Shown here: positions 1-41,141 of the stretch, piece by piece
How positions within the stretch are numbered: position 1 is the first letter of the stretch
Layout: every line of letters starts with the position of its first letter
Assembly: GCA_018261815.1 (NCBI GenBank)
Contig: JAGTRL010000004.1
Span: forward strand, 1 to 41,141
DNA from: Pseudomonadota bacterium
Lineage (GTDB): Bacteria; Pseudomonadota; Gammaproteobacteria; Burkholderiales; Burkholderiaceae_C
Length of the DNA: 41,141 bases
Reading direction: 5' to 3'
Program-made: the position numbers and the translations under genes
The notes under the pieces: model-generated
Seen by the model: only the letters and a program-made list of their open reading frames with translations
Database searches by the model: none
Told to the model about the DNA's origin: nothing

Positions 1-1047
1 GTCGAAATGGCCGATGTTGCAGACGATGGCCTGGTCCTTCATCGCCGCCATGTGGGCGTAGGTGATGACGTCCTTGTTGCCGGTGGCCGAGACGAAGATA
101 TCGGCCTTGTCGGCGGCGTACTCCATGGTCACGACCTTGTAGCCTTCCATCGCCGCCTGCAGCGCATTGATGGGGTCGATCTCGGTCACCCACACCTGCG
201 CCGACAGCGCGCGCAGCGCCTGGGCCGAGCCCTTGCCTACGTCGCCGTAGCCGGCCACCAGCGCCACCTTGCCGGCGACCATCACGTCGGTGGCGCGCTT
301 GATGGCGTCGACCAGCGATTCGCGGCAGCCGTACAGGTTGTCGAACTTGCTCTTCGTCACGCTGTCGTTGACGTTGATGGCACGGAACATCAGAGTGCCC
401 TTGGCCGACATCTCCTTCAGCCTGTGCACGCCGGTGGTGGTCTCTTCGGTCACGCCGATGATCTGAGCGCTCTTGCGCGTGTACCAGGTCGGGTCGGTGG
501 CCAGCTTGGCCTTGATGGCCGCGAACAGGCAGGTCTCTTCCTCGCTGCCAGGGTTGGCCAGCACGGAGATGTCCTTCTCGGCGCGCTGGCCCAGGTGCAT
601 CAGCAGCGTGGCGTCGCCGCCGTCGTCGAGGATCATGTTCGGGCCTTCGCCGTCGCTGCCCTTGGGAGCGAAGTCGAAGATGCGGTGGGTGTAGTCCCAG
701 TAGTCGGCCAGCGTCTCGCCCTTGTAGGCGAAGACCGGCGTGCCCTCGGCCACCAGTGCGGCGGCGGCATGGTCCTGGGTCGAGAAGATGTTGCACGAGG
801 CCCAGCGCACCTTGGCGCCCAGGGCCTGCAGAGTTTCCACCAGCACGGCCGTCTGGATGGTCATGTGCAGGCTGCCGGTGACACGGGCACCCTTCAGAGG
901 CTGGGTCTTGGCGAATTCGTCGCGGATCGCCATCAGACCGGGCATCTCGGTCTCGGCAATGCGGATTTCCTTGCGGCCCCAGGCGGCCAGGCCCAAGTCG
1001 GCCACGTGGAAGTCGGTGAAATTCTGGGGTTTGAGCACAGCGTTCAA
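1..1047 (-). CDS. ahcY: Adenosylhomocysteinase (3' end outside window)
   Basis: S-adenosylhomocysteine hydrolase, the cytosolic NAD-dependent enzyme that splits SAH into adenosine and homocysteine in the activated methyl cycle. The translated N-terminal 349 residues are typical: the segment beginning [17 protein letters not shown], the substrate-site stretch [11 protein letters not shown], and the NAD-binding glycine motif [13 protein letters not shown]. The C-terminus lies beyond the window. The reading frame has no upstream ATG. The best start is TTG at 1047, preceded by GGAG (complement of 1054-1057) at six bases; an ATG seen just upstream is out of frame and hits a stop at once. The gene sits behind its own promoter and an SAH riboswitch, so product and regulator point to the same metabolite. 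Assignment is certain; the TTG start is well supported but not proven. Confidence 0.97.
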
Positions 1048-1060
1048 GGCATTCTCCGTT

Positions 1061-1079
1061 GAGGGGTGGGAACCCCCTC
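1061..1079 (-). promoter_or_regulatory. Hairpin in the ahcY leader, candidate expression platform
   Basis: A G/C inverted repeat (GAGGGG, seven-base loop, CCCCTC on the minus strand) ends four bases before the ahcY Shine-Dalgarno sequence. The strand CGAGGGGGT (1072-1080) is also complementary to CACCCCCTCG (1131-1140), directly after and partly within the last riboswitch helix. Two mutually exclusive foldings are therefore possible, which fits a ligand-controlled switch. The pairing is visible; its role is inferred. No U-tract follows, so it is not a typical terminator. Confidence 0.55.
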
Positions 1080-1135
1080 GGAACGGGCCTTTCGTGTGCT
1101 GCCTTGCAACTGCCACTCACCGCACCGTATCGAGG

Positions 1136-1200
1136 GGGTGAGCGCAGTTGAAACCTATCCGAGCCTGGAACGAATCATGCCGTCTCGCAGCGCTCCTCGG
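1136..1200 (-). promoter_or_regulatory. SAH riboswitch (ahcY leader)
   Basis: The minus-strand RNA begins CCGAGGAGCGCUGCGA, continues to CCAGGCUCGG and ends CAACUGCGCUCACC. These are the conserved blocks of the S-adenosylhomocysteine riboswitch, where CCGAG pairs with CUCGG and GAGCGC can pair with GCGCUC to make the compact pseudoknotted aptamer. The class is known from beta- and gamma-proteobacteria upstream of ahcY and related methyl-cycle genes and raises expression when SAH accumulates. Its position directly before ahcY and directly after a -10 element agrees. Confidence 0.93.
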
Positions 1201-1208
1201 AATTAGCA

Positions 1209-1214
1209 AGTATA
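1209..1214 (-). promoter_or_regulatory. -10 element of the ahcY promoter
   Basis: TATACT on the minus strand, eight bases before the first base of the SAH aptamer, which would place transcription start at or just before the aptamer. A TTGCAC lies upstream at a 19-base spacing, longer than ideal, so the -35 assignment is weak. Confidence 0.55.
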
Positions 1215-1246
1215 GCCAAGCGCGCCGCCGCGGGTGCAAGTGCGGA

Positions 1247-2416
1247 TCAGCTGCCGTAGGCCGACGTGACGTCCTCGCCCTTTTCGTGGACCAGGCTGGC
1301 GCGGCCGACGATCAGCGGATCGAGCGGGCCGATGGTGGCCAGGTCCTTCTTCGAATAGTCCAGCTGATGCAGCACGTAGCGCATGGCGTTGAGTCGCGCG
1401 CGCTTCTTGCAATCTGACTTGATCACGGTCCAGGGCGCGTCGGGCGTGTCGGTGTGGAAGAACACCCCTTCCTTGGCGCGGGTGTATTCGTCCCACTTGT
1501 CCAGCGAGGCCAGGTCGATCGGGCTGAGCTTCCACTGCTTCAGCGGGTGGCTGCGCCGCTCCTTGAAGCGGCGGCGCTGCTCCTCGCGGCTGACCGAGAA
1601 CCAGAACTTGAAGACATGCACGCCACTGTGCACCAGGTGGCGCTCGAATTCCGGCGCCTGGCGCATGAACTCCAGGTACTCCTCGTTGCTGCAGAAGCCC
1701 ATCACGCGCTCGACGCCGGCGCGGTTGTACCAACTGCGGTCGAACATGACGATCTCGCCGCGCGTCGGCAGGTGCTGCGCGTAGCGCTGGAAGTACCACT
1801 GCCCACGCTCCACCTCAGAAGGCTTTTCCAGCGCCACGACACGCGCGCCGCGTGGGTTCAGATGTTCCATGAAGCGCTTGATGGTGCCGCCCTTGCCGGC
1901 GGCATCGCGGCCCTCGAACAGGATCAACACGCGCTGGCCGCTGTCCTTGACCCAGGCCTGCAGCTTCAGCAGTTCGACCTGCAGCTTGTACTTCTGCGCC
2001 TCGTAGGTCTTGCGCGACATCAGATTCTTGTACGGATAGCCGCCCTCGCGCCAGCGCGGCGACAGCTCCATGTCCGGATCTTCCTGGCGCAGCTTCGTCG
2101 CGTCGCCGCCCTCGAACAGCACGCGGCGCAGTGCGACCACGTCGTCGGGCGAGGCGCCGGCGAGGATGGCCTTCAGCGCATCGCGCGTCTCGCCGGGTGC
2201 GGCCTTGGCCGCGCGGTGCAGCAGGTCGCGCAGCGCCGCGCCCTGCGCGTCCTGTTTGCCGAGCAGGGCCTGGCGCACCACGTGCCGCTCGATGGCCTTG
2301 GGCCCGAGCCGCGGCGCAATGTCGCCGGCCTGCGCCGGCCGCGCGCGCCTGGCGCCCGAGCGGCCGGTCTTGGCGGGCGCGGTCTTGCGCGCAGGGGGCG
2401 GGGTGTCCTTGGCCAT
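1247..2416 (-). CDS. ppk2: PPK2-family polyphosphate:nucleotide phosphotransferase
   Basis: Cytosolic kinase that transfers phosphate between polyphosphate and nucleotides. The 389-residue product has a Walker A loop (GRDAAGKGG, about 169-177), a Walker B/DRSWYNR motif (about 225-232), and the arginine-rich lid segment RRFKERRSHPLKQWKLS. These define PPK2 (Pfam PPK2) rather than PPK1. About 115 residues precede the catalytic core, of which the first 30 are Lys/Ala/Pro-rich and probably disordered. The reading frame stays open further upstream, but the start at 2416 (MAKDTPPPARK) avoids running through the divergent HAD gene, which begins at 2529. The subclass (which nucleotide is preferred) cannot be read reliably. 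No operon partner; it ends 47 bases before the riboswitch of ahcY. Confidence 0.93.
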   Translation of the reverse strand: MAKDTPPPARKTAPAKTGRSGARRARPAQAGDIAPRLGPKAIERHVVRQALLGKQDAQGAALRDLLHRAAKAAPGETRDALKAILAGASPDDVVALRRVLFEGGDATKLRQEDPDMELSPRWREGGYPYKNLMSRKTYEAQKYKLQVELLKLQAWVKDSGQRVLILFEGRDAAGKGGTIKRFMEHLNPRGARVVALEKPSEVERGQWYFQRYAQHLPTRGEIVMFDRSWYNRAGVERVMGFCSNEEYLEFMRQAPEFERHLVHSGVHVFKFWFSVSREEQRRRFKERRSHPLKQWKLSPIDLASLDKWDEYTRAKEGVFFHTDTPDAPWTVIKSDCKKRARLNAMRYVLHQLDYSKKDLATIGPLDPLIVGRASLVHEKGEDVTSAYGS

Positions 2417-2528
2417 GGGTGTCCTTCGCAGGCAGATGGACCCGATATTATGAAAAGCCCGCGAACCTGATATTTGCGCCCGGTCAAAGTGGCCTTGGGA
2501 GGCACAGGCCCTGTGCGAGACTGGGCCC

Positions 2529-3344
2529 ATGAACGCTAAACGCATGCGGCCGCTGCAGGCGCTGCCCGAGGCTGCGCTGCGTCCGCTGCGCGGCGTGTTG
2601 ACCGACATCGACGACACGCTCACGCGCGACGGCGCCATCGAGCCGATGGCCCTGCAGGCGCTGCAGCAGATGGCGCAGGCGCAGCTGCCGGTGATTGCCA
2701 TCACCGGCCGGCCGGCCGGCTGGAGCGAGCCCTTCGTGATGGCCTGGCCGGTGGCGGCGATCGTGGCAGAGAACGGCGCGGTGATGTTGCGCCGCGTGGG
2801 TGTGCAGCTGCAGCGTGACTTCACGCAGGACGACGCCGCCCGCGCTGCCAACCTGCTGCGGTTGCAGCATTGCGCCGACGCTGTGTTGGCCGCCGTGCCG
2901 CGGGCGCGGCTGGCCCGCGACAGCGCCGGCCGGCTGACCGACATCGCCGTCGACCACGGTGAGTTCGCGCAACTGGGCGACCCCGAAATCGCTGCGGTGC
3001 TCGAGGTGATGCGAGCCCACGGTCTGCGCGCCAGCGTCAGTTCGATCCATGTCAACGGCTGGATCGGCGCGCACGACAAATGGACCGGTGCGCGCTGGGC
3101 GGTGGAGCGTGCGCTCGGCCTGCCCTTCGTCCCGGCCGAGTGGTTGTACGTCGGAGATTCCACCAACGACCAGCTGATGTTCGAGCACCTGCCGCTGTCG
3201 GTGGCCGTGGCCAACATCCGCCGCTTCGTGGCACAGCTGCAGGCGCTGCCGGCCTATGTCACGCCTTCCGAGCGTGGCCAAGGCTTTGCCGAGGTCGTGC
3301 AGCGCCTGCTTGTCGCCAAGCAGCAGTCGCCGCTGGCCCGTTGA
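2529..3344 (+). CDS. HAD-IIB family hydrolase (Cof-like phosphatase)
   Basis: A 271-residue haloacid-dehalogenase-type phosphatase. The catalytic motif I is DIDDT at 26-30, motif II is ITGRPA with the conserved Thr, the Lys of motif III is probably in AHDKWTGARW, and motif IV is GDSTND at 209-214. The cap sits between motifs II and III, as in the IIB group that includes sugar-phosphate, phosphoglycolate and mannosyl-3-phosphoglycerate phosphatases. The substrate cannot be named from sequence. It is divergent from ppk2 (112-bp gap). Its last 91 bases overlap, in the opposite direction, the end of the YcaQ-like gene. Start ATG at 2529; the Shine-Dalgarno signal is weak. Confidence 0.88.
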   Translation: MNAKRMRPLQALPEAALRPLRGVLTDIDDTLTRDGAIEPMALQALQQMAQAQLPVIAITGRPAGWSEPFVMAWPVAAIVAENGAVMLRRVGVQLQRDFTQDDAARAANLLRLQHCADAVLAAVPRARLARDSAGRLTDIAVDHGEFAQLGDPEIAAVLEVMRAHGLRASVSSIHVNGWIGAHDKWTGARWAVERALGLPFVPAEWLYVGDSTNDQLMFEHLPLSVAVANIRRFVAQLQALPAYVTPSERGQGFAEVVQRLLVAKQQSPLAR

Positions 3345-4423
3345 CGTCGCTGCAGAAACTGGTCGATGCGGCCGAGCTCCTCGTCCAGGGCATGGCGGAA
3401 GCCGGCCTCGCGCGGCGCCCTACCGTCGACATAGCCGATGTCGGCTTGGAGCGCGCTGCCGTGCTGCGCCAGGTTGCCCCAGCCGATGACCCGGTCGTGC
3501 CAGAGCAGCGGCAGAGCATAGTAGCCGCGCAGCCGCCGCGGCGCGGGCGTGTAGGCCTCGAAGCGGTAGGCCCAGCCCCACAGCAGCTCGAAGCGGCGGC
3601 GGTCCCAGACCAGAGGGTCGAAGGGTGCCAGCAGGCGCACCGTCGCGCCCGGCGCATGGCGCCGGGAGGCCGGGTTCTCGCCGGCCGGCCAGTACCAGTC
3701 GACGCCGTCGACGCGGGCATGGGCCAGCCGCGCGCGGGCGCGGTACTGGGCCGCGCGCCGCAGTCCTGCCCACTGTGGCGCGGCGCCGGCGAGCAGGCTG
3801 GTCAGGTAGTTCAGCGATGTCGAGGGCAGGGGCGCGTACTTGGCGACGAGCACGTCGACCAGGGTATCCAGCGCGCGCTCGGGATCTCCGGCGGCCGCAG
3901 GGCTGTCGAGCGCCGCGTAGCAGCGGGTGCCGCCCTCGCGCCGCGCCACGCGCAGCAGCCCACGGTAGTGCATGGCATCGAGCAGCTGCGTGCTGGCGCG
4001 CGACGAGCCGCCGAACCAGTTGCGCGCGTTGCCGTGTCGGAACTGCGCATCGACCTCGCGCGGATGCACCACGCCGCGCTCGCGCACGAAGTCCAGCACC
4101 GCCTGCGCCTGCATGCGGCGCGCCTTCGGCCACGCGGCGCGCGCCGTGCGCGGATGCATCAGCCTCTGCGTGGCACGCGGCAGGAAGCCGTAGTTGATGA
4201 AAAAGTCCTCCTCCACGTCCAGCCGCGGGTAGCGCCGTTCCAGGTCGCCGGCGCGGTAGTCGTGCACGCGGTGGCGCAGCGTCAAGTCCTGCGCGCGCGC
4301 CGGCGCGCGGATCGGGTCGGCCTGCACGAAGCCCAGGCGTGCGATCGCCTTGGGCAGCGTCGTCGGCGTGAACAGCGTGCGTGCCACGGCGAAGCGCCGC
4401 AGCGCGTCGAGGTCGATCGTCAT
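3254..4423 (-). CDS. YcaQ/DUF1006-type winged-helix DNA glycosylase-like protein
   Basis: A 389-residue member of the crosslink repair DNA glycosylase family (YcaQ/AlkX, formerly DUF1006, HTH_42). Characteristic segments are LGFVQADPIRAPARAQDL near residue 30 and RYPRLDVEEDFFINYGFLPR; the QAD triplet is where the catalytic Q-x-D/Q motif of the family lies. Family members excise alkylated or crosslinked bases; activity here is inferred. Start chosen at 4423 (MTIDLDALRRF), which matches the family N-terminus; the longer frame from 4492 adds an unconserved leader. The final ~30 residues (after the QFLQRR segment) look non-conserved and run 91 bases into the HAD gene on the other strand, as if an ancestral stop had been lost. 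Confidence 0.85.
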   Translation of the reverse strand: MTIDLDALRRFAVARTLFTPTTLPKAIARLGFVQADPIRAPARAQDLTLRHRVHDYRAGDLERRYPRLDVEEDFFINYGFLPRATQRLMHPRTARAAWPKARRMQAQAVLDFVRERGVVHPREVDAQFRHGNARNWFGGSSRASTQLLDAMHYRGLLRVARREGGTRCYAALDSPAAAGDPERALDTLVDVLVAKYAPLPSTSLNYLTSLLAGAAPQWAGLRRAAQYRARARLAHARVDGVDWYWPAGENPASRRHAPGATVRLLAPFDPLVWDRRRFELLWGWAYRFEAYTPAPRRLRGYYALPLLWHDRVIGWGNLAQHGSALQADIGYVDGRAPREAGFRHALDEELGRIDQFLQRRQRASGDCCLATSRRCTTSAKPWPRSEGVT

Positions 4424-4531
4424 GGCCGGATGATGCCTCGGCGAAATGGGGCATGCTTGCGTTGTCGCAATGCGCGGCCTGAGACCCGACATGCAGAATC
4501 GTTCGCATAGTCACCCCTGCTGCGAATCACC

Positions 4532-5261
4532 ATGATGCGAACTGCAGCTCAACTCAGCCTCATCGCCGGGTGGGCCTTGGTGGCGGGAGCCGCCAACGCC
4601 CAGGGGAGCCCCGTCAAGCCGCCGCAGGCCCAGGCCTGGACCGACGTGGCCACCTTCAGCGGCATCGGCATGCCGATGGGCGGCATGACGGGCACGGCTG
4701 GCAGTCCGATGTCGGCCCTTGGTGGGATCTTCGGCGGCGGCTCCGCGGCGAAGAACAGCTTCGGCCAGACCCAGTCCGGCGCTCCCGGACGGTGGGTCGA
4801 CGTGACGCTGTACAGCCGCAACAACCCGTCGCTGGCCGAGGCGCAGCAGGCCGTGCCTACAGGCTTCCTGAGCCCGGCGCTGAAACTGCAGGCGGCGCGC
4901 GACACCAAGGCGCCGCCCACACCAGACGATGAAGCCGTCGACGAGCCGGGCTACGAGAAGCCCAAGGGCAAGCTGTTGCTGTACTGGGGCTGCGGCTCGG
5001 CGGTCCGGCCGGGGCAGCCCAAGGTGCTGGACATGGCCAGCGCGTCGGCGGCCGAGCTGGCCGCCTTCTTTGTCTCGCGCCGTGCCACACAGCGCGGGGC
5101 GCACAGCGCGGTGGGGCGACCGCATGGTCATCCCGGGCATGCCGGCCATGGGCCCCTCAGCCGGCTCGCCGGCAGCGGAACAGCGCCCGCCGCAGGAGGA
5201 GGACCAGGCCGATGCCTTGCCCAAGCCCATGGACCTGCTCAAGGGCATTCTTGGGCGCTGA
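4532..5261 (+). pseudogene. Secreted hypothetical protein gene, frameshifted/internally deleted
   Basis: The first frame starts at 4532 with a clear signal peptide (MMRTAAQLSLIAGWALVAGAANA, cleavage probably before Gln) and continues with Gly/Met-rich sequence, then KLLLYWGCGSAVRPGQP and an AAFFVSRRATQRGAHS segment near 5080-5110. That frame then turns into low-quality Gly/His/Pro sequence up to a stop at 5345-5347. Another plus frame takes over with credible protein (GDRMVIPGMPAMGPSAG ... PKPMDLLKGILGR) and stops at 5259-5261. The switch falls around 5090-5120, where a near-repeat CAGCGCGG-GGCG occurs twice. This suggests a deletion between short repeats that also shifted frame. The function of the family is unknown to me. 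Alternatively, a 271-residue protein ending at 5347 could still be made. Confidence 0.6.
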
Positions 5262-5345
5262 GGCCTGTCGGGCTGGTGCGCCGCAAGAGCGACAGCTTGT
5301 GTTGGCGGGGCAGGCTTGTGGCTGCGGCACTGCGCATTGCGCCTT

Positions 5346-5365
5346 GACTTCGCCGGCGCGAAGTC
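5346..5365 (-). repeat. Inverted repeat downstream of metK
   Basis: GACTTCGC, four-base loop, GCGAAGTC: a perfect 8-bp stem 47 bases past the metK stop codon. It could mark the 3' end of the metK message, but no U-run follows, so a Rho-independent terminator is not supported. Nothing else was seen in the 150 bp between the decayed gene and metK. Confidence 0.4.
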
Positions 5366-5411
5366 AGCCTCCACCGCAGGGCCCAGGACCCGTTGCCGCG
5401 GGCGCCGAGCT

Positions 5412-6593
<1,182 letters not shown>

Positions 6594-6606
6594 GCTTAAA
6601 CTCCTG

Positions 6607-6642
6607 GGCTGACGGTTGCGGATCGCGTTGCCGACCGTAGCC
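6607..6642 (-). promoter_or_regulatory. metK: Hairpin abutting the metK ribosome-binding site
   Basis: On the minus strand GGCTACGGT pairs with ACCGTCAGCC (one bulged C), closing an 18-base loop. The 3' arm ends directly before the CAGGAG ribosome-binding site, so stability of this stem could affect initiation. Structure is read from complementarity; regulation is inferred. Confidence 0.45.
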
Positions 6643-6680
6643 TGGGGAGGAGCGGCGAACGCTTTAGCAGTATTTCGAGG

Positions 6681-6700
6681 GTGGCACCAGGAGGTGCCAC
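6681..6700 (-). promoter_or_regulatory. metK: Perfect hairpin in the metK leader
   Basis: GTGGCACC, four-base loop, GGTGCCAC: an 8-bp perfect stem about 90 nt before the metK start codon, in the untranslated leader. It does not match the conserved cores of SAM-I, SAM-II or SAM/SAH riboswitches as I know them. Confidence 0.5.
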
Positions 6701-6769
6701 CTTGGCGGATGACGGATGTCCGGCACACCGCAGCGCCCTGCAAGTAGTTCATAACTCGGCGCTGACCGC

Positions 6770-6775
6770 ATTATA
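6770..6775 (-). promoter_or_regulatory. metK: -10 element, likely metK promoter
   Basis: A perfect TATAAT on the minus strand in an otherwise GC-rich gap. It would start a metK transcript with a leader of about 170 nt that contains both hairpins. No good -35 is present at 17 bases (an activator may be needed). On the plus strand the same site is too close to the ATG at 6782 to serve that gene except as a leaderless message. Confidence 0.5.
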
Positions 6776-6781
6776 CGAAGC

Positions 6782-7660
6782 ATGCAATTTCTGCTGCGCT
6801 GGTTGGCCCGGCGATCGCTGCGATCTTTGCACGTCCTGGGCACATTCCTGGGCTGGGTGGCCTATGCGCTGTCGCCCAGCTACAGGCGGCGTCTGCGCAC
6901 CAACGCGCAACGCGCCGGCATCACGCTGCAGCAGCGCCGGCAGTCGGTGGCCGAGGCCGGCAAGATGGCCATCGAAGGGCTGCGCCTGTGGCTGCGCCCG
7001 GGTGACATGCCGATCGCCGACCCGGTGCGATGGGAAGGGGAATCCTTGATCGAAGACGCGCTGGCCCAGGGCCGCGGGTTGGTGTTCCTGACGCCACACC
7101 TGGGCAGCTTCGAGATCACCGCCCAGGCCTATGCGCAGCGCTACGGCGCACGCCGGCCGATCACGGTGATGTTCCGCCCGGCCCGCCACCCGATGCTGCG
7201 CGAGCTGCAGGAGAGTGCCCGTGCCCGCCCGGCGCTGGCCACCGTCCCGGCGTCGATCGGCGGCGTGCGCCAGATGATGCGCGCGCTCAAGCGCGGCGAG
7301 GCGGTGGGCCTGCTGCCCGACCAAGTGCCGCCGCAGGGCATGGGCGTGTGGGCCGACTTCTTCGGCGCGCCGGCCTACACCATGACCTTGGCGGCGCGGC
7401 TGGCGCAGCAGTCCGGTGCGCCGATCGTGCTGGCCTGGTGCGAGCGACTGCCGGCCGGCCGCGGCTTCCACCTGCGCCTGAGCCGGCTCACCGAGCCGCT
7501 GCCGCTGCAGGGAGACGATGCCCAGGCTCTGCAAGCGGCGCAAGCTGCGGTGATCAACCGCGCCATGCAGCAACTGATCCTGCAATGCCCCCAGCAGTAC
7601 CTTTGGGGCTACAACCGCTACAAGAGGCCGCGCCGCGCGGACCCGGCTGCGGCGCCATGA
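6782..7660 (+). CDS. Lysophospholipid/lauroyl acyltransferase, LpxL (HtrB) family
   Basis: Inner-membrane-associated acyltransferase of the LpxL/LpxM family, which adds secondary acyl chains to Kdo-lipid A or acts on related lipids. The 292-residue protein has a hydrophobic N-terminal anchor (LHVLGTFLGWVAYAL) and the catalytic H-x4-E motif HLGSFE at 106-111, followed by the usual LLPDQVP segment. The length is typical. It overlaps the next acyltransferase by four bases (ATGA), so the two are translationally coupled. Which of the pair is the lauroyl transferase and which a second acyltransferase cannot be told from sequence. Confidence 0.9.
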   Translation: MQFLLRWLARRSLRSLHVLGTFLGWVAYALSPSYRRRLRTNAQRAGITLQQRRQSVAEAGKMAIEGLRLWLRPGDMPIADPVRWEGESLIEDALAQGRGLVFLTPHLGSFEITAQAYAQRYGARRPITVMFRPARHPMLRELQESARARPALATVPASIGGVRQMMRALKRGEAVGLLPDQVPPQGMGVWADFFGAPAYTMTLAARLAQQSGAPIVLAWCERLPAGRGFHLRLSRLTEPLPLQGDDAQALQAAQAAVINRAMQQLILQCPQQYLWGYNRYKRPRRADPAAAP

Positions 7661-8541
7661 AGGTCTGGCCGGCACATGTGCTGCTGGGCCTGCTGTGGCT
7701 GCTGCACTGGCTGCCGCTGTGGCTGCAGGCGGCGTTGGGTGGCGCGCTCGGCCGGGTGCTCTATACCGTGGCGCGCGAGCGGCGCCGCATCTCGGCACGC
7801 AACGTGCAGCTCTGCCTGCCCGAATTGAGTGCCCAGCAGCGCCGCACGCTGCTGCGCGAGCACTTCCGCTGGCTCGGCCGCAGTGCGGTGGAGCGCGCGC
7901 TGCTCTGGTATGCCCCGCCCGAGCGGCTGCGCCGGCTGATCCATGTGGAGGGCGACGTCACGCTGGCCGAGCGCAGCGAGCGGCCGGTGATGTGGCTGGT
8001 GCCGCACTTCCTGGCGCTGGACGTGGCCGGTGTGGCCACGCAACTGTTCCAGAGCCGGCCGGTGGCGTCGGTCTACCAAGCGCAGAGCGACCCCGTGTTC
8101 GAGTCCGCGATGCGGCGCGGGCGCATGCGCTTCGGCCAGGGCGAGCTGTTCTCACGCAGCGACACGGCACGGCCGCTGCTGCGCGCCATCCGCCGCGGCC
8201 ATGCCTTCTTCAACCTGCCGGACATGGACTTCGGCATGAAGGACTCCGCCTTCGTGCCCTTCTTCGGCCGGCCGGCCGCGACGCTGCTGGCCCCATCGAG
8301 GATGGCGCGCGCGCTGGACATGGTGGTGCAGCCCGTGGTGGCCCGCATCCTGCCTGGCGGCCAGGGTTACCGAGTGCGTTTCCTGCCGCCGTGGACCGAC
8401 TGGCCCAGCGACGACCCGCTGGACGACGCGCGGCGAATGAATGAATGGATCGAGTCCGCCGTGCGCGCCGACCCGGCCCAGTACCTGTGGGTGCACAAGC
8501 GTTTCAAGACCCGGCCGCCGGGCGAGCCGGGTCTGTACTGA
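7657..8541 (+). CDS. LpxL-type lipid A acyltransferase (second copy)
   Basis: A 294-residue paralogue of the preceding gene: N-terminal membrane anchor (HVLLGLLWLLHWLPLWLQ), then the H-x4-D motif HFLALD at 117-122, the motif form usual in LpxL. The segment NLPDMDFG corresponds to the conserved acyl-acceptor region. Start ATG at 7657 overlaps the previous stop; the longer upstream frame is a shadow of that gene. Followed after 21 bp by dapF, a conserved neighbour in Burkholderiales. Likely role: late acylation of lipid A on the cytoplasmic side of the inner membrane. Confidence 0.9.
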   Translation: MKVWPAHVLLGLLWLLHWLPLWLQAALGGALGRVLYTVARERRRISARNVQLCLPELSAQQRRTLLREHFRWLGRSAVERALLWYAPPERLRRLIHVEGDVTLAERSERPVMWLVPHFLALDVAGVATQLFQSRPVASVYQAQSDPVFESAMRRGRMRFGQGELFSRSDTARPLLRAIRRGHAFFNLPDMDFGMKDSAFVPFFGRPAATLLAPSRMARALDMVVQPVVARILPGGQGYRVRFLPPWTDWPSDDPLDDARRMNEWIESAVRADPAQYLWVHKRFKTRPPGEPGLY

Positions 8542-8562
8542 ATCGGCGTTGATAATTGCCCG

Positions 8563-9414
8563 ATGAAATTGCGCTTCACCAAGATGCAGGGCGCGGGCAA
8601 CGACTTCGTGATGCTCGACGCCACGGGCCAGCCGCTGGAGCTGAGCAACGAGCAGTACCGCGCCCTGGCCGACCGCCATTTCGGCATCGGTGCCGACCAG
8701 ATCCTGGTGGTCGAGCCACCGCGTTCGCCGGGCGTGGACTTCGGCTACCGCATCTTCAACGCCAGCGGCGACGAGGTCGAGCATTGCGGCAACGGCGCGC
8801 GCTGCTTCGTGCGCTTCGTGCGCGATCGCGGGCTGACCGACAAGCAGCGCATCAAGGTCGAGACCGTCAACCGCGTGATCGAGCTGCAGCTGCGTGACGA
8901 TGGCCGGGTCACCGTCGACATGGGCGCGCCTGACTTCGTGCATGAACACATTCCGTTCCTGCCCGAAGGCATGGTGCCCAGGCGCGAAGGCGATTTCGAG
9001 CTGTGGCCGCTGGAGCTGATCGACGCCAGCGTCGAGGTGGCGGTGCTGTCGATGGGCAACCCGCATGCGGTGCAGCGCGTCGATGACATCGACGAGGCCG
9101 ACGTGGCCGCGCTGGGGCCCGAGATCGAGGTGCTGGACTGCTTTCCGCAGAAGGTCAACGCCGGTTTCATGCAGGTGATCTCGCGCTCGCACATCGCACT
9201 GCGCGTGTTCGAGCGCGGTGCCGGCGAGACGCTGGCCTGCGGTACCGGTGCCTGCGCCGCGGTGGTGGCCGGCATCCGGCTGGGCTGGCTCGACCCGCAG
9301 GTTGAGGTCGACACCCGCGGCGGGCGCCTGAGCATCGAATGGGCCGGCCTCGGCCGCCCGGTGTTGATGACCGGCCCGGCGACCACCGTCTTCGAAGGGG
9401 AAATCGAACTGTGA
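8563..9414 (+). CDS. dapF: Diaminopimelate epimerase
   Basis: PLP-independent racemase converting LL- to meso-diaminopimelate for lysine and peptidoglycan synthesis. The 283-residue product shows the start [10 protein letters not shown], the first catalytic cysteine in EHCGNGARC (Cys75) and the second in LACGTGACA (Cys226), exactly the two-base mechanism pair of the family. Length is normal. Start ATG at 8563. Its TGA overlaps the GTG start of the DUF484 gene (GTGA). Confidence 0.97.
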
Positions 9415-10082
9415 CGATCCAAGGCATCACCGAAAACGACATCAGCAACTACCTGCTGAACACGCCCGGCTTCTTCGAGCGCCATGCCGAGCTGCTCGCC
9501 ACGGTGCAGCTGACCAGCCCGCACGGCCAGCGCGCGGTGTCGCTGCAGGAGCGGCAGATGGAAATGCTGCGCGAGCGCATCAAGGGCCTGGAGCACAAGA
9601 TCATCGAGATGATCCGCAACGGCCAGGACAACTCGGCCATCGCCGACCGGCTGCACCAGTGGACCATGGCGCTGCTGCTCACCGCCGACGCGGCCGATCT
9701 GCCGCAGGTGCTGCTGGACGACCTGAAGCAGCGCTTCCAGATCCCGCAGGCCGCGCTGCGTGTGTGGGGCGTGGCCGAGGCCTACGCAGCACTGCCCGCG
9801 GCGCAGCCGGTCAGCGACGACCTGAAGGCTTTTGCCTCCAGCCTGTCGCTGCCCTACTGCGGCGCCAACGCCGCCTTCGAGGCCTCGGCCTGGTTCGACG
9901 AGGGCTCGGGCGTCATGTCCATGGCCATGGTGCCGCTGCGCCCGGCTGGCGCGGCGGACGCCTTCGGGCTGCTGGTGCTGGGCTCGCCCGATCCGACGCG
10001 CTACGCGGCGCAGATGGGCACCGAGTTCCTGTCGCGCATCGGCGAGGTGGCCAGCGCCAGCCTGTCGCGCCTGCTGGCCTGA
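9411..10082 (+). CDS. DUF484 family protein
   Basis: A 223-residue cytosolic protein of the DUF484 family. The N-terminus ([24 protein letters not shown]) and the heptad-like helix around residues 45-65 ([21 protein letters not shown]) are typical, followed by a GAF-like C-terminal half. DUF484 has no firmly known biochemical function; it is commonly encoded between dapF and xerC, as here, and is suspected to help XerC/chromosome processes only by context. Start is GTG at 9411, overlapping the dapF stop; the longer frame from 9339 reads inside dapF. Confidence 0.92.
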
Positions 10083-10087
10083 GGGCC

Positions 10088-11014
10088 GTGGGCGACGCGC
10101 TGTCCCCTGAGCTGCAGCGCTACATCGAGCATGTACGCGTCGAGCGCCGGCTGGCGCCGCGCAGCGTGCAGATGATCCACGACGCGCTGCTGCGGCTGCA
10201 GCAGTCGGCCGTGGCGGCGCAGGTCGACCTGCGCGAGGTGCAGACGCAGCACGTGCGCCGCTGGGCCGCGCAGTTGCGCGAGCGGCCGCTGGCGCCGCGC
10301 AGCATCTCCATTCACTTGTCGGCCTGGCGCGGGCTGTACCGCTGGTGGGGTCGCAATGGCCAGGTGGCTATCAACCCGGTGGAAGGCGTGCGCGCGCCCA
10401 AGGCGCCCAAGCCGCTGCCCAAGGCGCTGTCGGTCGAACAGGCGGTGTCGCTAGCGTCCTTCGAGCCGACATCGGGCAACCCGGTGCTGCGGGCCCGCGA
10501 CCACTGCATGGTCGAGCTGCTCTATGGCAGCGGCCTGCGCGTGGCCGAACTGGTGGGCCTGGACCTTCGCGGCGGCGACACGGCCGCCGGCTGGATCGAT
10601 GCCGCCGATGCCAGCGCCCAGGTGCTGGGCAAGGGCCGCAAGCGGCGCGGCGTGCCGGTGGGCCCTGCCGCGCTGGCCGCGCTGCGCGCCTGGCTGGAGG
10701 TACGCGGCCAGATCGCCGCGGCCGGCGAGCCGGCGCTGTTCGTCAGCAATCGAGGCACGCGGCTCACCACCAGCCAGGTGCGCTCGCGGCTGAAGGCGAT
10801 GGCGCTGCAGGCCGGGCTGCCGACGCACGTGCATCCGCACATGCTGCGCCACAGCTTTGCGTCGCACCTGTTGCAAAGCAGCGGCGACCTGCGCGCGGTG
10901 CAGGAGCTGCTGGGCCACGCCAACATCTCGACCACGCAGGTCTACACGCGGCTGGATTTTCAGCACCTGGCCAAGGTCTACGACGCGGCCCATCCGCGGG
11001 CGAGGCGCAAATGA
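10088..11014 (+). CDS. xerC: Tyrosine recombinase XerC
   Basis: Site-specific recombinase acting with XerD at dif to resolve chromosome dimers. The 308-residue protein has an N-terminal SAM-like core-binding domain and the full catalytic set: Arg151 (GSGLRVAEL), Lys182 (GKGRKRRG), His251 and Arg254 (HMLRH), His277 (LGHANIS) and nucleophile Tyr286 (VYTRL). Start GTG at 10088, five bases after DUF484; the open frame further upstream is a shadow. The last 50 bases of the coding sequence before the stop are repeated perfectly 146 bp downstream (see repeat entry); the duplication does not damage the protein. Confidence 0.95.
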   Translation: MGDALSPELQRYIEHVRVERRLAPRSVQMIHDALLRLQQSAVAAQVDLREVQTQHVRRWAAQLRERPLAPRSISIHLSAWRGLYRWWGRNGQVAINPVEGVRAPKAPKPLPKALSVEQAVSLASFEPTSGNPVLRARDHCMVELLYGSGLRVAELVGLDLRGGDTAAGWIDAADASAQVLGKGRKRRGVPVGPAALAALRAWLEVRGQIAAAGEPALFVSNRGTRLTTSQVRSRLKAMALQAGLPTHVHPHMLRHSFASHLLQSSGDLRAVQELLGHANISTTQVYTRLDFQHLAKVYDAAHPRARRK

Positions 11015-11156
11015 GGGCTGGATTTTGTCTGCGGCCCGGCGCTTCGCGCCTTCACATCGCTTCGCGATATGAGCCTGCGACGCAACCTGCGCGCGGCGCA
11101 CGTTGTCAGCACCTGGCCAAGGTCTACGACGCGGCCCATCCGCGGGCGAGGCGCAA
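10961..11156 (+). repeat. 50-bp perfect direct repeat duplicating the xerC tail
   Basis: Positions 10961-11010 and 11107-11156 are identical (50/50). The first copy is the end of xerC (QHLAKVYDAAHPRARRK). The second copy is followed by GTGA, which is both a TGA for the duplicated xerC tail and the GTG start of rlmI, so the second copy probably keeps the ancestral junction where xerC and rlmI overlapped. The 96-bp spacer begins ATGAGGGCTGGATTTT, and its GGCTGGATTTT repeats the 11 bases just before copy one (10950-10960). Confidence 0.9.
11038..11068. repeat. REP-like double hairpin within the xerC-rlmI spacer
   Basis: Two adjacent short palindromes share the core CGCTTCGCG: GGCGCTTCGCGCC (11038-11050) and ATCGCTTCGCGAT (11056-11068), with a five-base link. 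Paired palindromes of this size and spacing resemble REP/BIME-type extragenic elements. Copy number in the genome cannot be judged from this window. Confidence 0.55.
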
Positions 11157-12341
11157 GTGAAATCCATCCGCCTGCGCGAGGGCAAGGAGCGCTCGCTGCA
11201 ACGCCGCCACCCCTGGGTGTTCGAAGGTAGTGTCGCCAAGGGCCGGGCCGACCCCGGCGAGACGGTGCGCGTCGAAGCGCACGACGGCCGCTTCCTGGCC
11301 TGGGGCGCGTACAGCCCGGCTTCGGCCATTCGTGTGCGCGCCTGGAGCTTCGTCGAGTCCGAGCGCATCGACACTGCGTTCTTCGCGCGCCGCTTGCAGT
11401 GCGCCGTGGCGCTGCGCGCGCGGCTGGCAGTGGACAGCGACGCAGTACGCCTGGTGCACGGTGAGGCCGACGGCCTGCCCGGCCTGGTGGTCGACCGCTA
11501 TGGCGACACGCTGGTGGCGCAGTTCGGCTTCGTCGGCACCGAGCGCTGGAAGGACACGATCGCCGACGCGCTGCTGGCCGCAACAGGCCTGCAGCGCCTG
11601 TACGAGCGCTCCGACCTGGGCGTGCGCAAACTCGAGGGCTTGCCCGAGCAGCGGGGCTGGCTGCGCGGCGACGGCGACACGCGGCTCACCCTTCGAGAGC
11701 ACGGCTGGCAATTGCAGGTGGACGTGGCCTCGGGCCACAAGACCGGCGCCTACCTGGACCAGCGCGACAACCGGCTGCACTTTGCCCAGGCGGTGCGCCA
11801 CTTCGGCTGCGACCAGGTGCTCAACTGCTACAGCTACACCGGCGGCTTCACGCTGGCGGCGATGGCCGGCGGCGCGCGGCGGGTCACCAGCGTCGACAGC
11901 TCGGCCCCGGCGCTGGCGCTGGCGCGGCACCATGTGCAGATCAACCGCTTCGACGCCGACCGACATGAGGCGGTGGATGCCGATGTCAACGCCCACCTGC
12001 GCCAGCAGCTGGAGCAGGGGCGGCAGTTCGACGCCATCGTGCTCGACCCGCCGAAGTTCGCCGCCAGCGTGGCGCAGGTCGAGCGCGCGGCGCGCGCCTA
12101 CAAGGACATCAACCGCCTGGCGCTGAAGCTGCTGCGGCCGGGCGGGCTGCTGTTCACCTTCTCCTGCTCCGGCGGCATTGGCCCGGAGTTGTTCCACAAG
12201 ATCGTCGCCGGCGCGGCGATCGACGCCTGCGTCGATGCCGCGATCGTCCGGCACCTGCATGCCGCGCCCGACCATCCGAGCACGCTGTTCTTCCCCGACG
12301 GCGAGTACCTGAAGGGGCTGGCGCTGCTGCGCGCCGGCTGA
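11157..12341 (+). CDS. rlmI: Class I SAM-dependent rRNA methyltransferase, RlmI-like
   Basis: A 394-residue methyltransferase with an N-terminal PUA-type RNA-binding domain and a Rossmann domain: LNCYSYTGGFTLAA is the SAM-binding motif I, LDPPKFA is motif IV and FTFSCSGGI carries the catalytic cysteine of motif VI. This is the arrangement of RlmI, the 23S rRNA m5C1962 methyltransferase. Start GTG at 11157 (MKSIRLREGKERSLQRRHPWVFEG), the typical N-terminus; the longer frame runs back into the duplicated xerC tail. It ends three bases before the stop of the convergent acoR. Confidence 0.9.
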   Translation: MKSIRLREGKERSLQRRHPWVFEGSVAKGRADPGETVRVEAHDGRFLAWGAYSPASAIRVRAWSFVESERIDTAFFARRLQCAVALRARLAVDSDAVRLVHGEADGLPGLVVDRYGDTLVAQFGFVGTERWKDTIADALLAATGLQRLYERSDLGVRKLEGLPEQRGWLRGDGDTRLTLREHGWQLQVDVASGHKTGAYLDQRDNRLHFAQAVRHFGCDQVLNCYSYTGGFTLAAMAGGARRVTSVDSSAPALALARHHVQINRFDADRHEAVDADVNAHLRQQLEQGRQFDAIVLDPPKFAASVAQVERAARAYKDINRLALKLLRPGGLLFTFSCSGGIGPELFHKIVAGAAIDACVDAAIVRHLHAAPDHPSTLFFPDGEYLKGLALLRAG

Positions 12342-12344
12342 GCT

Positions 12345-14264
<1,920 letters not shown>

Positions 14265-14301
14265 CGCGCTCTCCTTGGCCGCGCGCCGGCAGACGGCGGC
14301 G

Positions 14302-14322
14302 GTCGACAACGGGGTTGCCGAC
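14302..14322. repeat. Inverted repeat upstream of acoR
   Basis: GTCGACAAC, GGG, GTTGCCGAC: nine-base arms with one mismatch, in the 104-bp gap between the thiamine-binding gene and acoR. It could be an operator or the end of the aco transcript; nothing in the sequence decides. Confidence 0.35.
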
Positions 14323-14368
14323 TGTACACGCCGGCGCCGCTGCGGTAGCGGCAAGGCACGCGCGGCGC

Positions 14369-14677
14369 TCAGGTTTGCAGCTTGCGGCCGAGCCGCTGCT
14401 CGACGTGTTCGATCTTCGACCTCAGTCGTCCGGCCGGACCCTTGCGGTAGTCGACCTTCAGGTTGACGCCGATGCGGCTGCAGTCGCGCTCCAGCTCGCG
14501 GAAGCAGGCGCTGACCACGCCGATCACCTCATCCCAGTCACCTTCGAGGATCGTGCCCATCGGCGTCAGCTGGTAGGGCAGGCCACTCTTGTCGATCACG
14601 TCGAGGATGCGCGCCACGTGCGCGCTGACGCTTTCACCCTGGCCGTTCGGGGCCATCGCAAATTCGAGCAGGACCAT
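14369..14677 (-). CDS. MTH1187/YkoF-type thiamine-binding protein (DUF77)
   Basis: A 102-residue small protein of the MTH1187 (thiamine_BP, DUF77) family; members bind thiamine and form alpha/beta-ferredoxin-like dimers or tetramers. Recognised by MVLLEFAMAPNGQGESVSAHV and PMGTILEGDWDEV. The start at 14677 is preferred to the ATG two codons earlier because GGAG then lies seven bases upstream. It overlaps the lipoate-ligase gene by 44 bp in another frame, so they are coupled. In this operon, whose E1 enzyme AcoAB needs thiamine diphosphate, a cofactor-supply or -sensing role is a reasonable inference. Confidence 0.85.
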   Translation of the reverse strand: MVLLEFAMAPNGQGESVSAHVARILDVIDKSGLPYQLTPMGTILEGDWDEVIGVVSACFRELERDCSRIGVNLKVDYRKGPAGRLRSKIEHVEQRLGRKLQT

Positions 14678-15395
14678 CGTCATTCTCCTTGTGGATATTT
14701 CGCGGCACGACCCGCGCGAACTGTTCGGCCAGCAGCTCGAGCGTGCGCGCCTCGAGATCGGGCAGCCCGGGCGCCTCGCGTGCCAGGCTGGTCAGCGCGT
14801 CGGCCCGATAGGGCCTGCCCTGGCCCAGCTCGGCTTCGAGCGCATTGGCGCTTTCGGTCAGCGCGGCCGGATCGGCGCCGACGATGACCAGCGCGTGCGC
14901 CATCACCACCTGGCACGCCGCGAAGCGGCGCCAGGCCTGCGCGGTGCCAACCAGTTTGCGGCCGTTCACCGCCAGGTTCCAGCGCCCGTCGCAGAACGAG
15001 CCGTGCACGGCTGCGGGCGTGGCCGTCACGCCCAGCCGGGTGAAGGCCGCGGCCAGCGCGTCGCACAGCGCGGCGTAGATCGCGTGCATGTCGGCCGGCG
15101 TCGCGTTGCCGGCGGGCCAGGCCAGGCTCAGGTTCCAGATCCCCGGCCCCTGGGGGACCAGCCCGCCGCCGGAGCGGCGCACCTGCAGTGCAGCACCGTG
15201 GCAAGCCTGCACCTCGGCCCAGGCCGGCAGCATGGTCGTGCGCCGCGGCACCACCCAGCCGGGCGTACCCTGCCACAGGTGCGCGACGGCACGCTCGCCA
15301 TGCGCCGCTTGGGCCATCCAATCGGCCTCGCAGGCGATGCCGTCGGCCAGCGGCCGCTCGTGCACGCAGACGAAACCGAAGGGGGGCAGGCTCAC
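14634..15395 (-). CDS. Lipoate--protein ligase (LplA/LipB-type) domain protein
   Basis: A 253-residue biotin/lipoate ligase-fold protein: RRSGGGLVPQGPGIWNL is the RRxSGGG lipoyl-AMP motif and NGRKLVGTAQAWRR carries the catalytic lysine. Family members attach lipoate or octanoate to E2 subunits. The gene stands directly after acoC, whose product has one lipoyl lysine, so AcoC is the likely substrate (inference). Start is GTG at 15395 (MSLPPFGFVCVHERPLADG). The last 44 bases overlap the next gene. A non-catalytic or octanoyltransferase role is possible. Confidence 0.82.
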   Translation of the reverse strand: MSLPPFGFVCVHERPLADGIACEADWMAQAAHGERAVAHLWQGTPGWVVPRRTTMLPAWAEVQACHGAALQVRRSGGGLVPQGPGIWNLSLAWPAGNATPADMHAIYAALCDALAAAFTRLGVTATPAAVHGSFCDGRWNLAVNGRKLVGTAQAWRRFAACQVVMAHALVIVGADPAALTESANALEAELGQGRPYRADALTSLAREAPGLPDLEARTLELLAEQFARVVPRNIHKENDDGPARICDGPERPG

Positions 15396-15428
15396 CGCGC
15401 GATGATGCCTGCGCCCGCGGGCCGTCCA

Positions 15429-16547
15429 TCAGCGCGCCAGGTGCTTGCGCAGCAGCGCGTTGACCTCGCCCGCCTTCTCCATCATCACCATGTGGCCGGC
15501 GCCGGGCAGCACCGCCACCGTCGCGCCGGTCGGTGCGGCCTTCGCATGGGCGGCCGGGATCACGTGGTCCTCCGCGCCCCAGACCACGAGCAGCGGCGGC
15601 CCCGCGGCCGGCAGCTGCGTCGCCGGCAGCACCGCCTGCCGGCCGCCGCCGAAGAGCGCGCCGCCGAGCCCAGCCAACAGCTCGGTCACGCCGTCGATGC
15701 GCTTGAAGCGCAGCAGGTCGTCGAGCAGCTGCCGGCTCACCAGCGACGGGTCGGCGAACAGCTTCTCGATCACCGGCTTGAGCTCGCGCCGCGAGGCGGC
15801 CTTTACGAAGCCGTCGATGTAGCCACCGTCGATCTCGGCGCCCAGCCCGGCGCTGGCGACCAGGGCCAGCGAAGCCACGCGCTGCGGATGATCCAGCGCG
15901 AACTGCGCGCCGATCGCGCCGCCCATCGAATGGCCGACCCAATGCACGCGCGCCACGTCGAGCTGGTCGAGGAAGATCCCAACGAAGTCCGCCAGCGCGG
16001 CCAGCGAGGTTCCCGGCAGCTTCGCATCCGACTGGCCGTGGCCCGGCAGGTCGAGCGCGATCACCGGCGCGGTCTCGGCCACCGCGTCCAGGTTGAACAG
16101 CCAGTTGCCGAGGTCCCCGCCGAAGCCGTGCACGAACAGCACCGGCACGCCGGCTTCGGGCCCGCGGCGCGCGTAGCGCACGCGGATGCCGCTCACCTCG
16201 GCCCACTGGAAGGCCGATGCCTCGTCGGCTTCGTCGCCGCCGGCGGCCGGCACCTCGTAGGCGGCGATGAAGGCGTCGATCTCCGCATCGCTGACCTCTG
16301 CTTCAGCCAGCACCGCGAGCAGCGCCTTCACCGGCAGCACCTCGCCGTCCTTCGCGACCTTGCGCCGCAGCAGACCGGCATCCGGCGCCTCGACTGCGTT
16401 GCTGATCTTGTCGGTCTCGACGTCGAGCACGGGCATGCCGACTTCGATGCGCCTGCCCTCGTCCACCAGCCAGCCCGCGATCGTGCCCTCGCGCATCTCC
16501 AGCCCCCACTTGGGCATGATCAGTGGGGTGATGGCGGATCTGGTCAT
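15429..16547 (-). CDS. acoC: Acetoin dehydrogenase E2, lipoyl domain fused to alpha/beta hydrolase
   Basis: Dihydrolipoamide acetyltransferase component of the acetoin-cleaving complex. Residues 1-80 form a lipoyl domain with the modified lysine in DVETDKISN (Lys47). After a hinge rich in Ala/Asp/Glu, residues ~130-372 are an alpha/beta hydrolase: oxyanion segment VHGFGGD, nucleophile elbow GHSMGG, and a late AEDHVIP and GAGHM with the acid and histidine. This lipoyl-hydrolase fusion is characteristic of AcoC and differs from ordinary E2 proteins with a CoA-acyltransferase domain. The product, 372 residues, has the usual length. ATG at 16547. Confidence 0.95.
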   Translation of the reverse strand: MTRSAITPLIMPKWGLEMREGTIAGWLVDEGRRIEVGMPVLDVETDKISNAVEAPDAGLLRRKVAKDGEVLPVKALLAVLAEAEVSDAEIDAFIAAYEVPAAGGDEADEASAFQWAEVSGIRVRYARRGPEAGVPVLFVHGFGGDLGNWLFNLDAVAETAPVIALDLPGHGQSDAKLPGTSLAALADFVGIFLDQLDVARVHWVGHSMGGAIGAQFALDHPQRVASLALVASAGLGAEIDGGYIDGFVKAASRRELKPVIEKLFADPSLVSRQLLDDLLRFKRIDGVTELLAGLGGALFGGGRQAVLPATQLPAAGPPLLVVWGAEDHVIPAAHAKAAPTGATVAVLPGAGHMVMMEKAGEVNALLRKHLAR

Positions 16548-16556
16548 GGCGCCCCC

Positions 16557-16622
16557 TTGGCGCTGCGCGCCGTCCCCCCGAGGGGGAGCTGCCGCCTCCG
16601 GAGCGGCCGAGCGGCGGCGGCC
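16557..16622. repeat. REP-like palindromic spacer between acoB and acoC
   Basis: The intergenic segment holds TCCCCCCGAGGGGGA (16573-16587) and GCCGCCTCCGGAGCGGC (16591-16607), two adjacent hairpins inside an otherwise tight operon. Its texture (CTGCGCGCCGTCCCCC followed by a GGCGGCGG end) matches short dispersed intergenic repeats I remember from Comamonadaceae and relatives. That resemblance is memory, not a search result. Confidence 0.5.
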
Positions 16623-16623
16623 A

Positions 16624-17640
16624 TCAGTGCCTGCCCCCGGCACGCGAGCGTTTCACCGCCGCGGCGATCTGGGCCGCGCTCGGGATGTACAGATCCTCCA
16701 GCACCGGCGTGAAGGGCACGGGCGTGTGCGGCGCGGTCACCATCTCGATCGGGCCCTTCAGCGCGCCGAAAGCCTGTTGCGCCACCTGCGCCGAAACATC
16801 GCAGGCGATGCTGCAGCGCGGGTTGGCCTCGTCGACGCAGACCAGGTGCCCGGTCTTCTCGACGCTCTCCAGCACGGTGTCCATGTCGATCGGCGACAGC
16901 GTGCGCAGGTCGATGACCTCGCATTCGACGCCGTCCTTGGCCAGCGCCGCGGCCGCATCGAGCGCACGGTGCACCATCAAGCCGTAGGTGACGATGGTCG
17001 CGCCCTTGCCTTCGCGCACCACGTTCGCCTCGCCGAAGGGGATCGCGTACAGCGCCTCGGGCACCTCGCCCTCGAAGCCGTAGAGGTTCTTGTGCTCGAG
17101 GAAGATCACCGGGTCGTTGTCGCGGATGCTCTGCACCAGCAGGCCCTTGGTGTCGTAGGGCGTGCTCGGGCACACCACCTTCAGCCCCGGGATGTGCGTG
17201 AACAGCGGCGTCAGCATCTGGCTGTGCTGCGCCGCGGCGCGAAAGCCCGCGCCGCACATCGCGCGGATCACCACCGGCGTCTCGGCCTTGCCACCGAACA
17301 TGTACCTGAACTTCGCCGCTTGGTTGTAGATCTGGTCGAAGCACACGCCCATGAAGTCGACAAACATCAGCTCGGCCACCGGACGCATGCCGCAGCAGGC
17401 CGCGCCGATCGCCGCGCCGATGTAGGCTGACTCCGAGAGCGGTGTGTCCAGCAGCCGGTCGCCGTGCTTGGCGTACAGGCCCTTGGTGACGCCGAGCACC
17501 CCGCCCCAGGCGTCGCGCTCGCCATCTCCGCCGGCACCGCCGACGATGTCCTCGCCCATCATGATCACCGAGGGGTCGCGCGCCATCTCCTGGTCCAGCG
17601 CCTCGTTGATCGCCTGCTTCATGCTGATCTTGCGTGCCAT
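16624..17640 (-). CDS. acoB: Acetoin dehydrogenase E1 component, beta subunit
   Basis: The beta subunit of the thiamine-diphosphate-dependent E1 that cleaves acetoin into acetaldehyde and an acetyl group passed to AcoC. The 338-residue product has the transketolase-type pyrimidine domain (MARKISMKQAINEALDQEMARD, VIMMGEDIVGG, RLLDTPLSESAYIGAAIGAA) and the C-terminal transketolase domain (EGKGATIVTYGLMVHRAL, EVIDLRTLSPID). Normal length for the PDH-beta family. It lies 20 bp after acoA and is transcribed with it. Confidence 0.95.
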   Translation of the reverse strand: MARKISMKQAINEALDQEMARDPSVIMMGEDIVGGAGGDGERDAWGGVLGVTKGLYAKHGDRLLDTPLSESAYIGAAIGAACCGMRPVAELMFVDFMGVCFDQIYNQAAKFRYMFGGKAETPVVIRAMCGAGFRAAAQHSQMLTPLFTHIPGLKVVCPSTPYDTKGLLVQSIRDNDPVIFLEHKNLYGFEGEVPEALYAIPFGEANVVREGKGATIVTYGLMVHRALDAAAALAKDGVECEVIDLRTLSPIDMDTVLESVEKTGHLVCVDEANPRCSIACDVSAQVAQQAFGALKGPIEMVTAPHTPVPFTPVLEDLYIPSAAQIAAAVKRSRAGGRH

Positions 17641-17660
17641 GGTCTGGGTCTCCTTGGATT

Positions 17661-18644
17661 TCAGTACTTGACGTAGACGTCGGTGAGAAGATCAGCGGCC
17701 GTGGGCTGCGGCGCCGCCTTGGCTTCGGTGACGGCACGCTCGATCAGGCCGAGCACCTCGTGGTCGATGGCCTTCAGTTCGTCGGCCGTGAGCACGCCGG
17801 CACTGCTGACCGCGGCGCTGAACTTCTTCAGGCAGTCGTTGTGCTCGCGGTTGTGCTCGTTCTCGCCGGGCGCGCGGTAGGTCTGCGCGTCGCCCTCGAA
17901 GTGGCCGTGGAAGCGCACCATCTTGCATTCCAGCAGCGCCGGGCCGCCGCCCTTGCGCGCGCGGGCGATGATCTCGCCCGCCGCCTCGTGCACCGCGAAG
18001 AAGTCGGTGCCGTCGACCGTCACGCCGGGCAGGCCGAAGCCGGCCGCGCGGTCGACGTAGGAGTCCACCGCCACGCCATAGTCGCGGCTGGTGCTTTCGG
18101 CGTAGCCGTTGTTCTCGACGACGAAGATCGCCGGCAGGTTCCACACCGCGGCCAGGTTCAGGCTCTCGAGGAAGGTGCCCTGGTTCGATGCGCCGTCGCC
18201 GACGAAGCTGATCGCGACTTCGCCCTTGCCGCGGAACCTGGCGGCGAGCGCCGCGCCGCACGCCAGCGGCGCACCGGCACCGAGGATGCCGTTCGCGCCC
18301 ATCATGCCCTTGTCGAGGTCGGCGATGTGCATCGAGCCACCCTTGCCCTCGCAGGCGCCGCCCTTGCGGCCGTAGATCTCCTTCATCATCGCCACCACGT
18401 CCACGCCCTTGGCGATGCAGTGGCCGTGGCCGCGATGCGTGCTGGCGATGCGGTCGCCGTCGCCGAGATGCATCATGATCCCGGTGCCGGCCGCCTCCTC
18501 GCCGGCGTACAGGTGCACGAAGCCGGGGATGTCGCCGCGGCCGAAGTCGATGTGCAGCCGCTCCTCGAACTCGCGGATCGTGCGCATCGTGCGGTAGGCC
18601 TGGAGCAGTTGCTCCTTGCTCTGCGGGAACGGGTTGCCTGCCAT
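17661..18644 (-). CDS. acoA: Acetoin dehydrogenase E1 component, alpha subunit
   Basis: The alpha subunit of acetoin E1, binding the diphosphate end of ThDP. The 327-residue product shows RTIREFEERL at the start, HRGHGHCIAKG, the GDGASNQG...VVENN ThDP/Mg motif (about residues 155-185) and the phosphorylation-loop-like region of the PDH-alpha family. Alpha2-beta2 assembly with AcoB is known for this class. Start ATG at 18644, with GGAG upstream. Order acoX-acoA-acoB-acoC is the one described for Ralstonia eutropha. No E3 (dihydrolipoamide dehydrogenase) gene is present here, so the complex presumably borrows one encoded elsewhere. Confidence 0.95.
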   Translation of the reverse strand: MAGNPFPQSKEQLLQAYRTMRTIREFEERLHIDFGRGDIPGFVHLYAGEEAAGTGIMMHLGDGDRIASTHRGHGHCIAKGVDVVAMMKEIYGRKGGACEGKGGSMHIADLDKGMMGANGILGAGAPLACGAALAARFRGKGEVAISFVGDGASNQGTFLESLNLAAVWNLPAIFVVENNGYAESTSRDYGVAVDSYVDRAAGFGLPGVTVDGTDFFAVHEAAGEIIARARKGGGPALLECKMVRFHGHFEGDAQTYRAPGENEHNREHNDCLKKFSAAVSSAGVLTADELKAIDHEVLGLIERAVTEAKAAPQPTAADLLTDVYVKY

Positions 18645-18660
18645 CGTCGGTCTCCTCGTC

Positions 18661-19731
18661 TCAGGGGTGGGGGGAAGTGCGCAGCAGCCCGTCGCGGGCC
18701 GCCACGGCCATGCATCGGGCCACGTCCAGCGTGCGGAACGCGCCTTCGCGCAGCGTGACGCTGACGCGCTGGCCGGGCTCGAAGGAAAGTTCGCGCTCAC
18801 CGTCGAGCGCCACGGTGCCGGCGCGCTGCTGCACCGGCAGCGGCTCGTCCGGCGCCATGCGCTGCCAGCCCGCAATCGGCACCGGCAGCACCAGCCCAGG
18901 CGCGATCGGCGCGTGCAGCAGCGTCAGCGCGTCGGCCGGTGCGACAGCGATCTGCACGGCCAGCCCGCCGCGCTCGCGCCGGCCCACCGGCTGCAGCAGC
19001 GCGCCGATCGACGACAGGCCGATCGCTTCGGGTTCGCAGAAGGCCAGGTAGGCCGCGGCCAGCGAGCCGGTCTTCCACAGCGCGCGCGCGCCGACCGAGC
19101 GGTCGTGCGTGATCACCGCATCGACGATGGCCACGTCGTGCCGGGACGCGCCGTTGCCGTCGTCGATGCGCACCTCGACCAGCTTGTTCGGCAGCAGCGC
19201 CTCGTGTGGCGGAATGCGGCCGGCCGCATAGAGCCCGGTGGCCAGGCCGGTGATGGTCGGTTCGCGCATCTCGGGGAAAGCGTTGTTGGTGCCGGTGGAC
19301 AGCCCCGCGATCGGCAACCCGGAGCCGGCGGCGTGCAGTTCGCGCACCACCGCGCGATGCGTGCCGTCGCCGCCCAGCACGACGATCGCGGCCACGCCGG
19401 CGCGCTGCAGCAGCCGGGTCGCGGTGAAGGTGTCCTCGACCGTCGACGTCGGCTCCATGTCGAGCCAGTCGATCTGCGGCAGCGAGGCGTCGCCGCGCTT
19501 CAGGTGGCGTTCGAGCAGCGCACGGATGCCGCCGCGGTCGGGCATCAGCAGTGCGCGGCCCACGCCCGCGGCGCGCGCCGCCTGCAGCAGCCGCAGCACG
19601 ATGTTCACCCGGTCGGTGATCTGCAGGTTGCTGGCGTTGGCGACCACGCGCCGGATGTCGCGCGCCGACACCGGGTTGGCGATCACGCCGAGGCAGGTGT
19701 CGGTGGTGGGCAGGGCTGACAGCGGGACCAT
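18661..19731 (-). CDS. acoX: AcoX, ATP-NAD kinase-fold protein of the acetoin operon
   Basis: A 356-residue protein with the diacylglycerol/NAD-kinase fold: LGVIANPVSARDIRR near the start and the GGDGTHR nucleotide motif in the first third, then STGTNN. AcoX is regularly the first gene of acoXABC operons; its biochemical role is not settled. Start chosen as ATG 19731 (MVPLSALPTTD); a TTG at 19749 falls inside the putative -12 promoter element and is unlikely. Even the ATG would leave a leader of only a few bases from the -24/-12 promoter, so the message may be almost leaderless. Sixteen bp separate it from acoA. Confidence 0.88.
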   Translation of the reverse strand: MVPLSALPTTDTCLGVIANPVSARDIRRVVANASNLQITDRVNIVLRLLQAARAAGVGRALLMPDRGGIRALLERHLKRGDASLPQIDWLDMEPTSTVEDTFTATRLLQRAGVAAIVVLGGDGTHRAVVRELHAAGSGLPIAGLSTGTNNAFPEMREPTITGLATGLYAAGRIPPHEALLPNKLVEVRIDDGNGASRHDVAIVDAVITHDRSVGARALWKTGSLAAAYLAFCEPEAIGLSSIGALLQPVGRRERGGLAVQIAVAPADALTLLHAPIAPGLVLPVPIAGWQRMAPDEPLPVQQRAGTVALDGERELSFEPGQRVSVTLREGAFRTLDVARCMAVAARDGLLRTSPHP

Positions 19732-19745
19732 CGGCTGCCCACAGC

Positions 19746-19760
19746 GCAATGGCCGTGCCA
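19746..19760 (-). promoter_or_regulatory. Sigma-54 (-24/-12) promoter of the aco operon
   Basis: TGGCACGGCCATTGC on the minus strand fits the consensus TGGCAC-N5-TTGC exactly, including GG and GC at the required 10-base spacing. It sits just before acoX and an AcoR-type sigma-54 activator is encoded at the end of the cluster. Aco promoters of this type are known in R. eutropha. Transcription would start near 19734. Confidence 0.85.
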
Positions 19761-19840
19761 GGCCGCCGCCGCGGCCGCAGCTCAGGCGCGCCGCGAGGCA
19801 GGGTCGAAACGCAACCCCGGGTAGACCCCGAGCGCCGCCG

Positions 19841-19880
19841 CTGTCACGCGCGATACAGCTGTCACATGCGAGTTGTCACA
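19841..19880 (-). promoter_or_regulatory. Candidate AcoR enhancer: three TGTCAC repeats
   Basis: TGTCAC occurs at 19842-19847, 19860-19865 and 19874-19879 (GTGACA on the minus strand), with a partly inverted fourth arm in ACAGCTGTCAC. They lie about 97-133 bp upstream of the -12 element, the usual distance for an enhancer-binding protein. Repetition and spacing are seen; AcoR binding is inferred. Confidence 0.55.
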
Positions 19881-19888
19881 CCCGGAAC

Positions 19889-20374
19889 TCAACGCTCGGG
19901 CGGTGCCGGCAGTCCGATCGCCGGCTCGAACTTGGCGCGCGTCACGCTGAAGTAGGCCTTGACCTGACGCACATTCGCGTCCTGCGTGAACAGCCGCTGC
20001 ACCAGCGCCTGGTAGGCCGGCATGTCGGCCGTCCAGACGACGAGCACGAAATCCGGCCCCGGCGACACGCGGTAGCACTGCTGCACCGCGGCGTCGGCCG
20101 CCGCGCGCTGCTCGAAGGCCGCCAGGTGCTCGGCACCCTGTCGGTCGAGCGTGATCTCGACGATGGCCGTCAGGCCGTGGCCCAGGCGCTCGTGCGACAG
20201 CAGCGCGACGCGCCGCTCGATCACGCCGGCCTCCACCAGCCGGCGCACGCGGCGCAGGCAAGTGGCCGGCGACACATGGGCCGCGGCCGCCAGGTCCTGG
20301 TTGGACAGCGAGGCGTCCTGCTGCAGCAGGTCCAGCAAGCGCAGGTCGGTGGCATCCAGGTCGGCGACGGTCAT
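19889..20374 (-). CDS. Lrp/AsnC family transcriptional regulator
   Basis: A 161-residue feast/famine regulator. Residues 1-60 form the AsnC-type helix-turn-helix (DLRLLDLLQQDASLSNQDLAAAAHVSPATCLRRVRRL), and 65-150 the RAM ligand-binding domain (GHGLTAIVEITLDRQG, VVWTADMPAYQALVQRL). Start at 20374 (MTVADLDATD) fits the family; the frame could start five codons earlier at a TTG. Divergent from glmS across 156 bp that contain two palindromes. Ligand and regulon are unknown; autoregulation is usual in the family. Confidence 0.9.
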   Translation of the reverse strand: MTVADLDATDLRLLDLLQQDASLSNQDLAAAAHVSPATCLRRVRRLVEAGVIERRVALLSHERLGHGLTAIVEITLDRQGAEHLAAFEQRAAADAAVQQCYRVSPGPDFVLVVWTADMPAYQALVQRLFTQDANVRQVKAYFSVTRAKFEPAIGLPAPPER

Positions 20375-20413
20375 GTGAGGTTGGCGCAATCACAGTGAAG
20401 AATCGCACGATTA

Positions 20414-20460
20414 TTTCATCGATGCGAAAGACAGGATGTTTTCATCCATCCGGATGAAAA
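20414..20460. promoter_or_regulatory. Paired palindromes between the Lrp gene and glmS
   Basis: TTTCATCGATGCGAAA (20414-20429, imperfect) and TTTTCATCC-ATCC-GGATGAAAA (20439-20460, perfect nine-base arms) share the half-site TTTCATC. They are 25 bp apart centre-to-centre start, in the AT-richest part of the divergent gap. This fits Lrp-type operators, which are weakly conserved palindromes in phase along one face of DNA. Confidence 0.55.
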
Positions 20461-20530
20461 TTTTGAAAGCATATTCCGCAATGTCGTGCATAGGATACCG
20501 GCCATCCCACCACAGCCAGAGGTTCAAGCC

Positions 20531-22360
<1,830 letters not shown>

Positions 22361-22393
22361 CCGTGTTCGCTGGGAACAAGCTTTTGGTGGATT

Positions 22394-22457
22394 CTAATAT
22401 ATCTTGATTCTTATGTCATAGAACCGCATCACAGAACACTAATATAAGTTGATTCTT
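22394..22457 (+). repeat. 19-bp direct repeat in AT-rich DNA after glmS
   Basis: CTAATATATCTTGATTCTT (22394-22412) and CTAATATAAGTTGATTCTT (22439-22457) match at 17 of 19 positions, start-to-start 45 bp. The surrounding 120 bp are far more AT-rich than anything else in the window. It could be an operator pair, an iteron-like site or a remnant of imported DNA. Confidence 0.6.
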
Positions 22458-22606
22458 GAACAGATCTACGAGGGTGTATTCTCATCACAAACTAATGGCT
22501 TAATGCGCGAGAGAAGATTTGCCGTTGGAGCAAGATCGGAGTCCCCAAATCCCTTGTTCAGCAGAATGGGGGCAGTGAGGTTCTGCCTCTGACGCGCGAC
22601 TCTCGA

Positions 22607-22759
22607 ATGCCCGGTCCGGTCCGCGAACGGGTGCCCGCTATGAAGAAGCGTACCGGCATCGACCCATTCACCAAACAGGAGCGCACCTTCGCCGCTAAAC
22701 CGGTGGCCGTGCAGATCAAGACTCGCGCGCTGAAGAAGCTCAAGGACGAAGCACTCTGA
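22607..22759 (+). CDS. Small ORF resembling the C-terminal half of an HU-type protein
   Basis: A 50-codon ORF (internal ATG at 22640 gives 39). The end reads KKRTGIDPFTKQERTFAAKP, then a basic stretch finishing with ALKKLKDEAL. The R-TG-x-NP-like and ALKD elements recall the end of the HU/IHF fold, but the N-terminal half of HU is missing and no convincing ribosome-binding site precedes either ATG. The frame is open back to about 22493 without an ATG. It could be a truncated HU-like gene or a genuine short basic protein. Expression uncertain. Confidence 0.4.
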   Translation: MPGPVRERVPAMKKRTGIDPFTKQERTFAAKPVAVQIKTRALKKLKDEAL

Positions 22760-23345
22760 TCTGACAAGACCAGCGCATTGGCGTCGATTCCACTATTGGT
22801 CCGGCTGTGGCATTGAGGTGCTACCGCCGGCCTTCTCTTTGGATCCGCGAATCAGTGCATGGCTGTGCACTACGCGCTCTTTGGCCTGGCTTGCCGGCCA
22901 CGAAAGGCAGCTGACTGGCAATCTGGTTGGAACGCTGAAGCAAGCGGCGTTGGATCCAACGGTCGCAAGGTGCTGAACGCGTACTCCGAATTGAGCTGCT
23001 CCGGACCAGCCGTTCACCGGTACCGGCTGTCGACCCTTCAGCGACATCCGCGGGTATGAAGCCGCTGCCGCAAAGCTGCCAGTCGGACCGCGAGGCTCAC
23101 TGTAAGGAGTCGATCTTTGTGTCCCGTTGAGCCGGCATCGCGACATCGTGTTCTTGGGATGGCTGGCGCGGCCGGTAGCCCATAGTCTTGCCGTCAGGGG
23201 GTCGCCGGCATGAAGTATTGGCCACGGGGTTTGAGGCTCGGGGCTAGCGCACATCATGCCGCTGAATTGGTGCCAACGGCATGCATTCGACGGTTAAGCG
23301 CAGGTGATCCCAGCTTTTGGGCTCGACCGGGCCAAGGAGTCCTGA
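22760..23345. other. Non-coding, decayed stretch before the giant gene pair
   Basis: No ORF here has protein-like composition, a ribosome-binding site or codon bias matching the neighbours. GC is lower and irregular. A perfect 14-bp palindrome (CGTTGGATCCAACG, 22948-22961) is the only clear local structure. I read it as degraded mobile or foreign DNA; the promoter of the gene at 23346 is presumably within it, but I see no convincing hexamers. Confidence 0.5.
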
Positions 23346-26300
23346 ATGGCGCTGATTTCGATACATGTGCCCGAAGTGCCCGGGATACGGTTCCATCATG
23401 CGGGGCAGATCCTGGCTGCCGGCGCCGTGCTGGAGGTGAGTGACGACGTGGCCGTCGCGTCAGCCCTGTCCATCGCCCTGACCGACGAACTGCTCAGCGC
23501 CCAGGCCCAGCAAGGCGGGTTCGCCATGAGCGCCTCGCTCGACCCGGCCCAGGCAAGGCTGACGTTGCAGGCCGGGGCCGAAGCCGCGCCGCTGATCGGC
23601 CTCGATGTCGCCGGCGGGCTGTTCGAGATCCGCTGGCTCGCCTTGTCGATCCCGCTCGCCGATACCGACGCCGACGGGCTGCTCGATGCCGTGTCCGACA
23701 TCGGCCTGGTGCAGGCGAGCGGGCGCGTGCGCTGGCCCGGCGCGGCGGAACTGGGCTTCGGCGGCGCGGTCGAGTTCGACATCGGCTACGCCAACCAGCG
23801 CTTCACGCTGCTCTCGCCGCAGCCGATCGACTGGCCGACGCACAGTCCCGTGCTGCGGCTCGGTGCTGGCAGCCGGGTGTCGGCGCGCGTCTTCGCCGAC
23901 CGCCACCCGATGGAGCTCGAACTCGCGCTCGACGGTTCTGCCGGCGCTGCGCCGGGCGGGCAGTTGCAGCCCTTGCTGAACCAGGCCACCGCCGTGCTGC
24001 GCCAGTTGATCGGCGGCGCCGATGTGCTGCCGGCGATGCAGCAGTTCGCGCTGCGGCAGCGTTTCGTTCTGCCCGACGGCGGCGGCCTCGGCGCGCGAGC
24101 GCCGCGCTGGGACGCGACCCGCCTGCGCTTCGGGCTGGCCCTTGGCCTGGGGTCCGGCCGCGCACCGGCCGACGGCAGCTTCCTGCAGGCGCTGCCGGTC
24201 AGCGTGGCCTTCGGCGACGCGGCCTTCGACCTGCCCACGATCGGACCGGACACGTTCGGCGCTTGGCAGCTGCGTCTGCCCGACGTACGGATCGGCTTCC
24301 CGCAGGTGCCGGGGCTGGCGCTGCCGCTGCTGCGCGGCGACTTGCTCGTCGATGCCTTCGATGCCCAGGATCCGGCCGCCCTGGCGCTGAGCTTCGAGCC
24401 GGCACCGATGCAGGCGCTCGACCTTCCCGAGGCGCTGCGCTTCCTGCTCGCGCAATTGCGCTGGCTGGTGCGCGCGCTGTCGCTGGACGAACTGGCCGAA
24501 GCGGCCGGGCTGTCGCTCGACGAAGCGTCATGGCTCGAGTTCTTCACCGGCGCCCTCGGCGGCACCCCGTCGCAGGCCGTGATCGAGAACCTCGTGGAGC
24601 CGGCGCTGGCGGTGCTCGACGCCGAGCGCGTGTTTGCCCTGTTGCTGCGCGCCATTTCCCAGCTGGATCCGCTGGACGCCCAGGCAGGCTGGGCCGAGGT
24701 GGCCTGGCGCGCCTGGTTCTCGGTGGGCACCGCTGCGCTGCCGAGCGGCACCGACGCGCTGGCGGCGCTGGCGCGCCTGCTGCAGCAGCTGTTCGAGCTG
24801 GCCCCGCAGGCCGCGGCGTCGCTGACGGGTCCGCTGTTCGCGCAAGCCGCGTCGCTGCCGCTGCAGCCGGGGGCCTTTTTCACGGCCCTGCTGAACCTGG
24901 CGGCCGAGGTACCCCAGGCGCGGCTGTCCGACTTTGCCGCCCTCTGTGCGCGCCTGGTCGCGCTGGCGGCACAGCATCTGCCCTCGGGCCCGCAGGCCGG
25001 CGAGGTGGCCGCCGCGTTGCTCGACCTGCTGCGGCCGTCGCAGCGCTCGGCCGGGCTCGAGGCGCTGGCCCCGGCGCTGCCGCTGCCGGCTGCGCTGTTC
25101 GGCGAAGTCCGCCTGCCGCTGGCCGACTGGCTGGTGGGCCAGGTGATGGCCGCGCTGGCCGTCGGCCCGATGCAACTGGCGCCGCCCGTCGGCTGGGACC
25201 GCATCCCGGGCCTGGGCGACGCCACGGTGGCGGCGCTGGCGGCGCTGGTGCAGGAAGTCGAGGTCGCTCCTTCGCGCCTGTTGGCGATGTTCCAGGGCTT
25301 GTTCGCATCGATGGATCTGGCCTCGCTGGACGACCCCGACGAGCGCGCGCTCGCCCTCGAGCGCGAATGGACGATGCTGAACCTGGTGCGGCGCTACCCG
25401 CCCGCGGCGCTGCTGCTGATCCCGGCGTCGATCGGCTTCACGTTCTGGCAGTTCCCCGGCGTGTTCGCGCGCCTGGTCGGCAAGGATGTCGAGAAGGACG
25501 CCGACCTGGTCACCGCGCGGCTGCACGAGCCCGGCCCGGGCACCCGCTACCTGATCGTCAGCGACCTGCATCGCGACGCCGAGAGCGACAACCGCGGCCT
25601 GCTCGAGTTCGGCTCGATCGACCACTTCAGCGACAACCGCGCGCTGTACCGCCAGGTGCTCGCCTGGGTGCGCGACAACGGCGTGACGCTGATCGAGAAC
25701 GGCGACTGCGAGGAGCTGTGGTACATCCGCGAGGCCTTCGAGTACGCCACGCCGATGGCCAAGATGCAGGCCATCCTCGATCACCACCGTGAGGTCTATG
25801 CCGACCTGTGGGAGCTGCACGCGGCCGGGCGCTACTGGCGGGTCATCGGCAACCACGACTCGTACCTGCGCGAGATGATGTCGCCGCTCACCCAGGCGGG
25901 GGTGACGCGGCCTTGGCTGCAGTGGCAGTGGAAGGCGGCGGCCGATGCGGTGCGCTCCGGGCTTGCGGACATCAACGCCTGCGAGGAGCTGAAGCTGCAC
26001 GACTTCCTGGTCATCGACGGCGTCAAGACGATGGCCGACAACGGCTTCTTCGAACTGATCGGTGACGCCTGGGCGTTGCCGGCCAACCCGCAGGCGGCGG
26101 TGGCCGCGATGCTCAACGGCCGGCTGGGCATGGATGCCGCCGCCTACATCGAAAAAAAACCGATGCTGGTCTGCCATGGCCACCAGTTCGACGTCTGGAA
26201 CAGCGACTCGACGGCGGTCATCGGCAAGCTGATCTCCAACGGCGTCGGCGTGCCGGTCGACCAGCTGATGGACCCGTTCCTCGACCTGCGCGGCATCGCG

Positions 26301-27638
26301 CTGGCCGGCAGCGCGCTGCTCGACCTGCGCAACCTGCTGGGGCGCGCGCCAGTGGCCAACAACTGGCTGGCCGACAGCGTGGCCCTGCGCATGGCGCACC
26401 AGATCCAGCACCAGGACGACGCGACGCGGCTGCCGATCGACGACGTGATGTTCTCGGAATCGATGGCGATGCTGTTCGGCAGCTACACGATGCCGCTGGA
26501 CCAGCCGGTTTGGGACGGCGACAGCGTCGAGCGCAACGGCAGCGGCGCGATCGTCGTCGCGCCGCTCCCGCTCGACCCGCTGTTCCGGCTCGGCAACCAC
26601 CTGTGCATCGGCCACACGCACATCCCGCAGAGCCAGCCCTACTACCAGATCCCCGACCCGTTCGCCGCGCCGCTGCGTCCGCTGGTCGAGGCGGCGCAGG
26701 GGGTGGTCAACGCGTTGCTGCCGCTCGGCCTGGACTACACCACCGACAGCGGTGTGCGCGCGCCGCTGCGCAGCCGCTACTACAACACCGGCACGGCGAG
26801 CTGGTTCCGTGGCGTCATCTGGGGCATCGAGATCACGCCCAGCGGGCAGGCGCGCGCCGTCTTCTTCACCGAGAACAGCCGTGGTCCCGAGACCATGGAG
26901 TGGGAGCTCACCGACCTCGACGAAGACGTGCGCAGGCGCATCGCCGAGCTGGTCGAAGCCCTGCCCGAGGGCAGCCTGCTCGACTGGCTGGCCGCGCGGC
27001 TGGCCGAAGCCCGCGACTACCTGGGCGACCGCTTCGCCGATGCGCTGGCGCAGCTCGGGGTGTCGCGCAACGTGGCCCTGCCGCTGCAGGCGCTGCTGTT
27101 CGTCGATGCCAGCGGCGGCGAGCCGGACAACATCGTGCTCGAGCGCATCGATTCGCTTGGCGGTGGCGCCGTTGCCGGCGAGATCGAGGCGGCCGCGGCG
27201 CAACTGGGGCGGCTGCAGGCGTTCTTCTTCCGCCTCGTCGCACTACTGGTGCAGCGCCATGCCGGTGTCGGCGCCAGCGTCGACGGCCGCAGCTTCAGCG
27301 TCCGATTGACGGTGGACAGCGCCAGCCGCCAGCGCCTGCAGCAGCTGCACGAGCTGTTCGCACCGCTGGCGGGCAACCGCGCCGACCCACTCGCCGCCGC
27401 GTGTTTCCTGGCGCTGTATCGCTTGCCGATGCTCGGCGCCGACCCGGTCGCGCTGCCGTCGGCGCTGCGCATGGTGCAGGGGCGCGCGCCGGTGCTGGTC
27501 GCGCTGCTGTCGCTGGCCGCCACGCTGCCCTTCGGCGTTGCGGTGGCGCCCGTGCCGGGCGGTGTCGCTCTGCAGGCCAGTCTGGGCATCGAGGGCGATG
27601 CCGTGGTGCTGTCGGTGCAGTTGCAGGAAACGTCATGA
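23346..27638 (+). CDS. Giant protein with calcineurin-like metallophosphoesterase domain
   Basis: A 1430-residue protein with no signal peptide. Residues 1 to about 330 look beta-rich (alternating LxLxL patterns), about 360-700 are helical and Leu/Ala-rich, and about 735-1170 form a metallophosphoesterase: SDLHRD (739-744), NGDCEE (785-790), GNHD (835-838), CHGH (943-946) and GHTH (1089-1092). All five metal-binding blocks are present; the GDxxE form resembles LpxH-type enzymes. The rest (1170-1430) is alpha/beta with unknown relatives. ATG 23346 has AAGGAG six bases upstream. Substrate unknown: a phosphodiester or phosphomonoester. Linked to the next giant gene through a 19-codon overlapping ORF. 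An A8 run at 26152-26159 lies within the catalytic domain. The domain call is firm; I do not recognise the architecture. Confidence 0.85.
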   Translation: MALISIHVPEVPGIRFHHAGQILAAGAVLEVSDDVAVASALSIALTDELLSAQAQQGGFAMSASLDPAQARLTLQAGAEAAPLIGLDVAGGLFEIRWLALSIPLADTDADGLLDAVSDIGLVQASGRVRWPGAAELGFGGAVEFDIGYANQRFTLLSPQPIDWPTHSPVLRLGAGSRVSARVFADRHPMELELALDGSAGAAPGGQLQPLLNQATAVLRQLIGGADVLPAMQQFALRQRFVLPDGGGLGARAPRWDATRLRFGLALGLGSGRAPADGSFLQALPVSVAFGDAAFDLPTIGPDTFGAWQLRLPDVRIGFPQVPGLALPLLRGDLLVDAFDAQDPAALALSFEPAPMQALDLPEALRFLLAQLRWLVRALSLDELAEAAGLSLDEASWLEFFTGALGGTPSQAVIENLVEPALAVLDAERVFALLLRAISQLDPLDAQAGWAEVAWRAWFSVGTAALPSGTDALAALARLLQQLFELAPQAAASLTGPLFAQAASLPLQPGAFFTALLNLAAEVPQARLSDFAALCARLVALAAQHLPSGPQAGEVAAALLDLLRPSQRSAGLEALAPALPLPAALFGEVRLPLADWLVGQVMAALAVGPMQLAPPVGWDRIPGLGDATVAALAALVQEVEVAPSRLLAMFQGLFASMDLASLDDPDERALALEREWTMLNLVRRYPPAALLLIPASIGFTFWQFPGVFARLVGKDVEKDADLVTARLHEPGPGTRYLIVSDLHRDAESDNRGLLEFGSIDHFSDNRALYRQVLAWVRDNGVTLIENGDCEELWYIREAFEYATPMAKMQAILDHHREVYADLWELHAAGRYWRVIGNHDSYLREMMSPLTQAGVTRPWLQWQWKAAADAVRSGLADINACEELKLHDFLVIDGVKTMADNGFFELIGDAWALPANPQAAVAAMLNGRLGMDAAAYIEKKPMLVCHGHQFDVWNSDSTAVIGKLISNGVGVPVDQLMDPFLDLRGIALAGSALLDLRNLLGRAPVANNWLADSVALRMAHQIQHQDDATRLPIDDVMFSESMAMLFGSYTMPLDQPVWDGDSVERNGSGAIVVAPLPLDPLFRLGNHLCIGHTHIPQSQPYYQIPDPFAAPLRPLVEAAQGVVNALLPLGLDYTTDSGVRAPLRSRYYNTGTASWFRGVIWGIEITPSGQARAVFFTENSRGPETMEWELTDLDEDVRRRIAELVEALPEGSLLDWLAARLAEARDYLGDRFADALAQLGVSRNVALPLQALLFVDASGGEPDNIVLERIDSLGGGAVAGEIEAAAAQLGRLQAFFFRLVALLVQRHAGVGASVDGRSFSVRLTVDSASRQRLQQLHELFAPLAGNRADPLAAACFLALYRLPMLGADPVALPSALRMVQGRAPVLVALLSLAATLPFGVAVAPVPGGVALQASLGIEGDAVVLSVQLQETS

Positions 27639-27694
27639 GCCGCCGGGCCGTTCCCAAGGCGAATACCGCAGCGCGCAGCGCGGAGGTTGCCTGA
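27635..27694 (+). CDS. 19-codon coupling ORF between the two giant genes
   Basis: ATG at 27635 overlaps the metallophosphoesterase stop (ATGA), and the TGA at 27692-27694 overlaps the ATG of the next gene (TGATG). The peptide would be MSRRAVPKANTAARSAEVA. Both overlaps are the standard signature of translational coupling. It may be a chance reading of the 55-bp spacer, because the downstream gene also has its own GGAGG, but the double overlap is notable. Confidence 0.4.
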   Translation: MSRRAVPKANTAARSAEVA

Positions 27695-30600
27695 TGAACG
27701 GCCCTCTGGTCGCCGAACTGCAGTCCCTGACGCTGCGGTATGGCGCGGGTGGTTTGCCGGCGGTCGCCGCGCTGGGCAGCGTCGGCGCGCTGCAGGTCGG
27801 GCTCGGCGCCGGTGCGGTCGACGAAGCCGTCTGGCCGGCGGCGCTGTTCGACGCGCTGGCGGCCGATGCCGCCGCGCGGCCCGAAGCCGGCAGCGCGACG
27901 CAGGCCTTCCTGGCCGAGGTGGCCGCCGCGCGCAGCGCTCTCGAGCAGGTTGGTGCCGTCTGGCTGCGCGTCGGCGACGGCGTGCCGGCGTCACAGGTGG
28001 CCTGGATCGCCGTTTTCGGCGATGAGTTCGTGCAGCTGGTCGGCGTGCAGGCGCTGCCCGCGCTGCCGGTCGAACTGCCCGGCTTCGAGGGCGAAGGCAC
28101 GGCCTGGCTGGGGGTGTCGCTGCGCCTGCGCGGCCAGGGCGAAACGCTGGCGGTCGAGCGTGCACGGTTGCTGCTGCTGGGCGCCGTGCACGCCAACCCG
28201 GGTGCAGGGGTCGGCGCGTTCGTGCTGGAGGGCGCGCACGGCACGGTCGAGCTGTCGATCCAGGCCGCGCTGCTGCCGCCGATCACGGCCCTGCTCGACG
28301 ATCCGCAGGCCGCGCTGCAAGGCGTCTGGGACGGCGAGCTGAAGGCCACGCTCGGCTTCACCGCCGCGGGCAGCTTCTTCGGCCTTGACATTCAGGCCGA
28401 CCGCAACGTGAGCCTCGACGCGCGCGTGCGCTCGCTCGCCGGCAACGCCAAGCTGCAAATCGAGCACCTGCAGCTCGTCGACGCGATGACGGTCGGCGGC
28501 GGCCTGCCGCTGGCGGTGTCCGCGCTCCGACTCACGCTGCGCGCCAAGTTGCACGGCGTGCGGCTTGATAACGGCCCGAGTCCGGGACTGCGCCTCGCTG
28601 CCACGGGTCTGGCTCACCTGACGCTGGACATTCCTGACGGCCCTGTGCTGGCGGAACCTCTGGCCGGTGCGATCGATGCCGAGGTCAGCTTCGAGCATGA
28701 GCCCGATGGGGAGGACCGTTTGGCGCTGCGGCTGGCCGGCGCGGTGCCGGTGCCGGGATCGGCGGTCAATCGCTTCGGCCTGGCGCCGGCCGATCTGCAG
28801 CTCACCCTGCTGCGCCCGCCCGGTGTCGGCGCCGCGGCCCGGCCCTGGCAGTTGGCGCTGCGCGCGCGCTTCGTGCAGCCCTGGCAGCAGGTCGCGGCGG
28901 CGCTGCACGGCGCACTGCGGCTGCTGCCCGGCATCGATGCCGCCCCGCTTGCGGGGGTGGGCCTGCCCGACCTGCGCTGCGCGCTGCACGTCGAGGTGAG
29001 CAACAGCCCGCGCCTGCGGCTCGACCTCGAACTGGTCGAGCAGGCGCCGCCGGCCGCCTGGCCGGCCGGCGGCACGCTGGTCGACCGCTACAGTCACTAC
29101 GACGGCCCGCTCGGCCCGCTGCCGCTGGACGTGGCCGACGCGACCTTCCGGCTCGAGCTGCCGCTGCAGGGCGACATGACGCCGACGGCCTCCGGGCAGC
29201 TTCGCCTCACGTCGGCCTGGCAGCGCATCGGCGCGGCCGACGTGTTGCCGCCGCTGGCCGGCGTGCTGTGCCAGTTCGCTCTGCAGCCGGGCGAAGACGG
29301 TGCGCCGCCGTCACTGAAGCTCAGCGCCGAGCGCGGCTTCCCACCGCTGCGCCTGCCGGTGCCGGGGCGCGCGCCGATCACGCTGATCCACCCCGAGCGC
29401 TTCGAGCTGGCCTTCGGCCAGGCCTTCGAACTGAGCGCCGAAGCCGTGCTGGCCGATCAGTCGCTGTTCGATGCGCTGCGCGACAGCTTCGACCTGCCCG
29501 CCGACTGGCAGCCGTTGGTCGATGCGCTGCAGGCCGCGGTGGCCGGCGTGCGCGGTTCGTTGCGACTGTGCCTGCCGCTGACCGAGGCCGGCGACGCTGC
29601 CGCTTGCCAGGCGCCCACGCTGCGCATCGAGCTGCGTGCCGGCGACAGCGCCTGGATCGACCTGTTCGAGACGCTGGCCGGCGCCGGCGCGCCCCTCGCG
29701 CCGGTTCCGGCGGACACCCCGACCGAAGCCGACCGGGACGGCCGCCTCGACCAACGCAGCGCCCAGTTCGAGCTCGTCCATGACGACGGCGACGGCCCGT
29801 TTGCGTTGCGGACCCAGGCGCTGGTGTTCGAGGTGGCGCTGCCCGACTCGGGGGCCGAACTGCATCTGCAGGCCACCGTGCTGGCACGCGTGCTCGGCGA
29901 GACCTTCGATGCCGGGCTGTACTTCGACTTCGAGCGCGGCCAGCCGGCACTGCGGCTGGCCACCGGCGTCGAGGACCCGGTGCGCATTGCCGTGCCGGGC
30001 GCGGCGCCGGGCTTCGTCGACATCACGGCGCTGGTCACGCAGGTCCGAAACGATCTGTTTGGCCGCAACGTCGGCCACGACGGGTCGATCGAGGAGGTGC
30101 TGCAGGACTGGAACGACGTCTTCGCCACGCTGGCGGGCAGCGCGGACGAGCCGCTGCTGGTGTTCGAGCTGAAGAACCTGCAGTTGCGCTTTGCTTTCGG
30201 CGAGAACGGGCTCGACGTCGGCGCCAGCGGTGGCGTGCAGATCGTGCAGCTGCCGCCGCTGCTCAACGACGTGCTGCCGCTGCCCGGGCCGACCGCGGTG
30301 CTCGGCGCCACCGCCACCAGCATCTTCATCGAGCTGCAGCCGCCCCTCGTCGTCGACGACGCCCAGCCGGTGCCGCTGATCTCGATCCCGCTGGCGCGCG
30401 CGGGCACGGTCGGCGTCAACGGCGAGACGCTGGACGGGCCGCAGACCCTCGACCTGTACTTCGGCGGCTTCGCGCTCGGTTATTCGTGGGCGCCGTCGGC
30501 GGTGCAGCTGCGGCTGAAGGCCGGGCTCGGCCTGCCGCAGGCGCTGCTGGCGCTGGCCGACTTCTCGCCGCTGGCCTACCGATTGCCCCCCGGACAACCG

Positions 30601-33600
30601 GGCAGTCCATCGGCCTGGATCGACGTCGAGTTGCGCCAACTGACGGCGCAGGCGCCGCCGATCCTGCTGTGGAACCTGAAGTTCGGCGACACCGACGCCC
30701 CACACGCCGACAACCGCGGCTTCGAGTACGTGCTGCAGGTGCCACGCGTGCCCGACCCGGCGGCACTGGCCGGGCCGCCGCTGCTGCATCAGCAGGATCT
30801 GTTCGTGCAGTACCTGCGGCGCTTCTCGCTGATCCCGATGACGCAGCTGATGTACCCGGCGATCGAACTCGACTGGGGCGTGCAGGTCGGGCCCGACCGA
30901 TGGTTCGATGCCCACGGCCGGGCGCACGACATAGAACCGGTGCTGCGCCTGCAGTTTCGCGGCACCACGCTGCAGCTGCTGCCGGCGCCACTGGTGGTGT
31001 TCTTCCCCTGGGCGGCGACGGTGCCGCCGCTGCTGCCGATCCCGCCCTGGAGCCCCGTCGGTGTGCTCGGCCTGTGGCCCGGGTTCGCGCTGCCGATGCT
31101 CGACTTCTACACCGGGGAAAAGCTGGGCACGGATCACGCCATCCAGGTGCTGGCGCGCATCCCGGGCGTGGTGCGCATCGAGGCTGGCCTGTCGCGGCCG
31201 ATGCCCAGCCTGCCGATTCCGGCTCTGATCGAACTGGCCCTGCTCGGCCAGCGGCTGCTGTCGGGCGATCTCGACGGCCTGCAGATGGCCGCGGATTCGG
31301 CGGTCCGCGACATCGCCTACCTCGAGGCCGATCTGCGGGTCGACCTGCCGGTGCTCCAGTTGTTTGGCGACGCGGTGGTGGACGCCAGCCCGTTCCCGAT
31401 CGAGGCCCATGTGCGCATCGATCTCGGCGACGCGCTGAACGCCGTCTTTCCGGTCGTGCGCGGTATCGGCAGCGCGCTGGTGGCGGCGCAGGACGCGGCG
31501 GCCGAGGTCGCCGGCACGGCGCAGCAGCGGGTCGAGCAGGCGACGGAGCAGGCGCGTGGCCTCTTCGTCGAACTGGACCGCCGGCAGTCGGCGCTGCTGA
31601 AGCTGGCGCCGCTGTCGGCCCGGCGCATGCATCACAGCCTGCAGGCCGGGTTCCGGCTGCCCGGCTTCAGCGTCGAGTTCGCGTGCAGCATCGCGGTGTG
31701 CCTGCTGGCGCCCGACGAGCTGGCGTACGAACTGCGTCTGTACCACGAGCGGCTGCGCCCGCGCCGGCAGCGGCTGCAGGATGCAATGAGCGGTGACGGT
31801 GACGGTGCGCCCGGGTTGCCGCCGCCGCTGGTGGTGTCTGGGTTATGGTGGATGGTGGAGTGGCACACTGTGCTCGAGGTGCTGCGCTTCGACAGCCACC
31901 CGCGCGGCGAGCGGGCAGCGCGCGCGGCGCGTACCCTGCGCACGCCACGGCTGGCCGAGGCGGTGCTGTCGCTCGCCACAGTGCGCTTGCTCGAGGGGCT
32001 GCGCGCCACCCAGCGGCCGAAGCTGCGCGCAAACTGGTTGCGCGGACTCGGCATCGATCCGGACGCCGACAAGAAGATCGGCGACTGGGCCCGCAATCAG
32101 GGCCCATACCCCGAGGCGAAGCTGCGCGAGGCCATCGCCACGGCCCTGCGGGCGCGGCAACGGGCCCGCGTGCGCTATCACCACAGCTTCGTGCGCGACG
32201 CCGGCGCGCTGGCCGAAGGGCTCGCGAAGCACGCGCTGCACTATGAAACGGACGACAAGCTCGAGCCCTGGCGCGCGGTGCTGCCGCTAGTCGATGCCAA
32301 GGCGCTGGTCGAGCGCCACCTGCCGAGCCAGACGGTCGGCGCGGCGACCGCGGCGCGGCTCGAGGCCGTGGTCAAGGGGCTGCAGCGCGGGACCGTCGGC
32401 ACGGCGCGCGAGATCGATGTCTTGCGCGCCGACCTCGAACGCCAGCTCGCCGCCGCGCTAGGCCCCCGCGCCGGCGCGCGCGAGCCGGCCGCGCTGCTGC
32501 GCAGGCTGGCCGGTGAAGCCATCCGCACCAAGGCGCAGCCGCGTGGCCGCATCGTGCGCGGCGACCCGCAGGCGCTGGAAGCGCGGGTCGCCGAAATGCT
32601 GCGCGCGGTGCACCGGCCGGGCCGCTGGATCGCGCGCTTCGATGAACTGGCGCGGCGCGCGGCCACCGGCGAGGCGACCCACGAGGAGTTCGAGCGCGCG
32701 CTGAGGTCGCTGACGGCGGCCTATGCGCGGCTGCTCGAGGAGGCGGCGCTGGTCGGCCAGCAGCAGGGTGTGGCCTGGGCCGACGTCGCCCTGGTGTGTC
32801 TGAACCTGAGCAGCCGGGCCGCCGGCCTGCCGGCCTGGCAGCGTGTCACTGGGGAGTTCAAGGCGGGCTATGAGACTTCGCGCCTGGACCTGCGACAGGT
32901 CGGGCCCGCCTGGGCCGCGCTGCTGGCTGTCGACGAACCGCGGCCGCCAGCCGGGCCCGGCGCGGCCGCGCGGTGCCGCGTCGCGCAGGGCTACGCGCTG
33001 TTCTGCCGCGGCGCAGGCGGTGCGCTGCTCGACGAATCGGTGTTCATGCTGCCGGTGAACAGCGCCAACCCGCTGTTCGACGTCGTCGCGCAGGCCGGCA
33101 GCTACCGGCTGCGCTGCTGGGCGGTGGAGCGCATCGAGGCGCAGGGTGCGGCGGCCGGCGCCACCACGACGCTGGTGTCGGAGGCGGTGCTGCCACCGGC
33201 GGTGACGGCGCTCGAAGCCGACACGCCGGGCAAGGCCGGGCGGCTGCGCGCCCGGCTCGAGCTGCGCGAGCGCGCCGTCGAGCAGCCGGCCGCTGCGCCG
33301 CCGGCGCAGGCGCTGGTGTACGGCGCACAGTTCCACCGCGAGAGTGTGTTCTGGACCGCGGCCGATGCGGCCTTGCCGGCGCGGCCGGCCCAGCCGAGCC
33401 CGTTGTTCGAGCTCGCTGCACCGGCAGCCGGTGCGCCGCTGCCGGGCAGCCACGGCCGGCTCAACATCGCCGACCTGTTGGTGCGCTGGCCTGCGGCCGG
33501 GCCGCCGAGCTACATCGTGCCGAACCGGCCGGTGCTGCTGGCGGGCCTGGATCTGACGCTGTTGACCGCCGGTGGACCCAGTGAAGCCGGACGCCTGCAA

Positions 33601-34608
33601 AGCGGCTTCGTGCTCAAGCTGCGCGGTCTGGTGCTGCCCGGCGATGAACATTCGAGCCAGGTCGCCGCGTTGCCGGAGATCGGCGTCCTGCTGCCGCAGC
33701 CACCGTCGCTGTTCTTCGCGGCGCGCGTGGCGCAGACCCTGCACTTCGGCAACGCGGTCAGCGTCGAACTTGACGGCGAGTTCCGCTACCTGGCCGGGCC
33801 GGCCTGGGATCAGGTATCGCTGCATGCGCTCGACGATGGGCTGGGGTTCGAGCAAGGGCTGCGCTTTCGCGGGCTGGCGCGGCTGCGCGTGGGCGGCAAG
33901 GTGGTGGCCGAGGGCGCGGCGAGCGGTGGCTTCGACGGCACGCAGCTAAACCTGTTCATCGAGGTGGCGCTGAACCTGCCACCGACCACCGTGACGAGCG
34001 GGGACCTGGCGCAAAGCCTGAGCAACGACCTGATCGACGCAGCCGAGTTTCCCGGCCTGGCCCGCGTCACCTATTCGGCGCAGGGCCAGGCGACCCTGGC
34101 CCTCGAGCTGAGCCCGAGCCGGGTCGCGGTGACGGTCACTGCCGAGAACCTGAGCGGCTACGTGCAGGTCGATTGGGAAGTGCTGGAAGAGATCCCGGAG
34201 GTGGTGGGCGAAGTCTGCAGCTGGGTCCTGGAGCTCTACGAGGCCGCGGCGGACTTCGCCGAAGCTCTGGTCGAGCAAGCCGTTGATCTGGTCGAAAGCG
34301 GGCTCGCCGACGCCACCGGCAACCAGGTGAACATCAGGCTGCTCAACCCGTTCGGCGACGACGTCGTCATTGGGGTCTTCAAGCGCGTTTGTGAAGACGT
34401 GATCGAGATCGCCGAGCAGGTGGTGCCGCAAAGCACGCGCTTCCCGGCACTCGGCGGCGATGCAGAAGTGTCGGTGTCCGGCAGCTTCGACTCGAAGGAC
34501 GCCAAGGCCGTGTTCGATTTCGGCATCACGATGCCGGACGACAGGCATTGGGGCTGGCGCGTCGAACTGGATGGTGCTTGGCCCGACTGGTTCGTGGCGC
34601 CAGGATGA
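27694..34608 (+). CDS. Giant uncharacterised protein, 2304 residues
   Basis: I do not recognise this protein. ATG at 27694 has GGAGG seven bases upstream; the frame upstream of it belongs to the previous gene. Composition suggests three zones. About 1-1250 is beta-rich, with many short alternating strands such as LRLTLRAKLHGVRL, LALRLAGAVPV and LRLQFRGTTLQLL. About 1270-1740 is helical, Arg/Ala/Glu-rich and coiled-coil-like (AEVAGTAQQRVEQATEQAR, and around 1494 RYHHSFVRDAG). About 1760-2304 is again beta-rich, with an acidic amphipathic helix region near 2160-2210. No signal peptide, transmembrane helix, Walker, protease or nuclease motif was found. Cotranscription with the metallophosphoesterase implies a joint function. 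Long alternating beta strands would fit a lipid-groove or scaffold protein, but that is speculation. Confidence 0.8.
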   Translation: MNGPLVAELQSLTLRYGAGGLPAVAALGSVGALQVGLGAGAVDEAVWPAALFDALAADAAARPEAGSATQAFLAEVAAARSALEQVGAVWLRVGDGVPASQVAWIAVFGDEFVQLVGVQALPALPVELPGFEGEGTAWLGVSLRLRGQGETLAVERARLLLLGAVHANPGAGVGAFVLEGAHGTVELSIQAALLPPITALLDDPQAALQGVWDGELKATLGFTAAGSFFGLDIQADRNVSLDARVRSLAGNAKLQIEHLQLVDAMTVGGGLPLAVSALRLTLRAKLHGVRLDNGPSPGLRLAATGLAHLTLDIPDGPVLAEPLAGAIDAEVSFEHEPDGEDRLALRLAGAVPVPGSAVNRFGLAPADLQLTLLRPPGVGAAARPWQLALRARFVQPWQQVAAALHGALRLLPGIDAAPLAGVGLPDLRCALHVEVSNSPRLRLDLELVEQAPPAAWPAGGTLVDRYSHYDGPLGPLPLDVADATFRLELPLQGDMTPTASGQLRLTSAWQRIGAADVLPPLAGVLCQFALQPGEDGAPPSLKLSAERGFPPLRLPVPGRAPITLIHPERFELAFGQAFELSAEAVLADQSLFDALRDSFDLPADWQPLVDALQAAVAGVRGSLRLCLPLTEAGDAAACQAPTLRIELRAGDSAWIDLFETLAGAGAPLAPVPADTPTEADRDGRLDQRSAQFELVHDDGDGPFALRTQALVFEVALPDSGAELHLQATVLARVLGETFDAGLYFDFERGQPALRLATGVEDPVRIAVPGAAPGFVDITALVTQVRNDLFGRNVGHDGSIEEVLQDWNDVFATLAGSADEPLLVFELKNLQLRFAFGENGLDVGASGGVQIVQLPPLLNDVLPLPGPTAVLGATATSIFIELQPPLVVDDAQPVPLISIPLARAGTVGVNGETLDGPQTLDLYFGGFALGYSWAPSAVQLRLKAGLGLPQALLALADFSPLAYRLPPGQPGSPSAWIDVELRQLTAQAPPILLWNLKFGDTDAPHADNRGFEYVLQVPRVPDPAALAGPPLLHQQDLFVQYLRRFSLIPMTQLMYPAIELDWGVQVGPDRWFDAHGRAHDIEPVLRLQFRGTTLQLLPAPLVVFFPWAATVPPLLPIPPWSPVGVLGLWPGFALPMLDFYTGEKLGTDHAIQVLARIPGVVRIEAGLSRPMPSLPIPALIELALLGQRLLSGDLDGLQMAADSAVRDIAYLEADLRVDLPVLQLFGDAVVDASPFPIEAHVRIDLGDALNAVFPVVRGIGSALVAAQDAAAEVAGTAQQRVEQATEQARGLFVELDRRQSALLKLAPLSARRMHHSLQAGFRLPGFSVEFACSIAVCLLAPDELAYELRLYHERLRPRRQRLQDAMSGDGDGAPGLPPPLVVSGLWWMVEWHTVLEVLRFDSHPRGERAARAARTLRTPRLAEAVLSLATVRLLEGLRATQRPKLRANWLRGLGIDPDADKKIGDWARNQGPYPEAKLREAIATALRARQRARVRYHHSFVRDAGALAEGLAKHALHYETDDKLEPWRAVLPLVDAKALVERHLPSQTVGAATAARLEAVVKGLQRGTVGTAREIDVLRADLERQLAAALGPRAGAREPAALLRRLAGEAIRTKAQPRGRIVRGDPQALEARVAEMLRAVHRPGRWIARFDELARRAATGEATHEEFERALRSLTAAYARLLEEAALVGQQQGVAWADVALVCLNLSSRAAGLPAWQRVTGEFKAGYETSRLDLRQVGPAWAALLAVDEPRPPAGPGAAARCRVAQGYALFCRGAGGALLDESVFMLPVNSANPLFDVVAQAGSYRLRCWAVERIEAQGAAAGATTTLVSEAVLPPAVTALEADTPGKAGRLRARLELRERAVEQPAAAPPAQALVYGAQFHRESVFWTAADAALPARPAQPSPLFELAAPAAGAPLPGSHGRLNIADLLVRWPAAGPPSYIVPNRPVLLAGLDLTLLTAGGPSEAGRLQSGFVLKLRGLVLPGDEHSSQVAALPEIGVLLPQPPSLFFAARVAQTLHFGNAVSVELDGEFRYLAGPAWDQVSLHALDDGLGFEQGLRFRGLARLRVGGKVVAEGAASGGFDGTQLNLFIEVALNLPPTTVTSGDLAQSLSNDLIDAAEFPGLARVTYSAQGQATLALELSPSRVAVTVTAENLSGYVQVDWEVLEEIPEVVGEVCSWVLELYEAAADFAEALVEQAVDLVESGLADATGNQVNIRLLNPFGDDVVIGVFKRVCEDVIEIAEQVVPQSTRFPALGGDAEVSVSGSFDSKDAKAVFDFGITMPDDRHWGWRVELDGAWPDWFVAPG

Positions 34609-35252
34609 AGGGACAAAGGTATTCGCCCGCCTCAGGCCGTGTCGTGCGGTTCGTTCGTCGTGAGCCCTCGACATCAGCCAAGGCAGATGCCCCGAAGTCG
34701 ACCTTCGCCAACGGCAGGAATTGGCCGGTCAGAGCCGCCCACCAGCGACAGCTTCCCGGCTGCTCAGTTTGCATAGATTTCGACGTTGCAGGTCACTGCA
34801 GGTGGCTGGAAATCGCTCAGATCCGGGTCCGTTACAAATCCCGACAGACCATATTCCGAGGGTGCAAGGCGAGCGATCAAACTTGCGCAGTCCCGACAGG
34901 GGGTTGGGGAGTTAAAAGTGGACGCACTTCCCCGGTGAGGGCCCGACAGACCTTATTCCTATAGAACAAGCTTTGATCGGTGGGAATAAGGTCTGTCGGG
35001 CTCGGAATAAGGTCTGTCGGATGCTGCAGCGCACATGTTCATCACCCGGTTCGGGCCAGCCCGGCTGGCCCGACCGGCGGTGCTGACGCTGTCGGAGACA
35101 GCTGCCGCCGTTCAACGAGTTGCCCAAGGCTGCCACAACGCGGCGGCTCAACGGAGACAGCGGCATTCCCCGGCCGGCGCTGCCGGCCCGCGCTGAGCGG
35201 CACCCCGCACGACGCTTGGTCCGTCGCCCGCGGCAGGATTGTTGCGCCGCCG
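34609..35252. other. Intergenic stretch after the giant gene pair
   Basis: No credible gene. It contains the nested inverted-repeat element at 34840-35022; the rest is mixed-GC sequence. A minus-strand 84-codon frame (34912-35166) reads through the repeats and has repetitive nonsense-like peptide where it does, so it is not called. Confidence 0.5.
34840..35022. repeat. Nested inverted-repeat element (four copies of an 18-20 bp unit)
   Basis: Unit CCGACAGACCTTATTCC occurs as: copy A 34840-34857 (one mismatch), copy B 34942-34959, copy C 34983-35000 (inverted) and copy D 35004-35021 (inverted). B and C are perfect 18-bp arms around a 23-base centre. A and D extend together to 20 bp (CCGACAGACC-A/T-TATTCCGAG). 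A fifth partial copy (CCCGACAG) is at 34892. The layout resembles terminal inverted repeats of a small non-autonomous element, or tandem ends left by insertion sequences. Confidence 0.75.
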
Positions 35253-35483
35253 TCAGTGCCCGGCAGTTTCGGCGTCGCCGGCCGGCGCGACGCTCAGGCG
35301 CTCGAACTCGGCCTCGGCCCTGAGCCAGTCGTCCAGCTCGTGGCCGCCGATGCGGCCGCGCTGCTCGTAGTAGTAGTAGGCCGCCTCGCGGACGAACTCG
35401 TCCTTCGACGGGGCTTCTGGCGTCGCGGCCACCGGGGCCGTAGCTTCCTTGGCGGTGTGATGGCGCGCGTGGGCGTGTTTCAT
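35253..35483 (-). CDS. DUF2934 domain protein
   Basis: A 76-residue protein. The N-terminal 27 residues are His/Ala/Thr-rich and probably disordered; the remainder (REAAYYYYEQRGRIGGHELDDWLRAEAEFE) is the DUF2934 motif, a short helical domain of unknown function common in proteobacteria. Start ATG 35483 with GGGAG seven bases upstream. Divergent from the CBS-domain gene. Confidence 0.85.
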   Translation of the reverse strand: MKHAHARHHTAKEATAPVAATPEAPSKDEFVREAAYYYYEQRGRIGGHELDDWLRAEAEFERLSVAPAGDAETAGH

Positions 35484-35624
35484 GCGGGTCTCCCGTGTCC
35501 TCTGCAAAGGGGGCCCTAGACTAGGCGCGTTGCGTGAACGGCGGTTGAGCAGGCTCAATGCACGGCCTGCGGCCGCGGCGCCGAATCGAAGCTGGCAATG
35601 TCGCCGCAGTCGGTGGAGCGCCCC

Positions 35625-36080
35625 ATGCCCCTCACCCTCGAATCGCTGGCCACGAAGATCGTCGTCACCGCCATGCCCGACACCACCGCGACCCGTGCCG
35701 CGCAGCTGATGCGCGCCCACCATGTGGGTTGTCTGGTGGTGCTGGACGGTGCGTCCGACAGCGGCAAGCCGGTGGGCATCGTCACCGACCGCGACCTGGT
35801 GCTGGCGGTGATGGCCGAGGAGCTGGATCCGGCGCTGTTCACCGTGGGCGACGTGATGTCGGTCGAGCTGGTCACCGCGCCGGCCAGCGCCAGCCTGATG
35901 GAGGCCACGCACGAGATGCGCCGCCACCGCGTGCGCCGGCTGATCGTGCTCGACGATGCCGGCCGGGTGATTGGCCTGGCTGCGCTGGAAGACCTGCTCG
36001 AGGCGATGACCCGCGAGTTCGGCGAACTGGTCCTGGCACTGCGGGGTGCGCGCGAGCGCGAGATCAGGGAGCGACAGTAG
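35625..36080 (+). CDS. Tandem CBS-domain protein
   Basis: A 151-residue soluble protein made of two CBS repeats: VVTAMPDTTATRAAQLMRAHHVGCLVV with GIVTDRDLVLAV, then VGDVMSVELVTAPASASLMEATHEMRRHRVRRLIVLD with GLAALEDLLEAM. CBS pairs bind adenosine nucleotides and usually serve as energy or nucleotide sensors; target unknown. ATG 35625 is preferred because GGAG stands six bases upstream; an in-frame ATG at 35598 would add nine residues. The last 17 bases overlap the convergent MFS gene. Confidence 0.88.
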   Translation: MPLTLESLATKIVVTAMPDTTATRAAQLMRAHHVGCLVVLDGASDSGKPVGIVTDRDLVLAVMAEELDPALFTVGDVMSVELVTAPASASLMEATHEMRRHRVRRLIVLDDAGRVIGLAALEDLLEAMTREFGELVLALRGAREREIRERQ

Positions 36081-37521
36081 CGCGCGGCGGCAGCGGCCGC
36101 ATGCGCAGCGCGGCCAGCGTGGCCAGGGCGGACAGCGCCGCCACCAGCCAGAAGGTGTCTGCATAGGCCGAAAGCTCGGCTGCGCCGGTGGCCGCGCGCA
36201 TGCGCAGCCGCCATTCCAGGAAGATGCCGACCAGGCTCACGCCTGCGGCGCCACCCAGCTGGCGCAGGAAGCTGATCGCGCTGGCCGCCTGCGGCACAGC
36301 ATCGGCGCCCAGCCCCGGCATGGCGCCGAGCGTCAGCGAGGGCAGCACGAAGCCCAGGCCGATGCGGCCGACCACGGCCCACAGCATCAGCACCCACAGC
36401 AGCGTGCCTGGGCCCACCGTGGTCATCAGCGCGAAGGACACAGCAAGCAGTGCCAGCCCGGCGGCCACCAGCGCGTGCGGTGCCACGCGGTCGGCCAGGC
36501 GACCGCCGAGCGGGATGGTTAGCGCCAGGACCAGGCCGGCCGGCATCAACGCCGCGCCGGCCTGCGACGGCGGGAAGTGCAGCGCGGTCTGCATGAACAC
36601 CGGCACCAGGTAGGTCGAGCCGAACAGCCCCATGCCGTAGGTGAAGGCCACCACGCCGCCCATCGCGAAGGGCCGCGAGCGGAACAGGTGCAGGTTGAGC
36701 AGCGGCTTGGGCGTGCGCGATTCGTGCCAGACGAAGAGCGCCAGCGCCAGCACGCCGGTGCCCAGCAATGCCGCCGCCGAGACCCGTGACGCGTCGTGCA
36801 GGTGCACCAGGCCGTTGAGCAGGCCGAGCACGCCCACCGTGGCCAGCGTCAGACCCAGCGCGTCGAGTGCTTCGCTGCGCCCGCCCGGCGCGCCGCCGCC
36901 CGGCGCCGACTCCGGCAGGTAGCGCCGTGCCAGCCACAGCGCCCACAGTGCGAAGGGCACGACGAAGAAGAAGATCGAGCGCCAGCCGAAGTACTCGACC
37001 AGCACGCCGCCAATGCTCGGCCCCACGGCCGGCGCCAGCACCACGCCGAAGCCGAAGATGCCCATCGCGCGGCCACGCTCACCTTGGTCGAAGGCGCGCA
37101 GGATGATGATCGACGGGATGACCTGCAGCACGCCCGCGGCCAAGCCCTCGGCCACGCGCATGGCCAGCACCAGCGGGTAATGCTGCGCCAGCCCGCCGGC
37201 GATGCCGCCGGCCATCAGCAGCGTGACCGCGCCGACATAGGTGTGGCGGTAGCCGTAGCGCGCCAGCAGCCAGGGCGTGGGCAGCATCGACAGCGTCATC
37301 GCCGCCATGAAGCCCGCCGCGACCCACTGGGCGCGCTCCTGGCCGATGGCAAAGTGGCGCATCAGGTCGGGTACCGCCACGTTGACGATGGTCGAGGACA
37401 TCACCGAGGCGATGCTGCCGATCATCACCGTCATCAGCACGCGCCAGCGGTAGCGTTCGCCATGCCGCGCGGCCAGCGCCGCCAGCGAGCCTGGCGCGGG
37501 CTCGTCCCGCGCCACCTTCAT
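36064..37521 (-). CDS. DHA2-type MFS drug exporter
   Basis: A 485-residue integral inner-membrane transporter with about 14 hydrophobic helices, as in the DHA2 (EmrB/QacA) group of the major facilitator superfamily. Visible landmarks are the first helix with VMSSTIVNVAVPDLMRHF, the motif-A-like PTPWLLARYGYRHTY, and GFGVVLAPAVGPSIGGVL (antiporter motif C) in helix 5. Substrate unknown. ATG 37521 overlaps the stop of the aldo/keto reductase (ATGA), so the pair is co-translated. Confidence 0.9.
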   Translation of the reverse strand: MKVARDEPAPGSLAALAARHGERYRWRVLMTVMIGSIASVMSSTIVNVAVPDLMRHFAIGQERAQWVAAGFMAAMTLSMLPTPWLLARYGYRHTYVGAVTLLMAGGIAGGLAQHYPLVLAMRVAEGLAAGVLQVIPSIIILRAFDQGERGRAMGIFGFGVVLAPAVGPSIGGVLVEYFGWRSIFFFVVPFALWALWLARRYLPESAPGGGAPGGRSEALDALGLTLATVGVLGLLNGLVHLHDASRVSAAALLGTGVLALALFVWHESRTPKPLLNLHLFRSRPFAMGGVVAFTYGMGLFGSTYLVPVFMQTALHFPPSQAGAALMPAGLVLALTIPLGGRLADRVAPHALVAAGLALLAVSFALMTTVGPGTLLWVLMLWAVVGRIGLGFVLPSLTLGAMPGLGADAVPQAASAISFLRQLGGAAGVSLVGIFLEWRLRMRAATGAAELSAYADTFWLVAALSALATLAALRMRPLPPRATVAP

Positions 37522-38498
37522 TCGAAGCCGACCACCGGGTGCGGAAGGTATGGCGCCTCCAGCGCGGCCAACTCCTCGGGCTGCAGCGTCAGGGCCAGTG
37601 CTGAGACGGCGTCGTCCAGATGGCCGGGCCGGGACGCCCCGACGATCGGCGCGGTGATGCCGGGCTGTCCCAGCAACCAGGCCAGCGCCACCTGGGCTCG
37701 AGGCACGCCACGCCGCGCGGCCACGCCGGCCAGCGCCTCGGCAACGCGGCGGTCGTTGTCCTCGGTGTGGGCGAACAGCGTCGCGCCGAAGGCATCGCTG
37801 GCGATGCGCGGCGTGTGCTCGCCCCACGGCCGGGCCAGCCGGCCGCGGCCCAGCGGGCTCCAGGGAATGATGCCGACGCCCTGGTCGCGGCACAGCGGCA
37901 GCATCTCGCGCTCTTCCTCCCGGTAGATCAGGCTCAGCTCCGGCTGCATGCTGACGAAGGGCGTCCAGCCATGCGCTGCCGCCACCTGCTGGGCCTTGGC
38001 AAACTGCCAGGCCGACATCGACGACGCGCCCAGGTAGCGCGCCTTGCCCGCCTTGACCACGTCGTGCAGCGCCTCCATCGTCTCCTCGATCGGCGTGTCC
38101 GGGTCCCAGCGGTGGATCTGGTACAGGTCGACGAAGTCCATGCCCAGGCGCGTCAGGCTGGCGTCGATCTGATGCAGGATGGCCTTGCGCGACAGGCCGC
38201 CGACATTCGGCGCACGGCGCGCGCCAAAGCGCACCTTGGTGGCGACGACGATCTCGTCGCGGCGCGCGAAGTCGCGCAGCGCGCGGCCGACGATCTCCTC
38301 CGAGGTGCCGTCCGAATAGGCATTGGCGGTGTCGAAGAAGTTGATGCCCAGCTCCACCGCCTGACGCAGCAGCGGGCGGCTGGCCGCCTCGTCCAGCGTC
38401 CACGGGTGGGCGCCGCGCTCGGGCATGCCGAAGGTCATGCAGCCCAGGCAGATGCGCGAAACCTGCAGGCCGGTGCGGCCGAGGCGTGTGTACTGCAT
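37518..38498 (-). CDS. Aldo/keto reductase
   Basis: A 326-residue NAD(P)H-dependent oxidoreductase with a TIM-barrel fold. The catalytic tetrad is visible: Asp and Tyr in FFDTANAYSDG, Lys in IVVATKV and His in YQIHRWD. The GRTGLQVSRICLGCMTFG start is typical of the YajO/Tas-like AKR subgroup. Start ATG 38498 with GGAG seven bases upstream. Coupled to the MFS exporter, so the two may handle the same toxic or aromatic compound (inference). Confidence 0.93.
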   Translation of the reverse strand: MQYTRLGRTGLQVSRICLGCMTFGMPERGAHPWTLDEAASRPLLRQAVELGINFFDTANAYSDGTSEEIVGRALRDFARRDEIVVATKVRFGARRAPNVGGLSRKAILHQIDASLTRLGMDFVDLYQIHRWDPDTPIEETMEALHDVVKAGKARYLGASSMSAWQFAKAQQVAAAHGWTPFVSMQPELSLIYREEEREMLPLCRDQGVGIIPWSPLGRGRLARPWGEHTPRIASDAFGATLFAHTEDNDRRVAEALAGVAARRGVPRAQVALAWLLGQPGITAPIVGASRPGHLDDAVSALALTLQPEELAALEAPYLPHPVVGFE

Positions 38499-38568
38499 GG
38501 GTGGGCTCCTGTACGGTCGAGAAGCGCGCAGGTTAGCAGCCGGCCCGCGGCCGGCCGCGGTCGCGCGA

Positions 38569-39396
38569 CTAAAGGCCGAGCAGCGGCTGGCCCGACAGCG
38601 CCTGCCACAGTGTCCAGGCCCACAGTGCGGTCCACAGCGCCGTCACACCCCACACACCCGCCACTGCCGCGCCGGGCTGCCAGCGGGCCAGCACGAAGCC
38701 GGCCAGCGGCAGCACCTGGCCGGCATGGATGCCGACGAAGTGCGCCACGCGCAGGTCGCCCATGCTGCGCGACCAGCCCACCACCGGCAGGCCCACCCCA
38801 CTGGCCGGCGGCCCGCCGCCGAGCAGGATGCCGACGCTGGCGCCGAGCACGAAGGTCAGGCCCAGGCCCAGCAGCACGCCCAGCCGGTAGGCCGGCGCCC
38901 CCTGGCGCTCGCCATGGCGCCAGATCAGCCAGGCCAGCCAGGGCTGGGTGGCGGTGAGCAGCAGTGCGCCGGTGCCCATCAGCGTGTACATCGCCGCATG
39001 GAAGGGGTCGCCGACGTTGTAGTGCGAGGCCTGGCCGAGCGCCGCCTGCAGCGTGATGTAGCCGACCTCGAAGCCGCCGGTGGCGATGACGGTCCAGACC
39101 AGCAGGCCGAAGGCCCGGCTGCGGCGCACCGCATCGGGCAGCAGCGGCGCGAACCAGGCGGTGGTCAGTGCCAGCAGCGCCACCGAGGCCATGAACTTCA
39201 GCGGCTTGACCCAGACGTTGACGCCGCGCAGCACGCGCTCGTCCAGGCCCAGGGCGATGGCTGCGGGCAGCATCATCGCCAGCATCAGACAAGCAAAGGC
39301 CACCAGCCGCGGCTCGCGCCGCCACAGCGCGGCCCAGGGCGACGGCCCCGGGATGGCAACCGCGCTTGCGTCGTGGGTCAGGGACAGCAGGTTCAT
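38569..39396 (-). CDS. Multi-span membrane protein of unknown function
   Basis: A 275-residue integral membrane protein with about seven or eight hydrophobic segments (for example LVAFACLMLAMMLPAAIAL and LGVLLGLGLTFVLGASVGIL). Conserved-looking polar patches are NVWVKPLKF, SHYNVGDPFHAAMY and RVAHFVGIHAGQVLPL, the kind seen in a widespread but uncharacterised family. I cannot assign a function. GGAGG upstream and an ATGA overlap with the preceding ABA4-like gene show the two are co-translated. Confidence 0.8.
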   Translation of the reverse strand: MNLLSLTHDASAVAIPGPSPWAALWRREPRLVAFACLMLAMMLPAAIALGLDERVLRGVNVWVKPLKFMASVALLALTTAWFAPLLPDAVRRSRAFGLLVWTVIATGGFEVGYITLQAALGQASHYNVGDPFHAAMYTLMGTGALLLTATQPWLAWLIWRHGERQGAPAYRLGVLLGLGLTFVLGASVGILLGGGPPASGVGLPVVGWSRSMGDLRVAHFVGIHAGQVLPLAGFVLARWQPGAAVAGVWGVTALWTALWAWTLWQALSGQPLLGL

Positions 39397-39827
39397 TGGG
39401 CAAGCCTCCTGTGAATGAATGCCATTGCGGCGTAGGCCAGCAGGCCGGCCGGGCCGAACATGAAGGTCAGCGCCAGGCAGGGCAGCACGGCCAGGTGCGG
39501 CAGTCCGCGCTGCGCCGCGTCGCGTGCGATCCAGGTGCCCACGAACAAGTCGAAGGCCAGGTAGTGCAGCCAGCCGGCGGCCAGCAGCCCCGGTCGCTCG
39601 AACAGCTGGCGCACCTCGGCCAGCGATCCGAAGCCACCCGGGCCCCAATGGCCCACGAGCAGTGCGACATAGGCGCTGCCCAGCAGCAGCGGCAGCACCC
39701 AGCCGGTGAGCTGCCACACGCGGGGCGTCCAGCGCCGCGACGGCGGCGACAGCGCCAGCGCGATCCAGCCGCTCAGCGCCAGCAGGTTGCCGGCACGGAA
39801 GCTCAGGTCGGGAGAGAGGGCGTCCAT
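39393..39827 (-). CDS. ABA4-like membrane protein (DUF4281)
   Basis: A 144-residue protein with four hydrophobic helices and the family segment HYLAFDLFVGTWIARDA followed by FGPAGLLAY. DUF4281 is named for plant ABA4, which acts in neoxanthin synthesis; bacterial members are uncharacterised. First gene of a two-gene unit divergent from a TetR regulator whose candidate operators overlap its promoter region, so it is probably the main regulated target. Confidence 0.85.
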   Translation of the reverse strand: MDALSPDLSFRAGNLLALSGWIALALSPPSRRWTPRVWQLTGWVLPLLLGSAYVALLVGHWGPGGFGSLAEVRQLFERPGLLAAGWLHYLAFDLFVGTWIARDAAQRGLPHLAVLPCLALTFMFGPAGLLAYAAMAFIHRRLAQ

Positions 39828-39832
39828 GGGTT

Positions 39833-39874
39833 ATCTGAACATCGTTTAGATGCAGTGTGTTCGACTATCTGAAC
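39833..39874. promoter_or_regulatory. Candidate TetR operators
   Basis: ATCTGAAC-ATC-GTTTAGAT (39833-39851) is an eight-base inverted repeat with one mismatch, and ATCTGAAC recurs at 39867-39874, 34 bp further. They lie in the 69-bp gap between the ABA4-like gene and the divergent TetR gene. Binding by the TetR protein is inferred from position. Confidence 0.6.
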
Positions 39875-39896
39875 GTTGTCAAGTTACCATTCGCTC

Positions 39897-40559
39897 ATGA
39901 TTGACATGGCCCTGCCTTACCACCATGGCGCGCTGCGCGAGGCGCTGGTGCAGGCCACCGAATCGCTGCTGGCCGAGCGCGGGGCCGAGGGCTTCTCGCT
40001 GCGCGAGGTGGCGCGCCGCGCCGGCGTGTCGCCGGCGGCGCCGGCCTACCACTTCGGCGACGCGGCCGGGCTGCTGACGGCGGTGGCCAGCTCCGGCTTC
40101 GAGGCCCTGACCCGGGCCCTGGAGGCCGGCGATGCCAGCGGCGGCGGCGACCCGATGGCCGCTTTGCGCGGCCAGGGCGTGGCCTACGTGCAGTTTGCGC
40201 TGCGCCACCCGGGCCGCTTCAGGCTGATGTTCCGCCAGGGCAAGCTGCATGCCGAGGCCACGCTGGTGCAGCACGCCGGCGCGGCCCACGCGGTGCTGGC
40301 GCGTGGCGTGTGCCGCGGCTTCGGCCTGGCCACCGTCGAACAGTTGGGCGAGCCGCACTGGAACGCGGTGGCCGCGCTGTGGTCGCTGGTGCACGGTTAT
40401 GCGCACCTGGCGATTGCAGGCAAGTTCGAGCCCTACGCGGCCGAGGCCGGGCTCGAGGCCTTCGTGCAACGCAGCCTGGGGCCGATCCTCGATGCCAGTC
40501 TGAGAGGGCTGTTCGGCGCGCCCGGCGCTGCCTCGAAGCGACCGCGGCGCCGGGGCTGA
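39897..40559 (+). CDS. TetR/AcrR family transcriptional regulator
   Basis: A 220-residue repressor-type protein. The N-terminal helix-turn-helix runs REALVQATESLLAERGAEGFSLREVARRAGVSPAAPAYHFGD, and the C-terminal half matches the TetR_C_33/WHG-like ligand domain (FALRHPGRFRLMFRQGKL). Start could be ATG 39897 or 39906; either gives the YHHGALREAL beginning. It is divergent from the ABA4-like membrane operon. Inducer unknown. Confidence 0.88.
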   Translation: MIDMALPYHHGALREALVQATESLLAERGAEGFSLREVARRAGVSPAAPAYHFGDAAGLLTAVASSGFEALTRALEAGDASGGGDPMAALRGQGVAYVQFALRHPGRFRLMFRQGKLHAEATLVQHAGAAHAVLARGVCRGFGLATVEQLGEPHWNAVAALWSLVHGYAHLAIAGKFEPYAAEAGLEAFVQRSLGPILDASLRGLFGAPGAASKRPRRRG

Positions 40560-40577
40560 GCCTCCTATCATCGACCG

Positions 40578-41141
40578 ATGAAGAACACCCTGGCCCGTCG
40601 CGCCTGGTGGAGCCTGGCCCTGCTGCTGGTGGCGGCGCTGCTCTGGCTGTGGGCAGCGCCACCGAATCTGATCCGCGTCGGCGCCGGTTATGCCGCCAAG
40701 ATCGTCTGCTCCAGTGTCTTCATCAGCGGGCGCGACCCGCACCAGGTGCTGCAGGACGACGTGCAGTCCCCCGGCCACCCGCTGCTGCGGCTGATGCGCG
40801 TGTCGGTGGACCGCGAGCAGCGCACCGTGCGCGCGGGGCTGTTCGGCTTTGCCGGCGATGGCCTGGCGGTGGCCCGTGACGGCACCGGCTGTGCCACCGT
40901 GCCCGACGGCGACCTGGCCCGGGCGCGGGCCCACACTGCGCCGGCGCTGCCGCCTGCCGCGCCACGCCCCGGTCGCTGGCCCGAGGGCGACGAAGTCGGC
41001 GAGGCGGCGCCGACGCTGGCCGCGCTGCTGGCCGACCCGGCTCTGGCCGGCCCCGGCATGCGTGCGCTGGTGGTGCTGCACCGCGGCCGCATCGTCGCCG
41101 AGCGCTATGGCGAGGGCTTCGATGCCGCGACGCCGCTGCTC
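40578..41141 (+). CDS. Beta-lactamase-fold serine hydrolase, N-terminal part (window edge)
   Basis: The visible 188 residues begin with a membrane anchor or uncleaved signal (RRAWWSLALLLVAALLWLWAAP), then IVCSSVFISGRDPHQVLQDD and, near the edge, ALVVLHRGRIVAERYGEGFDAATPLL. That last block is the strand and approach to the SxxK nucleophile in serine hydrolases related to 6-aminohexanoate-dimer hydrolase and class C beta-lactamases. The catalytic serine itself is beyond the window. Likely periplasmic. Starts 18 bp after the TetR gene; the two may be cotranscribed. Confidence 0.78.
   Translation, partial: MKNTLARRAWWSLALLLVAALLWLWAAPPNLIRVGAGYAAKIVCSSVFISGRDPHQVLQDDVQSPGHPLLRLMRVSVDREQRTVRAGLFGFAGDGLAVARDGTGCATVPDGDLARARAHTAPALPPAAPRPGRWPEGDEVGEAAPTLAALLADPALAGPGMRALVVLHRGRIVAERYGEGFDAATPLL

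Follow-up and report, generated by a model that had tools for sequence, protein, structure and literature searches.

Two long genes follow one another on the forward strand of the 41,141-nt stretch of DNA analysed here (the window), and they raise the question of whether they act as one unit and, if so, what kind of machine they encode. The features on which the argument depends are listed below.

23334..23339, forward strand: AAGGAG, ribosome-binding site of gene A, 6 nt 5' of A
23346..27638, forward strand: gene A, ATG to stop, 1430 aa
25410..25466, forward strand: hydrophobic segment of A (residues 689-707), directly N-terminal of the phosphoesterase domain
25479..26909, forward strand: phosphoesterase region of A (residues 712-1188), with motif residues aligned in the family
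27635..27694, forward strand: 19-codon open reading frame overlapping the stop of A (ATGA) and the start of B (TGATG)
27682..27686, forward strand: GGAGG, ribosome-binding site of gene B, 7 nt 5' of B
27694..34608, forward strand: gene B, ATG to stop, 2304 aa, without known family and homologous to a 2060-aa Anaerolineae protein

As the DNA has 70% G+C and antisense frames of 891 and 811 aa are likewise open, the length of a reading frame is little proof of coding here. The G+C content per codon position (0.755/0.472/0.919 in A and 0.787/0.494/0.895 in B) resembles that of glmS (0.699/0.439/0.920), and both proteins have homologues, so A and B are both genes. An earlier interpretation made from the letters alone (the sequence-only reading) had described two long same-strand genes with strong ribosome-binding sites, and this agrees with our results. 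It had further proposed that the genes are coupled through overlaps, which holds for the 19-codon mini-frame overlapping both, but not for A and B themselves, which are spaced 55 nt apart without mutual overlap. The mini-frame is missing from the 7-nt junction of the Anaerolineae pair described below.

The flanks are gene-poor, as that reading had stated, with 57% G+C and no codon-position bias at 22361-23345 and 63% G+C at 34609-35200. A 132-nt stretch at 22630-22761 is like part of a gene for an HU family DNA-binding protein, with 70.5-75% identity to plasmid copies (the best 8 of 13). Four copies of the 17-nt GGAATAAGGTCTGTCGG, one of them mismatched, lie at 34841-35020 in direct and inverted orientation, and none occurred in 100 shuffles. 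They are possibly the remains of a mobile repeat, perhaps of the kind found near REP-associated transposases. For the neighbouring dehydrogenase genes, the best matches in the plasmid collection were from Caballeronia (76-77% identity), which would fit a host akin to the Burkholderiales.

The same two genes were found in a second phylum. In an Anaerolineae locus of the Chloroflexota (L024, genome G495), a 1379-aa homologue of A is followed 7 nt on by a 2060-aa homologue of B, in the same order as in the window. The A proteins share 30% identity across residues 191-1250, and the B proteins 28% across residues 103-1357 (E 2e-71) with an extra C-terminal segment (E 5e-11); the two B sequences also aligned end to end. 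Among the genomes searched for B, it occurred only in the genome of the window (G000) and in G495. The two-sequence B profile matched a single genome, that of the window, among 274 of its class, three of 56 in the order of G495, two of these being weak matches in PKD columns (G858 and G785), and one of the seven genomes reached through family loci (G495), and a single B sequence matched one of three genomes, its own. Of the eight family genomes without B, six were covered by the profile, and G1229 and G1233 were compared by their fetched flanks only. In none of the genomes searched did B occur without long-form A, and the long N-terminus of A occurred only next to B among the loci compared.

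As adjacency and order are kept in Chloroflexota and B always comes with long A, sequence comparison indicates that the pair is a real, rare, and co-conserved two-gene unit. This favours the earlier claim that the two proteins act together, and, given that both genes also lie side by side in another phylum, an uncharacterised enzyme of two parts is their probable product. A word search of open-access papers returned no description of the pair. The sequence-only reading had also named, as evidence against itself, homologues of one gene occurring mostly without the other, and the core of A was indeed without B in 8 of 10 family genomes. Overall, the sequence-only reading is partly supported.

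The family to which the catalytic core of A belongs is sparse, with members in 10 distinct genomes from four phyla (Pseudomonadota, Chloroflexota, Calditrichota, and Cyanobacteriota). Full-length A matched one of 100 genomes, its own, with no match in 59 other genomes of the same genus (some incomplete), and its search against genome contigs gave 50 pattern matches without a single relative. The phosphoesterase part matched three of 398 genomes of the same phylum, namely its own, G198, and, marginally, G289. A two-sequence profile scanned against 84,980 species genomes recovered seven loci, from Caldithrix (L018), Rhodobacteraceae (L019, L020, and L022), Crocosphaera (L021), KSB1 (L023), and Anaerolineae (L024), a lower bound because two short peptide patterns underlie the scan. 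G198 and L019 share one 1735-aa protein, which was counted once. The family was present in 4 of 82 genomes of the phylum holding L018 and L023 and in 1 of 244 genomes of the cyanobacterial phylum, and no match to it was found in viral contigs, phages, and plasmids except for a PKD domain. In the class of L024, the core profile matched 57 of 396 genomes, with the full domain only in G495; the other 56 matches were weak (best 5e-17) and mostly open frames of 300-400 aa, that is, ordinary phosphoesterases. In a phylogenetic tree built without L012 (wrong reading frame) and the long-branched L028, nine family members formed a group separate from three ordinary phosphoesterases (100/100, midpoint root), with no resolved sister relation between the window and Anaerolineae forms.

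Across the 10 genomes, the core was accompanied by B in two, by a protein of ~430 aa in four, and by a fused C-terminal extension of ~1000 aa in four. The A relatives of the Calditrichota phylum have open frames of 982, 1254, 969, and 989 aa, and each adjoins the ~430-aa protein, which lies upstream of the A relative in three loci and downstream in L023.

L018, 7426-8730: ~430-aa protein
L023, 11837-13240: ~430-aa protein
L065, 11453-12745: ~430-aa protein
L066, 11308-12441: ~430-aa protein (cut off at the contig end)

No Pfam match was obtained for this protein in the three of its four copies that were scanned. Its profile matched 4 of 80 genomes of the phylum, precisely those that carry the A family, and as the profile was built from the copies at these four loci, the absence elsewhere is the informative part; the eight genomes left out of this search were all without the A family. 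The Rhodobacteraceae and Crocosphaera form is 1734-1798 aa long, and its C-terminal part of 980-1035 aa is common to both groups (36-37% identity). The two fused proteins examined (P0003 and P0009) carry transmembrane-like segments with hydropathies of 3.1 and 3.2. With B, the ~430-aa protein, or the fused extension present according to lineage, the core, as far as gene neighbourhoods and fusions tell, keeps lineage-specific company.

Several further genes and domains were observed at these loci. At the N-terminus of the KSB1 protein P0008 (L023, 8009-11773) lies a helix-hairpin-helix domain (PF14520, E 3.7e-7) that other scanned members lack and that, in this relative, suggests nucleic acid more than lipid; the single PADLOC match of P0008 was a weak one to a Cas12a model (E 0.05). 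A caspase-like gene (Peptidase_C14; L065, 13287-14075) is divergent from the A relative and from the ~430-aa gene that adjoins it, and a PP2C protein is encoded near the A relative of L066. Upstream of the Anaerolineae pair lies a 969-aa protein (L024, 4886-7795) that by eye has a hydrophobic segment at its N-terminus and for which there was no Pfam match at E 0.01 and no BLAST relative among the window's open reading frames.

The phosphoesterase site of A had been placed behind ~730 residues by the sequence-only reading, and it does begin near residue 735. The calcineurin-like superfamily is described by five blocks, D-Xn-GD-Xn-GNH(E/D)-Xn-H-Xn-GHXH, in the available text of PMC3087551, and all five were found in A. 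Residues D740, H742, D787, N836, H837, H944, H946, H1090, and H1092 were invariant in all nine members of the family alignment (L022 left out). The ligand residues stand in the same order as in the LpxH ligand list of PMC5016852, as far as its available text goes, and of H944 and H946, either may be the ligand. The region scored 16.0 bits against PF00149, less than the cut-off of 21.5, which is a Pfam cut-off and not the superfamily motif, and all six members of the core alignment matched PF00149 at E <=1 (best 0.00026). Four of four scanned ordinary phosphoesterases from Anaerolineae reached the cut-off, and A is thus linked to PF00149 through these intermediates.

Directly before the domain, a hydrophobic segment equivalent to that of A is present in all eight aligned relatives. 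In six of nine members, no other window of the aligned stretch is more hydrophobic, and the segment ranks third in A of the window and eighth and fourth in two Rhodobacteraceae. Its hydropathy in the window is only 1.46, which is below the usual transmembrane threshold.

The model of residues 1-1200 of A is of low confidence (mean pLDDT 46) and predicts a strand-rich N-terminus (~60-352), a helical array (~360-712), and an LpxH-like metallophosphoesterase (~732-1188). In this weak model, residues 732-1178 matched LpxH in 6ph9 (Z 7.9, rmsd 3.2 over 134) and 5b49 (Z 7.2, rmsd 3.3 over 130), with further matches to 6pib and 9ccz (both Z 7.6) and to Mre11 (3dsd, Z 6.2); according to the tool, a Z below 8 may reflect a common arrangement, and 7-8 is typical background. 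That four LpxH entries from two species match across the full domain lends the LpxH match some weight. The list as a whole was headed by helical-repeat matches to another part of A, and those of the helical array (residues 387-639) were within background for helical models. A Foldseek search of the model gave nothing at E 0.001. Sequence searches of solved structures with A, B, the core profile, the 430-aa profile, the B profile, and one Anaerolineae phosphoesterase yielded no convincing match.

B had been described as having no recognisable domain, and the library searches agree: neither A nor B has a Pfam match near the curated cut-off, an NCBIfam match up to E 1, or a PHROGs match up to E 0.1. 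DUF7210 for A (E 0.34) and Gas_vesicle_C for B (E 0.27) were both under the Pfam cut-off and were rejected. The B model (residues 1-1195, pLDDT 30) is unusable, the internal repeats are insignificant (best probability 5%), and when profiles were compared, B showed no kinship to the 430-aa protein, the fused C-terminus, or the N-terminal part of A, although with 2-4 sequences per profile the comparison is insensitive. A Nonomuraea match to the Anaerolineae B was rejected as a relative, as it rests on a PKD domain (PF18911 and PF00801), a domain that Pfam did not detect in B of the window. B and the 430-aa protein are proposed as new families for structural study.

We give roughly an even chance to the reading that A and B together make up one two-subunit phosphohydrolase, either cytoplasmic or peripheral to the membrane, with A catalytic, B handling the substrate or serving as scaffold, and a lipid-like or membrane-near substrate. 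A would belong to the LpxH-like branch of two-metal calcineurin-type phosphoesterases and have the usual catalytic His (GNHD), its domain mounted on the helical array and the strand-rich N-terminus. The insert between its motifs four and five is enlarged and would lie at the position of the substrate-binding helical insertion of LpxH. B would be the obligate partner of long-form A and act as a scaffold, either presenting or shielding the substrate or positioning the enzyme, a role suggested by its size, its adjacency to A, and its lack of a recognised catalytic domain. The most likely substrate would be a lipid-like or membrane-near molecule carrying a phosphate ester or pyrophosphate, the lipid part being the weakest step, drawn from the LpxH-like match and the hydrophobic segment. 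Physical complex, catalysis, substrate class, and the role of B are what we infer in this reading; the poor A model, the unusable B model, and the presence of the pair in two genomes only stand against it, and no lipid-metabolism gene was seen to recur beside the family. The PF00149 score under the cut-off, the low hydropathy of the segment in A, and the helix-hairpin-helix domain of P0008 also count against it.

An anti-phage or conflict system, with giant B as sensor and A as an effector that breaks down nucleic acid or a nucleotide signal, seems unlikely. It would suit the accessory and patchy occurrence of full-length A within its genus, the helix-hairpin-helix domain of the KSB1 relative, and the neighbours of relatives, namely the caspase of L065, a papain-family protease in L018, and apparent type I restriction genes (by eye) in L023, and calcineurin-like domains do act as effectors in conflict systems (available text of PMC8195603). 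However, PADLOC (2023 library) gave no match at E 0.1 for A, B, P0007, and the ~430-aa partner, Pfam detected neither an NTPase nor a nucleic-acid domain in either A or B, and viral contigs, phages, and plasmids yielded only the PKD-domain match. Furthermore, each protease neighbour is a single case, and neither protease recurs in the four Calditrichota-phylum loci (BLAST of longest non-overlapping open reading frames; one locus of 12 kb).

Less probable still is a beta-rich lipid carrier, in which B, perhaps with the N-terminus of A, holds a glycolipid in an amphipathic beta groove while A trims its phosphate head. Strands are predicted in the N-terminal parts of A, at low confidence, and of B, at no usable confidence, both proteins are without a strong N-terminal hydrophobic segment, and the catalytic fold is LpxH-like. 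Nevertheless, neither Pfam nor NCBIfam gave A or B a match to a known carrier family, and Pfam gave none to beta-groove lipid-transfer proteins (AsmA/TamB/VPS13 type); the B model is unusable, and the internal repeats of B are insignificant. That A and B are merely co-travelling neighbours with independent functions appears the least probable of these. The core without B in most family genomes and a pair observed only twice would fit, but the double adjacency makes it unlikely, with two rare genes next to each other in the same order in two phyla at junctions of 55 and 7 nt and the long N-terminus of A confined to loci with B.

Beyond the two-subunit phosphohydrolase, it is conceivable, though we hold it at somewhat under an even chance, that the rare phosphoesterase core serves as the constant motor in a class of enzyme machines not described before, its partner being B, the 430-aa protein, or an extension that is fused and membrane-anchored, according to lineage. 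The pair of the window would then be the largest version, and B the first of a new family, possibly with a new fold. The analysis ties proteins of 1430 and 2304 residues that lie outside the searched family libraries to one sparse phosphoesterase family, and what was an orphan pair becomes a hypothesis open to test, a putative two-subunit enzyme with defined catalytic residues.

Among known systems, STAND/TRADD-N conflict systems likewise carry a calcineurin-like domain in a large accessory protein (available text of PMC8195603), whereas A and B have no STAND NTPase or adaptor domain by Pfam and no PADLOC match. LpxH2 and other PF00149 enzymes share with A the five-block motif with the catalytic His, and the profile link to them runs through Anaerolineae proteins of 299-363 aa; unlike them, A scores under the PF00149 cut-off, and its family is separate in the midpoint-rooted tree. 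LpxH gave the best phosphoesterase matches to the low-confidence model of A. The helical insertion of LpxH sits between the fourth and fifth motif, where A also has an insert. The metal ligands are of the same kinds and in the same order (available text of PMC5016852). However, Arg replaces His in block 3 of LpxH, giving GNRD as its diagnostic (available text of PMC5016852 and PMC3087551), whereas A has GNHD, with His837 in block 3 and His in 9 of 9 aligned members. A is therefore not LpxH, the diagnostic Arg being absent. The listed LpxH chains are also of 239-245 residues, in contrast to the 1430 aa of A with its large extra regions and giant partner. On these sequence comparisons, the pair is built on a known catalytic superfamily and joined to a partner without known family.
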